The notes below the pieces were generated by a model. It worked only from the letters and a program-made list of their open reading frames with translations, did not search any database and had not been told where the DNA came from. From an uncultured Bacteroidales bacterium (lineage in GTDB: Bacteria; Bacteroidota; Bacteroidia; Bacteroidales; Muribaculaceae), in NCBI GenBank assembly GCA_945829225.1, contig CALZTY010000001.1, positions 62,001 to 126,000 of the forward strand: a stretch of DNA of 64,000 nucleotides. Direction: 5' to 3'. Below, piece after piece: positions 1 through 64,000 of the stretch (positions are counted from its first letter, which is position 1; each line of letters starts with the position of its first letter). Position numbers and translations under genes: made by a program.

Positions 1-989
1 CTACCCTCCACGGGCAGTTCAAAGAGGTCGGGACACTCCCACACACCATCCTGGCAACCAATACCCTTGCCGAATGAACTGCTCAGTGTCCAATGCTTGA
101 GGTCGGTCGAGGTGTAGAATAGTATTTCGCGCTCAAGCGCATGTGCCAACGAGAGCACCCACTCGCCCGTGGGCTCATAGCGCACGATGTTGGGGTCGCG
201 AGCCTCGCTGTCGAGGGTTATTACCGGGTTGCCGGCATACTTGATGAAGGTGTTACCGCCATCAAGGCTATGTGCCATGCTCTGTACTTGGCTTACTCCA
301 CATGATGTGTAGAACGACACTACGGCATCGCTGCCAAAGCCCGCCGTGTTTTCGTGGTCTACTACCGTATTACCTGAGAAAATTGTACCTATTGCGTCAG
401 GTGCTATTGCTACCGGTTTATGTTCCCAATTGATGAGATCGGTCGATGTGGAATGTCCCCAGTTCATATTTTGCCACTTGGAGCCATAGGGATTCCACTG
501 ATAATAGAGATGCCACACACCGTCTTTGTAGAACATTCCGTTCGGGTCGTTCATCCACCCGTACAGTGGGGTGTGGTGATATGCCGGGCGATATATTTCG
601 CGATTTGTTGTGTCAAATGTATCTGTTACCACCAATTTGTGCCAACAAGCGTCGTTGCTTACTTGGCGAACTGACGAGCGGCTTTGCGACGTAACGATAT
701 TCAGCAGCACCGGCTTGCCTCCGTATTGCGACAAGTCAAACGGTACACTGAAGTCAACGCGTTGCTTGGCAAGTCGCACATATATTACTTGGTCTAACTT
801 ACCGTCAACGATCACCTCGATGCGGTCATCTTCGCTGCTCTCTTGCACCGGCATCAGCAAATAATGCTTGTCACTGTCGATGCGCACCATCGTGTTGTTG
901 GTGCCGAGATGGTTTACCTCTATCTCGGCTGCCGCGGCGCTCAGTGCGATGCCGCTTGCGAGGGCTATTAACGTTATTGTTTTTTTCAT
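1..989 (-). CDS. Glycoside hydrolase family 32 (fructan hydrolase/levanase-like), C-terminally truncated by window edge
   Basis: Minus-strand translation from ATG at 987-989: MKKTITLIALASGIALSAAAA signal peptide; GWMNDPNGMF (GH32 nucleophile motif), EARDPNIV (RDP motif), WECPDLF (EC acid/base motif). Confidence 0.9.
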   Translation of the reverse strand, partial: MKKTITLIALASGIALSAAAAEIEVNHLGTNNTMVRIDSDKHYLLMPVQESSEDDRIEVIVDGKLDQVIYVRLAKQRVDFSVPFDLSQYGGKPVLLNIVTSQSRSSVRQVSNDACWHKLVVTDTFDTTNREIYRPAYHHTPLYGWMNDPNGMFYKDGVWHLYYQWNPYGSKWQNMNWGHSTSTDLINWEHKPVAIAPDAIGTIFSGNTVVDHENTAGFGSDAVVSFYTSCGVSQVQSMAHSLDGGNTFIKYAGNPVITLDSEARDPNIVRYEPTGEWVLSLAHALEREILFYTSTDLKHWTLSSSFGKGIGCQDGVWECPDLFELPVEG

Positions 990-1172
990 TGATAATAGAT
1001 TGTTTTTTGGTTTCGCTGTGCAAAACTACTAATTATTAGTGCTATGCTGTTATAAAAAAGTCTGCAAATAGTGGTATTTTTTCGTCATAGCCGAAAAAAT
1101 ACTACCAAATACAAAATAATTATTTACAAAATCATTACCTTTGCCAAAAATTATTATTCAACACTACAATCC

Positions 1173-3941
1173 ATGAAGAACACCCTGCTACTCATAGTTT
1201 GTGCTCTATTTCTCTCTATATATACCTCCTGTGGCAACGAGAAGGTCTACAAAATAGGCGTCTCGCAGTGCAGCTCGGACGACTGGCGCTCCAAGTGCAA
1301 CGACGAAATACTCCGCGAGGTGATGTTCCACCAAGATGTCACCGTCGAGATACGCTCTGCCGAGGATAGCAACGACAAGCAAATCGCGGATATCAAATAT
1401 TTTGCCGACAACGGCTTCGACATCATCATCGTCGCTCCGCGCGAGGCTGATGCCATCACCCCTATTATAAAAGATGTGTATAGCCGCGGTATTCCGGTCA
1501 TCATTTTCGACCGCGACATTCACGGCGACAGTTACACCTCGCGCATCCGCACCGACAATAGCGAGATTGGGCGTATGGCAGGGCGTTATGCCCTCTCTAT
1601 CCTGGACCAAACTCCCACTGCCATCGAGATTTATGGCTTGGAAGGCTCCTCGCCTACCGATGGGCGTCGCGAGGGCTTCGATGAGGTCTTCGCTCGCGGT
1701 GGCGGTGTCGTCTGTGGCGGTGATTATGGTAATTGGACCTACGAGGACGCTGCCCGTGTTGCCGACTCGTTGTTGAATGTATATCCCGATGTCGACCTCG
1801 TGTATGCCCACAACGACCGCATGGCTATCGCCGCCTCGCAAGTCGCTAAAGCCAAAGGGTTAAATAATATTAAAATCATCGGCATCGATGCCGCCCCCGA
1901 GATTGGTATCAAAGCCGTCGCTGACGGGGTCATTGACGCTACTTTCCTATATCCCACCGAGGGTAATCTCTTGGTCAAGGAAGCGATAAAAATTCTTAAA
2001 GGTGAGTCATTTAGCCGCGATATTACCTTGCCGCTATCATCGCCCGTAAACCTCTCCAATGCCGATATCTTGCTGCGACAAAACGAGTCGCTAAAGCAAG
2101 AAACAACCAAGATGAAGGAACTCAAGCATAGTCTCGATGCATATTGGCACGCACATTCGGCTCAAACATCGCTATTTTATGCGGCAATTGCTATCTTGGT
2201 ATTGGTGTGCTTGACACTCTTCTTGTTACTTCGTGCCTATTGGCAACGCAAGCGCCACCAGGCTATCTTGCTCCGCAAGAATGAACTCTTGCAGCAACAG
2301 GGTGAGGAACAAAAACACCTCAACGAGCAACTTGCCGAGGCTATGTATGCCAAATTGACCTTCTACACCAATGTCTCTCACGACTTGCGCACACCGCTCA
2401 CACTCATCGCCGAGCCGGTCGCTCGTCTCGCTGCCGCTCCAAATCTCACCCCTCAGCAGGCTGTCCTCGCTCGCCTCGCCGACAAAAATGTCAAAATCCT
2501 GCATCGCCTTATCAATCAGATACTTGACTTCCGCAAGTACGAGAATGATAAACTCACCCTCAACCTCGTTGAGACCAACCTCGACGCTGCTATCCGCGAG
2601 TGGATAGCCTCATTTGATGCCGTTGTAAGTCGCCGCGACATCAAACTCACTTACTTGCCCGATTCTCAGGCTTGTATCTCCCTCGCTATCGACCCCGAGA
2701 AGATGGAGCGCATTTTCTTCAACCTCATCGGCAACGCCGTCAAGTTCACTCCCGACAATGGCTCCATCACCATCCGCACCGCTCTCGATGGTGATATGCT
2801 CCGCGTCAGCATCTCCGACACCGGCATAGGCATCTCCGAGGACGACCTCGCCAATATCTTCGAGCGCTTTTATCAATCCGACGCCGTACACGCACAAGGC
2901 ACCGGTATCGGTTTGACCCTGGTCAAGTCATTCATAGAGTTGCACGGCGGTACAATAGAGGCGCAGAGCGTCCCCGGCAAAGGCTCGGTATTCACTTTCA
3001 CTATTCCCGTCAAGCACATCGAGGGTGCCGATGCTATCACTCCCAAGGCGCTTATAACCGAGGATGATGTCCAAGGTGAATTGGTGCAAATCACTGCTAA
3101 TGACCAGATTACGCTCGGTAATGCCGAACCCGTCGACGACAAGCCCTGCCTGCTCGTCGTTGATGACAACCCCGATATACGCCTGCTAATCGCAGAGTTG
3201 CTCGCCGATAAGTACGATATCCACACCGCTGTAAACGGCAAGGAGGGTCTTGCCAAGGCCATGCGACTCGTCCCCGATATTATTATATGTGATATCATGA
3301 TGCCCGTGATGGACGGCTTGGAATGTTGCAAGCGCCTCAAGGAGGAAGTCACCACCTCTCACATCCCCGTGCTCATCCTCACCGCTTGCGCTATGGATAG
3401 CAAGCGCATCGAGGGATACAACTGCGGTGCCGACAGTTACCTCTCCAAGCCTTTCAGCGCCGAACTCATCGGGGCGCGGTGCCGCAACCTCATCGACAAC
3501 CGCAAGCGCATCCGCGATATTTATGCCGGTGCCGACCCATCTCTCGTTACAGCCACGACTCAGCGCCCTGCCACTCCCGCCGTTGCCGTAGGGCAGGTCG
3601 ACCTCGATAACGAATTCTACAACCGTTTCATCGATATTTTCAACCGCGAAATAGCCAACCAAGACCTCAATATTGAAAATATCGCCTCTCAGATGGGACT
3701 TGGGCATTCGCAATTCTACCGCAAGATCAAGTCGCTCACCAATTACACTCCTGTCGAGTTGGTTCGCCGTCTCCGCCTCAAGCACGCGCGTCGATTGCTC
3801 TTATCAACCGACAAGACCATCTCCGAAATTGCTTACGAAGTAGGCTTCTCTTCGCCCGCCTACTTCACCAAGTGCTACCGTAGCGCTTTCGGTGAAACGC
3901 CCACCGAGCTTCGCGATAATCTCGCCGGCAAGCCCGAATAA
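1173..3941 (+). CDS. Hybrid two-component system sensor/regulator with periplasmic LacI/ribose-binding-like sensor domain (fructan PUL regulator, BT1754-like)
   Basis: Signal peptide at MKNTLLLIVCALF (internal ATG 1173 preferred over ORF start 1071); periplasmic type-I binding domain, HisKA (VSHDLRTPLTLI), HATPase, REC (VVDDNPDIRLL..DIIICDIMMPVMDG), C-terminal AraC HTH. Confidence 0.9.
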   Translation: MKNTLLLIVCALFLSIYTSCGNEKVYKIGVSQCSSDDWRSKCNDEILREVMFHQDVTVEIRSAEDSNDKQIADIKYFADNGFDIIIVAPREADAITPIIKDVYSRGIPVIIFDRDIHGDSYTSRIRTDNSEIGRMAGRYALSILDQTPTAIEIYGLEGSSPTDGRREGFDEVFARGGGVVCGGDYGNWTYEDAARVADSLLNVYPDVDLVYAHNDRMAIAASQVAKAKGLNNIKIIGIDAAPEIGIKAVADGVIDATFLYPTEGNLLVKEAIKILKGESFSRDITLPLSSPVNLSNADILLRQNESLKQETTKMKELKHSLDAYWHAHSAQTSLFYAAIAILVLVCLTLFLLLRAYWQRKRHQAILLRKNELLQQQGEEQKHLNEQLAEAMYAKLTFYTNVSHDLRTPLTLIAEPVARLAAAPNLTPQQAVLARLADKNVKILHRLINQILDFRKYENDKLTLNLVETNLDAAIREWIASFDAVVSRRDIKLTYLPDSQACISLAIDPEKMERIFFNLIGNAVKFTPDNGSITIRTALDGDMLRVSISDTGIGISEDDLANIFERFYQSDAVHAQGTGIGLTLVKSFIELHGGTIEAQSVPGKGSVFTFTIPVKHIEGADAITPKALITEDDVQGELVQITANDQITLGNAEPVDDKPCLLVVDDNPDIRLLIAELLADKYDIHTAVNGKEGLAKAMRLVPDIIICDIMMPVMDGLECCKRLKEEVTTSHIPVLILTACAMDSKRIEGYNCGADSYLSKPFSAELIGARCRNLIDNRKRIRDIYAGADPSLVTATTQRPATPAVAVGQVDLDNEFYNRFIDIFNREIANQDLNIENIASQMGLGHSQFYRKIKSLTNYTPVELVRRLRLKHARRLLLSTDKTISEIAYEVGFSSPAYFTKCYRSAFGETPTELRDNLAGKPE

Positions 3942-4082
3942 TACCGATTTTTTCGGCTTTTTCTGCTACTTTTTCGGCATCTACCGATTTTTTATATCCT
4001 TTGCGCCATTATTTATAATGTTGCGCTACATCTTACTATAACTTTGCGGCAGAAAAATTTTAATAACTAACCTAAAAATAGC

Positions 4083-7000
4083 ATGAAAAAAACAATCATT
4101 AGTACGATTCTGCTTTTTCTGATTGCTGTTGTCGCCCACGCCGAGGATATGACGGTCACGGGTGTCATCATTTCAGAAACTGACGGTGAGCCGCTAATCG
4201 GCGCTTCGGTGCGCTGTGAGGCTAACGGCGCAGGCATCGCTACAGACTTCGATGGCAACTTCACCATCGTCGTCCCGGTCGGTGCAGACCTATCTATTTC
4301 TTATGTAGGCTTCCAGTCGATTACCGTGAAAGCACAACCAGAGATGACTATCAGCCTCAAGGAGAGCGCTGCCGCCCTTCAGGAACTCGTTGTGGTCGGC
4401 TACTCAACACAGCGCAAGGTCGATGTCACCGGCGCTATTACGGCTGTAGATGTCGAGGAAATTTCTCGCCAAAATGAGAATAACCCCATCAAGGCTCTTC
4501 AGGGACGTGTCCCGGGCATGAATATCAGCGCCGAAGGTAATCCCAGCGGCTCTGCTACCGTGCGTATCCGCGGTATTGGTACCCTCAACAACAACGATCC
4601 CCTCTATATCATCGATGGTGTCCCCACCAAGAGTGGCATGCACGAACTCAATCCCAATGATATCGAGTCAATCCAAATCCTCAAGGATGCCGCTTCGGCT
4701 TCTATCTACGGCTCGCGTGCCGCCAACGGTGTAATCATCATCACCACAAAGCGCGGTGGCGACCTCAAGGTCACCCTCGATGCCTCGATTGCCGCACAGT
4801 TCTATACCAACCAACTCAATGTCCTCAACGCCGAGGGCTATGGTCGCGCTATGTGGCAAGCATATGTCAACGATGGACAAGACCCCAACACCAACGGCCT
4901 CGGCTACAACTTCAACTGGGGCTATGACGCTAACGGCTACCCTGTCCTCAATTCTATCACTATGGACAGATACCTCGATGCCGCCTGCACAACCCCCTCG
5001 GCTGACACCGATTGGCTCGACGAGACCACTCGCACAGGTATCACTCAGAACTACAATCTCTCGGTGAGCGGCTCGACCGAAAATTTGAGCGCTTTCTTCT
5101 CGCTCGGTTATTACAAAAACCTCGGTATCATCAAATATTCCGACTTCGAGCGCCTCTCGGCTCGTATGAACACCGAGTACAAGTTGCTCAACGGCGCCAT
5201 TACATTTGGTGAGCACTTCACCCTCAACCGCAACACCGAGGTGCAAGCACCCGGCGGTTTCCTGGAGAATGTCCTCCAATTCAACCCCTCTCTCCCCGTG
5301 TACACCACAACCGGTGAATTTGCCGGTCCCGTTGGCGGTTATCCCGACCGCGAGAACCCCCTCGCTCGTCTCGTCCGCAACAAGGATAATCGTTACACCT
5401 ACTGGCGCCTCTTCGGTGATGCCTATGTGAACCTCAACCTCTTCAAGGGCTTCAACGTCCGCACCACCTTCGGTCTCGATTATTCCCAAAAGCAACAACG
5501 CATCTTCACTTATCCTATCACCGAGGGCAACGTCGCCAACTCTACCAACGCCGTCGAGGCTAAGCAAGAACACTGGACTCGTTGGATGTGGAACTTGGTC
5601 GCTAACTACAATATCGACTTCGGCGTTCATCACTTCGATGCCCTCGTCGGTATGGAACTTAATCGCGAGAACTCTTCGTGGTTCTCGGCTTATAAGACTG
5701 ATTACTCGGTCCTCGACCCCGACTTCATGTGGCCCGATAGCGGTGTAGGTACTGCTCAGGCTTACGGCTCGGGCGACGGCTTCTCGCTGGTATCTTTCTT
5801 TGCCAAAGCCAACTACTCATTTGACAGTCGCTACCTCTTGGGCATCACCGTACGTCGCGACGGCTCCTCTCGCTTCGGTGCCAACAATCGCTACGCTACC
5901 TTCCCCTCGGTATCTGCCGGCTGGCGCATCGCCAACGAGTCGTTCATGGAAGACACCCACTCATGGCTCAACGACCTTAAACTCCGCCTCTCTTGGGGTC
6001 AAACCGGTAACCAGGAAATCTCCAACAACGCTCGCTATTATATATATGTGCCCAACTACGGTGTCAGCGAGTCAGGCGGTCAATCCTACGGTACTTCATA
6101 CGATATCGGCGGCACCAATGGCGGCTCAACCCTCCAATCAGGCTTCAAGCGTGACCAAATCGGTAACCCCGACATCAAGTGGGAGACTACCACTCAGTAC
6201 AATGCCGGTCTCGACTGGAGCATGTTCTCCAACCGCTTCTACGGCTCTTTGGACTTCTACCTCAAGAAAACCACCGACATCCTGGTGCAGATGGCTGGCA
6301 TCGCCGCCATGGGCGAAGGCTCCACTCAGTGGATTAACGCCGGCGCAATGGAAAATAAGGGTATAGAACTTAACCTCGGCTGGCGCAACAAGACCTCGTG
6401 GGGCTTGGAATACGAAATCACCGGCAACATCTCGACATATGCCAACAAGATTACCGACATCCCCACCACAGTGGCTGCTAACGGCACATTCGGCGGCAAT
6501 GGCGTGTACAGCGTTATCGGTCACCCTTACGGCGCTCAAGCCGGATATGTGGCTGACGGCATCTTCCGCTCACAGGACGAAGTTGACAATCACGCTATTC
6601 AAGAAGGCGCCGGGGTAGGTCGTATCCGTTGGCGCGACCTCGATGGCGATGGTTACATCACCGAGAAGGACCAAAAGTGGATTTACAGCCCCGTGCCCGA
6701 CTTTGCCTACGGCTTCAACATTTATCTCCAATATCGCAATGTCGACTTCTCGATGTTCTGGCAGGGTGTTCAGGGTCAAGATGTTATCTCTGACCTCAAG
6801 AAGGAAACCGACCTGTGGTCAGGTCTCAATATCGGCTTCCTCAACAAGGGCGAGCGTCTCCTCGATGCATGGACTCCCCAAAACCCCAACAGCGACATCC
6901 CCGCACTCACTCGTTCGGACGTCAACAACGAAAAGCGCGTCTCAACTTACTATGTCGAGAATGGCTCTTTCCTCAAGTTGCGCAACGTTCAAATTGGTTA

Positions 7001-7178
7001 TGTTATTCCCGAAAGGTTCACCGAGCGTATGCACCTCCAGCGCCTCCGCTTCTATCTCAGCGCACAGAACGTACTCACTATCAACAGTAAGTCGTTCACC
7101 GGCGTTGACCCCGAGAACCCCAACTTCGGTTATCCTATCCCCACCAGTATTACTTTCGGTTTGAACGCTACTTTCTAA
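4083..7178 (+). CDS. SusC/RagA-family TonB-linked outer membrane protein
   Basis: CarboxypepD-like N-terminal domain, plug LVVVGYSTQRKVDVTGAI, IRGIGTLNNNDPLYIIDGVP, C-terminal beta-barrel ending ..SITFGLNATF. Confidence 0.97.
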   Translation: MKKTIISTILLFLIAVVAHAEDMTVTGVIISETDGEPLIGASVRCEANGAGIATDFDGNFTIVVPVGADLSISYVGFQSITVKAQPEMTISLKESAAALQELVVVGYSTQRKVDVTGAITAVDVEEISRQNENNPIKALQGRVPGMNISAEGNPSGSATVRIRGIGTLNNNDPLYIIDGVPTKSGMHELNPNDIESIQILKDAASASIYGSRAANGVIIITTKRGGDLKVTLDASIAAQFYTNQLNVLNAEGYGRAMWQAYVNDGQDPNTNGLGYNFNWGYDANGYPVLNSITMDRYLDAACTTPSADTDWLDETTRTGITQNYNLSVSGSTENLSAFFSLGYYKNLGIIKYSDFERLSARMNTEYKLLNGAITFGEHFTLNRNTEVQAPGGFLENVLQFNPSLPVYTTTGEFAGPVGGYPDRENPLARLVRNKDNRYTYWRLFGDAYVNLNLFKGFNVRTTFGLDYSQKQQRIFTYPITEGNVANSTNAVEAKQEHWTRWMWNLVANYNIDFGVHHFDALVGMELNRENSSWFSAYKTDYSVLDPDFMWPDSGVGTAQAYGSGDGFSLVSFFAKANYSFDSRYLLGITVRRDGSSRFGANNRYATFPSVSAGWRIANESFMEDTHSWLNDLKLRLSWGQTGNQEISNNARYYIYVPNYGVSESGGQSYGTSYDIGGTNGGSTLQSGFKRDQIGNPDIKWETTTQYNAGLDWSMFSNRFYGSLDFYLKKTTDILVQMAGIAAMGEGSTQWINAGAMENKGIELNLGWRNKTSWGLEYEITGNISTYANKITDIPTTVAANGTFGGNGVYSVIGHPYGAQAGYVADGIFRSQDEVDNHAIQEGAGVGRIRWRDLDGDGYITEKDQKWIYSPVPDFAYGFNIYLQYRNVDFSMFWQGVQGQDVISDLKKETDLWSGLNIGFLNKGERLLDAWTPQNPNSDIPALTRSDVNNEKRVSTYYVENGSFLKLRNVQIGYVIPERFTERMHLQRLRFYLSAQNVLTINSKSFTGVDPENPNFGYPIPTSITFGLNATF

Positions 7179-7195
7179 ACAACCTTTAATCATTG

Positions 7196-8932
7196 ATGAA
7201 AATGAAAAAATTCATATATGCCGCTGCCTTAGCCGCCACGCTCCTCTCCACCACCGGCTGCAACGACTTTCTCGATAATCCCAAACCCCAAGGCGTTCTC
7301 GACGACTCACAGGTCCTCAACCCTCTCTATGTCGACAACCTTGTAATTTCTGCTTATGCTGTGTGGATTTCGGCTGAGGATATCAACTCATCCTTCTCCA
7401 TGTGGAACTTTGATGTCCGCTCGGACGACGCCTACAAGGGCGGCAACGGTACCGAGGACGGCGACGTCTTCCACCAACTCGAAATCTCTCAAGGTATCCG
7501 CACCACCAACTGGAACATCTCGGACATGTGGCAACGCCTCTACAACTGTATCTCGCGTGCCAACTCTGCCCTTCAGGTGCTCCAATCGATGGATAGCAAG
7601 GATTACCCACAGCGCGATACCCGCATCGCCGAGATGCGCTTCCTCCGTGCTCACGGCCACTTCCTCCTCAAGCGCCTCTACAAGTACATCCCCTTTGCCG
7701 TTGACCCCTCTCTCTCGCCCGAGGATTACAATAATCTCTCCAATCGCGAGTTTACCAACGACCAGGGCTGGCAACTCATCATCGATGACTTTGAGTACGC
7801 CTTCAACAACCTCCCCGTCAAGCAAGACGAGGTCGGTCGACCCAACCGCGCCGCTGCTGCCGCTTATCTCGCCAAGACCTACCTCTACAAGGCTTATCAC
7901 CAGGATGATGTCAACTCCCACCAGGTAACATCTATCGATAAAGATGATTTGCTCAAGGTGGTCGAGTACACCGACCCCGCGATTATGCTCGCATCGGGTT
8001 GTGCTCTCGAGCCCGACTTCCACAATAACTTCCGTCCCGAGCCTCAGTATGAGAATGGTCCCGAGTCTATCTGGGCTATGCAGTACTCCTTCAACGATGG
8101 TACCAAGAATGGTAACTGCAATTGGGCTTATGGCTTGATTGTCCCCAACATCCCCGGTGTGACCGATGGCGGTTGTGACTTCTACAAGCCCTCACAAAAC
8201 CTCGTGAACGCTTTCCGCACCGACGAAAATGGCTTGCCCGTCGACAACTTCAACGCTCGCAACTACGAGATGACAACCGACTATGCCGACGCTCGCCTCT
8301 TCCTCACCGTCGGTATGCCCGGCACTCCTTATATGTTTAACAAAAATTATATGATGGACCGCTCGGCTGTCTGGAGCCGCTCCAATGGTCTCTATGGCTA
8401 CTATGTAACCCTCAAGCAAAATGTCGACCCCGATGGCGAATACCTCGTCAAGGGCGCTTGGTGGGGCTCGCCCATGAACCGCATCGTCCTCCGTTATGCC
8501 GACGTCCTGCTGATGCGTGCCGAGGCTCTCGTCCAACTCAACCAAGACATCCCCGGCGCTATCGACCTCGTCAATCAACTCCGCAACCGCGCTCGCCAAT
8601 CTACAGCGATGATTTCGGACTATCAAGCACTCTACGGCGTACGCATCAATGTACGTGCCTACACCGGCGCTTACTCCCAGGCTCAAGCCCTCGATATCGT
8701 CAAGCGCGAACGTCGTGTCGAGTTGGCTATGGAGAGCGACCGCTTCTTCGACCTGGTTCGTTGGGGCGAGGCTGCTTCGGTCCTCAATAAATATTATGCC
8801 GAGGAAGCCGACGACTGCTCGATTTATTCTCAAGCATCTTTTACCGCCGACAAAAACGAATATCTGCCCATCCCATTTGCGCAGATGAGCGCTTCTAACG
8901 GCCACTATACTCAAAATATCGGCAACTGGTAA
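7196..8932 (+). CDS. SusD/RagB-family nutrient-binding outer membrane lipoprotein
   Basis: Lipobox LLSTTGC; SusD-like C-terminus (RRVELAMESDRFFDLVRWGEA, EYLPIPFAQM); directly downstream of susC; ORF track start at 7193 is TTG, ATG at 7196. Confidence 0.95.
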   Translation: MKMKKFIYAAALAATLLSTTGCNDFLDNPKPQGVLDDSQVLNPLYVDNLVISAYAVWISAEDINSSFSMWNFDVRSDDAYKGGNGTEDGDVFHQLEISQGIRTTNWNISDMWQRLYNCISRANSALQVLQSMDSKDYPQRDTRIAEMRFLRAHGHFLLKRLYKYIPFAVDPSLSPEDYNNLSNREFTNDQGWQLIIDDFEYAFNNLPVKQDEVGRPNRAAAAAYLAKTYLYKAYHQDDVNSHQVTSIDKDDLLKVVEYTDPAIMLASGCALEPDFHNNFRPEPQYENGPESIWAMQYSFNDGTKNGNCNWAYGLIVPNIPGVTDGGCDFYKPSQNLVNAFRTDENGLPVDNFNARNYEMTTDYADARLFLTVGMPGTPYMFNKNYMMDRSAVWSRSNGLYGYYVTLKQNVDPDGEYLVKGAWWGSPMNRIVLRYADVLLMRAEALVQLNQDIPGAIDLVNQLRNRARQSTAMISDYQALYGVRINVRAYTGAYSQAQALDIVKRERRVELAMESDRFFDLVRWGEAASVLNKYYAEEADDCSIYSQASFTADKNEYLPIPFAQMSASNGHYTQNIGNW

Positions 8933-8945
8933 TCTTTTAGCACCT

Positions 8946-10319
8946 ATGAAAAAATATCTCAAATCTTTATACTTCGCTCTGCCGGCTCTTTTGGCTGTCT
9001 TTGTAGCCGCCTGCAGCGACGATAACAAGTCCAATCTCGACCTCGATGGCGACACCGCCATCACCGCTATCACTGTCAGCGGTTATCAGGGTGTTATTGA
9101 CGAGCCCGCCAAGGCAATTGTGGCTTATGTCGCCACTTCGATTGACCTCTCTGACCTCACCATCGATGCTATCACGCTCAGCCCGGGCGCTACTTGCGAC
9201 TATCCCGCCGGTACGCGTTTCAGCGGCTTGACTCCTCGCAGTATCCGCGTAGTCAATGGTGATGTACAGTGTGACTACACCCTCACTGTCAAGCACGACA
9301 ATGTGGAGTTCCTCTCGTTTATCCTCGATGGCGCATACGAAGGCTCTATCGACAATGCCGCTCGCACCATCACCGTATTCGTTCCCATGGGTACCGATGT
9401 AACTGCCATGCAAGCATCGTTCACCGTGACCGAGGGGGCTGTTGTTACCCCCGAGTCGGGTAGCGTCATCGACTTCTCGGCTCCCGTGAAGTTTGTCGCC
9501 GAGTTGCGCACTGCCCGTGTCGAGTACACCGTGACCGTCATCCCCGACGATATGTCACAAGAGCCCAAGGCTTTCATCGGCAACAAGCCTTCTGCCGACC
9601 TGCTAGATGTCGAGGCTGCCGCCGCATATCGCTGGATGGTCGACAATGTCCCCAATACCACCTATGTGGCTCTCCAGGACCTCATCGACAATAAGGTGAA
9701 AATTGATGACTTCAAGATGGTGTGGTGCCACTTTGACTTTACCGATTGGCCATCTCAGATGTGGGATACACGTGATATCTTCAATAGTTACTGGCTCCGT
9801 GGCGGTGCTATCCTTGCCTCGCGCGACGGCGCTCGTTACATCAACGATGTATGGCGCATCGCTCGCGACCAGCAGTGCCCCAACGATATGTTTGGTGGCG
9901 ACAACTACACCACTCTGGCTGCCGACCTCGGCTTCACTATCACCGGACACGAAACTCACCCCTTGTTCAACGGTCTCGCTACCGATGCCGACGGTCGTGT
10001 CGTCCTCCTTGCCACCGGTTGCTCCAATTCGGGCCGCACTCTCTGCTGGCACGTCGATTGGCAGCCCTACAATGACATGGCTGGCTGGCAAGAACGCACC
10101 GGCGCTACTGCTCTCGCTTCTTCAGACAGTTATGACGCCAATATCGTCACTATTGCCGAGTTTGAACCTTACGAAGCACTCAAGGGTTACACCACCGGTC
10201 GCGTAATCACCATCGGTACTCCCGCCTATGAGTGGTATGACAAGAATGGTGCTAACAATCCCTATCGTGACAACATCATCACTCTCACCAAAAATGCTAT
10301 TAACTATCTCTGCCAATAA
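8946..10319 (+). CDS. PUL surface lipoprotein with Ig-like repeats and DUF4960-like C-terminal domain (putative surface glycan-binding protein)
   Basis: Lipobox AVFVAACSDD; two Ig-like repeats; C-terminal domain resembles fructan-PUL SGBPs; operon position after SusD. Confidence 0.7.
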   Translation: MKKYLKSLYFALPALLAVFVAACSDDNKSNLDLDGDTAITAITVSGYQGVIDEPAKAIVAYVATSIDLSDLTIDAITLSPGATCDYPAGTRFSGLTPRSIRVVNGDVQCDYTLTVKHDNVEFLSFILDGAYEGSIDNAARTITVFVPMGTDVTAMQASFTVTEGAVVTPESGSVIDFSAPVKFVAELRTARVEYTVTVIPDDMSQEPKAFIGNKPSADLLDVEAAAAYRWMVDNVPNTTYVALQDLIDNKVKIDDFKMVWCHFDFTDWPSQMWDTRDIFNSYWLRGGAILASRDGARYINDVWRIARDQQCPNDMFGGDNYTTLAADLGFTITGHETHPLFNGLATDADGRVVLLATGCSNSGRTLCWHVDWQPYNDMAGWQERTGATALASSDSYDANIVTIAEFEPYEALKGYTTGRVITIGTPAYEWYDKNGANNPYRDNIITLTKNAINYLCQ

Positions 10320-10338
10320 TCGCTAATACTCTGATAAT

Positions 10339-11868
10339 ATGAATTATATTAAATCATATGCTTTCGCTTTGATGGCTGCCATTACTCTCGGCGCCACTGC
10401 CTGCAGCGATGACGCACCGGTGCTTACCGACCGTAATCTCCCCGGTACCACCAATTACTACGCCTTTGCCGACGAACAGAAAGCCGATTTATACTACAAA
10501 CCTTATGTGGGGTGTGTAGGCGACCCCATGCCTTTCTACGACCCGGTAGAACAAAACTTCAAGGTGATGTACCTCCAGGATTTTCGTCCCAATCCCGCGT
10601 ACACCTACCACCCCATCTGGTGTGTCGAGACTGAAGATTGCTCATCCTATACTTCCATGGGCGAGTTAATCTCTTGTGGCTCGGAAAAGGAATTGGATGC
10701 CGCTCTCGGCACCGGCTCAACCATCTATCACGAGGGCGTTTACTACACCTTCTACACTGCCCACTCGCCGTCTCCCTCGATTACTTCCGGTATTAACGAG
10801 GCTGTTATGCTCGCTACTTCGACCGACTTTGAGACATGGACCAAGGACCGCTCGGTGATTATCTCCGCCGGCGACGAGTATAGCAATGTCGACTTCCGCG
10901 ACCCCTTTGTGTTCCGTGGCGAGGATAACCTCTTCCATATGTTGGTGTCGACCAAGCGCGACGGCAAGGGCGTGCTCGCCGAGTACACCTCAACCGACTT
11001 GCGTCATTGGACCTCGGCAGGCGTATTCATGACCATGATGTGGGACCGCTTCTACGAGTGCGCCGACCTGTTTCAAATGGGCGAATGGTGGTATCTCGTT
11101 TACTCGGAGCAGCACGACGCTATCCGTCGCGTGCAATACTTCAAGGGTCGCACCATCGATGAGCTCAAGGCTTGTACCGCCAACGATGCCGGTATTTGGC
11201 CCGACGCTCACGAGGGCTTCCTCAATGGTCGTGGCTTCTATGCCGGCAAAACAGCCTCTAATGGCGTTGACCGCTACATCTGGGGCTGGTGTGCCACCAA
11301 AGCAGGCAACTCCACTACCGGCAACCTCGATTGGGGCGGCGCTCTCGTAGCTCACAAACTCTGTCAAAATGCCGATGGCACTCTCTATACCACCGAGGTC
11401 CCCGCTATCGCCAACTACTTCGGCGCCGGCTCCGCTATTGCCGATGTGACCCTCTCGGGCGACGATTTCCACCTATTCCCCCGTCTCAAGACTCGCAACC
11501 GTATCGCTTTCACGGTAACCGCCTCCTCGGCTAACGACCGATTTGGCATCTCCCTGGCTCGTGGCTCCGACTCTGAGGTATACTACACCTTGATGGTCAA
11601 CCCCGAGAGCGAGACAATCCGCAAGGTTAATCTCGAAGAAGAGGGTGGCGACGGCTTCATCGGCAACAACGACTCGTATGTATTCCCGACGCCCGCCGAC
11701 AATGTCTACAATGTGGTTATTGTCACTGACAATTCGGTCGTTTCTCTCTATATCAACGATGTCCTCACCTACACCAATCGCATCTACAATGTCGCCAAAA
11801 ATTGCTGGTCGATCAACTCCTACGGTGCCGACATCACAGTTTCTAATATAAATGTTTCTTCAAAATAA
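10339..11868 (+). CDS. Atypical GH32-like (clan GH-J) glycoside hydrolase lipoprotein
   Basis: Lipobox TLGATACSDD; VGDPMPFYDP replaces WMNDPNG, with FRDPFVF (RDP) and YECADLF (EC) in the expected order. Confidence 0.75.
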   Translation: MNYIKSYAFALMAAITLGATACSDDAPVLTDRNLPGTTNYYAFADEQKADLYYKPYVGCVGDPMPFYDPVEQNFKVMYLQDFRPNPAYTYHPIWCVETEDCSSYTSMGELISCGSEKELDAALGTGSTIYHEGVYYTFYTAHSPSPSITSGINEAVMLATSTDFETWTKDRSVIISAGDEYSNVDFRDPFVFRGEDNLFHMLVSTKRDGKGVLAEYTSTDLRHWTSAGVFMTMMWDRFYECADLFQMGEWWYLVYSEQHDAIRRVQYFKGRTIDELKACTANDAGIWPDAHEGFLNGRGFYAGKTASNGVDRYIWGWCATKAGNSTTGNLDWGGALVAHKLCQNADGTLYTTEVPAIANYFGAGSAIADVTLSGDDFHLFPRLKTRNRIAFTVTASSANDRFGISLARGSDSEVYYTLMVNPESETIRKVNLEEEGGDGFIGNNDSYVFPTPADNVYNVVIVTDNSVVSLYINDVLTYTNRIYNVAKNCWSINSYGADITVSNINVSSK

Positions 11869-11882
11869 ATAATGAATTACTA

Positions 11883-11918
11883 TATCGGTTGTCGCCACAC
11901 CAACGGCGACGACCGATA
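11883..11918 (+). repeat. Intra-operon inverted repeat (14-bp stem with one wobble, 8-nt loop)
   Basis: TATCGGTTGTCGCC-ACACCAAC-GGCGACGACCGATA between GH32-like gene and downstream paralogs; no U tract after it. Confidence 0.75.
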
Positions 11919-11943
11919 CTAACAAGCCAAAATTCTTACCATA

Positions 11944-12948
11944 ATGAAAAAATTTTTACTATCAACACTTGCAGCAATTGCTGTATCTACTGCGGCTTAT
12001 GCCTATGACGGCGCAGCCGGTGACCTCGTTAAGCAAATTTTTAAGGCTGACATCGAAACCCCGGCATTTCAAATCAAGGATTGGAATCACGTGGATTATG
12101 GTGCCGAATACTTTGCTGATGCTTCGGTAGGCAATTACATCTATATCAAGATTGTGAACGCCAAGTTGAAAAAGGATGATAAAACTGAGTTCTTCAACTC
12201 CATTGAAATCAAATCAAGTGATCAACGATTGCCCGGCTCTCTATACTGCAAACTCGATGCCGAGACATATCACTATCGTGCTTATATCACTGTGGATATG
12301 CTCGATAAGTTGCAAGCCGGCGGTCTTCAAATCTTCGGTAACGATTTCTATGTTGAGGAAGTGTCTATCTACAACGATGGTTTCGTAATGCCTGCCGGCG
12401 CTATCTGGGGCGGCTTCTTCTGGGTAGGTAAAGGCGAGTGGAAGACTCTTGAACTTTTTGAACAGGCGTTTGATACTTATGCCGGTCAACGCTACCTTGA
12501 GGTTAAGTTGCAAGAGCCTGAAAACGAACTCTATACGCTCAACGTGCGCACCACCTGGAATCCTGATGGAATATGGGCTGAAAGTGGTGTAGTCGGACAA
12601 GTGGAGCGTCACACGACTTTCTCTACTATTGATTTGCATAATCAAGGTATCACAGCAGCCAATATCACCGAGAAACTCAATAGCGACCGTCTGATGATCC
12701 AATCTTACCCCGGTACCAAAGACGGTGCAGCATATGATCCCGGAAAAGACAATGGTTACAACGGCTACAATATCACTGCAGTCGTGCTTGTCAATCAGGC
12801 ATCGGGCGTTGAGGACCTTGTTGTTGCCGACGAGGATGCTCCCATCGAGTACTTCAACATCCAAGGTCAGCGTGTCAACGGCGACCTCACCCCCGGCTTG
12901 TATATCCGCCGCCAGGGTAATTCAGTTTCAAAAATTATGATTAAATAA
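11944..12948 (+). CDS. Secreted protein of unknown function, paralog 1, with C-terminal sorting-like tail
   Basis: Signal peptide; clear homology to next ORF; tail PIEYFNIQGQRVNGDLTPGLYIRRQGNSVSKIMIK. Confidence 0.8.
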   Translation: MKKFLLSTLAAIAVSTAAYAYDGAAGDLVKQIFKADIETPAFQIKDWNHVDYGAEYFADASVGNYIYIKIVNAKLKKDDKTEFFNSIEIKSSDQRLPGSLYCKLDAETYHYRAYITVDMLDKLQAGGLQIFGNDFYVEEVSIYNDGFVMPAGAIWGGFFWVGKGEWKTLELFEQAFDTYAGQRYLEVKLQEPENELYTLNVRTTWNPDGIWAESGVVGQVERHTTFSTIDLHNQGITAANITEKLNSDRLMIQSYPGTKDGAAYDPGKDNGYNGYNITAVVLVNQASGVEDLVVADEDAPIEYFNIQGQRVNGDLTPGLYIRRQGNSVSKIMIK

Positions 12949-12964
12949 CATAAATATTACGACA

Positions 12965-13876
12965 ATGAAAAAAATATTAACATCTCTTGTCGCAGTTTTC
13001 GCTATGACTGCAACTGCCTCTGCTCAAGAGACTTTAGTAAAGACCATCTTTACCACCGAGGAGCCTGTGGCTGTTTCCTGGGAAACACCGCTCTACTTCG
13101 AAGCCTCTAATTTCGAGGATGTCGCTGTGGGCTACTTCATCCAACTCGACTTGGTCAATACCACCGACGTTATTGAGATTAAGTCTGACGGGCAGAAACT
13201 CCCCGGCTCGCGCTTCTGCTGGTTGGGTGACAATGAGTCATACACCTATCGTGCATACATCACCAAGGACATGCTTGCTGCCCTTCAAGTCACCGGTCTC
13301 GAGATTATCGGTGCCAACTTCAAGGTCGCCGGTGCTTCAATCCACAACGACGGCTTCGTGATGCCCGACGGTGCTATCTGGGGCGGATATTTCTGGGTTG
13401 AGAATTGGAATACCCTCGAGCTCTTTAAGGAGGCTTTCAATAACTACGACGGTCAGCGCTATCTTGACGTTTATCTGTCGGCTGACAATGGCGATAACAC
13501 CAACTATGTCCTCAATGTGCGCACCACCTGGGGCGACGACGGCATTTGGGCACAAAGTGGTGACGGTCAAGTGGAGCGCACCACCACTGTCGCTACAATC
13601 GACCTCCAAGCGATTGGTATTACCTCAGAGAATATTGCCGAGCGTCTCAACTCCGACCGCTTGATGATTCAAGGCAATCCCGAGGGTGGCAACCCCTTCA
13701 ATTTCACTGCCGTGGCTCTGCGTCACGACCCCTCGGGTATCACCGATATCACTGCTGATGAGGATGCTCCCGTTGAGTTCTTTAACTTGCAAGGTGTGCG
13801 TGTCAGCGGCGACTTGACCCCCGGATTGTATATCCGTCGTCAAGGCTCTGTCGCTACCAAAATCGCTGTGAAATAA
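12965..13876 (+). CDS. Secreted protein of unknown function, paralog 2, with C-terminal sorting-like tail
   Basis: Shares NDGFVMP.GAIWGG.FWV, LNVRTTW..DGIWA.SG..GQVER and tail PVEFFNLQGVRVSGDLTPGLYIRRQG with the upstream ORF. Confidence 0.8.
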   Translation: MKKILTSLVAVFAMTATASAQETLVKTIFTTEEPVAVSWETPLYFEASNFEDVAVGYFIQLDLVNTTDVIEIKSDGQKLPGSRFCWLGDNESYTYRAYITKDMLAALQVTGLEIIGANFKVAGASIHNDGFVMPDGAIWGGYFWVENWNTLELFKEAFNNYDGQRYLDVYLSADNGDNTNYVLNVRTTWGDDGIWAQSGDGQVERTTTVATIDLQAIGITSENIAERLNSDRLMIQGNPEGGNPFNFTAVALRHDPSGITDITADEDAPVEFFNLQGVRVSGDLTPGLYIRRQGSVATKIAVK

Positions 13877-13900
13877 TATATTAACTACCACACATACCAC

Positions 13901-13931
13901 AGCGGGCGCGGCTTCCACAGCCACGCCCGCT
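13901..13931. terminator. Probable bidirectional terminator between convergent paralog 2 and hipA
   Basis: AGCGGGCGCGGCT-TCCAC-AGCCACGCCCGCT followed by TATTTATTT on +; 13-bp stem. Confidence 0.75.
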
Positions 13932-15058
13932 TATTTATTTGATATCGGGTTAACTAACAGGTCATCGCAACATGAGTATACTTGCTCAATGAGTTGTCGG
14001 CAACGTTTTTCACTAATGCGTATTTTTGTCCCTACGGCGATGAAATCATTCATGGTAGGGTAACCGGTAGCATTGACCGATGTGGCGTGTTGCCCATTGT
14101 ATCCCTCTGTGCACAGGGTCAGGTCATAGGCAGGAGCCAAATGCCATTTATACTTGCCGTTGTCACTCTCGCTTACTAAGAAACTGAAATTCTTGCAGTG
14201 GTCATCCTTGTTATCTGTGAGGTAATTAAAGACCATTCGCCGATACATTTCTTCTACATACTCGGGGCTTTGGGTGAGGAAGCCGGTTAATGCAAGAAGG
14301 TTCCTATAGTCAAGAGTTGGGTTTGACAATGATATGCGTAGAAGCCCACCCGCAGTTGCCGTGTGTATGCGTTCACCCGATAGTGATAGGTCAAATCGTC
14401 GAGTGGCGAAGTATTTGCCATTGACCAACTTGAAGTCAGGAACGTTGATACCACATTGACGAGCTACTTCATTGTAGTGATATTCTTGTAATCCCATATC
14501 CACCGGGTCGTATGTGTGACGGAACTTTACGAGCCAATGCCCGGTGGCATCATTAAATATGGCTTTGGGTCGGCACCCACCACTATTGCCGCTATTGTAG
14601 AGAAGTAGCCCGGCATCAGTGTCCTGTTGCTCACCGAGGACTTCCAGAGCTTTGGCTTGTAACAAGTCAAAGTCTGAGATTGCCGGTTCTTGCTTGATTG
14701 CGGTCTCCGGCTCATATGTTAGTGCTCCCATACCATTGCATCCCACGATACTAAGACGCTCAATGACAGATAATTTGCTATCATCAATTCCTTGCCGAAG
14801 AAGCGCTTTGTGCAATAGGTATCGCCCATATCCGTCGGGAAGACTGTCTTCAAAAATGCCAAAGTTGCCATAAAATGGGGATATGGGTGCAACAAAGGTT
14901 CCTTGCTGAAGTGGCAGTTCCAAGGGCGAGATGCTGAAGCCTTCTGCTATCCACCCGGGGGCATACTCAAACGTTGTACATTTACCATCGATGGTGGTGG
15001 CAATTGTTCCTACAACCTTGTCATGATATTTTACTGTTAATCGGTCAATCTTGGTCAT
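13931..15058 (-). CDS. hipA: HipA-family serine/threonine kinase toxin
   Basis: FNYLTDNKDDHCKNFSFL catalytic region and WHLAPAYDL; internal ATG at 15058 (MTKIDRLTV) gives a 14-nt overlap with hipB. Confidence 0.85.
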   Translation of the reverse strand: MTKIDRLTVKYHDKVVGTIATTIDGKCTTFEYAPGWIAEGFSISPLELPLQQGTFVAPISPFYGNFGIFEDSLPDGYGRYLLHKALLRQGIDDSKLSVIERLSIVGCNGMGALTYEPETAIKQEPAISDFDLLQAKALEVLGEQQDTDAGLLLYNSGNSGGCRPKAIFNDATGHWLVKFRHTYDPVDMGLQEYHYNEVARQCGINVPDFKLVNGKYFATRRFDLSLSGERIHTATAGGLLRISLSNPTLDYRNLLALTGFLTQSPEYVEEMYRRMVFNYLTDNKDDHCKNFSFLVSESDNGKYKWHLAPAYDLTLCTEGYNGQHATSVNATGYPTMNDFIAVGTKIRISEKRCRQLIEQVYSCCDDLLVNPISNK

Positions 15059-15386
15059 GGCGGTGGGCGCGTTTCTTGCCGGCATTGCGGCGTATTTGGG
15101 TTAATTCTTCTATTGTCGAGTATTTGGGAGTGGCAAAGATGCTCTTAACCTCGGCGTTGTAGCCTAGGGTGATGGCTATAGCGATGAGATTTTTGAGTGA
15201 GATGAGCCCTTTTTGCTCAAATCGCACGATGTTGCTCACTGCCACGGCTGACTTTGATGCTATTTGCTCGCGAGTGAGTCCTTTCTCAATGCGACGACGA
15301 CGAAAGTCGGCTGCGATAACCTTGGCTATCTCATCGGGATTGTTGTTGAGGACATAGTCGTCAAGAAATGATAATATATCATTCAT
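15045..15386 (-). CDS. hipB: XRE-family HTH antitoxin (HipB-like)
   Basis: HTH region IRRIEKGLTREQIASKSAVAVSNIVRFEQKG-type; upstream of and overlapping hipA. Confidence 0.8.
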   Translation of the reverse strand: MNDILSFLDDYVLNNNPDEIAKVIAADFRRRRIEKGLTREQIASKSAVAVSNIVRFEQKGLISLKNLIAIAITLGYNAEVKSIFATPKYSTIEELTQIRRNAGKKRAHRHDQD

Positions 15387-15429
15387 AAACCTTCAAAAGC
15401 GTAATTTATAGACAAAATCTTATCACTTG

Positions 15430-15460
15430 CAAAGGTACGCATTTTTCTTTGGAATGCAAA
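15430..15460 (-). promoter_or_regulatory. Bacteroidetes-type promoter of hipBA (TTTG-N19-TACCTTTG)
   Basis: Reverse complement reads TTTG CATTCCAAAGAAAAATGCG TACCTTTG, matching consensus TTTG-N19-TAnnTTTG. Confidence 0.75.
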
Positions 15461-15473
15461 ATGCATTAAAAAG

Positions 15474-15506
15474 ACGAGGAGGCGCGCTGTGGGCACGTCT
15501 CCTCGT
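15474..15506 (-). terminator. Rho-independent-like terminator downstream of the OmpA/TPR lipoprotein gene
   Basis: ACGAGGAG...CTCCTCGT stem; minus strand continues into TCTTTTTAATG. Confidence 0.7.
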
Positions 15507-15526
15507 GTGTTATGGGGTAGGGTTGA

Positions 15527-17218
15527 TTACTTGCTGAGAGCGCGAGTGAGGTTGAAGCCATCAAACTCTGCGTCAACGCGGGCGGCATTGGCGAGAGAGG
15601 GATCGATGCGGATAGCCTGGCGGAGGTTGGTGTTGAGCATTTGCTCGTTGCCGGTGCGAGCGCCGAGGACCGCCATCAGGTAGTAGGTGGTGGCGTTGGG
15701 TTCGCTGATGCTGGCGAGGGTCTGCTTAGCCTTGGTGTAGTCCTTGTTGAGGATTTGAGCCAGGGCGGCGTTGTTGCTCTTGCTGTTGCCGAAGGCGCGG
15801 AGGGCGGCGGCGTTGTCACCGGTCTTGAGGTAGTAAACGCCGAGAGCTTCGTTGAGCTCGGTGGTGCCGGCTGCGGAGCCGAAGAGTTGGTGAGCGCGTT
15901 GGTAGTTGCCTTTGTTAAGCTCGATGAGACCGAGGTTCATAGCGGGCTCGGTAGCGTTGCGGTCGAGCGAAGCGGCTTTCTTGAACGATGCCTCGGCAGC
16001 GTTGTAGTTGCCGGCGATGTACTGAGTTTGACCCAAGTTGTTCCAACCGCGGTAGTCCGAGGGATAAGCCTTGGTTGCAGCCTCGTAGATGCGGGCGCGC
16101 TGAGCGTTGTCGTCGGTGAGGGTAGCAGCAAAGAGGAGTTCCTCGATGGTGAGCGACGAGGGGTCGTTGAGAGCGGCTTCCATCAGCTCGGTGTCGGTCT
16201 TGCCTACGACGCTGATGGTGGCGGTGATGCGCGAGTAGCGGAGTTGGGGGAGGATTTCCTCGGCGAGTTGCTCGAAGACGTTGGAGAGGTTGCGGATTTC
16301 GCGTTCACGCTCTTCGGGGTCTTTGTACATGGACAGAACGCTGAGGATGAGGTCCTTATCCTGGATATCGCTCTGAGCGACGAGGCGCTGGAAGCCTTCC
16401 CAGTCCTCGGCGGTGAATTGAGCGGTGAGCTCGCCAAACTCGGTGATGTGCTGCTGTGCGAGGTGTTCACGCAGGTAGTCGGAGGTGTTGGCTTCGCGTT
16501 GTTGAGCGAGGCGAGTGTTGAGGTCGAGGGCACCTTCGGGCGAAGCATACGACTGGATGTTGAGCTCGGTGATCGAGCGGGTGGAGTCGTTAGCGGCGGC
16601 GAGGATTTCGCGGCGCAACTCATTCATGGCGTTGCTGTTGAGCTCGGTCGAGCGGATGTTGGCTTGGTTGACCAAGAAGCGGATGTCGGCTGCATACTGA
16701 GTGTCGATTTGGCGCTGGAAGGCGTCGACAGCCTGAGCAGGCTTCACGGTGGTGGCAGTTGCGAGGGCTGCGGTGGCAACCACGCCGGTGCCCACTTTGA
16801 CGCGAGGCAACACATATTGGCTCTTGCCCTGGGTCACGAGGAAGTCGAGCTCGAGTTCGCTCTTTGCCATATCGGGTTGCCAAGCGAATTGCACGGGGAT
16901 AGTGGCATTGCCACCGTACTCAAAGGATATGATGGGGTTGTTGCCACGCACCTTCTCGCCTTGGAACGAGTAGGGGGTAGAGGAGACTTCGGTGCCGTTA
17001 AACACTAATACCGGGGTGACAGTGACGGTAACATCGCGCAGGAAAAATTCGGCGGGGATGCGTGCGCTGACGCGTCCGGGGACCTTCTCACCAACCAGTT
17101 CCAGAGGGTTGGGGTTGGTGGTGAAATACTCTGCGCTGAATTGCCCGAGTTTCTTGCCGCAGGACGACAAGGCGAGGGCTGCTCCGAGGGCTACAATGTA
17201 GCATACTTTGCGAGTCAT
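15527..17218 (-). CDS. Lipoprotein with OmpA-like region and C-terminal TPR repeats
   Basis: Lipobox LALSSCGKK; LNIQSYASPEGALDLNTRLAQQREANTSDYL (OmpA-type); TPR motifs (GWNNLGQTQYIAGNYNAAEASFKKA). Confidence 0.75.
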   Translation of the reverse strand: MTRKVCYIVALGAALALSSCGKKLGQFSAEYFTTNPNPLELVGEKVPGRVSARIPAEFFLRDVTVTVTPVLVFNGTEVSSTPYSFQGEKVRGNNPIISFEYGGNATIPVQFAWQPDMAKSELELDFLVTQGKSQYVLPRVKVGTGVVATAALATATTVKPAQAVDAFQRQIDTQYAADIRFLVNQANIRSTELNSNAMNELRREILAAANDSTRSITELNIQSYASPEGALDLNTRLAQQREANTSDYLREHLAQQHITEFGELTAQFTAEDWEGFQRLVAQSDIQDKDLILSVLSMYKDPEEREREIRNLSNVFEQLAEEILPQLRYSRITATISVVGKTDTELMEAALNDPSSLTIEELLFAATLTDDNAQRARIYEAATKAYPSDYRGWNNLGQTQYIAGNYNAAEASFKKAASLDRNATEPAMNLGLIELNKGNYQRAHQLFGSAAGTTELNEALGVYYLKTGDNAAALRAFGNSKSNNAALAQILNKDYTKAKQTLASISEPNATTYYLMAVLGARTGNEQMLNTNLRQAIRIDPSLANAARVDAEFDGFNLTRALSK

Positions 17219-17334
17219 AGGCTTATTCTTATGGGTTGTTAGTAGTTCTATATATTATTAGTGTACAAAGGTAATCAAAAAAATCGTACCGCGCTATTTC
17301 TTTAAGAAAGTTTACCAAAAAAAGCACATAACAA

Positions 17335-17369
17335 CCAAAAAAAGCCTGCCGAGGTGAGTCGGCAGGCTT
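17335..17369 (-). terminator. Strong terminator of the LRR protein gene
   Basis: Perfect 11-bp stem AAGCCTGCCGA-GGTGAG-TCGGCAGGCTT with T-rich minus-strand tail. Confidence 0.85.
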
Positions 17370-17392
17370 GTATGTAGGGATTTTGTTAAGTC

Positions 17393-20300
17393 TTATTTAA
17401 CAATCTTGACAACTTGGTCACCGGCAGCGGTGCGAGCGTCAACGAGGTAGATACCGGCAGCGAGGTCGGCAGTGTCGAGGGTTTGACCGGCAGCGAGAGC
17501 GGCAACCTTCACGAGGGTGCCGGCAGCGTTGTAGATAGCAACGTTGGCGTCCTCAACAGCGGTGATGATGCCATCGGCAACAGCAACTGCTACGACCTTG
17601 GTCTCAACCACGGGAGCGGTAACGCCGACTTCGGGCTTGGTGGAGCCTTCGTAGTTCACGTTAACGATACCGTAACCTGTAACGTCGGGGATAACCATCT
17701 CGACAACGGGGTTCTCTTCGCCGAGTTTGATGCGCTTGATACCGCTGTGGTGGAGAGGATTGTTCTCGTCGTAGGCTTCAGCCCACCAGTAGCGACCGCT
17801 ATTCTGGGTGTTGTAGTCTTGACCTTCGTTGATGGCAGCCTCCTCGGGAGAAGGAGCGCGGTAGCACCAGTACATGTATTCGCCGGCTGCGTCGAAGCAG
17901 AGTTGTGAGATACCAACGTGCTCGTTGGTGGAATTGCCTTCGTACTTCACGGGCGAGCCGTCGATGAGTTGAGCCTCGAGAGCGGTGAAGAAGTCACCTG
18001 CCGAGGGAGTGGGGTTCTGCTCGAGGGCATCCATCTTGATGCGGTAGAGACCGCCCTTGATTTGGGTTGCCTCGGTACCGGCAGTTTCGATGTACATGTA
18101 GAGGTCGCCATTCTTGGCGTCGATGTTGAAGCAAGTAGCGATGAGACCTATGTCGGTGAGGTAAGCGTTGGCACCGGCAGCAGAGCCGACTTCATCTGAA
18201 GAGGAGCCGATGTTGCCTTCCTTGAACGAGAAGAGACCGTTGCCATTGTACTTCATACCAACCCAGTAGCGAGGCTCGGGATTGCCGGAGGCATCTTGGT
18301 CTTGAGTGATGGCGAAGCCGTTCTTGATACAGCCCCATGTCCAGATAGGACCGTAGAACGACATCCAGTTGTTCTCCATCCAAGAGGGATAATCCTGCGG
18401 GAGGGCGAGGGCGTCGGCGCTAATCTTGCGCACGCACACGTTGCGGTCGTTGACATAGAGGGTCGAGCCGTAGATGTAGAGACCGGTGGGGTCCTTGTAG
18501 GCATTGTTGCCGGTGTTGTCGAGTACGACAGCCTGGAAGAGGTTGTCGTCAACCTGTGAGATGTAGAAGAGCTTGCCGTCGCCTGTAACAGCCGATGCGG
18601 TGCCTTCGTACCAGAACTTGTTGCCGGCGCTGGCACCATAGATGCGGTTGCCGAATTCAACGAGTTGGAAGGTGTGTTGCATGTTGATGTCGTAGTCGTC
18701 GGTCTGACCGTCGGCGTATACGCAGTGGAGGTCGTTGTCGTCACCGGCGTAGTACATACCGGCGGGCATACCCATCTTGCTACCGCCGGCAGCGAGGTTG
18801 GCATCACCTACGATGTTGAGGAGACCCCAGCCGGTAGCAGCCTTGTAAGCCTCAACGCAGTCAACGGGCACGGTAACGGTGATTTCATCGCCTTCGATGA
18901 ACACGCCGTCAGCCATAGATGCGGGGTAGGTGGAAGCAACAGTGAGGTTCTTGATGCCCGAGCCGCGGAAGCAGTTGGTCTCGAGGATAACGAGGATGTT
19001 GCCGAGGTCGAGGCTCTCAACCTTGGGACAGTTGCCGAAAGCGTCCTGACGAACGATGGTAACCTTGGGCGAGAGGGTCACGTCGGTGAGGTTGGCGCAG
19101 TTGTAGCAGATGCCCATGGGGACTTCCTTGCAACCGATAACGGCGGTAGCGAGGTTGGGGCAGTCGGCAGCTACATAGCGACCAACGGTGCCGTCGATAT
19201 TGATGGCGGTGACACCTGAGCCACGGAGTGAGTAGTCGCCCCAAGTGGTGCACTCGGGAAGGCTGATGGTGGTGAGGTTGGTAGCGCCGTAGAATGCGTA
19301 GGGAGCGACTTCCTTGAAGTTGCCGGTAAACTCGGTGGCAGTAGCAGCGGGAGCATAAGCAACGACTACTTCGCCTGCCTTATCAGTGATGTAGGTGTTG
19401 TCGGCTGATGCGGCATATACAGTGTTCTCGGGGTCAACGACAAACTTAGCGATGCCCGAGCAACCCATGAATGCACCGGTGCCGATAGAGGTCACAGATG
19501 CGGGGATGGTGATGGATGTGATGCCTGCGTTGTTGGCAAATGCTTGCATACCGATGCTCTTGACAGCTTCGGGAAGAACAACGTCGCCTGCGAGTTGAGC
19601 ACCTGAGAAAGCCATGTCACCGATAGAGGTGAGGGTGGCGGGGAGGTTGATGTCGGCGAGGGCGGTGTTCTGGAAGGCGGTAGAGCCGATAGAAGTAACG
19701 GCTGAGCCTAAAGTAACCTTAACGAGGCTCTTGCAATTGGCAAAGAGGGAGCCCGATACGGATGTAATAGACTCGGGGAGGGTAACCTCAACCAAGCCGG
19801 TGCCGGCGAATACGTTGGTGCTGAGCGATGTGATGGCTGACTCGAAGGTCACCTTGTTGAGCAGAGCAGAGTTCTCAAAGAAGCTCTCGCTGATAGAGGT
19901 GACAGCGCCGCCGATCACTACTTCCTCGAGGGCGGTAGCGCTACGGAAGGGCTTGTTGTCATAAGCCGAGATAGCAGCTTCGTCCAAGGGACGGTTGAGG
20001 ACGAGTTTCTTGATAGAGGGCGAAGTGTTGTTGAACACGTCGCGAGCGAGTACCAGGGGAGTGGCGCTCTCCTCGATGGTGAGAGTCTCGAGGGCTGTAC
20101 AGCCGGCGAGAGCGGCGGCAGCAACCTTGGTTACTGAGCCGGGGATAGTCATCTCGGTGAGTTTTACACAGTCCTGGAATGTGTTGCCTTGGATTTGAGC
20201 AAGGTCACTGGGGAGTTTGACCCAAAGAAGTTCGGCACAGTTCTGGAATGAACCACGACCCAGTGCAACGCCGTCGGGAATAGTAATAGAGGTAATCAAA

Positions 20301-20608
20301 GACTCCTTGAAACCGGTGCCTACAGAGGCAACGGGATAAGTAACGTCATTGTAAGTAACCTCGGTGGGGATAACAACGTCGCCGGTGTATTGGTCGGGAG
20401 CTACGCCATTCTCGCACACAGTGGGTTTGCCCTTGTTGGCACCTGAGGCGATCTTGGTGGGCTGTACAGTAACAGTACCCTTTGACACTTTGTAAATCAC
20501 TCCTTCGTAGAGGAAGGTCTGGGCTGAAGCGGCAAAGCCCATAGCACAAATAACGGCTACGGATAAACCGCGGAGCATCCCATGATTCAGCAGAGTAGAA
20601 AATCTCAT
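17393..20608 (-). CDS. BspA-type leucine-rich-repeat (LRR_5) surface protein with C-terminal sorting-like tail
   Basis: Many LRR_5-like repeats (e.g. ITSITIPASVTSIGTGAFMGCSGI); tail VAIYNAAGTLVKVAAL..LAAGIYLVDARTAAGDQVVKIVK. Confidence 0.88.
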   Translation of the reverse strand: MRFSTLLNHGMLRGLSVAVICAMGFAASAQTFLYEGVIYKVSKGTVTVQPTKIASGANKGKPTVCENGVAPDQYTGDVVIPTEVTYNDVTYPVASVGTGFKESLITSITIPDGVALGRGSFQNCAELLWVKLPSDLAQIQGNTFQDCVKLTEMTIPGSVTKVAAAALAGCTALETLTIEESATPLVLARDVFNNTSPSIKKLVLNRPLDEAAISAYDNKPFRSATALEEVVIGGAVTSISESFFENSALLNKVTFESAITSLSTNVFAGTGLVEVTLPESITSVSGSLFANCKSLVKVTLGSAVTSIGSTAFQNTALADINLPATLTSIGDMAFSGAQLAGDVVLPEAVKSIGMQAFANNAGITSITIPASVTSIGTGAFMGCSGIAKFVVDPENTVYAASADNTYITDKAGEVVVAYAPAATATEFTGNFKEVAPYAFYGATNLTTISLPECTTWGDYSLRGSGVTAINIDGTVGRYVAADCPNLATAVIGCKEVPMGICYNCANLTDVTLSPKVTIVRQDAFGNCPKVESLDLGNILVILETNCFRGSGIKNLTVASTYPASMADGVFIEGDEITVTVPVDCVEAYKAATGWGLLNIVGDANLAAGGSKMGMPAGMYYAGDDNDLHCVYADGQTDDYDINMQHTFQLVEFGNRIYGASAGNKFWYEGTASAVTGDGKLFYISQVDDNLFQAVVLDNTGNNAYKDPTGLYIYGSTLYVNDRNVCVRKISADALALPQDYPSWMENNWMSFYGPIWTWGCIKNGFAITQDQDASGNPEPRYWVGMKYNGNGLFSFKEGNIGSSSDEVGSAAGANAYLTDIGLIATCFNIDAKNGDLYMYIETAGTEATQIKGGLYRIKMDALEQNPTPSAGDFFTALEAQLIDGSPVKYEGNSTNEHVGISQLCFDAAGEYMYWCYRAPSPEEAAINEGQDYNTQNSGRYWWAEAYDENNPLHHSGIKRIKLGEENPVVEMVIPDVTGYGIVNVNYEGSTKPEVGVTAPVVETKVVAVAVADGIITAVEDANVAIYNAAGTLVKVAALAAGQTLDTADLAAGIYLVDARTAAGDQVVKIVK

Positions 20609-20912
20609 GGTTATTAGTTAATTTGATTAGTTATTTGGGATTAATAATTAGTTGCTGAGTCGGTCAAACAGTTGTTTTATGTATTAAGGTGTAGGGAATA
20701 GCCCCTATACCGTTGCAAATGTACGATTTTTTTTCACACGATACAATTATTTTGCGTGAAAAAACTGCAGAGGGTCAAATTTTAACAATTATTGAACTTA
20801 GCCATATCACATACGCGATATTATATTGCCGTTTCTTGGCATCCAAAAATATTTCAATCATTAAATGCCTAACATTTTTATAAAAAGAATTGCACAATAC
20901 TGAATAAATTAC

Positions 20913-20920
20913 TAAATTTG
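20913..20920 (+). promoter_or_regulatory. Candidate -7 element TAAATTTG for the HTH-NTase operon
   Basis: Matches TAnnTTTG, 53 nt upstream of the ATG; weak -33 (ATTG) about 20 nt upstream. Confidence 0.5.
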
Positions 20921-20947
20921 CAAATCGCGAATTGTGAATAATAATGT

Positions 20948-20966
20948 TTAAACAACTATTAAACAA
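20948..20966 (+). repeat. Direct repeat TTAAACAA x2, 11-bp spacing, in promoter/leader of the HTH gene
   Basis: TTAAACAA at 20948-20955 and 20959-20966. Confidence 0.7.
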
Positions 20967-20972
20967 TATGAT

Positions 20973-21485
20973 ATGCGACCTCAAGATGTAGTTATTTTGC
21001 TAAAAAAAGTGTCAGCAGCAGGCAGGAGTATAACAAACAGTCAAATGGCAAAAGAGCTGGGCATAAGTGCTTCAGAAGTATCAGAGTCTTTAGAGCGGAG
21101 TCGGATTGCACGATTGATAGACAGCAGAAAACAGCGAGTAAATATACTTGCGCTACAAGAATTCATAGTTCATGGATTGAAGTATATATTTCCGGCATAC
21201 CCCCAATCAAAAGTAAGGGGAATAGCTACTGCAATATCAGCGCCTCCAATGAATCAACTTATTCAGTCAGGAAAAGAAGTGTATGTATGGCAAGATTCAA
21301 AGGGAGACCTAAGAGGCGAATCAATAACACCGCTATACAAAACGGTCCCTATGGCAGTGAAGGAAGATACAACATTATATAAGTTGTTGGCGCTAACTGA
21401 TGTTTTCAGAATGGGGCGTGCAAGGGAAATAGAAATTGCCAAAAATGAATTAAGCGCTATATTATCGAAGTATGGAGAACAATAA
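20973..21485 (+). CDS. Winged/HTH-domain protein, putative antitoxin/regulator of the adjacent nucleotidyltransferase
   Basis: N-terminal HTH (SITNSQMAKELGISASEVSESLERSRIARLI); overlaps the NTase gene by 14 nt. Confidence 0.65.
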   Translation: MRPQDVVILLKKVSAAGRSITNSQMAKELGISASEVSESLERSRIARLIDSRKQRVNILALQEFIVHGLKYIFPAYPQSKVRGIATAISAPPMNQLIQSGKEVYVWQDSKGDLRGESITPLYKTVPMAVKEDTTLYKLLALTDVFRMGRAREIEIAKNELSAILSKYGEQ

Positions 21486-22164
21486 TTTAGAAAGATTGCT
21501 TCTAATAGCCGAGGGACTTGGAGAATTAATACACAAGGTTGTATTTGTTGGAGGCTCAGTAGCTGAGTTATACGCGGATGACCCGGCAGCGACAGACATA
21601 CGTCCGACAATGGACGTAGACTGTGTAATAGACATAGATAGTTACAACGAGTTGCAAAGTTTTGAACGGTCGCTCAGATTGCAACATTTTGTCAATGACA
21701 CAGAATCAGGAGTAATATGTCGATGGCGTTACAAAGGAGAAATTGTGGATATAATGCCCAGCGACAAAAATATTTTGGGCTTTACAAATCAGTGGTACAA
21801 ACCCGGTATTCAGCAAAAGATACAATACGTTATAAATACTAATGTTTCACTAAACATATTACCGGTGCTTTACTACATAGCAACGAAGATTGAAGCAATT
21901 AAAGGCCGCGCCGGAGAAGATCTAAGGGTGTCGCACGATTTTGAAGATTTAGTATATATATTGAATAACCGTCAAGACATTTTAGTATTATTTGATAATG
22001 ATAAAGATATTGATCTTAAAAAGTATATTTCAATTTGGTCTCAAGCAATGATAAATCGACCTAATTGCCGAGAAGAAATAGAATGTATGCTTCCATATGG
22101 TGAGTATGATCGTACAGATCATATTCTCAAGATTCTACATCATTTCGCTCAATTAATATGCTAA
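21472..22164 (+). CDS. Nucleotidyltransferase-fold (AbiEii/MNT-like) protein, putative toxin
   Basis: VVFVGGSVAELYADDPAATDIRPTMDVDCVIDI resembles the GG[S/T]...DxD signature of NTase-fold toxins. Confidence 0.65.
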   Translation: MENNNLERLLLIAEGLGELIHKVVFVGGSVAELYADDPAATDIRPTMDVDCVIDIDSYNELQSFERSLRLQHFVNDTESGVICRWRYKGEIVDIMPSDKNILGFTNQWYKPGIQQKIQYVINTNVSLNILPVLYYIATKIEAIKGRAGEDLRVSHDFEDLVYILNNRQDILVLFDNDKDIDLKKYISIWSQAMINRPNCREEIECMLPYGEYDRTDHILKILHHFAQLIC

Positions 22165-22205
22165 GTAGAATGTAAGTCGAAATGGGGTGGGGTGGTGAAA
22201 AAAAT

Positions 22206-22236
22206 TTTGAGGATACGGGGAAAAGTTGTATTTTTG
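22206..22236 (+). promoter_or_regulatory. Bacteroidetes-type promoter for RSH gene (TTTG-N19-TATTTTTG)
   Basis: TTTG 22206-22209, TATTTTTG 22229-22236, exact 19-nt spacing. Confidence 0.75.
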
Positions 22237-22268
22237 CGAGTTATAAAGCAATGATAAACAAAGACACT

Positions 22269-24509
22269 ATGACCGAGGTTCAGCGATTAAGTCCTGAAGA
22301 AGAGGATAAAATGATAGAATCAGCCTTTGCGGACGTGCTCCAAGGGTATTTGAATAGCAATCACCGCAAGAAGGTAGAGATAATCGAGAGAGCCTACCGC
22401 TTTGCCCGCGAGGCACATGCGGGCGTGCGACGCCGCTCGGGCGAGCCATATATTTTGCATCCCATAGCGGTTGCGAAAATCGCGTCGCAAGAGATAGGCT
22501 TGGGCTCGACATCAATATGTGCGGCTTTGTTGCACGATGTGGTGGAAGATACCGAGTACACTGTCGCCGATATTGAGCAACATTTCGGCGCAAAGATAGC
22601 ACAGTTGGTCGAGGGCTTGACCAAGATTTCGGGTGGCATCTTCGGCGATAAAGCATCGGTACAAGCCGAGAACTTCCGCAAGTTGTTGCTGACCATGAGC
22701 GAGGATATTCGCGTGGTGCTCATCAAGATGGCAGACCGCCTGCACAATATGCGCACCCTCGGCTCGATGGCGCCCAACAAGCAATACAAAATCGCCGGCG
22801 AGACATTATATATATATGCACCGCTGGCACACCGCCTGGGTCTCTTTGCCATAAAGACCGAGTTGGAGGATTTGGCATTCAAGTACGAGCATCCCAAGGC
22901 ATACGAAGAAATTTCGGAAAAGATACGCCAGAGCGAGGAGCGTCGAGCCGCCGTATACACCGATTTCTCAGTGCCCATCAAGGAGAAACTGGACAAGATG
23001 GGATTGAAGTATGAAGCCAAAGCGCGACTGAAGTCGGTGTATTCCATATGGAAGAAGATGGAGACCAAGCACTTGCCGTTTGAGGAGGTCTATGACCTGT
23101 ATGCGATGCGCATAGTGTTTGACTGCCCCGATCAGAGTCGCGAGAAGACCATCTGCTGGGAGATATACTCGGCAATCACCGACCTGTATCGCCTACACCC
23201 CGACCGCACGCGCGACTGGATAGTGACGCCCAAGGCAAATGGCTATCAGGCTCTGCACTTGACAGTTATGGGTCCCGACGGCAACTGGGTGGAGGTGCAG
23301 ATACGGTCAAAGCGCATGGACGAAATCGCCGAGAAAGGCTTTGCGGCTCACTGGAAATACAAGATAGGCGAGGGCGACGAGGAGAGCGAATTGAATGTGT
23401 GGTTGCGCACCATCAAGGACATACTTGACAATCCCGAGCCCAGCGCCATCGACTTCCTTGACACGCTGAAACTCAACCTGTTTGCCTCGGAAATCGTGGT
23501 GTTTACTCCCAAGGGCGAGTTGATCACCTTGCCGGCACGATCGACCGTGCTCGACGTAGCATTTGCATTGCACTCCGAGCTGGGCATCCACTGTATCGCA
23601 GGCAAGGTGAACCACAAATTGGTGCCACTGAGCAGTCGTCTCAGTTCGGGCGACCAGGTGGAAATCCTCACCTCGCAATCGCAGATGCCCCAAGCCGAGT
23701 GGGCAGACTTCCTGGTTACCGCCCATGCCAAGACCCGCCTGCGCCAAGCGCTGCGCAAGATGCGTCAGCCCATCACCGCCAAGGGTAGCGAGATGCTGCG
23801 CGAGTGGCTCGCCGAGCACAATATCCCCGACACCAACGCGGTGATTTCCAAGATATTGGGCACTTATCATGTTGCCAACCGCGATGACCTGTGCTATCAA
23901 CTCGGCAACGAAGAAATTATGCTGGGCGACTTCCTGGTGAAGGCTCTCCGCAAGCCCGCTGAGGCGGTTCAGCCATCCAAGCCCGGCATCTTCCGCAAGA
24001 TGCTCGGTTTGGGCAAGAAGAACAACGATAGCGAGCCCACCAACGAAAAAATTAATACCAAAGAGGTGTACATGTTGCGCTGTGACGAGAATGGCAATGC
24101 CAATTTTATCACCTGCGACTGCTGTGCTCCCATCCCCGGAGACGACACCTTGGGCTTTATCAACGATGACAACAAGGTGGAGGTGCACACTCTCGACTGC
24201 AAGCGCGCACAGGTGCTCAAAGCCGGCTACGGACCACGCATTTTAGCCACCGCGTGGGAGACCTCCGGAGCCAAATTCTTGGTAAATATCCACATCGAGG
24301 GCATCGACCGCCATGGCATTCTTCAAGAACTTATCCAGTTGATTTCCACACACTTGGCAATTGACATACGTTCGCTCAACATCGAAGCCAAGGGCGAGAT
24401 ATTCACCTGCGACCTTGCGGTGAGGGTAGCCTCAGCCGATGTGGTGCATAGTCTGTGCAACAAAGTACTCACAATCAACGGAATAAAATCGGCAGCACGA
24501 ATTATATGA
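22269..24509 (+). CDS. RelA/SpoT-family bifunctional (p)ppGpp synthetase/hydrolase
   Basis: HD domain (LLHDVVEDTEYT), RelA_SpoT synthetase (RIKSVYSIWKK-type, VTPKANGYQALHLTV), TGS, C-terminal ACT; start inferred downstream of the promoter (22251 also possible). Confidence 0.95.
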   Translation: MTEVQRLSPEEEDKMIESAFADVLQGYLNSNHRKKVEIIERAYRFAREAHAGVRRRSGEPYILHPIAVAKIASQEIGLGSTSICAALLHDVVEDTEYTVADIEQHFGAKIAQLVEGLTKISGGIFGDKASVQAENFRKLLLTMSEDIRVVLIKMADRLHNMRTLGSMAPNKQYKIAGETLYIYAPLAHRLGLFAIKTELEDLAFKYEHPKAYEEISEKIRQSEERRAAVYTDFSVPIKEKLDKMGLKYEAKARLKSVYSIWKKMETKHLPFEEVYDLYAMRIVFDCPDQSREKTICWEIYSAITDLYRLHPDRTRDWIVTPKANGYQALHLTVMGPDGNWVEVQIRSKRMDEIAEKGFAAHWKYKIGEGDEESELNVWLRTIKDILDNPEPSAIDFLDTLKLNLFASEIVVFTPKGELITLPARSTVLDVAFALHSELGIHCIAGKVNHKLVPLSSRLSSGDQVEILTSQSQMPQAEWADFLVTAHAKTRLRQALRKMRQPITAKGSEMLREWLAEHNIPDTNAVISKILGTYHVANRDDLCYQLGNEEIMLGDFLVKALRKPAEAVQPSKPGIFRKMLGLGKKNNDSEPTNEKINTKEVYMLRCDENGNANFITCDCCAPIPGDDTLGFINDDNKVEVHTLDCKRAQVLKAGYGPRILATAWETSGAKFLVNIHIEGIDRHGILQELIQLISTHLAIDIRSLNIEAKGEIFTCDLAVRVASADVVHSLCNKVLTINGIKSAARII

Positions 24510-26566
24510 GACGAATAATAGACATATTGAGCAACAAGGTGTCCAAGCGCATCATGGTGGCTATCGCGGCTGCCGTGGTGATAGTGTGGTTTTACCCCCA
24601 CCAGCGCAACAACAAATTCTTCTACGAGGAGGGACAGCCGTGGTATTATGCGCAATTGATAGCCCCGTTTGACATACCCATACACCCCGACTCGGCGACC
24701 GTTGAGCATATGCGCGACACCTTGCAAGCCAAATTCGTGCCAATTTACACCTTTGATAGCACAGTCGTCGACAGCATCATAGCCGGGATGCCGGCATCGC
24801 GCATCTATCGAGCAACCGTGGCTACGATGGTACGCAATGCCTACGAAGACGGGGTAGTGTCCTCCGAGGATATCGCCAAGGTGCGCGCCGGCTCGTTGCC
24901 ACGGCTCAGAGTGCTTGACAAGAATATAATGAGCGAGCGCTCGTCGGCAGGGCTTACATCTGTACGCGACCTATATGCACGGCTCGACAGCCTGATTACC
25001 GACTCGGCAACTCACCGCTACTTTACCTCGGCAAACCTCAGCGAGTTGCTACGCCCCAATTTGGTGTATGACGAGGATGTCAACCGCCGACACTTCGACA
25101 ACGAATTTCAGATACTTACCGCCGACCGCGGAGTCATACTCCAAGGTCAAGCCATCATCAACAAGGGTGACATCGTGACGGCTCAAGACTTTACCAACTT
25201 GCAGACCTATGAGCAATTGCTGCAAGAGCGCGTCACCAAGGACTCGCGCTCGGCACTACTCGTCGTGCTGGGGCAGGTGATATATGTATTGCTGCTGTTA
25301 GGCGCGCTGATAGGCTATTGTAGCCTGTTTTACACCAAATTGTTTGACAGCGCCAGGGCTACACTATTCATTTTCAGCATAGTGACGCTATTCTTCCTGC
25401 TGTCGGCAGGGCTCAGCGCCTTTATCCCCGGCGGCGCATACATAGTGCCGATGGCAATGGTGCCCATCCTCACCTTGGTATTTATGAACCCCGCGACAGC
25501 CTTGTTTGTGTCGTATGTCGCAGTGCTCATCATCGCGCCCATCACCACCTTTGCCTTGGAGTACATATTCCTGCAATTTGTTGCCACGACAGTGGCAGTG
25601 TACTCGCTGCGCGACTTGCGCCGCCGCTCGCAACTGTTGCGCACCGCCTCGCTGGTGGCTGTGTGCTACATTGGTGGCTACCTTGCCCTGGAATTGCTGA
25701 TGAACGGCACCCTCGAGGGCTTCACCTGGCGCATGCCCGTGTTCCTGATAGTCAACGCATTACTCACGTCGATGGCATATATCTTGATGTTCCCCATCGA
25801 GAAGTCCTTCGGCTTTGTATCCACCGTGACGCTCACCGAACTTGCCGATACCAACCAGACCTTGCTACGCAAGTTGTCGGATATATGCCCGGGCACCTTC
25901 CAGCACTCGATGGGTGTGGGTAACCTCGCTGCCGATGCCGCCCGCGCCATAGGCGTCAACGAGCAATTGGTGCGCACCGGTGCCTTGTATCACGATATTG
26001 GCAAGATGAACAATCCGGCATTTTTCACTGAAAATCAGCATGGTGTCAACCCCCACGATGCGTTGCCACCCGACCAGAGCGCTCGCATAGTCATCGGGCA
26101 CGTCACCGATGGACTGCGCATGGCTGAGAAGGCGGGAATTCCGGCTGAGATTCGCCGATTTATAAGTGAACACCACGGTGCCGGCATCACCAAGTACTTC
26201 TTCTACACATACTGCAATGCCCACCCCGACGAGGAACACCCCGACAAGACTCCATTCACCTACCCGGGTCCCAACCCACAGTCGCGCGAGACATCGTTGC
26301 TGATGATGGCTGACGCCGTCGAGGCGGCATCGCGCTCGCTCAAGGAATACACCCGCGAAGCCATCGTCGGGCTGGTCGACCGCATCATCGACTCGCAAAT
26401 CAGCGAGGGCTTGCATGCAGCATCCACACTGGAATTCCGCGACGTACCACTCATCAAGGAAGCATTTGTGAAGCGTCTCTCGACTATGTACCACACGCGC
26501 GTAGAATACCCCAAGGCACCGGCTCAGGCGCTTAAGGCGATGGATGTCGAGAGCGAAAAACAATAA
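24506..26566 (+). CDS. 7TM-HD family phosphohydrolase (PgpH-like, predicted c-di-AMP phosphodiesterase)
   Basis: Extracellular 7TMR-HDED region, transmembrane segments, cytoplasmic HD domain (LYHDIGKMNNPAFFTENQ, SEHHGAGITKYF); ATGA overlap with RSH stop. Confidence 0.9.
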   Translation: MRRIIDILSNKVSKRIMVAIAAAVVIVWFYPHQRNNKFFYEEGQPWYYAQLIAPFDIPIHPDSATVEHMRDTLQAKFVPIYTFDSTVVDSIIAGMPASRIYRATVATMVRNAYEDGVVSSEDIAKVRAGSLPRLRVLDKNIMSERSSAGLTSVRDLYARLDSLITDSATHRYFTSANLSELLRPNLVYDEDVNRRHFDNEFQILTADRGVILQGQAIINKGDIVTAQDFTNLQTYEQLLQERVTKDSRSALLVVLGQVIYVLLLLGALIGYCSLFYTKLFDSARATLFIFSIVTLFFLLSAGLSAFIPGGAYIVPMAMVPILTLVFMNPATALFVSYVAVLIIAPITTFALEYIFLQFVATTVAVYSLRDLRRRSQLLRTASLVAVCYIGGYLALELLMNGTLEGFTWRMPVFLIVNALLTSMAYILMFPIEKSFGFVSTVTLTELADTNQTLLRKLSDICPGTFQHSMGVGNLAADAARAIGVNEQLVRTGALYHDIGKMNNPAFFTENQHGVNPHDALPPDQSARIVIGHVTDGLRMAEKAGIPAEIRRFISEHHGAGITKYFFYTYCNAHPDEEHPDKTPFTYPGPNPQSRETSLLMMADAVEAASRSLKEYTREAIVGLVDRIIDSQISEGLHAASTLEFRDVPLIKEAFVKRLSTMYHTRVEYPKAPAQALKAMDVESEKQ

Positions 26567-26593
26567 AACGCCCCGATAGACGTTTTATATGAT

Positions 26594-29500
26594 ATGAGGC
26601 AATTGCGACAAACCTTTGTGTATATGATTGCAGCGGTGATAGTGATCACCGCTATGGCTGTCACGTCGTGCTCGACGCGCAAAAATACCGCCGCTACACG
26701 CCACTATCAAGCGTTCATCACCAAGTACAATATATATTACAATGGTGACACGCACTTTCGCAACACATTGCAGGACATGGAGAACAACTACGAGGACGAC
26801 TACTCGCAGCAGTTGTTCATGCACCCGGTGGAGGCAAAAGCCGTGAGCACGGCTCCGCAACCTCAAGGCGACTTCACCCGCAGCATCGAGAAGGGACAAA
26901 AAGCCATCCAACTGCGCTCAATCAAGCGCCGCCCTGCCAAGAAAGGCGGAAGACTCACCCCTGAGCAAAAGGCGTGGTACAAGCGTGATGAATACAATCC
27001 CTTTTTGCACAACGCGTGGATGCTCATGGCAAAGGGGCAGTATTTCAACGGCGACTTTGCCGGCGCTGCTTCGACTTTTTTCTATGTGAGTCGCCACTTC
27101 AAGTGGCTGCCAGCTACGGTTGCCGAAGCCGAGTTGTGGCAAGCAAGGTCGTATGTATCAATGGATTGGCTTTTTGAGGCTGAGGTTATTCTCAATCGCT
27201 ACAAGCCCGACAGCATCCACGACAAGCAACTGCGCGGACTCTACGACTTCGTCCGTGCCGACTTTCACATCAAGAGCAATCAATACGAGGAGGCGGTGCC
27301 CTATCTCGTCGGGGCGATCAATGCCGCCAAGGGCGCCCAGAAGACTCGTCTGCGCTTCCTCCTCGGGCAAATATACACCCGACTGGGGCGTCGCGAGGAA
27401 GCCGACCGAGCCTTCCGCGACGCCGGCAGTTCGTCATCGGCATCTTATCGCACCAAGTTCAATGCTCGCATCCGTCGCAGCGAGGTTTACACCGGTGAGG
27501 ACATCACCCCCGAGGTCAAGGCACTGCGCCGCATGCTCCGCTACGACCGCAACAAGGAATACCTCGATCAAATTTATTATGCAATCGGCAACCTATACCT
27601 ATCGCGAGGTGACACCACACAAGCGGTTGATAATTATGTACTTGCAGCCGAAAAAAGTACTCGCAACGGCATCGACAAAGCCATCAATCAATTGCGCTTG
27701 GGCAGCTTGTACTTCGACCGCCGACAGTACGACCTCGCGCAGCCATGCTACGCCGAGGCTGTGCCACAATTGCCCGAAAATTACCCTGATTACAGCAACA
27801 TCAAGCGCCGAAGCGATGTGCTCGATGAGTTGGCTGTATACTCGCAAAATGTCACCTTGCAAGACTCCCTTTTGCGCTTAGCCGAGATGACGCCCGAGCA
27901 ACGCTTGGAAATCATCAACCGCATCATCGAGGAACTGCGTCGCGCCGAGGCGGAGGCTGAAGAAGCCGCCCGCCGCGCCGAATACGATGCTCAGCAACAG
28001 GCTCAGGGACAGCAAGCCAATCCGGGTGCTGCAAATACACCTAACTCCTTCACTATCAATACCGACGACTCGTGGTACTTCTACAATTCGGCTGCCAAAA
28101 ATGCCGGTAAGACCGAGTTCCAGCGTCGCTGGGGCGCTCGTAAATTGGAAGATAACTGGCGCCGCCGCAACAAGACTCAGTTCAACGTCGATGAGTTCAA
28201 TGCCACCGACGACGAGGAGGCAGCCGAGGAGGAAACCCCGGCAGACACCACCGAGACGGTATCGCCCGAGGATGCCGATGCCGCAGCACGCGCCGCCGAC
28301 CCGCATTATCCCGAGTATTACCTCGCTCAAATCCCCGAGACCGATGAGCAAAAGGCTACTGCTCACGAGATTATCCAAGAGGGCTTGTACAATATGGGTG
28401 TTATTCTAAAGGATAAACTCGAGGACTACGGCGCCGCCCGAGGACAGTTCGGACGCCTGCTCAACGACTATCCCGACAACATTTATCGTCTCGATACCTA
28501 TTACAACCTCTACCTCATGTACATGCGCGAGGGTAAACGCGACGAAGCCGAGACATACAGATTGCTGATACTCAGTAATTTTGCTGACTCGCCCATAGGC
28601 GCTGCATTGCAGAATCCCGACTATATCGACAACCTGCGCAATATGGACAGCGAGGTGCAACGCCTCTACGAAGCCACCTATGAGGCTTATCTCGCCAACG
28701 ACAATGCCTCCGTACACCGTGCCTACGAGACGATGACCGAGAAATATCCCATGAGCAAGGTGATGCCTAAGTTTATGTTCCTCAATGCGTTGGCTTACGT
28801 CACCGAGCATCGCACCGACGACTTCAACACCACACTGCGCGAACTCCTCGAGCGCTACCCCGAGACCGACATCACGCCCATTGCCTCGGCATGGCTCAAG
28901 GGCATGGCTCAGGGACGCCAAATCCACAGCGGTGCAACCAATATGCGCGGTATGATTTGGGACCAGCGTCTCGGCAACGACTCCATCGCTGTCGCCGAGG
29001 GCGAGGCTGCTTTCACCCTCAAGCCGGACACCAAGCAGTTGCTCGTCATGACCTTCGCCATCGACCAAGTATCGTCAAATGCTCTCCTCTACGAGATTGC
29101 TCGCCACAACTTCAAGTCCTTCGTAGTCAAGGCTTACGAACTCGAGCAACTCAACTTCGGTCGCCTGGGCATGATTGTCATCAGCACCTTCGACAATATG
29201 GACGAAGTCAACCACTACTGCCGCGTGATGGCTGCCTCCTCCGACTTCAAATTGCCTGCCGGTGTACGTCCCATCGTCATCAGCGATGAGAATTTCAAAA
29301 TCTTGCTCAATCAAGGTCGCTCGTTCGACGAGTACTTCCGCTTCTTGCAAGAGCAGAACTACGAGAACACCCAAGAGCAACTCCTGCAACCCGAGGAAGT
29401 GGAGACTCTCGACGAAGCCGACACAGCACCGGCTCCACAGCCCGAAGTCGCTGAGCCTCAAGCCGAAACGCCGGCAACAACTCCGACCCCGGCACCCGCA

Positions 29501-29626
29501 CCGCAACCGACCCCGGCTGCAGTCCCCACGCCTGCTCCGGCTCCCGTAATTGTTCCAACTCCCACTCGCCCCGCTATGCCTACTTACGACCCCGGCAGCG
29601 AAGGCGATGACCCATTACTCGAATGA
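26594..29626 (+). CDS. TPR lipoprotein, PorW/SprE-like type IX secretion component
   Basis: Lipobox VTSCSTRKN; KYNIYYNGDTHF..TLQDMENNYEDDY typical of PorW/SprE; TPRs; Pro/Thr/Ala-rich tail; adjacent to porX. Confidence 0.82.
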   Translation: MRQLRQTFVYMIAAVIVITAMAVTSCSTRKNTAATRHYQAFITKYNIYYNGDTHFRNTLQDMENNYEDDYSQQLFMHPVEAKAVSTAPQPQGDFTRSIEKGQKAIQLRSIKRRPAKKGGRLTPEQKAWYKRDEYNPFLHNAWMLMAKGQYFNGDFAGAASTFFYVSRHFKWLPATVAEAELWQARSYVSMDWLFEAEVILNRYKPDSIHDKQLRGLYDFVRADFHIKSNQYEEAVPYLVGAINAAKGAQKTRLRFLLGQIYTRLGRREEADRAFRDAGSSSSASYRTKFNARIRRSEVYTGEDITPEVKALRRMLRYDRNKEYLDQIYYAIGNLYLSRGDTTQAVDNYVLAAEKSTRNGIDKAINQLRLGSLYFDRRQYDLAQPCYAEAVPQLPENYPDYSNIKRRSDVLDELAVYSQNVTLQDSLLRLAEMTPEQRLEIINRIIEELRRAEAEAEEAARRAEYDAQQQAQGQQANPGAANTPNSFTINTDDSWYFYNSAAKNAGKTEFQRRWGARKLEDNWRRRNKTQFNVDEFNATDDEEAAEEETPADTTETVSPEDADAAARAADPHYPEYYLAQIPETDEQKATAHEIIQEGLYNMGVILKDKLEDYGAARGQFGRLLNDYPDNIYRLDTYYNLYLMYMREGKRDEAETYRLLILSNFADSPIGAALQNPDYIDNLRNMDSEVQRLYEATYEAYLANDNASVHRAYETMTEKYPMSKVMPKFMFLNALAYVTEHRTDDFNTTLRELLERYPETDITPIASAWLKGMAQGRQIHSGATNMRGMIWDQRLGNDSIAVAEGEAAFTLKPDTKQLLVMTFAIDQVSSNALLYEIARHNFKSFVVKAYELEQLNFGRLGMIVISTFDNMDEVNHYCRVMAASSDFKLPAGVRPIVISDENFKILLNQGRSFDEYFRFLQEQNYENTQEQLLQPEEVETLDEADTAPAPQPEVAEPQAETPATTPTPAPAPQPTPAAVPTPAPAPVIVPTPTRPAMPTYDPGSEGDDPLLE

Positions 29627-31194
29627 CTATGACCTCTAACTATCAAATACTCTGGGCAGACGATGAGATTGACCTGCTCAAGCCACACATCCTTTTCCTG
29701 CGCTCGCGCGGATACGACGTCACAACCGCCAACAACGGCAGCGACGCAATCGAACTTATCGACCAACACCCCTACGACCTCATCATCCTCGATGAAAATA
29801 TGCCCGGTCTCACCGGTCTGGAGACCCTCAGCCGCATCAAGTTGCGCCTGCCTCACACCCCGGTAATCATGATTACCAAGAGCGAGGAGGAAAATATTAT
29901 GAATCAGGCTATTGGCAACAAAATCGCCGATTACCTCATCAAGCCTGTCAACCCCAACCAAATTCTCATCGCTCTCAAGCGACTCCTCCACAGCGACCGC
30001 CTCATTTCCGAGCAGACAACCCGAGACTACCGCGAGGAATTTCGCCAAATCGCTGAGCAAATCAACTCGGCATCCTCAATCAACGAGTGGTACAGCCTCT
30101 ACGGTCGACTCGTCCACCGCGAACTGGAATTGGCTAATACCGAGACCAATATGGACGAAATGCTCGAAATGCAGAAGAATGAGGCTAATGCCGAATTTGC
30201 CAAGTGGATACGCCGCAACTACGAGTGCTGGATGCCCGTGGGACCCTCCTCCGACGACTCCCCGCTGATGAGTCCGCGCATCTTCCCCGAGCGTGTCTTC
30301 CCGCTCCTCGATGCCGGCGAAAAGGTCTTCTTCATTCTCATCGACAACTTCCGCCTCGACCAGTGGCGCACCGTCAAGCCACTTCTCGCCGACATTTTTA
30401 CCTTCGACGAGGAGCTATACACCTCGATCCTTCCTACCGCCACTCAATACTCGCGCAACGCCATCTTCTCGGGCTTGATGCCTCAGCAAATCGAGAAAAT
30501 GTTCCCTGAGATGTGGGTCGATGATGACTCGGAGGAGGGCAAGAACCTCAACGAGTCGCCGCTCATTGCCACTCAACTCGAGCGATATCGCCGTCGCCAC
30601 AAGTTCTCGTACAACAAACTCAACGACTCGGTCGCCGGCGAGCGACTTCTCAAGGACTTCTCCTCATTGCTCAACAACGACCTCAATGTCATCGTTATAA
30701 ACTTCATCGACATGCTGTCGCACGCGCGCACCGAGTCAAAGATGATACGCGAACTCGCATCAACCAATGCCGCCTATCGCTCGCTCACCGAGTCCTGGTT
30801 CCGCCACTCGAGCACCATGGAACTCTTCCGCAAAATTGCCGCCTCGGGCGCTCGCATCGTCCTCACCACCGACCATGGCACCATCCGCGTCGACAACCCC
30901 ATCAAGGTGGTAGGTGACAAAAATACCAACACCAACCTGCGATACAAAGTGGGCAAAAGCCTCAACTACAACCCTCGCCAAGTCTACGAAATCAAGCGTC
31001 CCGAGGTTTTCGGGCTTCCATCGCCCAACGTCTCCTCGGCATATATCTTCGCTGACAATCGCGACTTCTTTGCCTACCCCAACAACTACAATCACTACGT
31101 TCAATATTACAACGGTACTTTCCAGCACGGAGGCATTTCGATGGAGGAAATGTTGATTCCTCTCATCACCATGACTCCTCGTGGAAATATTTAA
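29623..31194 (+). CDS. porX: PorX response regulator with PglZ (alkaline-phosphatase-like) effector domain
   Basis: REC (WADDEIDLL, LIILDENMPG, YLIKPVNP) plus PglZ (FFILIDNFRLDQWRTV, SILPTATQYSRNA, FIDMLSHAR, TTDHGTIRV). Confidence 0.92.
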   Translation: MTMTSNYQILWADDEIDLLKPHILFLRSRGYDVTTANNGSDAIELIDQHPYDLIILDENMPGLTGLETLSRIKLRLPHTPVIMITKSEEENIMNQAIGNKIADYLIKPVNPNQILIALKRLLHSDRLISEQTTRDYREEFRQIAEQINSASSINEWYSLYGRLVHRELELANTETNMDEMLEMQKNEANAEFAKWIRRNYECWMPVGPSSDDSPLMSPRIFPERVFPLLDAGEKVFFILIDNFRLDQWRTVKPLLADIFTFDEELYTSILPTATQYSRNAIFSGLMPQQIEKMFPEMWVDDDSEEGKNLNESPLIATQLERYRRRHKFSYNKLNDSVAGERLLKDFSSLLNNDLNVIVINFIDMLSHARTESKMIRELASTNAAYRSLTESWFRHSSTMELFRKIAASGARIVLTTDHGTIRVDNPIKVVGDKNTNTNLRYKVGKSLNYNPRQVYEIKRPEVFGLPSPNVSSAYIFADNRDFFAYPNNYNHYVQYYNGTFQHGGISMEEMLIPLITMTPRGNI

Positions 31195-31208
31195 TAATAA
31201 TTAACACT

Positions 31209-31637
31209 ATGGAGAGCAAAACCATTCACATAGCCTCTGCCGCCGACATCGATGCCGCCGCTCACGAGTTCCTCGCATTGATGGGCGACGAAACCGTCTA
31301 CACATTCCACGGAGCGATGGGCGCCGGCAAGACCACCTTCATCTCGGCATTGGTGCGAGCACTCGGTGTCGATCCCGACGAAGCCAATTCGCCCTCGTTT
31401 GCCATCGTCAACGAGTACCGCTCCGACACCACCGCCGAACTCATCTATCACTTTGACCTTTACCGCCTTGACAACCTCGAGGAGGTGATGGATATCGGCT
31501 TTGAGGACTACCTCGACTCGGGCGCTCTGTGCCTCATCGAGTGGCCCGACTTGGTCGAGGACATCCTCCCCGATGACACAGTCAACGTCGAAATTAAGGT
31601 GAACGACGACAATTCCCGCGACTTGATTATCGGCTGA
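31209..31637 (+). CDS. tsaE: tRNA threonylcarbamoyladenosine biosynthesis ATPase TsaE
   Basis: FHGAMGAGKTTFISALVRALGV Walker A; SPSFAIVNEY. Confidence 0.93.
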   Translation: MESKTIHIASAADIDAAAHEFLALMGDETVYTFHGAMGAGKTTFISALVRALGVDPDEANSPSFAIVNEYRSDTTAELIYHFDLYRLDNLEEVMDIGFEDYLDSGALCLIEWPDLVEDILPDDTVNVEIKVNDDNSRDLIIG

Positions 31638-32356
31638 TGATTAAGTGGGTTGATAGCATAGCATCTACCAATACCGCCATCGCCGCTGACCCCTCAGCGG
31701 CGCATGGCGATGTGCTCGCTACTGTAGCGCAGACCGCCGGTCGAGGGCAGCGCGGTAACTCATGGGAAGCCGCACCGGGCGAAAATCTTACTTTCTCGAT
31801 GGTGCTGCGTCCGCGTGTTATTCCTCCAGCCGAGGCATTTGCCATATCAATGCTCTCCTGCATGTCGGTTGCCGATGTTATCGCTGAAACCATGGATAAC
31901 CACGACGTGTTAATTAAGTGGCCCAATGATATTTACGTCAACAACGACAAAATCTGTGGTATCCTCATCGAGAACTCGTTCGGCTCGCACATCGACCGCT
32001 CGATTATCGGCGTGGGCATCAACGTCAACCAAGAGGTCTTCGTCAGCGATGCGCCCAACCCCATCTCTATGTGGCAATTAACCCGGCGCAAATACGACTT
32101 ACACACCCTCCTCGAGCAGATAGCCTCCCGCATGGTCACCGACTTCGACAACTATGAAGCGGCTCCCGACATCCGAGCGCTCACAATGCGCTATCGCTCA
32201 AGACAATGGCGCGGCTCCGGCGTCCATCCCTGGCGCGACAACTTCACCGGCGAGGTCATCCACGCCGCCATCGCCGCCATCGCCCCCGACGGCACACTCA
32301 CACTCGACACAACCCCACCGCGCCGCTACGCCTTCAAGGAGATAAGTCCTCTGTAA
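31637..32356 (+). CDS. birA: Biotin--[acetyl-CoA-carboxylase] ligase
   Basis: TAGRGQRGNSWEAAPGENLTFS, KWPNDIYVNNDKICGILIE, GVGINVNQ. Confidence 0.93.
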   Translation: MIKWVDSIASTNTAIAADPSAAHGDVLATVAQTAGRGQRGNSWEAAPGENLTFSMVLRPRVIPPAEAFAISMLSCMSVADVIAETMDNHDVLIKWPNDIYVNNDKICGILIENSFGSHIDRSIIGVGINVNQEVFVSDAPNPISMWQLTRRKYDLHTLLEQIASRMVTDFDNYEAAPDIRALTMRYRSRQWRGSGVHPWRDNFTGEVIHAAIAAIAPDGTLTLDTTPPRRYAFKEISPL

Positions 32357-32386
32357 TTTTGGATATTGGGTTAGTTAATCTGTCAA

Positions 32387-33451
32387 TTAGTCTGCGCTGG
32401 AATCTAAGACAATAAAGCAGATGTCACCAAAGTGTTCTTTACCGACTTCCTCTCCTTTCAAGATTGCCGGCATTGAGATAATTTTTTTTGATTCAAGGAT
32501 GTCAAGCAAATCCCACATCACTTCGTGATAGAATATCACTTGACCCAACTGTTGTGAAGCAATATTGTGCGCCTTACTCCACGATACACAATGCGCCTTG
32601 ACAGAATTGCTTAAATTTGTTGTAATAGCACGGCACAGCGAGTCAATATTATCATTGTTATTTCGGTGAAGCACCGGGATAAGGATATTGCCTTTCTCAT
32701 CAGTGAGTCCCCATCCGGCTATGGAGTTGATTAATTTTTGATTATCAATAGTATTGCCTCCGTTGGCTAACACTTCGCGTGCTAATGCTAACATTTTTGA
32801 CGTACTCATCCAATAGCCGAGAGCGTCAGTCCAGTTTTGTTTCAACGGACCAAATCCGTTTGTCCCAATCTTTTCGTGATTGCGGTTTTCGTACATCGCC
32901 CAATATGCTCCCGACCATGTGCCATGATCTTCGCAGCTGCGCGGTGATGTCAGAAATTCGTCACCCCAAATGTAATCATCAAGCAGATATGAAAATATCA
33001 GACTATATACTTGGTTGGAATATCCTGATTGATTGAATGCCTCAACCAATCGTCTTATTTCCGGCTCAATTGTAGGAAAAATGCTGTCAGCAAATTCTTT
33101 TGACTGTCTGCGGATTTCTCGTGTCTCATTTTTGTCAAAGATATGCATCTTTGTAGAATATACGTTGTTGTTGGATGTCAATAAATCACCCACTTCAAGC
33201 AATCTGAGTTGGCTTTTATTGTAAGAAATACCGAGAGAATCCAACTTTGCAGTAGTTCCCGGATGTACAAATGCGCATAGGATATCCCAATTGTTGTCGG
33301 TGAGATATTGGCTTGGATGAAAACTACTATATGAGCAAAATGCTGTAAGGTCAAAAGACTTCAATGGTCTCCCGATAATTGAATCTTGTGTTTGTGCCAC
33401 AAATTGTATTGGCAAGAGTGTCATACACAAAATTATTAAGAGTTTGTTCAT
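32387..33451 (-). CDS. Secreted protein of unknown function
   Basis: Signal peptide MNKLLIILCMTLLPIQFVAQ; no family recognised; TAACTTTG -7 element upstream (33491-33498, minus). Confidence 0.6.
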   Translation of the reverse strand: MNKLLIILCMTLLPIQFVAQTQDSIIGRPLKSFDLTAFCSYSSFHPSQYLTDNNWDILCAFVHPGTTAKLDSLGISYNKSQLRLLEVGDLLTSNNNVYSTKMHIFDKNETREIRRQSKEFADSIFPTIEPEIRRLVEAFNQSGYSNQVYSLIFSYLLDDYIWGDEFLTSPRSCEDHGTWSGAYWAMYENRNHEKIGTNGFGPLKQNWTDALGYWMSTSKMLALAREVLANGGNTIDNQKLINSIAGWGLTDEKGNILIPVLHRNNNDNIDSLCRAITTNLSNSVKAHCVSWSKAHNIASQQLGQVIFYHEVMWDLLDILESKKIISMPAILKGEEVGKEHFGDICFIVLDSSAD

Positions 33452-33504
33452 AATTAATGCGTTTTTAATTTAATACTGAATTATTAATGCAAAGTTACAA
33501 AATA

Positions 33505-33530
33505 GTCCCGGCGACCGGTCGCCGAGACTC
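33505..33530 (-). terminator. ssrA terminator hairpin containing a 16-bp perfect palindrome
   Basis: AGTC-C-CGGCGACCGGTCGCCG-A-GACT; minus strand continues ATTTTGTAACTTTG. Confidence 0.7.
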
Positions 33531-33535
33531 TTTGT

Positions 33536-33931
33536 GGAGTTGGAGGGACTTGAACCCTCGTCCAAACGTGGAACTAATGTGCTTTCTACGTGCGTATTCT
33601 TCGTTTGGTTTTCGTGACATGCCAGGCCGAAGACGACCAAACATATCCTTATCCTCTATTATTTCGGTCTCGGTCACGAGGCTCACCGAGTCCTATTCTC
33701 GATTTTCTTACACCACCGGGTCGATACGCCTCGAGAAGACGGCAATCGGGTGATGTCCCGTCCCTGCGACTGTCGCGGGGATTAAGCTGATCTACTGTAC
33801 TTCAATCAAGCAGCGAGAGCGAGATTGTTTTCGCCAATTAAATTGTTCGATGTCAGGTTTTAAGAGTCTGTACACCATGGCTCTGCACGCTTACACACCA
33901 CCTCGACACGCTGTCAAAACCAGTCAACCCC
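33536..33931 (-). ncRNA. ssrA: tmRNA (ssrA)
   Basis: 5' GGGGTTGACTGG and 3' CAACTCCA acceptor pairing; T-arm GAGGGTTCAAGTCCCTC; resume ORF GGC GAA AAC AAT CTC GCT CTC GCT GCT TGA (GENNLALAA*) at 33806-33835; CCA not encoded. Confidence 0.95.
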
Positions 33932-33992
33932 GAGTGATATATTTTACAAAGTTATGCATTCCTCCCCAATTCCCACAAATAATTAACAACAA

Positions 33993-34853
33993 TTAACTAA
34001 AATTTCCGCTTAAGCACGAAAGAATATAGTTCGAGATTATATTGTGTATCTCCTTAAATGTTGGTAACTCTATGTTTAGTCTGCGTTTATAGTTATTCCA
34101 TTGGCGGTTCAATTGAATATCTTCACTAAACGCATTATCGAAGAAATCGTTGTCTTCTGTAATTATTGTATTGCGGTTTTTTATCGTAGCGAAAATAGCT
34201 TCTCGTATTTGATTACTATCGAATGTGTGTACTGTTATTATTCTGTATAAATCGAAATAGTCTTTCATCCTGCTATTGAATCGTCCGCGCTCAATCATAG
34301 TTTGAAATTTCTCGGCAATGACTGTCTCTAATGAATAAGCCATTATTTGTGGTTCTTCCATAGAAGAAATGATTGTTGGATACCATATCTCGATTGGTCC
34401 GGGCACTATTATGTCTCCGAATCCCACATCCATGGTTAGTTGCTGTCGGTATGTACCTATTCTGCCTACGAGGCTTATTCTCACGCCCGGATATTCTTTT
34501 TCTATGGTGATATCTTGTGCCGTTATTGTGTCTGTTTGAAACTCTATTCCATCTTCCGGCGTTTCCATTGAAGTAATTTCGCGGAATACTCTTACGATGT
34601 TTGACTTGTTATTGTCTATTGCTTTGCCCGCAAAGTCTATGTCAATAGTCGGTCGTGGAGTGAATTCTTCGAACGCATATAATAATGAACCTCCTTTCAG
34701 TATCAAATGCTCCCTATATTTGCTTTTTGATAATCTGTATAGTATTCGCTCATGAAAGAATCGAACAATCAGTTGTTGGTATGTTTTGTTGTCTCCTCTC
34801 GCTATGTTCAATATTTTTGCTTTTATCGACTGTGCCTCTCTTGTTTCTTTCAT
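33993..34853 (-). CDS. AbiEii/AbiGii-family nucleotidyltransferase (putative toxin)
   Basis: LILKGGSLLYAFEEFTPRPTIDIDFAGK (GGS..RxTxDIDF signature); ATGA overlap with the upstream gene. Confidence 0.88.
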   Translation of the reverse strand: MKETREAQSIKAKILNIARGDNKTYQQLIVRFFHERILYRLSKSKYREHLILKGGSLLYAFEEFTPRPTIDIDFAGKAIDNNKSNIVRVFREITSMETPEDGIEFQTDTITAQDITIEKEYPGVRISLVGRIGTYRQQLTMDVGFGDIIVPGPIEIWYPTIISSMEEPQIMAYSLETVIAEKFQTMIERGRFNSRMKDYFDLYRIITVHTFDSNQIREAIFATIKNRNTIITEDNDFFDNAFSEDIQLNRQWNNYKRRLNIELPTFKEIHNIISNYILSCLSGNFS

Positions 34854-35407
34854 AGTTTTATCTGTAAAATCTGTTGGAGCGTTGAATATATGCGCATAAG
34901 ACGGGCATATCTGCTTAGTCTTGATAAATCTCTGCCCGGAATCTGCAAGTAGTTATCAATTATTTCTACCATTACATCTATTCCTATCTTATTTCGGTAC
35001 TTTATTGCATCACACACCGATCGTTCTATATCGGTCATTGCTATCTTTTTGTCTTCTATTTCAATTATTGCTTTACCTATTTCAAGCAATTTTGCGCGTT
35101 GAAATACGGGCTTTATAGTTGGAAATTGAGGAAGACTTAGTTTGCGTGAACGTTCCACTGCTACATAGTAAGCTCCGGGTACTTGTGTGGTGAGATTGTA
35201 GTATCGCCAAGCCGAATACAAGCATAGTATTCCTCCAGGTACAATTGTTTCGATATCTATTGTATCCCCCATCAGTGCTTCCGGCTTGGCATACAGCCCA
35301 TTGCGAAGTTTGATTAGTCCTCCTGCTTGGGCGGATGCAAGTATTTTGCGGTATTCGCCATAATTTGCACGATTTACCCGTATTATGTCGCTCTCGTTAT
35401 TTGTCAT
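34850..35407 (-). CDS. AbiEi-like wHTH antitoxin/transcriptional regulator
   Basis: N-terminal wHTH (GGLIKLRNGLYAKPEAL), AbiEi-like central domain (MTDIERSVCDAIKYRNKIGIDVMVEIIDNYL); partner of AbiEii. Confidence 0.82.
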   Translation of the reverse strand: MTNNESDIIRVNRANYGEYRKILASAQAGGLIKLRNGLYAKPEALMGDTIDIETIVPGGILCLYSAWRYYNLTTQVPGAYYVAVERSRKLSLPQFPTIKPVFQRAKLLEIGKAIIEIEDKKIAMTDIERSVCDAIKYRNKIGIDVMVEIIDNYLQIPGRDLSRLSRYARLMRIYSTLQQILQIKL

Positions 35408-35423
35408 GTTTTATTATTTGCTG

Positions 35424-35431
35424 CAAAGTTA
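35424..35431 (-). promoter_or_regulatory. -7 element (TAACTTTG) of the AbiE-like operon
   Basis: CAAAGTTA on + strand, 17 nt upstream of the AbiEi ATG, overlapping the 34-bp palindrome. Confidence 0.65.
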
Positions 35432-35459
35432 CTGCTTTTTTTGAAAAAAGCAGTAACTT
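35426..35459. repeat. Perfect 16-bp-arm inverted repeat (candidate AbiEi operator)
   Basis: AAGTTACTGCTTTTTT-TG-AAAAAAGCAGTAACTT. Confidence 0.9.
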
Positions 35460-35579
35460 CGTTGATAAGTTTTCGACATTTTTTCTGGAATATTAAATTA
35501 AACACAAAAATACTTGCATTATTAAAATACTTGTTGTAACTTTGCCGCGTAATTCTTAATCACTCTATTTTTTTATACT

Positions 35580-35759
35580 ATGAAAAGACATTCACACTTC
35601 CATTCACCAGCCGTACTCGGCTCGGCTCATTTGCTCATCTCGTCGATCTGTCGACGCACCGATTCCTCGTGGATTGCCGCCCATATCCCGCGCAGGAAGT
35701 CCTTGCCCAATCCTCGTGCCGCTCCGTCACTCAGTCGCTTGTCGACCATCGAGGTGTAG
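35580..35759 (+). other. Short His-rich-start ORF (MKRHSHFHSPAVLGSAHL..) behind a plausible promoter; leader-peptide-like
   Basis: TAACTTTG at 35537-35544, CTTG 20 nt upstream, ATG at 35580; 3' part is antisense to the end of the DAHP synthase gene. Confidence 0.35.
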
Positions 35760-36706
35760 CGTGCCGGTTGCAAGGCTGTCATCCCATGGGCTTTCTTGAA
35801 CTTGCCTATCTCTGCCGATATTTCCATGCGTGTTGCCAATAAGCGTAGCATTTCATCATCTATTAAGTCAAGTCTACAACGCATTTCTTCCAATAATGGC
35901 AACTCGGTTGTGGCATTAGTTCGGCTCTCGGGTAGCGTTTTTATCAAGTGTATCAGTTCCTCCGGGGGCAGCTGTTGCGAGGCGTCACTCAGCGCGTCAC
36001 ATGGCGAGCAATGGCTCTCGATGATTAATCCGTCAAATCCCATATCAATTGCCCTCGTTGCCACTTGTGGCACCAACGCTCGCGCTCCGGCTATATGACT
36101 CGGATCGCACAGCAAGGGCATCTGTGGCACGCGTCGACGCAACTCAAAGGGGATACGCCAGTGTGGCTCATTGCGGTACGGAGTCGGGGTATAATATTCT
36201 GTAAATCCGCGATGTACGGCTCCAAGGCGTCTTACTCCCGACGTGTATATGCGTTGCAACGCGCCTATCCACAAGTTGATATCCGGCGATACCGGATTCT
36301 TCACCAATACCGTTGGCTTCGCTGTGGCTGCCGCCAACGCATCGGCTATCTCTTGCACGGCAAATGGATTTGCAACCGTGCGTGCACCTATCCACAGTAT
36401 GTCGACTCCGGCGCTCAAGGCTGCCTCCACATGCTCGGCGGTGGCTACTTCCGTGGCGATTTCCATGCCGGTCTCCCGCTTCACGCGCGTCAGCCATGGC
36501 AACGCCTCGGCACCTCGTCCTTCAAAACCTCCCGGCATCGTCCGCGGTTTCCACACTCCGGCACGGAATATTCCTACTCCTCCGGCAGCAAGGGCTCGCG
36601 CTGTTGCCATCACCTGCTCCTCGCTCTCGGCGCTACACGGTCCCGCGATTATTATGCGTCCCGATTTCTCGCTTAGCGGCTTTAACGACTTAAAATATTC
36701 ATTCAT
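35627..36706 (-). CDS. Bifunctional 3-deoxy-7-phosphoheptulonate synthase / chorismate mutase type II
   Basis: RIIIAGPCSAESEEQV, FRAGVWKPRTMPGGFEG, PLLCDPSHIAG, plus C-terminal CM domain (LDLIDDEMLRLLATRMEISAEIGKFKK). Confidence 0.95.
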   Translation of the reverse strand: MNEYFKSLKPLSEKSGRIIIAGPCSAESEEQVMATARALAAGGVGIFRAGVWKPRTMPGGFEGRGAEALPWLTRVKRETGMEIATEVATAEHVEAALSAGVDILWIGARTVANPFAVQEIADALAAATAKPTVLVKNPVSPDINLWIGALQRIYTSGVRRLGAVHRGFTEYYTPTPYRNEPHWRIPFELRRRVPQMPLLCDPSHIAGARALVPQVATRAIDMGFDGLIIESHCSPCDALSDASQQLPPEELIHLIKTLPESRTNATTELPLLEEMRCRLDLIDDEMLRLLATRMEISAEIGKFKKAHGMTALQPARYTSMVDKRLSDGAARGLGKDFLRGIWAAIHEESVRRQIDEMSK

Positions 36707-37754
36707 CTCCGCTCCCTATTCTCAGTCGATCAAATGTGCGGAGACCGCGCAAGTAGAAGTCTATCAGTATATTGACGCGTGTGTCCCGGCGTGCCTTCAG
36801 CAAGTTGACACTCGGATGGCTCGTGTACTGTCGACGCATACGTGCAAAGTCGCGATGTGCCTTCACCACTGCTCCGGCATTGCGCCACTGCCCGCTCAAC
36901 ACAAATTTTGCCCACGCTATCGTGTCGAGTAGTCGTCGACGTAGCAACGTCGCGTCTCGGTCGCTGTCTGGCAAATTTTTGTGAAGCATCAGCAGATTGT
37001 TGCGGAAGTTGAGGTACACCTTGCGCGGATTGTTCGGTGGTAGCGAACCTCCGCCCAAGTGGTACACTCGCGCACTCGGCACCGCCCACAGGCTCTTGCC
37101 CATCAGCAAGATACGCCAGCACAGGTCTATCTCTTCCATATGCGCAAAAAATTCCGGGTCGAGTCCGCCGGCTTGCAGGTACAACTCGGTGCGCACCATC
37201 AGTGCCGCACCTGTTGCCCAGAACACCTCGCGCTCTTGGTCATACTGCCCGTGGTCTTCCTCGCACACATCGAAGATGCGACCACGGCAATACGGATAGC
37301 CATTGCGGTCGATAAAGCCGCCACACGCTCCCGCATACTCAAAGGTCGTGCTATGGCGATAACTCAGTATCTTGGGCTGGCAGCCTCCGGCTTCTTCATG
37401 CGTTTCCATAAACGTATACAAGGGCTCCAACCACCCCTCATCGGTGGCTACATCGCTGTTTAGCAACACTGTATATGGATATTGCGTCTCTTCTATCGCC
37501 TTGTTGTAGCCGCGTGCAAACCCGTGGTTGCGGTCAAAGCGTATGACCTCGACGCTCGGAAACTCGCGCGCAAGTATCTCCAACGAGTCATCTTCCGACC
37601 CGTTGTCGGCTACGATCACTCGCCCGAGGTCGCCCGGGGTAGTCGCCACTACTGCCGGCAGGTATTCGCGCAACAGGTGGCTGCCATTCCAGTTCAGTAT
37701 TATCACCGCTACTGGTGGCATGCCCGGCTGATATCTATGTGTCGTTTCGTTCAT
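36699..37754 (-). CDS. Family 2 glycosyltransferase (rhamnosyltransferase-like)
   Basis: VAVIILNWNGSHLLREYLPAV, VIVADNGSEDDS, LLNSDVATDEGWLEPL; internal ATG 37754 preferred. Confidence 0.92.
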   Translation of the reverse strand: MNETTHRYQPGMPPVAVIILNWNGSHLLREYLPAVVATTPGDLGRVIVADNGSEDDSLEILAREFPSVEVIRFDRNHGFARGYNKAIEETQYPYTVLLNSDVATDEGWLEPLYTFMETHEEAGGCQPKILSYRHSTTFEYAGACGGFIDRNGYPYCRGRIFDVCEEDHGQYDQEREVFWATGAALMVRTELYLQAGGLDPEFFAHMEEIDLCWRILLMGKSLWAVPSARVYHLGGGSLPPNNPRKVYLNFRNNLLMLHKNLPDSDRDATLLRRRLLDTIAWAKFVLSGQWRNAGAVVKAHRDFARMRRQYTSHPSVNLLKARRDTRVNILIDFYLRGLRTFDRLRIGSGDE

Positions 37755-38641
37755 TCTCTTGGTGTTACTTTGTGTTTCCAGCGCTTGTGGCTCCATAGCC
37801 ATATCGAGGGATCTCGCTTGATGGTCGTTTCAAGCATCTTGCTGTACATTGACGTGATTTCGCCCTCGGGCAGGTCGTTCGGTTTCTCGGTTATCAGACG
37901 TGTAGTGATGCGATAATGTCCGCGGCTCACCTTCTCCATATCCCAGTATATCACCGACATATCCAACTTTCGCGCCAAGGTCTCCGTGCCGGTGATGACT
38001 GCCGTCGGATGTCCCATCAGTGTGGTGATATAGCCGGGGTCGCCGTGACTCGGATGCTGGTCGCTCATGAACCCGGTGATGGATATTGTGCCCGATTTGC
38101 GCAACATCAACAAGCGCCTCAACGCGGTTTTCTTGTCGATACTCTCCGAGCCGAAGCGGCTGCGGATTGCCAACATCAGCGCGTCAAATGTCGCTGAACG
38201 CAGCGGTCGATAGATTTGCGCAAATACTATGCCGTCGCTCTGCTTCAGTCGGGTATGCAGGCTTATCGATGGTGCCCATTCCCAATTGAAGAAGTGTCCG
38301 AAGTATACCACGATACTGCGACCGCGAGCCATCAAGTCGTCGATGATTTCCGTGCCGACAAAGTCCATCCTCTCCGACATCTCCTTGTCGCTGATATGCA
38401 GTAACTTGAGTGTCTCGATGAAGTTGTCGGTGAAGTTGTGATAAAATCGGCTCTCGATGCGGCGCAATTCTCGCTTGCTTTTCTCCGGGAATGATGTTGC
38501 GAGATTGTGACGCACTACTCCCAATCGGTAGCGCACCACGCGATGCAACACCACGGCGGCGATATCGCTCAGCACATACAACACGCCCAATGGCAGATGT
38601 GCCATTGCCTTGAAAGTCGATATCATCAAGTTTGCGCTCAT
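37751..38641 (-). CDS. LpxL/HtrB-family lysophospholipid (lipid A) acyltransferase
   Basis: VVRYRLGVVRHNLATSFPEKSKRELRRIESRFYHNFTDNFIET and HFFNWEWAP motif region. Confidence 0.88.
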   Translation of the reverse strand: MSANLMISTFKAMAHLPLGVLYVLSDIAAVVLHRVVRYRLGVVRHNLATSFPEKSKRELRRIESRFYHNFTDNFIETLKLLHISDKEMSERMDFVGTEIIDDLMARGRSIVVYFGHFFNWEWAPSISLHTRLKQSDGIVFAQIYRPLRSATFDALMLAIRSRFGSESIDKKTALRRLLMLRKSGTISITGFMSDQHPSHGDPGYITTLMGHPTAVITGTETLARKLDMSVIYWDMEKVSRGHYRITTRLITEKPNDLPEGEITSMYSKMLETTIKRDPSIWLWSHKRWKHKVTPRE

Positions 38642-39957
38642 ACCATTCTGCCGATGAGGGTCTCTGTCTCGGGATTTACCGAGTCGATATGTACATTGAC
38701 TATGGTGTTGTCGGTGCTTGTCGGTGCATTGCCGACCTCCACACGCAGGTAATTGTCGGTGAAGCCTGCCATCGGCTTGTCGGCATGAGGATGTTCCATC
38801 AGCACCGGGCGCACTGTCCCCACATAGCGGCTCGCAAACTCAGCCCACTTCGCCTCGCTTAATCGCAGCATCTCGTTGGTGCGTCGATGCTTCTCTTTGG
38901 GCTCTACGGCGCAGTCCAAGTCAAGAGCCCGGGTCCCCGGTCGCTCGGAGTAGGGGAAAACATGGAGCCGCGAGATATCAAGCCCCTCGATAAAGGCTCG
39001 CGATGCTGCATATCGCTCGGCGGTCTCGCCTCGTGCGCCTACTATCAGGTCGACTCCGATGAAGGCGTCGGGTATGCTCGTGCGTATGCGCTCGATTTTT
39101 GAGGCAAATAGTGCCGTATCATAGTGGCGGTGCATCAATCTCAGCACTTCGTCATTGCCCGATTGCAAGGGTATGTGGAAGTGTGGCATAAATGCTCGCG
39201 ACCCGGCGCAGAAGTCGATGATTTCGTCGGTGAGCAGGTTTGGCTCTATCGACGAAATGCGATAGCGCAGTATGCCCTCGACCTTGTCCAGTTCGCGGAT
39301 TAGGTCCAGGAAGTTATCTTCGCGCCCCTTGCCGAAGTCACCGATATTCACCCCGGTGATGACGATCTCGCGTCCACCGGCTGCCGCTGCCTCCTCGGCT
39401 TGTGTCACTAATTGCTCGATTGTGCCCGACCGCGACCGCCCCCGTGCCATCGGGATTGTGCAGTAAGTGCACCAATAGTCACAGCCGTCTTGTACTTTCA
39501 AAAAATATCGTGTGCGGTCGCCTCGCGAGCACGACGGACGGAAGGTGGTGATATCTCTCCACTCGCTCACCGCCTTGATGGGAGCGCGCTCGCTGATATA
39601 GCGGTCAATGAAGGTCAGCAAGTCGGCTTTGTGCTCGGCGCCGGCTACTACCACCACACCGGGCAACGATGACACCTCGTCGCTCTTGAGTTGCGCATAG
39701 CAACCGGTGACGATTATCGCCGCCTCGGGGTAGCGCTTGTAGTACGATCTTATCGCTTGTCGGCACTTCTTGTCGGCTTCCTCGGTTACGCTGCAGGTGT
39801 TGACAACTACCAAGTCGGGCGTCTCGCCTCCCGACACTCGTCGCACTCCGCGCTCTGCCAATTGGCTCGCTATGGTCGATGTCTCGGCAAAATTCAACTT
39901 GCACCCGAAGGTATGATACAAGGCTTTCAACCCACTGAATATGTTGGTGTCTATCAT
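38638..39957 (-). CDS. mtaB: tRNA t6A37 methylthiotransferase (radical SAM)
   Basis: UPF0004 domain (TFGCKLNFAETS, VVNTCSVTEEADKKCRQAIR), CDYWCTYCTIPMARGRSRS radical SAM cluster, TRAM-like C-terminus. Confidence 0.93.
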   Translation of the reverse strand: MIDTNIFSGLKALYHTFGCKLNFAETSTIASQLAERGVRRVSGGETPDLVVVNTCSVTEEADKKCRQAIRSYYKRYPEAAIIVTGCYAQLKSDEVSSLPGVVVVAGAEHKADLLTFIDRYISERAPIKAVSEWRDITTFRPSCSRGDRTRYFLKVQDGCDYWCTYCTIPMARGRSRSGTIEQLVTQAEEAAAAGGREIVITGVNIGDFGKGREDNFLDLIRELDKVEGILRYRISSIEPNLLTDEIIDFCAGSRAFMPHFHIPLQSGNDEVLRLMHRHYDTALFASKIERIRTSIPDAFIGVDLIVGARGETAERYAASRAFIEGLDISRLHVFPYSERPGTRALDLDCAVEPKEKHRRTNEMLRLSEAKWAEFASRYVGTVRPVLMEHPHADKPMAGFTDNYLRVEVGNAPTSTDNTIVNVHIDSVNPETETLIGRMV

Positions 39958-41087
39958 TTGCCGGGTGTATATTTGTTAATAATCGCGGCGATGTCGTGGG
40001 CGTCTTGCACCGACGTGCATCGCGATATGGGGAGCGATACCACTTCGTCGGCTATCCTCTCGGTGATGGGCAACGACAGTCCGCCCAAGGTCGAGGCATA
40101 GCAAGGTTGCTTGTGCGGTGGTGTGGCATAGTGCACATCTGTACCCACGCCCTGCTCGGCGAGATATGCCCTGAAGGACTCGCGATTGGAGGTCCTTACC
40201 ACATATTGGTGCCATACCATATCTCCGGATTCGCTGTAAAGTGGCTTGCTAATAGCGTCGTTGTTTATCTCTCGCTCGTAGATAGCGGCAAGGCTTGCTC
40301 TGTGAGCGATTTCATCGTCGATATGTGCCAATTTGGTTGACAATATCGCCGCTTGGATAGGGTCGAGGCGGCTGTTCAAACCTATGTATATGTTGTGGTA
40401 GCGGCGGTCGCTGCCATAGTTGGCAAGTGCTCGCACTGTCGCGGCTAATTGCTCGTCGTCGGTGGTCACTGCACCGGCATCGCCCAGCGCGCCTATATTC
40501 TTGGTTGGATAGAAACTGAAGGCTGCGGCATCGCCCAAGGCTCCGGTTGTCTTGCCGTTGAATGTCGACCGTGCGCCTATTGCTTGGGCATTGTCTTCTA
40601 TCAGTAACAAGCCATGGCGACGTGTCACGTCTACCATTTCGCTGTCGTGGCAGGCTCGCCCATACAGATGCACGGTCATCACGGCTCGCGTGCGCTCGCT
40701 GATTGCAGCCTCGATGAGCCGGCTATCGAGGTTGAGGGTGTCGTCGCTTGGCTCCACAAGCACCGGACTCAAGCCGTTGTCGCTCACTGCCAATATCGAG
40801 GCTATATAGGTGTTGGCGGGAACGATGACTTCATCGCCGGGGGCGAGGTGTCCCATCTCGATGTATGCCCTGAATATCAGGCGCAACGCATCTAATCCGT
40901 TGGCTACGCCCACTGCACACTGCACACCGGTCGCCGCGGCAAGGCGCTGCTCGAAGGCTTCGACTTCCGTCCCGCCGATATAGCGTCCCGAGTCTATCAC
41001 TCGCAGCACCGCCGCCTTGAGTTCTTCCTCATAGGCTGCCGTGCTCGCTTTAAGGTCCAAAAACGGATATTTAATCTGCTCGCCCAT
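39954..41087 (-). CDS. DegT/DnrJ/EryC1/StrS-family sugar aminotransferase (FdtB-like)
   Basis: YPFLDLKASTAAYEEELKAAVLRVIDSGRYIGGTEVEAFE; FSFYPTKNIGALGDAGAV PLP lysine region. Confidence 0.93.
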   Translation of the reverse strand: MGEQIKYPFLDLKASTAAYEEELKAAVLRVIDSGRYIGGTEVEAFEQRLAAATGVQCAVGVANGLDALRLIFRAYIEMGHLAPGDEVIVPANTYIASILAVSDNGLSPVLVEPSDDTLNLDSRLIEAAISERTRAVMTVHLYGRACHDSEMVDVTRRHGLLLIEDNAQAIGARSTFNGKTTGALGDAAAFSFYPTKNIGALGDAGAVTTDDEQLAATVRALANYGSDRRYHNIYIGLNSRLDPIQAAILSTKLAHIDDEIAHRASLAAIYEREINNDAISKPLYSESGDMVWHQYVVRTSNRESFRAYLAEQGVGTDVHYATPPHKQPCYASTLGGLSLPITERIADEVVSLPISRCTSVQDAHDIAAIINKYTPGK

Positions 41088-41529
41088 CTTTGCACAGTTT
41101 GATGAATATGTCGTAGTCGCGAACATAATCAGCCTCGGAGAAACGCTCCGATGTCAGTACCAAGGCTACCGAGCCTCCCGAGAAGTTGTCCAAGGTGCGC
41201 CACAAGCCCCGAGGTATATACAGCCCGCGATAGGGGCGGTTGAGCGAGAAGCGTCGCTTCTCCTTCCCATCATCGATGACCACGTCAAAACTCCCCGTCA
41301 GGGCGACGATTATTTCTCTCGCCATATGGTGTGAGTGCCCCCCGCGGTCGGTATCGGCAGGCACGTCATACAGGTAGAATACTCGACGGATGTCAAAAGG
41401 CGCGTTGCCACCGTTCTCGGCAACGGTGAGCGACCCATTGGCATGTCGCTCGCGTGGCAACTCGATGATGCGGCAGTCGTCGACTGTCGACACTCCGTGT
41501 GCTCCGATGATATATTCACTTGTCGACAT
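41071..41529 (-). CDS. FdtA/QdtA-like sugar 3,4-ketoisomerase (WxcM-like cupin), copy 1
   Basis: RRVFYLYDVPADTDRGGHSHHMAREIIVALTGSFDVVIDDG..RGLYIPRGLWRTLDNFSGGSVALVLTSERFSEADYVRDYDIF. Confidence 0.85.
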   Translation of the reverse strand: MSTSEYIIGAHGVSTVDDCRIIELPRERHANGSLTVAENGGNAPFDIRRVFYLYDVPADTDRGGHSHHMAREIIVALTGSFDVVIDDGKEKRRFSLNRPYRGLYIPRGLWRTLDNFSGGSVALVLTSERFSEADYVRDYDIFIKLCKDGRAD

Positions 41530-41917
41530 ATTCCTTATATTCTTGATAATCTGCAATATACTCCTCGGCATCATAGGGCGATGATGCAAGCACCATCGCC
41601 ACGGCATTGGTCGAGAAGTTGTCTATGCGACGCCATGTGCCCGGCTCTACCACCAATCCGTAGTCGCTGCGGCACAGGTGTCGGGTCGTTTGCTCTCTTC
41701 CGTTGTCGAGGTGCACGTCCATGCTGCCGCTCATCGCCACTATCATCTCGGTGGTGTGGCGCAAGGCTCGCCCGTATCGCTCGCGTCCTGCCGGTATATC
41801 ATATATCCAATAGACGCGCTCGATTTCGAAGGGGCACACCCCCACGGCTCCGTGCTCGATGAATGACAGGTTGCCGCGAGCATCCTCGATCTTGGGTATC
41901 TTGATTAATTCGCTCAT
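41516..41917 (-). CDS. FdtA/QdtA-like sugar 3,4-ketoisomerase (WxcM-like cupin), copy 2
   Basis: IPKIEDARGNLSFIEHGAVGVCPFEIERVYWIYDIPAGRERYGRALRHTTEMIVAMSGSMDVHLDNG..SPYDAEEYIADYQEY. Confidence 0.85.
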   Translation of the reverse strand: MSELIKIPKIEDARGNLSFIEHGAVGVCPFEIERVYWIYDIPAGRERYGRALRHTTEMIVAMSGSMDVHLDNGREQTTRHLCRSDYGLVVEPGTWRRIDNFSTNAVAMVLASSPYDAEEYIADYQEYKEYVDK

Positions 41918-43179
41918 AGCAGATACAGGGGCTGGCAGCGTACCAAATAGTTGCGAGCGGTCTCCCATGGAATGTATAGGGTAGAGTCGTTGGGCTGTAG
42001 GGGCACCGGGCGTTCATTCAAGTCGACTCGCATGTAATACTTGCCCGACTCTTTGGCGCGGAACAAGATGAACTGCACGTTTGCCGACATCGGCACGATA
42101 TTGAAGTCACACCAGTTGAGCCCGACGGTGTCAAAGTAGTTGGTCATGTAGTAGCACCCCTTGAGATGTATCAGCGACAACAAGGGCATCAAGGTCTCGG
42201 CATGTCCCCAGCGCAGGTGGGCGACTGTGGCATCAGTGCCCTCGATAAAGGCATCGGTGGTGGCGATGATGTCGCGCAACAGGGGTACTGCCACATCTTG
42301 CGGCACCACTGACACCGTGCTGCCGGCGCGCTGAAGGTATTGACGCAGATTGAAGCACGACCACAGCGCGTTGTATTCCTCCTTGCTCATGAAGCGTGTT
42401 GCCTCGGGGTCTATGCCTATGGCACGGCAGCCGGCGATGACATAGTACTCGGTGATTGCCAATTCGCGAGCCTCGGCTTCGTCGGCAAAGGGGTAGCGCT
42501 CGCCCAATGCCTTGCGTATCACCCCGGTGGGGCACATCTGCTCGAAATAGGCATCGTAGGTGGGCTTCCACACATACTCGCGACGGAAGTTGAGGTATTC
42601 CTCGTCGATATCAAAGGGGCGCATCAGCGGGTTGTTGACCCTGCCGGTCGATGTAGCGACGTTGATGCGGTTGTTCAGTCGGTCAATTTGGTGCAAGAAA
42701 CTGTACATGCTCATCATGGCGCGTGGCGAGTACGACGACAATGCCTTGACCGTGCAGCCATCGGTGAACACCTCGCCCAGGTTGTACATCATGCGCGAGG
42801 CGATGGCGCGTTGCTCGGCGATGCCCAGCGAGTCGAGCGCTCCCCATTGGTTGGTGCTCCGCTCGATGACCAAGTCGTTCAGTCGTGCCAATTGACGCCC
42901 CACGGCAGTGATGGTGCCCAGCGAGTCGGCGCGTTGCAGGGCCTTCTTGAGTTTGAGGCTGTTGGCACTCGATGCCGGATAGCGCGAGCCGTGACGACCT
43001 ACATGGTTGATAAACACAGGGGTCAACGAGTCGGGAAATACTGCCGGATTGACCTCGGTGGGGTATGGTGTTAATGAGCCCTCGCATTGGCGTACACTGT
43101 AATTGGTCGCCATCGGGTCGGCTGCCTTGGCGCTCAGCGCCAAGATTATTATCAATGCCGAAAAAATCTTCTTGCCCAT
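41914..43179 (-). CDS. Secreted histidine acid phosphatase, MINPP-like
   Basis: Signal peptide (KIFSALIIILALSAKAAD); VGRHGSRYPASS (RHGxRxP) and LRWGHAETLMPL (HAE). Confidence 0.82.
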   Translation of the reverse strand: MGKKIFSALIIILALSAKAADPMATNYSVRQCEGSLTPYPTEVNPAVFPDSLTPVFINHVGRHGSRYPASSANSLKLKKALQRADSLGTITAVGRQLARLNDLVIERSTNQWGALDSLGIAEQRAIASRMMYNLGEVFTDGCTVKALSSYSPRAMMSMYSFLHQIDRLNNRINVATSTGRVNNPLMRPFDIDEEYLNFRREYVWKPTYDAYFEQMCPTGVIRKALGERYPFADEAEARELAITEYYVIAGCRAIGIDPEATRFMSKEEYNALWSCFNLRQYLQRAGSTVSVVPQDVAVPLLRDIIATTDAFIEGTDATVAHLRWGHAETLMPLLSLIHLKGCYYMTNYFDTVGLNWCDFNIVPMSANVQFILFRAKESGKYYMRVDLNERPVPLQPNDSTLYIPWETARNYLVRCQPLYLL

Positions 43180-43241
43180 ATTAATTATATTGTCTATATT
43201 TGTCAACAAATTTAGCAATTATTTTTTATACATATATTATT

Positions 43242-43484
43242 GTGGAAGAAAAAAGCGACATACAAGCACAAATTGAGGCACTGGATGCGGTGATTGCTCG
43301 TGAGGCGACAGCCGAGGCTTACTATCAGCGTGGTCGCCTCCACTGGCGGGCGGGCAATCGTGGCGCCGCCATAAGCGATTACAACCGCGCCGTGGCGCTC
43401 GACCCGGACTCGCCGGCTGCCGAAGCACTCAAACTGTGCAACGAGATTATGGACTTCTACAACACCGACTTGTACAATCCTTAA
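43242..43484 (+). CDS. Small TPR-repeat protein, probable GTG start
   Basis: EAYYQRGRLHWRAGNRGAAISDYNRAVALDPDSPAAEALKL is a TPR; TATATTTG -7 element at 43195-43202 and GTG at 43242 in frame. Confidence 0.6.
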   Translation: MEEKSDIQAQIEALDAVIAREATAEAYYQRGRLHWRAGNRGAAISDYNRAVALDPDSPAAEALKLCNEIMDFYNTDLYNP

Positions 43485-44641
43485 TCCTTCAACAACTCCA
43501 GGAACGACTCCATGTCGTTGATGCAGGTGTCGTCGCCCGAGCAGCGTGGCAGGTCCTTGGCGATGACTATGGCATCGGCAATCGCCTCGGGGGTGAAGTC
43601 CTCGGCTATGACGGCATTGGGACGCGACATCAATTGCTCGCGCGCGCCGGTGAAGTCGGTAGCCACGATGGGTGCCTCGAATATCTTCGCCTCGGCGATG
43701 GTGATGCAGTAGCCCTCGTGGAGCGATGGCTGCAGATACAGGTCGGCTTGAGCCATATAGGGGTAGGGGTTGATCTGCGAGCCGTAGAAGCGCACCATAT
43801 CATCGATGCCCGACTCCACCGCCTGGCGGCGACAGTCGTACTCGGTGCGTCCGCCACCCACGATATGCAACACTGCCGTGATGCCCATCGCACGCAGGCG
43901 TGCAATGGCGGCAATTGCCAGTGAGTGACCCTTCTCGGGGTTGAGTCGTCCCACGGTGACGATGTTGAGGGCACCCTCGACGCGTCGGAATGTGCTGGGA
44001 CGCAAGGCATCTTGCTTGACCACCTCGGGCGAGATGATGTTGCGGAAGGTCACCGTCTTGTCGGTGAGTTCGGGGAAGCGCTCGTTGAAGATACGGCGCC
44101 CGGTCTCCGAGACTATAAAGATGCGGTCGGCACTTGCCATAGTGTCCTTGATGGCTCGCGAGGAGTTGAAGCACTTGGACACGTCAAAGTGTATCCACAT
44201 GGCGCGGCGGCGAGCCTTGATGTGGTGGCTCACATAATAGTCGAGATACTCGTGAGGCGAGGCATAGTTGACGGCGAGGTCAAATTCCATGCCCAGGGCG
44301 TCGTCGTTGCGCAACAAGTAGTGCGAGATAATCGACTTGTCGCCCTTGAGTTTGGACCGTACCCATGCGATAAAGCGCGGTATGGCACCGGCACGCAGGC
44401 GCAACAGGTCGTGGATAGTGCGCTTGATAGGATGCTCGATGAACGCGGCATTATTGAACAACGGGTCGATGGTGTGCAGGTGGATCCACTCTGGCAAATA
44501 ACGGATAAAGCCACCCTCGGGTACGAAGAATGCAACGTGTACCTCGAGGTCGTCGTGGGGTAGGGCATTGAGCATGCCCAGGAAGGCTTTCTCAACGCCG
44601 CCGACGTTCATGCGATGGAGAGTAAAGAGTATCTTTTTCAT
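43481..44641 (-). CDS. Glycosyltransferase family 4
   Basis: NIVTVGRLNPEKGHSLAIAAI, LYLQPSLHEGYCITIAEAKIFEAPIVATDFTG. Confidence 0.93.
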   Translation of the reverse strand: MKKILFTLHRMNVGGVEKAFLGMLNALPHDDLEVHVAFFVPEGGFIRYLPEWIHLHTIDPLFNNAAFIEHPIKRTIHDLLRLRAGAIPRFIAWVRSKLKGDKSIISHYLLRNDDALGMEFDLAVNYASPHEYLDYYVSHHIKARRRAMWIHFDVSKCFNSSRAIKDTMASADRIFIVSETGRRIFNERFPELTDKTVTFRNIISPEVVKQDALRPSTFRRVEGALNIVTVGRLNPEKGHSLAIAAIARLRAMGITAVLHIVGGGRTEYDCRRQAVESGIDDMVRFYGSQINPYPYMAQADLYLQPSLHEGYCITIAEAKIFEAPIVATDFTGAREQLMSRPNAVIAEDFTPEAIADAIVIAKDLPRCSGDDTCINDMESFLELLKD

Positions 44642-46173
44642 TGTACGGGCGTATGTTTCTTGATTTTGAGGCGAACGAGAATTTCATGACGAGTGTCGCT
44701 GTCGATAGCCAATTTCCATGCCAGGGAGCCCATAACTATGGATGATACGGCAGTGACGGTCAACAGGTGGAGCCAAGAGGCGCCGAGACACATTGAGGCG
44801 ATGTAGGCGATGACGGCAGCCGGGGCAACGATAGCCGCCGGGGTGATGACACCCTTGACGAAGAAGCGCCAAGGCGCGTATTGGGGCATCTGTCGCTTGA
44901 GGATGATGCTCACGGTGGCAATGAGGATGAGCATCACGACGATATGGACGGCATATACCACCCAAGGGCGGTGAGTGAGCCATAGCAAGCCCCACATGGA
45001 GGGTATCTCGAGCAGATAAATGATGCCTGTGATGATGCTCATGCGGGCGATGCGTCCGGTGGCATGGATGCCGCAGTTGATGGTGAAGATGACCAACTCG
45101 GCAGCCGCCGCAATGATAGTGAGGCGGCAGAAGGTGGCTGTGTAGGCAGGTACCTCGACCAGCCAGATGCCCAGCAGGAAGTCCATGCAGATGATTGCCG
45201 GCACGGCTATCAGCGACACCATCAACAGCGAGTATTTGGCGCAGTTAGCCATCAGACGTTGCATATATGCGAGGTTCTCGCCGGCATATTGCTGAATAAT
45301 CTGCGGGCGGAATGCCGACAATATAGTGGTGCCGAATTGAGTAATGGCTCCGCTGACGGTGAGGTTGAGACCTACGGCGGCATTGAGAGCCGCGCCACCG
45401 AAGCGGTTGAGAATGTAAGGGATACTCTGCAGGCGCAGGCTGTAGCAGAGGTTGCCGAAGATATCGCTTGCCGAGAAGCCGAGGATGCCCTTGATGACAT
45501 CGCGAGGCACGCGCCCGGAGATGCGACATTCGGCAAACTTGTTGCGTGCGAACAGGATATATGCGAGCATGGTGACAGCCGAGACGGCGAGCATGAGCCA
45601 AGCATACAAGATGAGGGTATCCCACGAGCCGGCTAACGCCAAGGAGAGGGCTACACCCAACTTGAGGATAGTGCTGACGAGGGTGATGACCGCCAAGGCG
45701 TCCATGCGCTCGTGGGCGATAATCGCCGCCATATAAGGCACTTGCACTATGGTGCACATACAGGCGAGGAGCGAGAGTTGGAAGGCATAATTGGCGGCAT
45801 ACATACGCGCCGGGTCGATGACCAAGCGCTCATTGACCAGCCACAAGCCGATAGTCTCGCCGGCGATGAGTACCAACAGGGCTATGCCACAGTGTATGAG
45901 AAAGGAGGCTCCGAAGGTGTTGTGGAGGCGGCTGTCGTTGCCGCGGCCCATCTCGTAGTTGAGGAAGCGTTGAGTGGCACCAGCCATGGTGCCGTTGAGG
46001 AAGGCAAAAATGGTGACGATGCTCCCGACGACATTGTAGATGCCGAAATTGTCAACACCGAGCATCTCCAGGACCACTCGCGAGGTGTAAAGCGAGATGC
46101 CTATGGTGAGCAACATCCTCACATATAGGAAAGCGGAGTTGCGGGCGATGCGTCGGTCGTTGGCAGTTGTCAT
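44638..46173 (-). CDS. Polysaccharide flippase (Wzx/MATE-like)
   Basis: SAFLYVRMLLTIGISLYTSRVVLEMLGVDNFGIYNVVGSIVTIFAFLNGTMAGATQRFLNYE; multiple transmembrane segments. Confidence 0.92.
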   Translation of the reverse strand: MTTANDRRIARNSAFLYVRMLLTIGISLYTSRVVLEMLGVDNFGIYNVVGSIVTIFAFLNGTMAGATQRFLNYEMGRGNDSRLHNTFGASFLIHCGIALLVLIAGETIGLWLVNERLVIDPARMYAANYAFQLSLLACMCTIVQVPYMAAIIAHERMDALAVITLVSTILKLGVALSLALAGSWDTLILYAWLMLAVSAVTMLAYILFARNKFAECRISGRVPRDVIKGILGFSASDIFGNLCYSLRLQSIPYILNRFGGAALNAAVGLNLTVSGAITQFGTTILSAFRPQIIQQYAGENLAYMQRLMANCAKYSLLMVSLIAVPAIICMDFLLGIWLVEVPAYTATFCRLTIIAAAAELVIFTINCGIHATGRIARMSIITGIIYLLEIPSMWGLLWLTHRPWVVYAVHIVVMLILIATVSIILKRQMPQYAPWRFFVKGVITPAAIVAPAAVIAYIASMCLGASWLHLLTVTAVSSIVMGSLAWKLAIDSDTRHEILVRLKIKKHTPVQ

Positions 46174-47702
46174 GAGAGGAGGGTAGGTGCCTTTTCACCA
46201 TCGCGAACAGGGGGTAATTCGAAGCCGCCGATATTGCGCTTGTCGTTGAGGACCACGGCGGCAAAAGCCAGACCTACCAAAATCAAAGAGTCCTTACGTA
46301 TTAAGCCCTCCATGCCACTAATGCCTATGATGGCAAACAGACATATTGTGGACAGGAATAGTCCTGAGTGGGGTAACTTCCTTATTGACAGCCACATAAA
46401 TACAAAGAATAAGATGTGGACTATCAAGCCGAGAATGCCTATATCGAGAACAATCTGGAAGGGAACGCTCTCAACGCCGGTAGCGACTTCATCGGCAACC
46501 TCCGGGTTGTTATATAGTTCGTTTTCAATGATATACTTAGTGCTGGTAGTGCGCACACGGTCGAGGAAACCGAGCCCTATCCATTGGCGGTCATACTTGT
46601 ATAGCAATTCGAGTTTAGGAATAATCTGAGCGCCACGTCCGGTGCCCAGTTGAGCGAGTGTTTCCTCATCATTCTCGTCGAAGAAGATGATTTGGTCGAT
46701 TTGCGACTTGATACGCAGTGCACTTGATGTAGTCTCAATACCATCCTCACCATCGGCATTAGTTACAGTCACTTCGCCCATAGTGCCATCAATAAAGTAC
46801 AAGGCAGTCATTGCAACGATGAAGCCAATGGCATAAAACATCAACTGTCGAGCCTTGGCACGACACATGATGAAACCAAGCACAAAGGCAATAGTGAATG
46901 TGAATGTGCGACATACCACCATAGCACCGGCAATCAATGCCCATTGCCACCAGGTGATTTTGAAGATTTTTGCCAGTGGATAAGCGGTAAGCATGAGAAT
47001 ATAGATACCGGGCGGCCAGCGGCGAGGAAATTCAAAACTGAGTATATCGATACGAGGATTGTAGAATACCGAGAAGGCGTCGAAAGTAGCCCAAGAAATG
47101 TCGTATGGGAGGAAGAACATACCACCCATAATTGCACAGTCGATGATATAGTATGCGCAGAAGATGAAAGCGTATACCAGAAGGTGGCGGAAGAATATGC
47201 GTATGTCAAACTCTTGTCCGGAGAAGATGATGAAAGGGACAAAGAGGTATATGATTGACATATAGTTAATGATGCCGGTGAGCTGCACCGAGAATCGTTC
47301 CTCACTCTGCATCACGAAATACAGGATGCCCAGCAGGTATAGCAAGCAAATTGCGAGGGTCTTTTTAATGACGAAATTTTTGCGCAGAATGGTGATGGCT
47401 GCAATGCTGAGCAACATTGGAACGAAGAGCGGATAACCGAAGACGTCAAAGGGGTTGTAGAGCGAGTATCCGCCGAGGAGGATGGTGAGTTGAATGATGA
47501 AGTCGTACTTGTCGTGGCGGAAGCGGTTGAAGAGGATGAGTGGGACAAATAAGTAGCCGAGAGGGAACTTCAACCCGAGCATCGACATGGAGAGCATAAA
47601 CAACAAGGGCCAAGTCCAGTCGCTGCGAGTGAGGGCGAGCGGCTCGAGTGACGACTTTTTTGTGTCGTTGTCGGCGTTGATGCTTAGTGCTTTGTTTATC
47701 AT
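46170..47702 (-). CDS. O-antigen ligase/polymerase (Wzy)-like polytopic membrane protein
   Basis: Many hydrophobic segments, large periplasmic loop; between Wzx and Wzc. Confidence 0.75.
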   Translation of the reverse strand: MINKALSINADNDTKKSSLEPLALTRSDWTWPLLFMLSMSMLGLKFPLGYLFVPLILFNRFRHDKYDFIIQLTILLGGYSLYNPFDVFGYPLFVPMLLSIAAITILRKNFVIKKTLAICLLYLLGILYFVMQSEERFSVQLTGIINYMSIIYLFVPFIIFSGQEFDIRIFFRHLLVYAFIFCAYYIIDCAIMGGMFFLPYDISWATFDAFSVFYNPRIDILSFEFPRRWPPGIYILMLTAYPLAKIFKITWWQWALIAGAMVVCRTFTFTIAFVLGFIMCRAKARQLMFYAIGFIVAMTALYFIDGTMGEVTVTNADGEDGIETTSSALRIKSQIDQIIFFDENDEETLAQLGTGRGAQIIPKLELLYKYDRQWIGLGFLDRVRTTSTKYIIENELYNNPEVADEVATGVESVPFQIVLDIGILGLIVHILFFVFMWLSIRKLPHSGLFLSTICLFAIIGISGMEGLIRKDSLILVGLAFAAVVLNDKRNIGGFELPPVRDGEKAPTLLS

Positions 47703-47714
47703 GCTCTTACAATA

Positions 47715-47750
47715 CGATAAGCCCGCCGCTTGTGGTGGCAGGGCTTATCG
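47715..47750 (-). repeat. Strong inverted repeat in wzc-wzy gap
   Basis: CGATAAGCCC....GGGCTTATCG, perfect 10-bp outer stem with further imperfect inner pairing. Confidence 0.8.
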
Positions 47751-47764
47751 CAGAATATCATTGA

Positions 47765-50065
47765 TTAATATGTTTTGTCTCCTTTTTTGTGTTGATAGCC
47801 ATAGGATTTTTTGCTCTTGGTGCCGTTGACGGCAACAGCGAGTTTCTTGAGTCGTCCGCTCTCGTAGATTTCATCGATAGCATCGATGTCGCTTGTAGAT
47901 GTGACGTTTAGACGAGTTACATATATGGTAGCGTCGGCTATGCGGTTGAGTGTGAAAGTATCGCTGACGAGACCCACGGGAGCGCTATCGACGATGATGT
48001 AGTCATAGGACTTGCGAATCTCGGCGAAGAGAGCGTCGACCTTAGCCGAAGCAAGGAGTTCGGCGGGGTTGGGCGGGATGGGACCGGCGAGAATTACGTC
48101 GAGAGCGGGAAGGTCGGCGACGGGCTGTTTATTGATGATATCGTTGAGGTTCACATTACTCTGCGAGAGGTAGTTGGTGAGACCCAAGCCATTGTTGATA
48201 TCGAGGTAAGAGCCAATCTTGGGGGCACGGATATCCATACCGACGAGGAGGACACGCTTGTTGAGCATCGCCAGGGAGGCAGCGAGGTTGATAGAGATGA
48301 AAGTCTTGCCCTCGCCCGAGGAGGATGAGGTGAGGAGGACGACCTTGTCTGTCTCGCCGTTGAGGATGAAGAGCAAGTTGGAGCGCATGAGGCGGAACAA
48401 CTCTGTGGCGGTAGAAGTGTCGGTGGAGCTGACCACGAGTTGCTTGTCGGTGTCGACGGTGCACATTTCGCCGACGATGGGAGCAGAGGTGCGGCGCTCG
48501 ATTTCGGTGCGGGACTCAATGCGGTTGCGGATGAGTTTGAGCAAGTAGAGATATACCGGCGGGAGGCACAGACCGATGAGGAAGAAGATGAATAGGATGA
48601 CCTTAGTGCCGGCGCCGAGGGGCTCCTTGAGGGTGTAAGGAGCGTCAACAATCAAGCCCTTAGGCACGGCGTTGGCAAGGAGCATGGCATTCTCCTCTTG
48701 TTTCTGACGGAGGAAGAGGTAAAGTTCTTGCTTGACTTGCAATTGGCGTTGCATATCGAGGACTATGCGTTCTTGATCGGGAACGTTGCTGAGACGTCCG
48801 TAGTTATTCTCGACTTGACGCTTGAGGTCGCGAACCTGGAGTTGAACGTTGTCGTAGTTCTGGTTTGCGGCAGCGATGATATTAGAGCGCATAGCATCAA
48901 TTCTGGTATTAATCTTGACAACAGTGGGGTTGTCTTCGCTGACGGTGCGGAGGAGGTCTTGACGCTCAACGAGCAGGTTGTTGTACACATTGATTACCTC
49001 GGCGAGAGCATCAGACTCGACGAGGGTAGGAATAATCTCGTAGCGATTGTTGGGGTCTGAGACGAAGTCGCGAGTGATGCGTAGGATTTCGAGGGTGGTC
49101 TGCGCAGCGAGGAGGCTTGCTTCAAGTTGACCACGCTTAGCCATCTGGAACTGCGACTCGGCGCGTACATCGATGATGCCATGGCTTTCCTTGAACTGTT
49201 GGATATCGCTCTCGGCATCGGAGAGGTCAGTGCCGAGGAGAGCGAGTCGTTCGTCGATAAACTCGGCGGTTTTCTGTCCTTGGAGGTTCTTCTCGCGGAT
49301 GCCGCGCTCGTTATATTTGTCGATAATGTCTTGCAACATCATTTCGCCCATCACGGGGTTGGGAGTGTTATATCCCATCTCGATGACGTTGGACTTTTTG
49401 TTGGCGATTTCGACGGATATTTCCGGGGCAATATCCTCAGCAGCAGCGTGGTAACCTGTGACGAGGATGGTCGAAGTGACATCCTTGCCGGGGACGTAGT
49501 AGTCTGTGGTAGCGACGGTAAATTCGCCGAAATTGGTGTTGAAGGTGTGAGGGAGCGAGACGTTCTTGACCTTCTCGATAGTTCCGTATTTGCCTTTAAC
49601 CTTGATATCGGCGAGACCTTCCTCGTTGATGCTTACCTTGAAAGAGACGACCGACTTGAGGGTGTCGACGATGCCTGCGGCAGGAATAACGTCGATGGGA
49701 TAGTCGGGGTAAGAGAGGTCGCTCTTGAGGAATCCGGTCTTGACATAGTGAGTGCGGTTAAGCCCCAAGTCGCGCACGACCTCGCGGTAGAGAGAGTGAG
49801 ACGAGAGGACAAAAATCTCGTCGTCGACATAGCCGGAGGAGCCAAAGAGCCCGCCGAGCCCACCGAGTGAAGCCATGGGGTTGGAGTCTTCCTGTTGGAT
49901 AAGGAGGTTGGCGCGCACGCCGTATTTGGTGCGAGTGACGCGGCAGAAGAGGAGCCCGAGGATAACACAAGCCACCACTGATATCGCGAAAAGATACCAG
50001 TGGGAGATGTATGTTTTGAAGAGACCGCGAAGGTCAATAAGGTCGGAATGAGTACGCTTCGCCAT
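47765..50065 (-). CDS. Polysaccharide co-polymerase/BY-kinase (Wzc-like)
   Basis: N-terminal Wzz domain, GNVR/PCP region, Walker A SSSSGEGKTFISINLAASLAM, Walker A' VLLVGMDIRAPKIG, short Tyr-containing tail. Confidence 0.93.
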   Translation of the reverse strand: MAKRTHSDLIDLRGLFKTYISHWYLFAISVVACVILGLLFCRVTRTKYGVRANLLIQQEDSNPMASLGGLGGLFGSSGYVDDEIFVLSSHSLYREVVRDLGLNRTHYVKTGFLKSDLSYPDYPIDVIPAAGIVDTLKSVVSFKVSINEEGLADIKVKGKYGTIEKVKNVSLPHTFNTNFGEFTVATTDYYVPGKDVTSTILVTGYHAAAEDIAPEISVEIANKKSNVIEMGYNTPNPVMGEMMLQDIIDKYNERGIREKNLQGQKTAEFIDERLALLGTDLSDAESDIQQFKESHGIIDVRAESQFQMAKRGQLEASLLAAQTTLEILRITRDFVSDPNNRYEIIPTLVESDALAEVINVYNNLLVERQDLLRTVSEDNPTVVKINTRIDAMRSNIIAAANQNYDNVQLQVRDLKRQVENNYGRLSNVPDQERIVLDMQRQLQVKQELYLFLRQKQEENAMLLANAVPKGLIVDAPYTLKEPLGAGTKVILFIFFLIGLCLPPVYLYLLKLIRNRIESRTEIERRTSAPIVGEMCTVDTDKQLVVSSTDTSTATELFRLMRSNLLFILNGETDKVVLLTSSSSGEGKTFISINLAASLAMLNKRVLLVGMDIRAPKIGSYLDINNGLGLTNYLSQSNVNLNDIINKQPVADLPALDVILAGPIPPNPAELLASAKVDALFAEIRKSYDYIIVDSAPVGLVSDTFTLNRIADATIYVTRLNVTSTSDIDAIDEIYESGRLKKLAVAVNGTKSKKSYGYQHKKGDKTY

Positions 50066-50080
50066 TATTATTAGGTAGAT

Positions 50081-50884
50081 TTATTTTACTGTAAGTGCGA
50101 TTACTAAAGAAGCGATAACAGATGCGGCGCTGACGATTGTGGAGATGACAGTCAGTTTGTATGCGTTATCTTGGTTATAGCGAGAGTTTGCTTGACGAAT
50201 TTCGTTGGGAGCGACGTAGATGTAGTCGTTCTGTTGCAGGTAGAAATAAGGCGAGGTGAGTAAGTCGGAGGAGTTGAGGTCGAGGTGAGCGAAGACGCGC
50301 TCGCCGTCGTGTTCGCGGATAATGAGGATGTTAGAGCGCTCGCCATAAGGAGTTAGGTCGCCGGCAGCGCTGAGAGCATCGAGGATGCTGAAGCGGTTGC
50401 GACGCACTTGAATAGTTGACGGACGGCTGACTTCACCGGCAACGACGACTTGGAAGTTGATAAGTTCGACGCGAACGATGGCATCGGAGACATCTTGTCG
50501 GACGATGTTGGTGATGTGCTGCTGTAACTGCTCGGTGGTGAGGCCTTTGGCTTGAATAGTGCCGAGAACGGGGAGGTGTATATTTCCCTCGGTGTCAACG
50601 ATATAGGTCTGTTGACGAGGAGTTGTAGAGATGTCCAATTCCTCGCGAGTAGCGGGGTTGGACAAGGGCACGTTGTAGTGAGCAGTTGCAGCGGGCTTGG
50701 ATGAAGTGATGGTGATGAGCAATTCATCATCAGCCTTGATGGTGGGCATATAGTTAGCCGATTCAATGACACCGGAACTGATGGAGTCGAGGTCGGTGAA
50801 ATAGGGCAACTGAGTCTTTGTCGAGGAGCAGGATGCTAATGTTGCTGCAGCAAAAAAAGCAAGTGCAATCGTCTTAATCTTCAT
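50081..50884 (-). CDS. Outer membrane polysaccharide export lipoprotein (Wza-like)
   Basis: Lipobox TLASCSSTK; Poly_export YIVDTEGNIHLPVLGTIQAKGLTTEQLQQHIT; SLBB-like VAGEVSRPSTIQV. Confidence 0.93.
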   Translation of the reverse strand: MKIKTIALAFFAAATLASCSSTKTQLPYFTDLDSISSGVIESANYMPTIKADDELLITITSSKPAATAHYNVPLSNPATREELDISTTPRQQTYIVDTEGNIHLPVLGTIQAKGLTTEQLQQHITNIVRQDVSDAIVRVELINFQVVVAGEVSRPSTIQVRRNRFSILDALSAAGDLTPYGERSNILIIREHDGERVFAHLDLNSSDLLTSPYFYLQQNDYIYVAPNEIRQANSRYNQDNAYKLTVISTIVSAASVIASLVIALTVK

Positions 50885-50965
50885 TATATATTGGTGCTTG
50901 TAAAAATTCTTATTTATAGTATAACGCAAGTGACGCTGAAATATTGTGAGAAGTTGAAAAACTTG

Positions 50966-52015
50966 TTATAAACCTAAGGTAAGCGAGGAAAGGAGTTTTG
51001 ATAATTTTAACACTTTGATAATACCGCAAGTTGCTGACACAATAGCGACTGCGATAAAAAAGGAGATAAGAGAAATAGGGATGAAAGCCGGGAGCATAGG
51101 GGTGATAAAAGTGTCGATACCCGGGATATGGAAGATGAGAAAGTAGTGGAGGAGGTAAATTCCGAGGCTGTTACGACCAAGGAAGCACCATATGCGAGCG
51201 AATGAGCCGGGGTTATTGTGAGAGAATTGAGAATCGGACCATGGCTTGATGGCAGCGATGGCAATTATAGCAATCATAGGAGCGGCAATGTATCGACTGA
51301 GGCTAACGATGAGGTAACTGAGTGAGTCGGCATTGGCGATGATAGCGAAGTGACAGGCGAGGATGAGAATTGCAATTGTGATAGCTATATTGCCTGATGT
51401 AAGTCGATTGAAAGAGTCTTGGTGGAGACGCGCAATGGCGCCGATGAAGAATGGGAAGGCATAGCAACCGACATTTGTGAGGCAAAAAGCTCTGTCGAAA
51501 TCGGGGAGTACGTGCCCGGCAGCGAGGAATGCAAAAGCGACGAGGAAAGAGAATGTAACTTGGAGCCAAATGCGATGTAGGCGCATTAAAACACCGCGTA
51601 ATAGCGCGAAGATGAGAATAATCTCAAATAGGACGATTGTGAACCAGTAGCCTTGCTTGGATGTAGAGAACCAGAACCACGAGAGAGAGACGTCTTGATG
51701 ACCGCGTCCCAAGTGGTTGAATGCCAGCATATATAGTGAGCCGACGACGATAGTGGGGATGATTAGTTGGACAAACCGACGTAGAATGTTTGGGCATACA
51801 CACTTCCCACGGTCATCAATCTTGGCAGAGAACCAACCGCTGATGAAGAAGAAGAGCGGCATATGGATCGAAGCGATGATGCAAAAAGGTAGACACTTGT
51901 CCATATTGTCCATACCGAAGAGAATAACATGCCCCATCACTACCAATAGGATAGCGATACCCTTGATGATATCGAAGTGGTGAAGGCGAGTAGAAGGAGT
52001 GTTGGTCATAATCAT
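50966..52015 (-). CDS. Acyltransferase family 3 (polysaccharide O-acyltransferase-like) membrane protein
   Basis: RLHHFDIIKGIAILLVVMGHVILFG; polytopic; start at MIMTNTPSTR because the ORF-track start lies in the serA terminator hairpin. Confidence 0.88.
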   Translation of the reverse strand: MIMTNTPSTRLHHFDIIKGIAILLVVMGHVILFGMDNMDKCLPFCIIASIHMPLFFFISGWFSAKIDDRGKCVCPNILRRFVQLIIPTIVVGSLYMLAFNHLGRGHQDVSLSWFWFSTSKQGYWFTIVLFEIILIFALLRGVLMRLHRIWLQVTFSFLVAFAFLAAGHVLPDFDRAFCLTNVGCYAFPFFIGAIARLHQDSFNRLTSGNIAITIAILILACHFAIIANADSLSYLIVSLSRYIAAPMIAIIAIAAIKPWSDSQFSHNNPGSFARIWCFLGRNSLGIYLLHYFLIFHIPGIDTFITPMLPAFIPISLISFFIAVAIVSATCGIIKVLKLSKLLSSLTLGL

Positions 52016-52019
52016 AGAT

Positions 52020-52045
52020 ATGCCCCGGAGGGGAGTCCGGGGCAT
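52020..52045 (-). terminator. Terminator-like hairpin downstream of serA
   Basis: Perfect 10-bp stem ATGCCCCGGA-GGGGAG-TCCGGGGCAT. Confidence 0.7.
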
Positions 52046-52068
52046 TGGGTTGAGTTAAAAGATGCTAA

Positions 52069-52989
52069 TTAATTGACGCGGAAACGGTCGATGCCCTCGA
52101 GGAGGAATGCGACGGACTGGCGAGCGGCAGCCAATCCGGCGTTGATGTTAGCCTCGGCGGTTTGAGCGCCCATCTTCTTTGGGGTGAAGAAAACGCGCCC
52201 GGGGCAAGCCTGCTCGAGAGCCTCGGCATTGTTGGGACGAACGTCGGCAACGTAGCGGAGGTCGGAGCGGTCGGCGAGAGCGCGAGCCAAACCGTCCTCG
52301 TCGATTACTTCGCGACGAGCGGTGTTGATTAGGACACCATTCTTGGGCATGGTGGCAATGAGTTCATATCCGATAGAGCCGATGGTCTCGGGAGTGGCGG
52401 GGATGTGAATCGAGACGAATTGATTGCCCGAGTAAAGAGCCTTGATGTCGTGGACCGGGGTAACACCGGCATCGGTGAGGACCTCGTCGGGGCAATAAGG
52501 GTCGAGCGCCTCGATGGTCATACCGAAGCCCTTGGCGATGCGAGCGACGTTGCGGCCTACTTGTCCGAAGGCTTGGATGCCGAGTTTTTTATCTTTGAGT
52601 TCGAAGCCGCTGGTGCCGTTGTACATGTTGCGGGCAGCCATGACAGTCATGCCGAATACCAATTCGGCGACAGCGTTGGAGTTCTGCCCGGGAGTATTTT
52701 CGACAACGATGTTGTGCTCGGAAGCGGCTTTAAGGTCGATGTTGTCGTAACCGGCGCCTGCGCGGACGATGACCTTGAGGCGAGGAGCGGCAGCGATGAC
52801 CTCGGCGTCGATTTTGTCGCTGCGGACGATGAGAGCATCGGCGTCGGCGACAGCGGCGAGGAGTTGTGCGCGGTCGGTATATTTCTCGAGGAGGACGAGC
52901 TCGCAGCCGGCTTGTTCAATGACCTCGCGGATACCCTTGACAGCAACGGGTGCAAAGGGTTTCTCGGTGGCTACTAATATCTTGTGCAT
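52069..52989 (-). CDS. serA: D-3-phosphoglycerate dehydrogenase
   Basis: 2-hydroxyacid dehydrogenase fold, VRAGAGYDNIDLKAASEHNIVVENTPGQNSNAVAELVFGM; adjacent to serC. Confidence 0.92.
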   Translation of the reverse strand: MHKILVATEKPFAPVAVKGIREVIEQAGCELVLLEKYTDRAQLLAAVADADALIVRSDKIDAEVIAAAPRLKVIVRAGAGYDNIDLKAASEHNIVVENTPGQNSNAVAELVFGMTVMAARNMYNGTSGFELKDKKLGIQAFGQVGRNVARIAKGFGMTIEALDPYCPDEVLTDAGVTPVHDIKALYSGNQFVSIHIPATPETIGSIGYELIATMPKNGVLINTARREVIDEDGLARALADRSDLRYVADVRPNNAEALEQACPGRVFFTPKKMGAQTAEANINAGLAAARQSVAFLLEGIDRFRVN

Positions 52990-52995
52990 GGTGTA

Positions 52996-54066
52996 TCAGA
53001 GTTTGTATTCAAAGTCTTTCATAGCCTCGGTGAGGACGCGGACAGAGTCGATGGGGAGGGCATTGTAGAGCGAGGCGCGGAAGCCGCCGACAGAACGGTG
53101 GCCCTTGATGCCGACGATGCCACGCTCGGCGCAGAACGATACGAAGTCGGCTTCGCGATCCTTAAATTCGGGTTTGAGGACGAAGCAAACGTTCATGATA
53201 GAGCGGTCGCGGGGGTCGGTGACGGTGCCTTCGAAGACCTTGCTGTTGTCGATAGCGTCGTAGAGGAGGGCAGCCTTCTCGAGGTCGCGGCGTTCGAGTT
53301 CCTTGAGCCCGCCGAGTTGCTTGTAGTAGCGGAGAGTCTGGAGCGCCGAGAAGATGGGGAGCACGGGAGGAGTGTTGAACATCGAGCCCTTCTTGATGTG
53401 AGTGCGGTAGTCGAGCATGGTGGGGATGGGGCGGTCGACCTTGCCGAGGGCGTCGTCGCGGACGATGACGAGGGTAACGCCAGCCGGGGCGAGGTTTTTC
53501 TGAGCGCCGGCATAGATGGCGATATATTTGGAGAAGTCAATTTCGCGGGAGAAAATATCCGAGCTCATGTCGGCAATCATGGGGCAGGGTACGTCGGGGT
53601 CTTGACGGATCTCGGTGCCGTAGATGGTGTTGTTGGAGGTATAGTGGAAATACTGGGAGTCGGGAGCGACTTTCCAGCCACGAGGGATGTAAGTGTAGTT
53701 ATCCTCCTTGGAAGAAGCGACGACGTCGACTTCGCCGAAGAGGCGCGCCTCCTTGATAGCGTTGGAAGCCCAGGTGCCGGTGTCGAGGAAAGAAGCCTTG
53801 GTAGAGAGGAAGTTGTAGGGCATCATGCAGAATTGCATGGAAGCGCCGCCACCAAGCCAGAGGACAGAGAAGCCCTCAGGGATATTGAGGATTTCCTTGA
53901 CCAGAGCGGTAGCTTCGTCAATGACAGCTTGAAATTCCTTGCTACGGTGTGAAACTTCAAGTACCGACAATCCGGTGTTGGCAAAGTTGATGATTGCCTC
54001 GGCGGTGTTTTTGATGGTATAATCGCTCAGGATCGAGGGCCCGGCGTAAAAATTGTGTTTCTTCAT
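52996..54066 (-). CDS. serC: Phosphoserine aminotransferase
   Basis: [62 protein letters not shown]. Confidence 0.95.
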
Positions 54067-54225
54067 ACCTACAATAATGTTTAGGTGTTAGTAATAGTCT
54101 TTCGTGGCAAAATTAGGCAAACAAATTGGGATAACCAATAAAAATGACGAAATTTTTTAGAAAAATTATAGAAAGGGGGAAAAGTTGCGTTTTTTTCGTT
54201 AACTTTGCCAAAAAATTAGGAGACT

Positions 54226-54801
54226 ATGACAGATACACATTCAACCCAACCATTTGACCCGCGGCGCACAGAGCGTCGAGTGTGGGTACCCGATAATGTG
54301 AGCAACACATTTAATAATAGTGAGACGGTTCCGTTCAACGAGGATCCGATGCAGCCGTCGCATGGCTATAGCGACTCAAGGAGCAAGAAAGGGTCGTCGT
54401 GGCTGTGGATAATCTTGGCGATGGTATTGGTTGCCGGCGGCGTGTGCGCATGGTATTTCCTTGTATATAGCAAGGATGCGAGTGACGTAGAGGAATTGGT
54501 CGTTGATGACGACGAGCCGAGTGCATATGACGAATTGGTAGAGGCAGATGATGTAGATGCCTCGGAGTATTCCCCTGCAGTAGAGACCGAGGCACCTGCT
54601 GTATCGACTCCGGTGCGCACCACTACTCCAACTCCGGCACGGGTATCGACCCCGGCAGTGACTCCCCAGCCGGCGCGACCGACACAGTCAATAGATGATG
54701 AGCCGGCACCGTCGACACCACAAACGCCGGCACAACCGTCGCGTCGTGGCGGTCAAACAATAGATGATGACCCACCGACACGCCGCCAGCAGATGGATTG
54801 A
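54226..54801 (+). CDS. Single-pass membrane protein of unknown function with low-complexity acidic/Thr-Pro tail
   Basis: Transmembrane WLWIILAMVLVAGGVCAWYFLVY; repeats QSIDDEPAP / QTIDDDPPT; TAACTTTG promoter element upstream. Confidence 0.7.
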   Translation: MTDTHSTQPFDPRRTERRVWVPDNVSNTFNNSETVPFNEDPMQPSHGYSDSRSKKGSSWLWIILAMVLVAGGVCAWYFLVYSKDASDVEELVVDDDEPSAYDELVEADDVDASEYSPAVETEAPAVSTPVRTTTPTPARVSTPAVTPQPARPTQSIDDEPAPSTPQTPAQPSRRGGQTIDDDPPTRRQQMD

Positions 54802-55155
54802 TTACCATTCGATTGAGAAACTAACGCGAGGTGTCGGTGCCGATATCGGCGGATGAACCTTGCAGATAGATAACTTCCCTGAGGTGACCTTGGGGAAGTA
54901 TTTTTTTATAGCCTCGAGGATGCGAGCGGCGGCATGTTCGATGAGCATCATCTCAGCGGAGAGGACATTCTTGACGATGTCGACGACCTCGGCATAGTTA
55001 ATGGCGGAGGTGATGTTGTCGGAGCGCATAGCCTCGGCGGCGTCGTAGTAGAGACGGATAGAGATGAGGAACTCGTTGCCTATGAGACGTTCGCGCGCCA
55101 TCACCCCGATGGGGGCGATGACGCGTAGGTCAGTGATGTCAATGTAGGTGAGCAT
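54802..55155 (-). CDS. folB: Dihydroneopterin aldolase
   Basis: IDITDLRVIAPIGVMARERLIGNEFLISIRL..INYAEVVDIVKNVLSAEMMLIEHAAARI. Confidence 0.92.
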   Translation of the reverse strand: MLTYIDITDLRVIAPIGVMARERLIGNEFLISIRLYYDAAEAMRSDNITSAINYAEVVDIVKNVLSAEMMLIEHAAARILEAIKKYFPKVTSGKLSICKVHPPISAPTPRVSFSIEW

Positions 55156-55161
55156 GGTGGG

Positions 55162-57408
55162 TCAGCGACGGCGAGATTTGGAGCGTTGAGCCTTGCCTTT
55201 CTTGGTGGGTTTGGATGGCTTTGCAGCCTTAGTGGGGGTGTAGGCGAGGTCGGCGAGTCGGCGGGGCGGATTTTTCTCGTCGACGATGACGAGGTCGAGT
55301 TGCTTGCGGTCGAGGTTGCAACGAGCGACTTGTACCTTGACGTTGTCGCCGAGGCGGTATCGGTTGTTGCGTCGCCGCCCGACGAGGCAGTAGTTTTTCT
55401 CGTCGAAGTCGTAGTAGTCGTCGGCGAGGTCGCGGACTGGGACGAGCCCCTCGCACTTGTTGTCGTTGATTTCGACGTAGAGCCCCCACTCGGTGACGCC
55501 TGAGATGACGCCGTCGAATACTTCGCCGAGGTGGTCGTTCATGTACTCGACTTGCTTGTATTTGATTGAAGCACGCTCGGCGTTGGCGGCGAGTTGCTCT
55601 TGGTTGCTGGAGTGCTTGCAGAGGTCCTCGAGGCGCTCGATGTTGACCGATCTGCCGCCGTGGAGGTACCGCTCGAGGAGACGGTGAACCATCATGTCGG
55701 GGTAACGGCGGATGGGCGAAGTGAAGTGGGTGTAGTAGTCGAAGCCCAGTCCGTAGTGCCCGATGTTGTTGGTGGTGTAAATAGCCTTAGCCATGGCACG
55801 TACGGCGAGAGTGGCGAGGAGGTTTTCTTCGCCCTTGCCCTTGATGTCGACAAGCATGCGATTGAGCGAGCGGTTGACGTCGTGGGAGTTGCCGGATGTG
55901 CGGAGGCGGTAACCGAATGTTTTGGAGAGCTTGGCGAGGTCCTCGAGTTTGCCGGGGTCGGGCATATCGTGAACGCGATAGACAAAGGATTTGCCTTTTT
56001 TCTTGCCGGCGAGAGTGCCGACAAAGGTGGCGACGGCTCGGTTGGCGAGGAGCATAAATTCCTCGATGAGTTTGTTGGCGTCCTTGGACTCCTTGAAGTA
56101 AACGTCGATGGGGTGTCCTTTTTCGTCGATTTCGAATCGCACCTCGACGCGGTCAAAGTCGACTGAGCCGTTGTCAAATCGCTCCTTGCGGAGGATTTTG
56201 GCGAGGCGGTCGAGGGTAAGAATTTCGTTGGCGAAGTCGCCTTGACCGGTTTCTATCACTTGTTGTGCCTCCTCGTAGGTGAAACGGCGGTCGGAGCGGA
56301 TGACAGTACGTGCGATGTTGTGGCGAATGACTTTGCCCTTGTCGGTCATTTCGAAGATGACCGAGAAGGTGAGTTTATCCTCGTCGGGACGGAGGGAGCA
56401 GATTTCGTTGCAGAGGTGTTCGGGGAGCATGGGGACGACGCGGTCGACGAGGTAGACTGATGTGGCTCGGTCTTGCGCCTCGCGGTCGATGATGGTGTCG
56501 GGCTTGACGTAGTGGGTTACGTCGGCGATGTGGACGCCGACTTCCCAGTTGCCGTTGGGAAGGCGGCGGATAGAGAGGGCGTCGTCGAAGTCCTTGGCGT
56601 CCTTTGGGTCGATGGTGAAAGTGGTGACGTCGCGCATGTCGAGGCGGCGGCTTACCTCGTCGTCGGTGATGTCGGCATTGATGCGGTCGGCGGCTTTCTC
56701 GACAGCCGAGGGGTAGCGGTATGGCAAGCCGAACTCGGCGAGGATAGCGTGTATCTCGGTGTCATTTTCGCCGCTCTTGCCGAGGATGTCGACGATCTCG
56801 CCGGTGGGGCAGTTGGAGTCATCGCGCCAATCGACGATGCGGACGATGGCTTTGTCGCCGGTAGTGCCGCCGTGGAGGTGGCGACGGTCGATGAGGATGT
56901 CGGTGGCGAGGTATTTGGAGTCGGGTGTGAGTAGAGCGTAGTGCTTGTCGACGCGGAGTGTGCCGATGAAAGTTTGGTCTTTTTTCTCGACGATTTCGTT
57001 GACGATGGCTTCGGGTTCGCGACCTTTGACGCGAGCGGCGATGGTGACGAGGACACGGTCGCCGTTGAGGGCGTGCATGGAGTTGCGCTCGGCGACGAAG
57101 ATTGCCTCGTCGTCATCGTCGAGGATAACGCTGTTCTTGCCGTTGCGGAGTCGGACGAAGGTGCCCATTGCGGTGATGGTGTGAGTGGGGACCTTGTATT
57201 TGCCCGGGGCGACCTCGACGATGTTGCCATCAAAGGCTTGTTCGGCGAGGTAAAGAGCGACGGCTCGTTGTTGAGCGGGGGCGGTGAGCCCGATAGCGGC
57301 AGATACTTGCTTGTAGTTGAAGGTTTTGTTGCCGATGCCGACGATGTAAGCTTCGACGGCTCCGCGCATCATAGTTGTTTCGGCTGAGGTACGTTTGTTT
57401 TTTGCCAT
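55162..57408 (-). CDS. rnr: Ribonuclease R
   Basis: RNB domain TFTIDPKDAKDFDDALSIR..GVHIADVTHYV..PMLPEHLCNEICSLRPDEDKLTFS; C-terminal S1 domain and basic tail. Confidence 0.96.
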   Translation of the reverse strand: MAKNKRTSAETTMMRGAVEAYIVGIGNKTFNYKQVSAAIGLTAPAQQRAVALYLAEQAFDGNIVEVAPGKYKVPTHTITAMGTFVRLRNGKNSVILDDDDEAIFVAERNSMHALNGDRVLVTIAARVKGREPEAIVNEIVEKKDQTFIGTLRVDKHYALLTPDSKYLATDILIDRRHLHGGTTGDKAIVRIVDWRDDSNCPTGEIVDILGKSGENDTEIHAILAEFGLPYRYPSAVEKAADRINADITDDEVSRRLDMRDVTTFTIDPKDAKDFDDALSIRRLPNGNWEVGVHIADVTHYVKPDTIIDREAQDRATSVYLVDRVVPMLPEHLCNEICSLRPDEDKLTFSVIFEMTDKGKVIRHNIARTVIRSDRRFTYEEAQQVIETGQGDFANEILTLDRLAKILRKERFDNGSVDFDRVEVRFEIDEKGHPIDVYFKESKDANKLIEEFMLLANRAVATFVGTLAGKKKGKSFVYRVHDMPDPGKLEDLAKLSKTFGYRLRTSGNSHDVNRSLNRMLVDIKGKGEENLLATLAVRAMAKAIYTTNNIGHYGLGFDYYTHFTSPIRRYPDMMVHRLLERYLHGGRSVNIERLEDLCKHSSNQEQLAANAERASIKYKQVEYMNDHLGEVFDGVISGVTEWGLYVEINDNKCEGLVPVRDLADDYYDFDEKNYCLVGRRRNNRYRLGDNVKVQVARCNLDRKQLDLVIVDEKNPPRRLADLAYTPTKAAKPSKPTKKGKAQRSKSRRR

Positions 57409-57426
57409 ATCAATAAAGGATAAATT

Positions 57427-57456
57427 ATAACCCGTGTCGAGGGCGACACGGGTTAT
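57427..57456 (-). terminator. gyrB terminator
   Basis: Perfect 13-bp stem ATAACCCGTGTCG-AGGG-CGACACGGGTTAT. Confidence 0.85.
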
Positions 57457-57462
57457 AGTGTG

Positions 57463-59391
57463 TTATGCATCAATGTTAGCGTAAGTGGCGTTAGATTCGA
57501 TGAAGTCGCGACGTGGACCGACATCTTCGCCCATGAGCATTGAGAAAATGCGGTCGGCTTCGGCGGCATCGTTGATATTGACTTGCTTGAGGATGCGGTG
57601 CTCGGGACTCATGGTGGTATCTCGGAGCTCGACGTCGCTCATTTCGCCGAGACCTTTGTATCGGGTGACGGTTGTCTTGCCGGGGTGGGAGTCGATGAAA
57701 GCTTGGCGCTGTTGCTCGTTCCAGCAATATTCTTCGGCTTTGCCGCAGCGGCACTTGTAGAGAGGCGGTGTGGCGAGGTATAGGTATCCTTGCTCGATTA
57801 CCGGGCGCATGCGACGGAAGAAGAAAGTCATGAGGAGTGTGGCGATGTGAGCGCCGTCGACGTCGGCATCGGTCATGATGATGACCTTGTGGTAAGCGAG
57901 CTTGGAGATATTGACGGCTTCCTTGTCTTCATCGGTGCCCATGGTGACGCGGAGCGCACGGAAGAGGTTGGTGATTTCCTCGTTCTCGAAGATTCGGTGC
58001 TTCATAGCCTTCTCGACGTTGAGGATTTTGCCACGGAGGGGGAGGATGGCTTGGAATCGGCGGTCGCGGCCCTTCTTGGCGGTACCGCCGGCGGAGTCAC
58101 CCTCGACGAGGAATATTTCACATTCCTCGGCGATGCGGGAGGAGCAGTCGGCGAGCTTGCCGGGGAGACCGCCGCTCCACAGGGGAGTTTTGCGGAGGAC
58201 TTTCTCGCGGGCGGTGCGAGCGGCGTGGCGTGCTTGGGCGGCGAGGATAACCTTCTCGACGATGGCTTTGGCTTGCTTGGGGTGCTCCTCGAGGTATACC
58301 TTGAGCGCGTCGGATACGGCTACCTGGACGGCGCCCATGACCTCGTTGTTGCCGAGTTTGGTCTTGGTTTGACCCTCAAATTGAGGTTCGAGGACCTTGA
58401 CGGAGATTACGGCGGTGAGACCCTCGCGGAAGTCGTCGCTGGTGATTTCGACCTTGGCGTTCTTGAGGAGGTTGTTGTCGTCGGCATATTTTTTGAGGGT
58501 GAATGTCAAGCCGCGGCGGAAGCCGGTGAGGTGAGTGCCGCCCTCGATGGTGTTGATGTTGTTGACGAAGGAGTAGATGTTTTCGTTGTAACTATTGTTA
58601 TATGTGAGGGCAACTTCGACGGGGACGCCTTGGCGCTCGGTGTTGAGGTGTATGACGTCGTTGATGAGGGATTCCTTGGAGGAGTCGATGTATTGGACGA
58701 AGTCGCGGAGTCCGTCGGCAGAGTAGAAAGTCTCGGAGAGAGGCTCGGTGCCGTCATCGACGCGTAGGTCGGTGAGGGTGAGGGTGATGCCGGCGTTGAG
58801 GAAAGCGAGGTGGCGCAGGCGGGTGGCGAGGGTGGGGTAGTCGTAGACGGTGACGGTGAAGATGGTGTCATCGGGTTTGAAGGTGATGATGGTGCCGGTG
58901 TGGTCGCTGTCGCCGATTACCTTGAGCTCGGAGGTAGCCTTGCCACGGGAGTATTCTTGCATATAAGCCTTGCCGTTGCGGTGAACTTCGGCGCGGAGAT
59001 AGGTGGAGAGGGCGTTGACGCAAGAGACGCCGACGCCGTGCAAGCCACCGGAAACCTTGTAGGAGCCTTTGTCGAACTTGCCGCCGGCGTGAAGGACGGT
59101 GAGGACTACCTCGAGGGCGCTCTTGTGCTCCTTCTCGTGCATGTCAACGGGGATACCGCGGCCGTCGTCGACCACGGTGATGGAGTTGTCCTTATTGATA
59201 GTTACGTTGATGTTCTTAGCGTATCCTGCAAGGGCCTCGTCGATAGAGTTGTCGACGACCTCGTATACGAGGTGGTGGAGACCCTTGGCTGAAATGTCTC
59301 CGATGTACATAGCCGGGCGTTTGCGCACGGCTTCCAAGCCCTCGAGGACTTGGATTTTATTCGCATCGTAATTCTCGGTGTATTCTGCCAT
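57463..59391 (-). CDS. gyrB: DNA gyrase subunit B
   Basis: IQVLEGLEAVRKRPAMYIGDIS, VSGGLHGVGVSCVNALS, CEIFLVEGDSAGGTAKKGRDRRFQAILPLRGKILNVEKA. Confidence 0.97.
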   Translation of the reverse strand: MAEYTENYDANKIQVLEGLEAVRKRPAMYIGDISAKGLHHLVYEVVDNSIDEALAGYAKNINVTINKDNSITVVDDGRGIPVDMHEKEHKSALEVVLTVLHAGGKFDKGSYKVSGGLHGVGVSCVNALSTYLRAEVHRNGKAYMQEYSRGKATSELKVIGDSDHTGTIITFKPDDTIFTVTVYDYPTLATRLRHLAFLNAGITLTLTDLRVDDGTEPLSETFYSADGLRDFVQYIDSSKESLINDVIHLNTERQGVPVEVALTYNNSYNENIYSFVNNINTIEGGTHLTGFRRGLTFTLKKYADDNNLLKNAKVEITSDDFREGLTAVISVKVLEPQFEGQTKTKLGNNEVMGAVQVAVSDALKVYLEEHPKQAKAIVEKVILAAQARHAARTAREKVLRKTPLWSGGLPGKLADCSSRIAEECEIFLVEGDSAGGTAKKGRDRRFQAILPLRGKILNVEKAMKHRIFENEEITNLFRALRVTMGTDEDKEAVNISKLAYHKVIIMTDADVDGAHIATLLMTFFFRRMRPVIEQGYLYLATPPLYKCRCGKAEEYCWNEQQRQAFIDSHPGKTTVTRYKGLGEMSDVELRDTTMSPEHRILKQVNINDAAEADRIFSMLMGEDVGPRRDFIESNATYANIDA

Positions 59392-59497
59392 TGTTAATGC
59401 TTATAATCTTTGTTTTTTACTTTGCAAAGGTACGAAAAAATAAGCACGTGGGCAAGTGTGCGAGCGAATAAAAGTGAGAAAAAAACGAGGGGATAAA

Positions 59498-59570
59498 ATC
59501 CGATAAAATGGAGATTTTAACACTTTGAAATCCGATAAAAGGGCAAAAAAATGTTAAAATAATCCGATAA
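59498..59570. repeat. Three direct repeats ATCCGATAA with exact 32-bp period upstream of gyrB
   Basis: Copies begin at 59498, 59530 and 59562; first two extend to ATCCGATAAAA. Confidence 0.85.
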
Positions 59571-59579
59571 CCGGGAGGA

Positions 59580-60521
59580 TTAGAAGGGCTTGCGGTACTT
59601 GGAGTCGGAGGCGTCGTCGAGGATGCTGAGGTATGATGTGTAGCGAGAGGAGGCTACTAAGCCGCGGTCGAGGGCGTCGAGGACGGCACAGCCGGGCTCG
59701 TGGGTGTGTGTGCAGTTGCCGAAGCGGCATTGAGCCGACAGGGTGAAGAGTTCGGGGAAATAGTGAGCGACTTGGTATTTGTCGAAGTCGATGGTGCCGA
59801 AGCCTCGAACACCGGGAGTGTCAATGATGCGTCCGCCACCGGGGAGGTTGTAGAGTTCGCTGAACGTGGTGGTGTGCATGCCGGTGTCGTGGACGGCGGA
59901 GATTTCGGCTGTGCGGAGGTCGAGCCCTGGGATGAGGCTATTGATGAGTGTGGACTTGCCCACGCCTGAGTTACCGGAGAAGAGGGTGATTTTGTCGCAA
60001 AGGTACTCGCGGAGGGTGTCGATGCCCTCGCCGGTGACCGCCGAGAGGCGCATCACGGGATAGCCAATCGAGGTGTAGAGGTATTCGACGGCATCGAGTA
60101 GGGCGAGGACGTCGGGGTCGGTGAGAAGGTCAACTTTGTTGATGACTATGAGGGCGGGGACGTCGTAAGCGCCGGCGGTGGCGAGGAATCGGTCGATGAA
60201 TGTGGTGGACGTGGTGGGGTGAGCCAGGGTTACGACGAGCATGGCGCAGTCGACATTAGCGGCGATGATGTGCGCCTCCTTGGAGAGGTTGCTGGCGCGG
60301 CGAATGATGTAGTTGCGGCGGGGCGAAATGTCGGTGATGAAGGCAGTGCCGTCGGGAGCGGGGGCACCGATGGAGACGTGGTCGCCTACAGCGACGGGAT
60401 TGGTGGTGCGTATGCCGCGGATGCGGAAATTGCCTTTAATCTTGCAATTCACCTCGGGGGAGCCGTCGTCGGGAGCGACAACGTAGTGCGAGCCGGTGTT
60501 GCGGATGACGATGCCCTGCAT
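59580..60521 (-). CDS. rsgA: Ribosome small-subunit-dependent GTPase A
   Basis: [18 protein letters not shown] (circularly permuted GTPase), [29 protein letters not shown] zinc motif; ATG at 60521. Confidence 0.95.
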
Positions 60522-60526
60522 AGTTG

Positions 60527-61300
60527 TCAGATGCGCTCGACGTCGGTGGCGCGGAGCCAAGCCGGTGTTGAGCCGTTGAGTCTAACTTTGTAATAGCGAG
60601 GTGATACGGGGTCGTCGGGAGTGGCGATGGAGTCGATAATCTTCACTTTGGTGCCCTCGTGGATAGGAACAACCTTTTCGGTCTGCTTGGGTTGTCGAGG
60701 TGAGGAGTTGAGCATAGTCGCCGGGGATGTGACGATAGCCTCGCTGTGGTCGTTGATGCGCGCGCGGGCATCAGATGCGACGATGAGCATATAAATCACG
60801 ACGAAAACCAAGATGATGCCACCGAAGAAGCCCACCTTGCGGAGCAAGACGTTTCCCGAGAAGATGTACAGGGCGACGGCGGCACATAGGACGATAAAGG
60901 ATATGAGGGCAACCCACGCCCAAGTGTTGGCGCTAAATGTGCATACTACATCGCGATGTAAGTTGCCGAAGAACGAATTGCCGTCCTCGATTTTGTCCTG
61001 GAGACGCGCCTTGACAAAGGCTAAGTTGGCGCGAGCGTCCTCGTTGGTGGGGTCGACGCGCAGGGCTCGCTCGTAGTTGAGGATTGCTTGAGCGACATTG
61101 CCGCGGCGGTAGTAGGCGTTGCCGAGGTTGTAATAGACATCAGACGAGGCACCATACTCGGCGAGGACTTGAGTGTATAGTGATATAGCCTCGCCGTATT
61201 GCTCGTTGTTGTATGCCGAGTCGGCGAGAGCGGGCTCAACGGCTCGAGCAGTTGAGCAGAAGAGTAATATGCTGAAAATCGAGAGGATAGCGTTCTTCAT
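60527..61300 (-). CDS. batE: BatE-like TPR protein
   Basis: Signal peptide, TPR ([28 protein letters not shown]), transmembrane helices, C-terminal SH3-like segment; adjacent to batD. Confidence 0.82.
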
Positions 61301-61302
61301 AA

Positions 61303-63171
61303 TTAATTATTTTTAACCTTGACATCTTCAATAGCCTTGACGGCATTCTCGGCGCGGGCGAGGATATCAGCCATCGCCTCGTCGGAGCCGGAGGGAGTAA
61401 ATCGAGCCATCTCGCACTCGCCAAGGACGTTGATAACCGAGTTGACGGTAGTGTCGTCGACGCCAAATGCCGTGAGACGTTCGGCGATGACATCGCTGAT
61501 GAGGTTGGATGGCGGGATGCCCAATTTATCGCCTATGTACCCTTTGAGTGCCTTGGCTAATTCGTCGTAGAATTGCTCGGGACGGCGTTGTTTCATGAAG
61601 GAGCGTGAAGCCTTGAAGCGCTTGGCGACCACGCGCCCGGCACGAGCCAATCGGCGCCCGGCGACATCGGCAGCGCGACGCACATGGCGGCGATAAATGA
61701 TAATCACAGCAATCAGCGCGATGAAAGCCACGATGAAGGTCATCACGTACCATGTGGAGCCGAAGATGGGCTGAGGTGCCGTAGCGGGTACGGCGGGTAG
61801 GGGATGGATGTGGAGGATGTCGGTCATCTGAGTATCCACTTCCTTCTGCGTCGCTACCACAGCCGGACCGTTGCCACGGAGGATATTGAGGTTGAAACCG
61901 GTGGCGGTCACTGTCTCATATTTGCCCTTGGCAGGGTCGAAGTATATGAAGGTGAAGGGGTCGATATTGAACTTGCCGACTTCCTGGGGTACGAAAGGAT
62001 ATTCGGCTACGAATGAGCCGCGGTAGTTGTTGCCCGAGAAAGAGGCGTCAATATCGGTCTTGGGGGTGTAGGTCTCGAAGGTCGAGGGGAAGGGGATCTC
62101 GGGAGCGTTGAGATACTTGATGTTGCCCGAACCGCGGACAGTGAGGGTGTAGGTAGCCGACTCGTTGGAGCGAACAATCTGTGGTGCAACGGCGGCTTCG
62201 ACGGAGAATTGTCCCACAGCGCCGCTGAAGCCGGCAGGGCGAGGCTCGGGCAGGGGCTTGACATCGAGGGTGACCGTGTTGGTGGCGGTATTCATCTTGC
62301 GCGGCACCTCGCGGCGAGAGGGATAGTAGCCGCGAGTGACGGTCTCGTATTCAATGACATTTATCTCGTACTGACCCGACGAAATGCGCAGGCGACCGGA
62401 TTTCTGAGGATAAAGCAGATAGCGACGGATGACATAAGTCTCGTAGTTTCTGCCATTTATGCTTTCGATTTGTCCGCCACTGCCGCTGACGGGTAGGTCC
62501 TCGGAGAGGAAGCCGTCAAACTCGGGGAGGGTCACCGAGTTGAATTGATTCTCGATGCTGAAAGAGTGGTCGATATTGAGGCAGAGTTTGATATCAGCGA
62601 CCACCGGCTCCATCTCGTAGACCGAAGAGCGCGAGAAGGTAATAATGACCATAAGGTCTTGAGGTGTGGTGGTGCCGACACTTGATCCTATCACTTGAGC
62701 TTGAGGACGGCGACCGGGCGAGCCGGCGGAAGCCGAGCCGGATTGCTGACCGCCACCGTTGCCCAGCACGCGGATTTTTGCCGAGCGTGTGGTGTACTTG
62801 GTGCCGGCGACATTGATGCTCAGAGCCGGGATTGTCGTTTCGCCTTCAGCCTCAGGGATGTATGTGTATACCAGCGACAAGGTGTATGATGTACGGCTGC
62901 CGTTGCGCGAGTCAAAGGTGGATTCATATCCTTGAGTAACACCCGGACCCGAGTAGAGTCGCATGCCCTGAATGGCGGGATGCTCGGGCGTAGGGTTAGA
63001 GACGGAATTGATCGCATTGGGGTCGTCGCTGCGGAGCACATATGTCACACGGTAGTAACGACCGAGCACGGCATTTGTAGGTTGTTGCAACTCAAAAGTG
63101 GTCTTGGCGACAGCGCCGATTGCCGTAGCCAAGAGTATCAGTAATATGATTGCACGATTTCTCATAAGCAT
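61303..63171 (-). CDS. batD: BatD (oxygen-tolerance/BatD family) membrane protein
   Basis: BatD-type FELQQPTNAVLGRYYRVTYVL and VEAAVAPQIVRSNESATYTLTVRGSGNIKYLNAPEI; C-terminal TM and basic region. Confidence 0.9.
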   Translation of the reverse strand: MLMRNRAIILLILLATAIGAVAKTTFELQQPTNAVLGRYYRVTYVLRSDDPNAINSVSNPTPEHPAIQGMRLYSGPGVTQGYESTFDSRNGSRTSYTLSLVYTYIPEAEGETTIPALSINVAGTKYTTRSAKIRVLGNGGGQQSGSASAGSPGRRPQAQVIGSSVGTTTPQDLMVIITFSRSSVYEMEPVVADIKLCLNIDHSFSIENQFNSVTLPEFDGFLSEDLPVSGSGGQIESINGRNYETYVIRRYLLYPQKSGRLRISSGQYEINVIEYETVTRGYYPSRREVPRKMNTATNTVTLDVKPLPEPRPAGFSGAVGQFSVEAAVAPQIVRSNESATYTLTVRGSGNIKYLNAPEIPFPSTFETYTPKTDIDASFSGNNYRGSFVAEYPFVPQEVGKFNIDPFTFIYFDPAKGKYETVTATGFNLNILRGNGPAVVATQKEVDTQMTDILHIHPLPAVPATAPQPIFGSTWYVMTFIVAFIALIAVIIIYRRHVRRAADVAGRRLARAGRVVAKRFKASRSFMKQRRPEQFYDELAKALKGYIGDKLGIPPSNLISDVIAERLTAFGVDDTTVNSVINVLGECEMARFTPSGSDEAMADILARAENAVKAIEDVKVKNN

Positions 63172-63869
63172 TACCAGGGCTTATCGGTGTATGGTGTGCC
63201 GGGCACCACGCGTTGGTTGCGGCGCGTAGCATTTTCCTTATTCTGGACAGCTTGCATCATCTGCTGAGCGTTTTGCGAGGCTTGGGGTTCGGGCTCAGGC
63301 TGCTGTTGCTGCTGCTGCTGTTGTTGCTGCTGCTCTTGTTGTTGTTCTTGCTGTTGCTGCTGCTGAGGCTGTTCTTGCTGTTGTTCCTCCTTGCGTTGCA
63401 GGGCGAGCAGCAGGTTTTGCTTCGCCTTGACGTTGTCGGGGCGAAGCCGTAGCGATTGCTTGTAGCAATTTATGGCTTGGTCGAATTGATTGTCGTTGAA
63501 AGCCATATTTCCGAGGTTGTAAGCCGAGTTGGCAGCCAACTCGGGGTAATTCTTGTTTTGCGAGATGGATTGAAAGATTTCGGAGGCTTGTTTGCGCGGG
63601 TCGTTCTCGGTGCCCTTGTTGTCCTCCGAGGCGAGGTGAGTAAGTACAACAGCCTTGTTGTAAAGCCCGTAGACCGAGTTGGGGTTGAGAGCGAGCGCCT
63701 GCTCGTAGAGTTGAAGTGCCTCGTGGTAGTTACTGTCGTTGAACTGCTCGTTGCCACGGACGATGAGGTTGCGCTCAGCCTTGGTCGAGCCGGCGGGGAC
63801 GTCGGCTGCGAAGGCGGGAAAAGCGCTGCAAGCGGCTATTATAGCGAGTATTATGCCTTTCATCTTCAT
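63171..63869 (-). CDS. batC: BatC-like TPR protein with poly-Gln linker
   Basis: Signal peptide, TPRs (SAYNLGNMAFNDNQFDQAINCYKQSLRLRPDNVKAKQNLLLAL), Gln-rich stretch. Confidence 0.82.
   Translation of the reverse strand: MKMKGIILAIIAACSAFPAFAADVPAGSTKAERNLIVRGNEQFNDSNYHEALQLYEQALALNPNSVYGLYNKAVVLTHLASEDNKGTENDPRKQASEIFQSISQNKNYPELAANSAYNLGNMAFNDNQFDQAINCYKQSLRLRPDNVKAKQNLLLALQRKEEQQQEQPQQQQQQEQQQEQQQQQQQQQQQPEPEPQASQNAQQMMQAVQNKENATRRNQRVVPGTPYTDKPW
63294..63394 (-). repeat. CAG/CAA trinucleotide-rich tract encoding poly-Q in BatC-like protein
   Basis: Repeated tgctgttgctgctgctgctgttgttgctgctgctcttgttg on + strand. Confidence 0.85.
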
Positions 63870-64000
63870 TTCTTGGTAAAGAAATTAATGCGGCTCAGCC
63901 ATGTGTTCTTGCGGTCGAGGACAAAGATGTCAACGACCAAGAAGATGAGAGCCAGCCATGCAAACACCGGGAATTGCTCGGCGCCGGCACTGTATTTGAC
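63866..64000 (-). CDS. batB: BatB-like membrane protein, C-terminal fragment (window edge)
   Basis: Minus translation ..VKYSAGAEQFPVFAWLALIFLVVDIFVLDRKNTWLSRINFFTKK*; ATGA overlap with batC; synteny. Confidence 0.7.
   Translation of the reverse strand, partial: VKYSAGAEQFPVFAWLALIFLVVDIFVLDRKNTWLSRINFFTKK

Follow-up and report, generated by a model that had tools for sequence, protein, structure and literature searches.

The window (the whole 64,000-nt stretch of DNA that was analysed) carries an overlapping gene pair, A and B. The pair is related, as a two-gene form, to a catalogued phage-defence candidate and is predicted to consist of a nucleotidyltransferase (NTase) of the MenT/AbiEii superfamily, B, and a distinct antitoxin, A. 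We think it fairly probable that the pair is an autoregulated toxin-antitoxin (TA) or defence module in which A represses the operon and holds B inactive, likely through phosphorylation of Thr46 of B, and that in relatives a phosphatase re-arms the toxin. Three points are new with respect to the first-pass annotation of this DNA: an operator conserved among relatives, a Thr of B that is invariant and a putative phospho-acceptor, and a phosphatase as the third gene of relatives.

Results

The gene pair and its neighbours

As shown in Table 1, the two same-strand open reading frames with a 14-nt overlap described in the first-pass annotation are both present, and their conservation as proteins across phyla places the gene pair far beyond chance. 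Three relatives, L002, L003 and L076, have the same 14-nt overlap; in most of the others the overlap is shorter. The AT-rich character attributed to the block was borne out: A and B have GC contents of 40.0% and 36.5%, the window as a whole has 52.8%, relA 53.5% and the LRR protein gene 56.0%. The latter is the upstream neighbour of A, on the opposite strand, and relA is the downstream neighbour of B, with no room for a phosphatase gene between B and relA at this locus. As relA has a promoter-like site of its own, read from the sequence, the module ends at B and the unit consists of two genes only. The genome assembly has 2.27 Mb and is 99.9% complete, and the closest named matches of B are from Muribaculaceae.

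Table 1. Features of the A-B locus, in positions of the window.
Feature	Position	Strand	Description
Putative Bacteroidetes-type promoter	20890..20920	+	-33 TTG (20890-20892), 20 nt, -7 TAAATTTG (20913-20920)
Operator-like palindrome TTTGCAAATCGCGAATTGTGAA	20917..20938	+	Overlaps the -7 box TAAATTTG
Gene A (PDC-M21A)	20973..21485	+	170 aa; winged-HTH and own C-terminal domain; predicted autorepressor and antitoxin
Gene B (PDC-M21B)	21472..22164	+	230 aa; MenT/AbiEii-like nucleotidyltransferase; predicted toxin
Overlap of the two genes	21472..21485	+	14 nt; putative translational coupling
B motif I, GGS (G27 G28 S29)	21550..21558	+	GG invariant
B R44-P-T46-M-D48-V-D50	21601..21621	+	Catalytic DxD and putative phospho-acceptor Thr46 (21607-21609)
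B third carboxylate, D93 (in VDIMP)	21748..21750	+	Invariant
B motifs III/IV, K139...R146...D150...S154-x-D156-x-E158-D159	21886..21948	+	Invariant
relA promoter-like site, TTTTG-N19-TATTTTTG	22205..22236	+	Read from sequence

Relation to a catalogued defence candidate

In PADLOC-DB, A matched PDC-M21A (E 9.9e-48, model positions 57-202 of 205) and B matched PDC-M21B (E 1.3e-47, 6-229 of 234), so that two adjacent genes match over most of their length at about 1e-47 each. PDC-M21 has the components A, B and C and the status of an unvalidated "phage defence candidate" in PADLOC-DB v2.0, and such candidates originate from a guilt-by-embedding screen (PMC12988326). The pair had been proposed as an uncharacterised TA or anti-phage candidate, and it stands as a TA or defence candidate, but one that was already catalogued as PDC-M21A/B. 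Component C, a PP2C protein, is not in the window, where relA is the next gene instead; hence, we claim the pair only as a two-gene A+B relative and not as a full three-gene member. In the literature searched, which did not include bioRxiv, no publication was found that names PDC-M21 or gives its fold, mechanism or validation, nor any on an NTase-PP2C TA system.

Fold and active site of B

B alone gave nothing useful against Pfam, NCBIfam, PHROGs and the sequences of the PDB, and its link to known families was obtained through PADLOC, a profile of B proteins and the predicted fold. The predicted structure was confident (pLDDT 91.9) and produced four PDB matches at E<=0.001, all of them MenT1 of Mycobacterium tuberculosis (best 8an5, E 1.1e-5, probability 1.00), with MenT3/TglT among the weaker ones (E 1.4e-2, probability 0.99). 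The TM-scores to MenT1 and MenT3 are moderate, about 0.5, and these two are the closest solved structures of the model, in agreement with the NTase fold suggested earlier. MenT1 was also matched by sequence with the profile of 18 B proteins (E 3.7e-4), in an alignment that covers motif I and the DxD, the distal motifs aligning weakly, and that places Thr46 of B on the Thr of MenT1 "RFTRDVD". G27, G28, R44, T46, D48, D50, D93, K139, R146, D150, S154, D156, E158 and D159 are invariant in the 18 homologues, a set of residues that includes the GG, the DxD and the third carboxylate noticed earlier from the letters.

Two homologues of B, L065 (27.8 bits) and L066 (23.6 bits), exceed the cut-off of PF08843 (AbiEii; 22.5 bits), which window B does not match, and many plasmid homologues carry the NCBI pipeline label "AbiEii/AbiGii toxin family". 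B is a divergent branch of the AbiEii/MenT superfamily. Of the idea of a separate NTase lineage, the partner unrelated to AbiEi is sustained, but B itself falls inside that superfamily.

The pair shares with MenAT1 and MenAT3 (TglT-TakA) of M. tuberculosis the NTase toxin fold with an antitoxin partner gene, and B has the same R-x-[ST]-x-D-x-D with the acceptor two residues before the first Asp, as well as the Lys and distal Asp motifs. However, MenT1 is only 17-18% identical to B in the structural alignment, MenA1 (7.4 kDa) is smaller than A, and an operon-linked phosphatase is not reported for MenAT in PMC11375011 or PMC7205606. With AbiEi/AbiEii, the type IV TA system AbiE, the pair has in common an HTH gene followed by an overlapping NTase gene. 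The motifs of the AbiEii encoded in the window are collinear with those of B, which is 56 aa shorter. This canonical AbiE pair, AbiEi at 34850-35407, which had been noted before, and AbiEii at 33993-34853, occupies an AT-rich stretch of the window at 33993-35407 on the minus strand, and it is real and a different module from A-B. Apart from B, three AbiEii matches to PF08843 occur in the genome. In MNT/HEPN type VII systems an NTase is likewise part of a two-gene module, but there it is the antitoxin, whereas B is the predicted toxin and has no HEPN partner.

Gene A and its probable operator

The predicted structure of A (pLDDT 94) shows an N-terminal winged helix and a C-terminal domain, as the earlier reading of an N-terminal HTH with a distinct C-terminal domain had it. 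Against the PDB, the model of A had no match at E<=0.001; only weak winged-HTH matches were obtained, none of them to a solved antitoxin, and the C-terminal domain is unmatched there. A homology of A with AbiEi (COG5340) was rejected, since hhalign gave a probability of 0.4% against the AbiEi of the window and there was no AbiEi match in PADLOC or Pfam; the AbiEi structure 6y8q was also absent among the 50 structural matches listed for A. The regulator is therefore not of the AbiEi type, in line with the first-pass annotation. In each of the 20 loci compared first, B is immediately preceded by A, and the same order was found in every locus examined.

The -33 and -7 boxes of the putative promoter were called with the Bacteroidetes consensus. 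The palindrome at the -7 box is imperfect in the window (16/22) and not significant alone; it has the same register as in the relatives, three of which, all Muribaculaceae, have a perfect 22/22 palindrome, TTTGCAATTCGCGAATTGCAAA, at the same place. The operator motif is unique in its own genome (one match in 2.27 Mb). Of 41 loci, 32 contain a spaced pattern, TYC-N4-TYC-N2-GRA-N4-GRA, at 10 or more of its 12 positions, whereas shuffles gave 1.3 on average and never more than 4. This count is descriptive because the pattern was composed after viewing the same sequences, though the excess is large. The half-sites are of TTCGC type in Bacteroidota and Cyanobacteria, and TCC/GGA in most Proteobacteria. 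The conservation of a palindrome at the operon promoter suggests that A is likely an autorepressor binding over the promoter, and, as the operator occurs across phyla, the repressor role of A can be approached independently through it.

Thr46 of B

All 38 B proteins compared, which come from four phyla, have a Thr at the position of Thr46. In MenT1 and MenT3, phosphorylation of T39 and S78, respectively, within the motif described above, is caused by the antitoxin and inactivates the toxin (PMC11375011, PMC7205606). The superfamily in general has Ser or Thr at the phospho-acceptor position (PMC11375011), and the residue may be structural. T39A mutants of MenT1 and S78A mutants of MenT3 remain toxic, and no phosphorylation occurs in MenT4 with its antitoxin. 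MenA1 also sequesters MenT1, whose activity is reduced by T39A (PMC11375011). Since the residue is kept superfamily-wide and the T39A and S78A mutants are still toxic, the conservation of Thr46 allows, rather than proves, control of B by phosphorylation. A phosphatase that re-activates MenT has been postulated without identification (PMC7205606).

A phosphatase gene after B in relatives

In Proteobacteria, a PP2C gene, the PDC-M21C of PADLOC, overlaps or abuts the end of B, with PF13672 matched in the PP2C of L064 and L067. Among nine proteobacterial loci chosen on B alone (L064, L067, L068, L069, L116-L119 and L122), eight have PP2C and one a metallophosphoesterase; six further plasmid loci (L110-L115) were chosen for their PP2C match and carry that sampling bias. 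By our reading, 37 plasmid records appear in both match lists, and in each of them the PP2C comes after B in the same orientation. The sampled PP2C proteins retain the acidic metal-ligand motifs, except for a truncated copy on an Azotobacter plasmid (L118, 3223-3657), cut to about 144 aa next to intact A and B.

A metallophosphoesterase with complete motifs is the third gene in Bacteroidales L002, L003, L072 and L005 and in Legionella L068. The Bacteroidales protein of L002 type is also found after AbiEi-AbiEii, with a 0-nt gap, at L185 (G022:C8, 55-2095, minus strand), from the same genus as the window, and this locus may represent an AbiE variant of three genes. Downstream genes were judged by eye, without a profile scan, at 30 canonical AbiEii loci from relatives, and a directly adjacent phosphatase was found only in L124, the same locus as L163 and L185. 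The same metallophosphoesterase family follows a third NTase family at L178, L181 and L161 (locus read as L180). These NTases have about 258 aa, an R-A-T-x-D-I-D motif and their own upstream partner of about 310-340 aa, for which two proteins tested gave no PADLOC match, and together the two genes may form a toxin-antitoxin family of NTase type not described before. At L187, such a set with its metallophosphoesterase is inside a type I restriction operon, between HsdM and HsdS. At L175 (G073:C50, 3029-4430), the gene after A encodes the metallophosphoesterase, with about 34 residues left of B joined to it in frame, a sequence arrangement that reads as deletion of the toxin domain with regulator and phosphatase retained. 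The position of a phosphatase directly after B, AbiEii and the third NTase suggests that the operon-encoded phosphatase of these relatives is a toxin-reactivating enzyme.

In the tree of B, the PP2C loci form one clade (98/96), the metallophosphoesterase label needs at least three changes, and window B groups with three metallophosphoesterase-bearing Muribaculaceae loci (100/100). By this placement, the window pair lacks a phosphatase that its closest relatives possess. The two-gene form is also that of most Bacteroidota examined and of all sampled cyanobacterial and Deinococcus copies. A metallophosphoesterase query gave no match at E<=1e-15 elsewhere in the genome of the window. As the window copy is without a phosphatase, the re-arming part of the mechanism is not directly applicable to it.

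Distribution and mobility

The PDC-M21B profile was matched in 7 of 118 relatives, the own genome included, and at E<=0.001 in 20 of 398 genomes of the phylum, several of these being weak partial matches. Of the further same-genus genomes listed in this search, 20 in all, none had the pair, and the stretch upstream of relA contains different genes in nearly all of 20 same-genus relatives. A core syntenic locus was rejected on these two grounds, and the pair is accessory and, as its composition had led the first-pass annotation to propose, horizontally acquired. The A-B order also occurs on plasmids of Cyanobacteria, Deinococcus and Proteobacteria (116 plasmid records). As to a phage origin, a search of 50,697 phage records gave no match. 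At L070 (G098:C3) the pair is inside a type I restriction operon, with HsdS directly after B and then a PtuA-like ATPase; the window copy lies outside any defence island. In a Porphyromonadaceae MAG (L004, 7658-8626), A is truncated and B lacks its N-terminus, by frameshift or assembly error.

Discussion

The mechanism we favour can be laid out as follows. Free B would block growth, and its closest structural relatives make the addition of nucleotides to tRNA ends the most likely means. A would bind the palindrome overlapping the promoter and repress the operon, and would also keep B inactive, most likely by contact leading to the phosphorylation of Thr46 beside the DxD, in the manner of T39 of MenT1 and S78 of MenT3. 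In relatives, the PP2C or metallophosphoesterase of the third gene would strip the phosphate from this Thr and re-arm the toxin; the window copy, without a phosphatase, would rely on a host phosphatase, on new toxin synthesis or on antitoxin loss.

The same NTase toxin and antitoxin could instead work without any phosphate switch, with A neutralising B by stable, type II-like binding or acting by repression only, Thr46 being structural or catalytic, and the phosphatases acting elsewhere (for example on modified tRNA ends or some nucleotide signal, or as anti-phage effectors of their own). We regard this as unlikely, despite the sequestration of MenT1 by MenA1 with the lowered activity of T39A (PMC11375011), the superfamily-wide Ser/Thr, two unrelated phosphatase folds that need not have a common substrate, and the metallophosphatase defence systems DS-8 and DS-9, of unknown target (PMC13092281). 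Against it, one metallophosphoesterase family follows three NTase toxin families whose upstream partners are unrelated. In addition, PP2C enzymes typically act on phospho-Ser/Thr, and together the two facts argue for a shared substrate connected with the NTase. A much less probable reading makes B a small-molecule nucleotidyltransferase similar to the aminoglycoside ANT enzymes, or else gives it a housekeeping role under a regulator of its own. ANT(2'') structures do appear in the fold search of B, but lower (E 0.036), the best MenT1 match being over three orders of magnitude better, and the constant pairing with A, the patchy accessory distribution and the Pfam AbiEii matches of homologues make such a role very improbable.

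Compatible with the phosphate-switch mechanism is that the module serves anti-phage abortive infection, with B released by a phage trigger, rather than acting as a TA module of stability or stress; this may be so, though we would not presume it. AbiE, of the same toxin superfamily, is an anti-phage system, PADLOC lists PDC-M21 as a phage-defence candidate, and the place of the L070 pair in a restriction operon favours defence. On the other hand, the window copy is located between the LRR gene and relA, with no defence island, and the abundance of plasmid copies fits defence or maintenance of the element equally well.

Taken alone, the window pair adds modestly, being a two-gene form that lacks the phosphatase, and the interest comes mainly from its relatives and from what they indicate on a phosphatase partner of the NTase. 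For MenT toxins, the switching off by the antitoxin through a phosphate on the active-site Ser/Thr is known, and for the switching on a phosphatase has been postulated (PMC7205606). Tentatively, the NTase toxins of the MenT/AbiEii type might have a phosphate on/off switch at the active-site Thr, with the PP2C or metallophosphoesterase of the operon as a dedicated re-arming phosphatase, two unrelated folds having been recruited, one of them common to three antitoxin-toxin families. If the phosphatases adjacent to PDC-M21B do re-arm the toxin, a ready-made operon would make the switching on testable, and a catalogued defence candidate would gain a mechanism.
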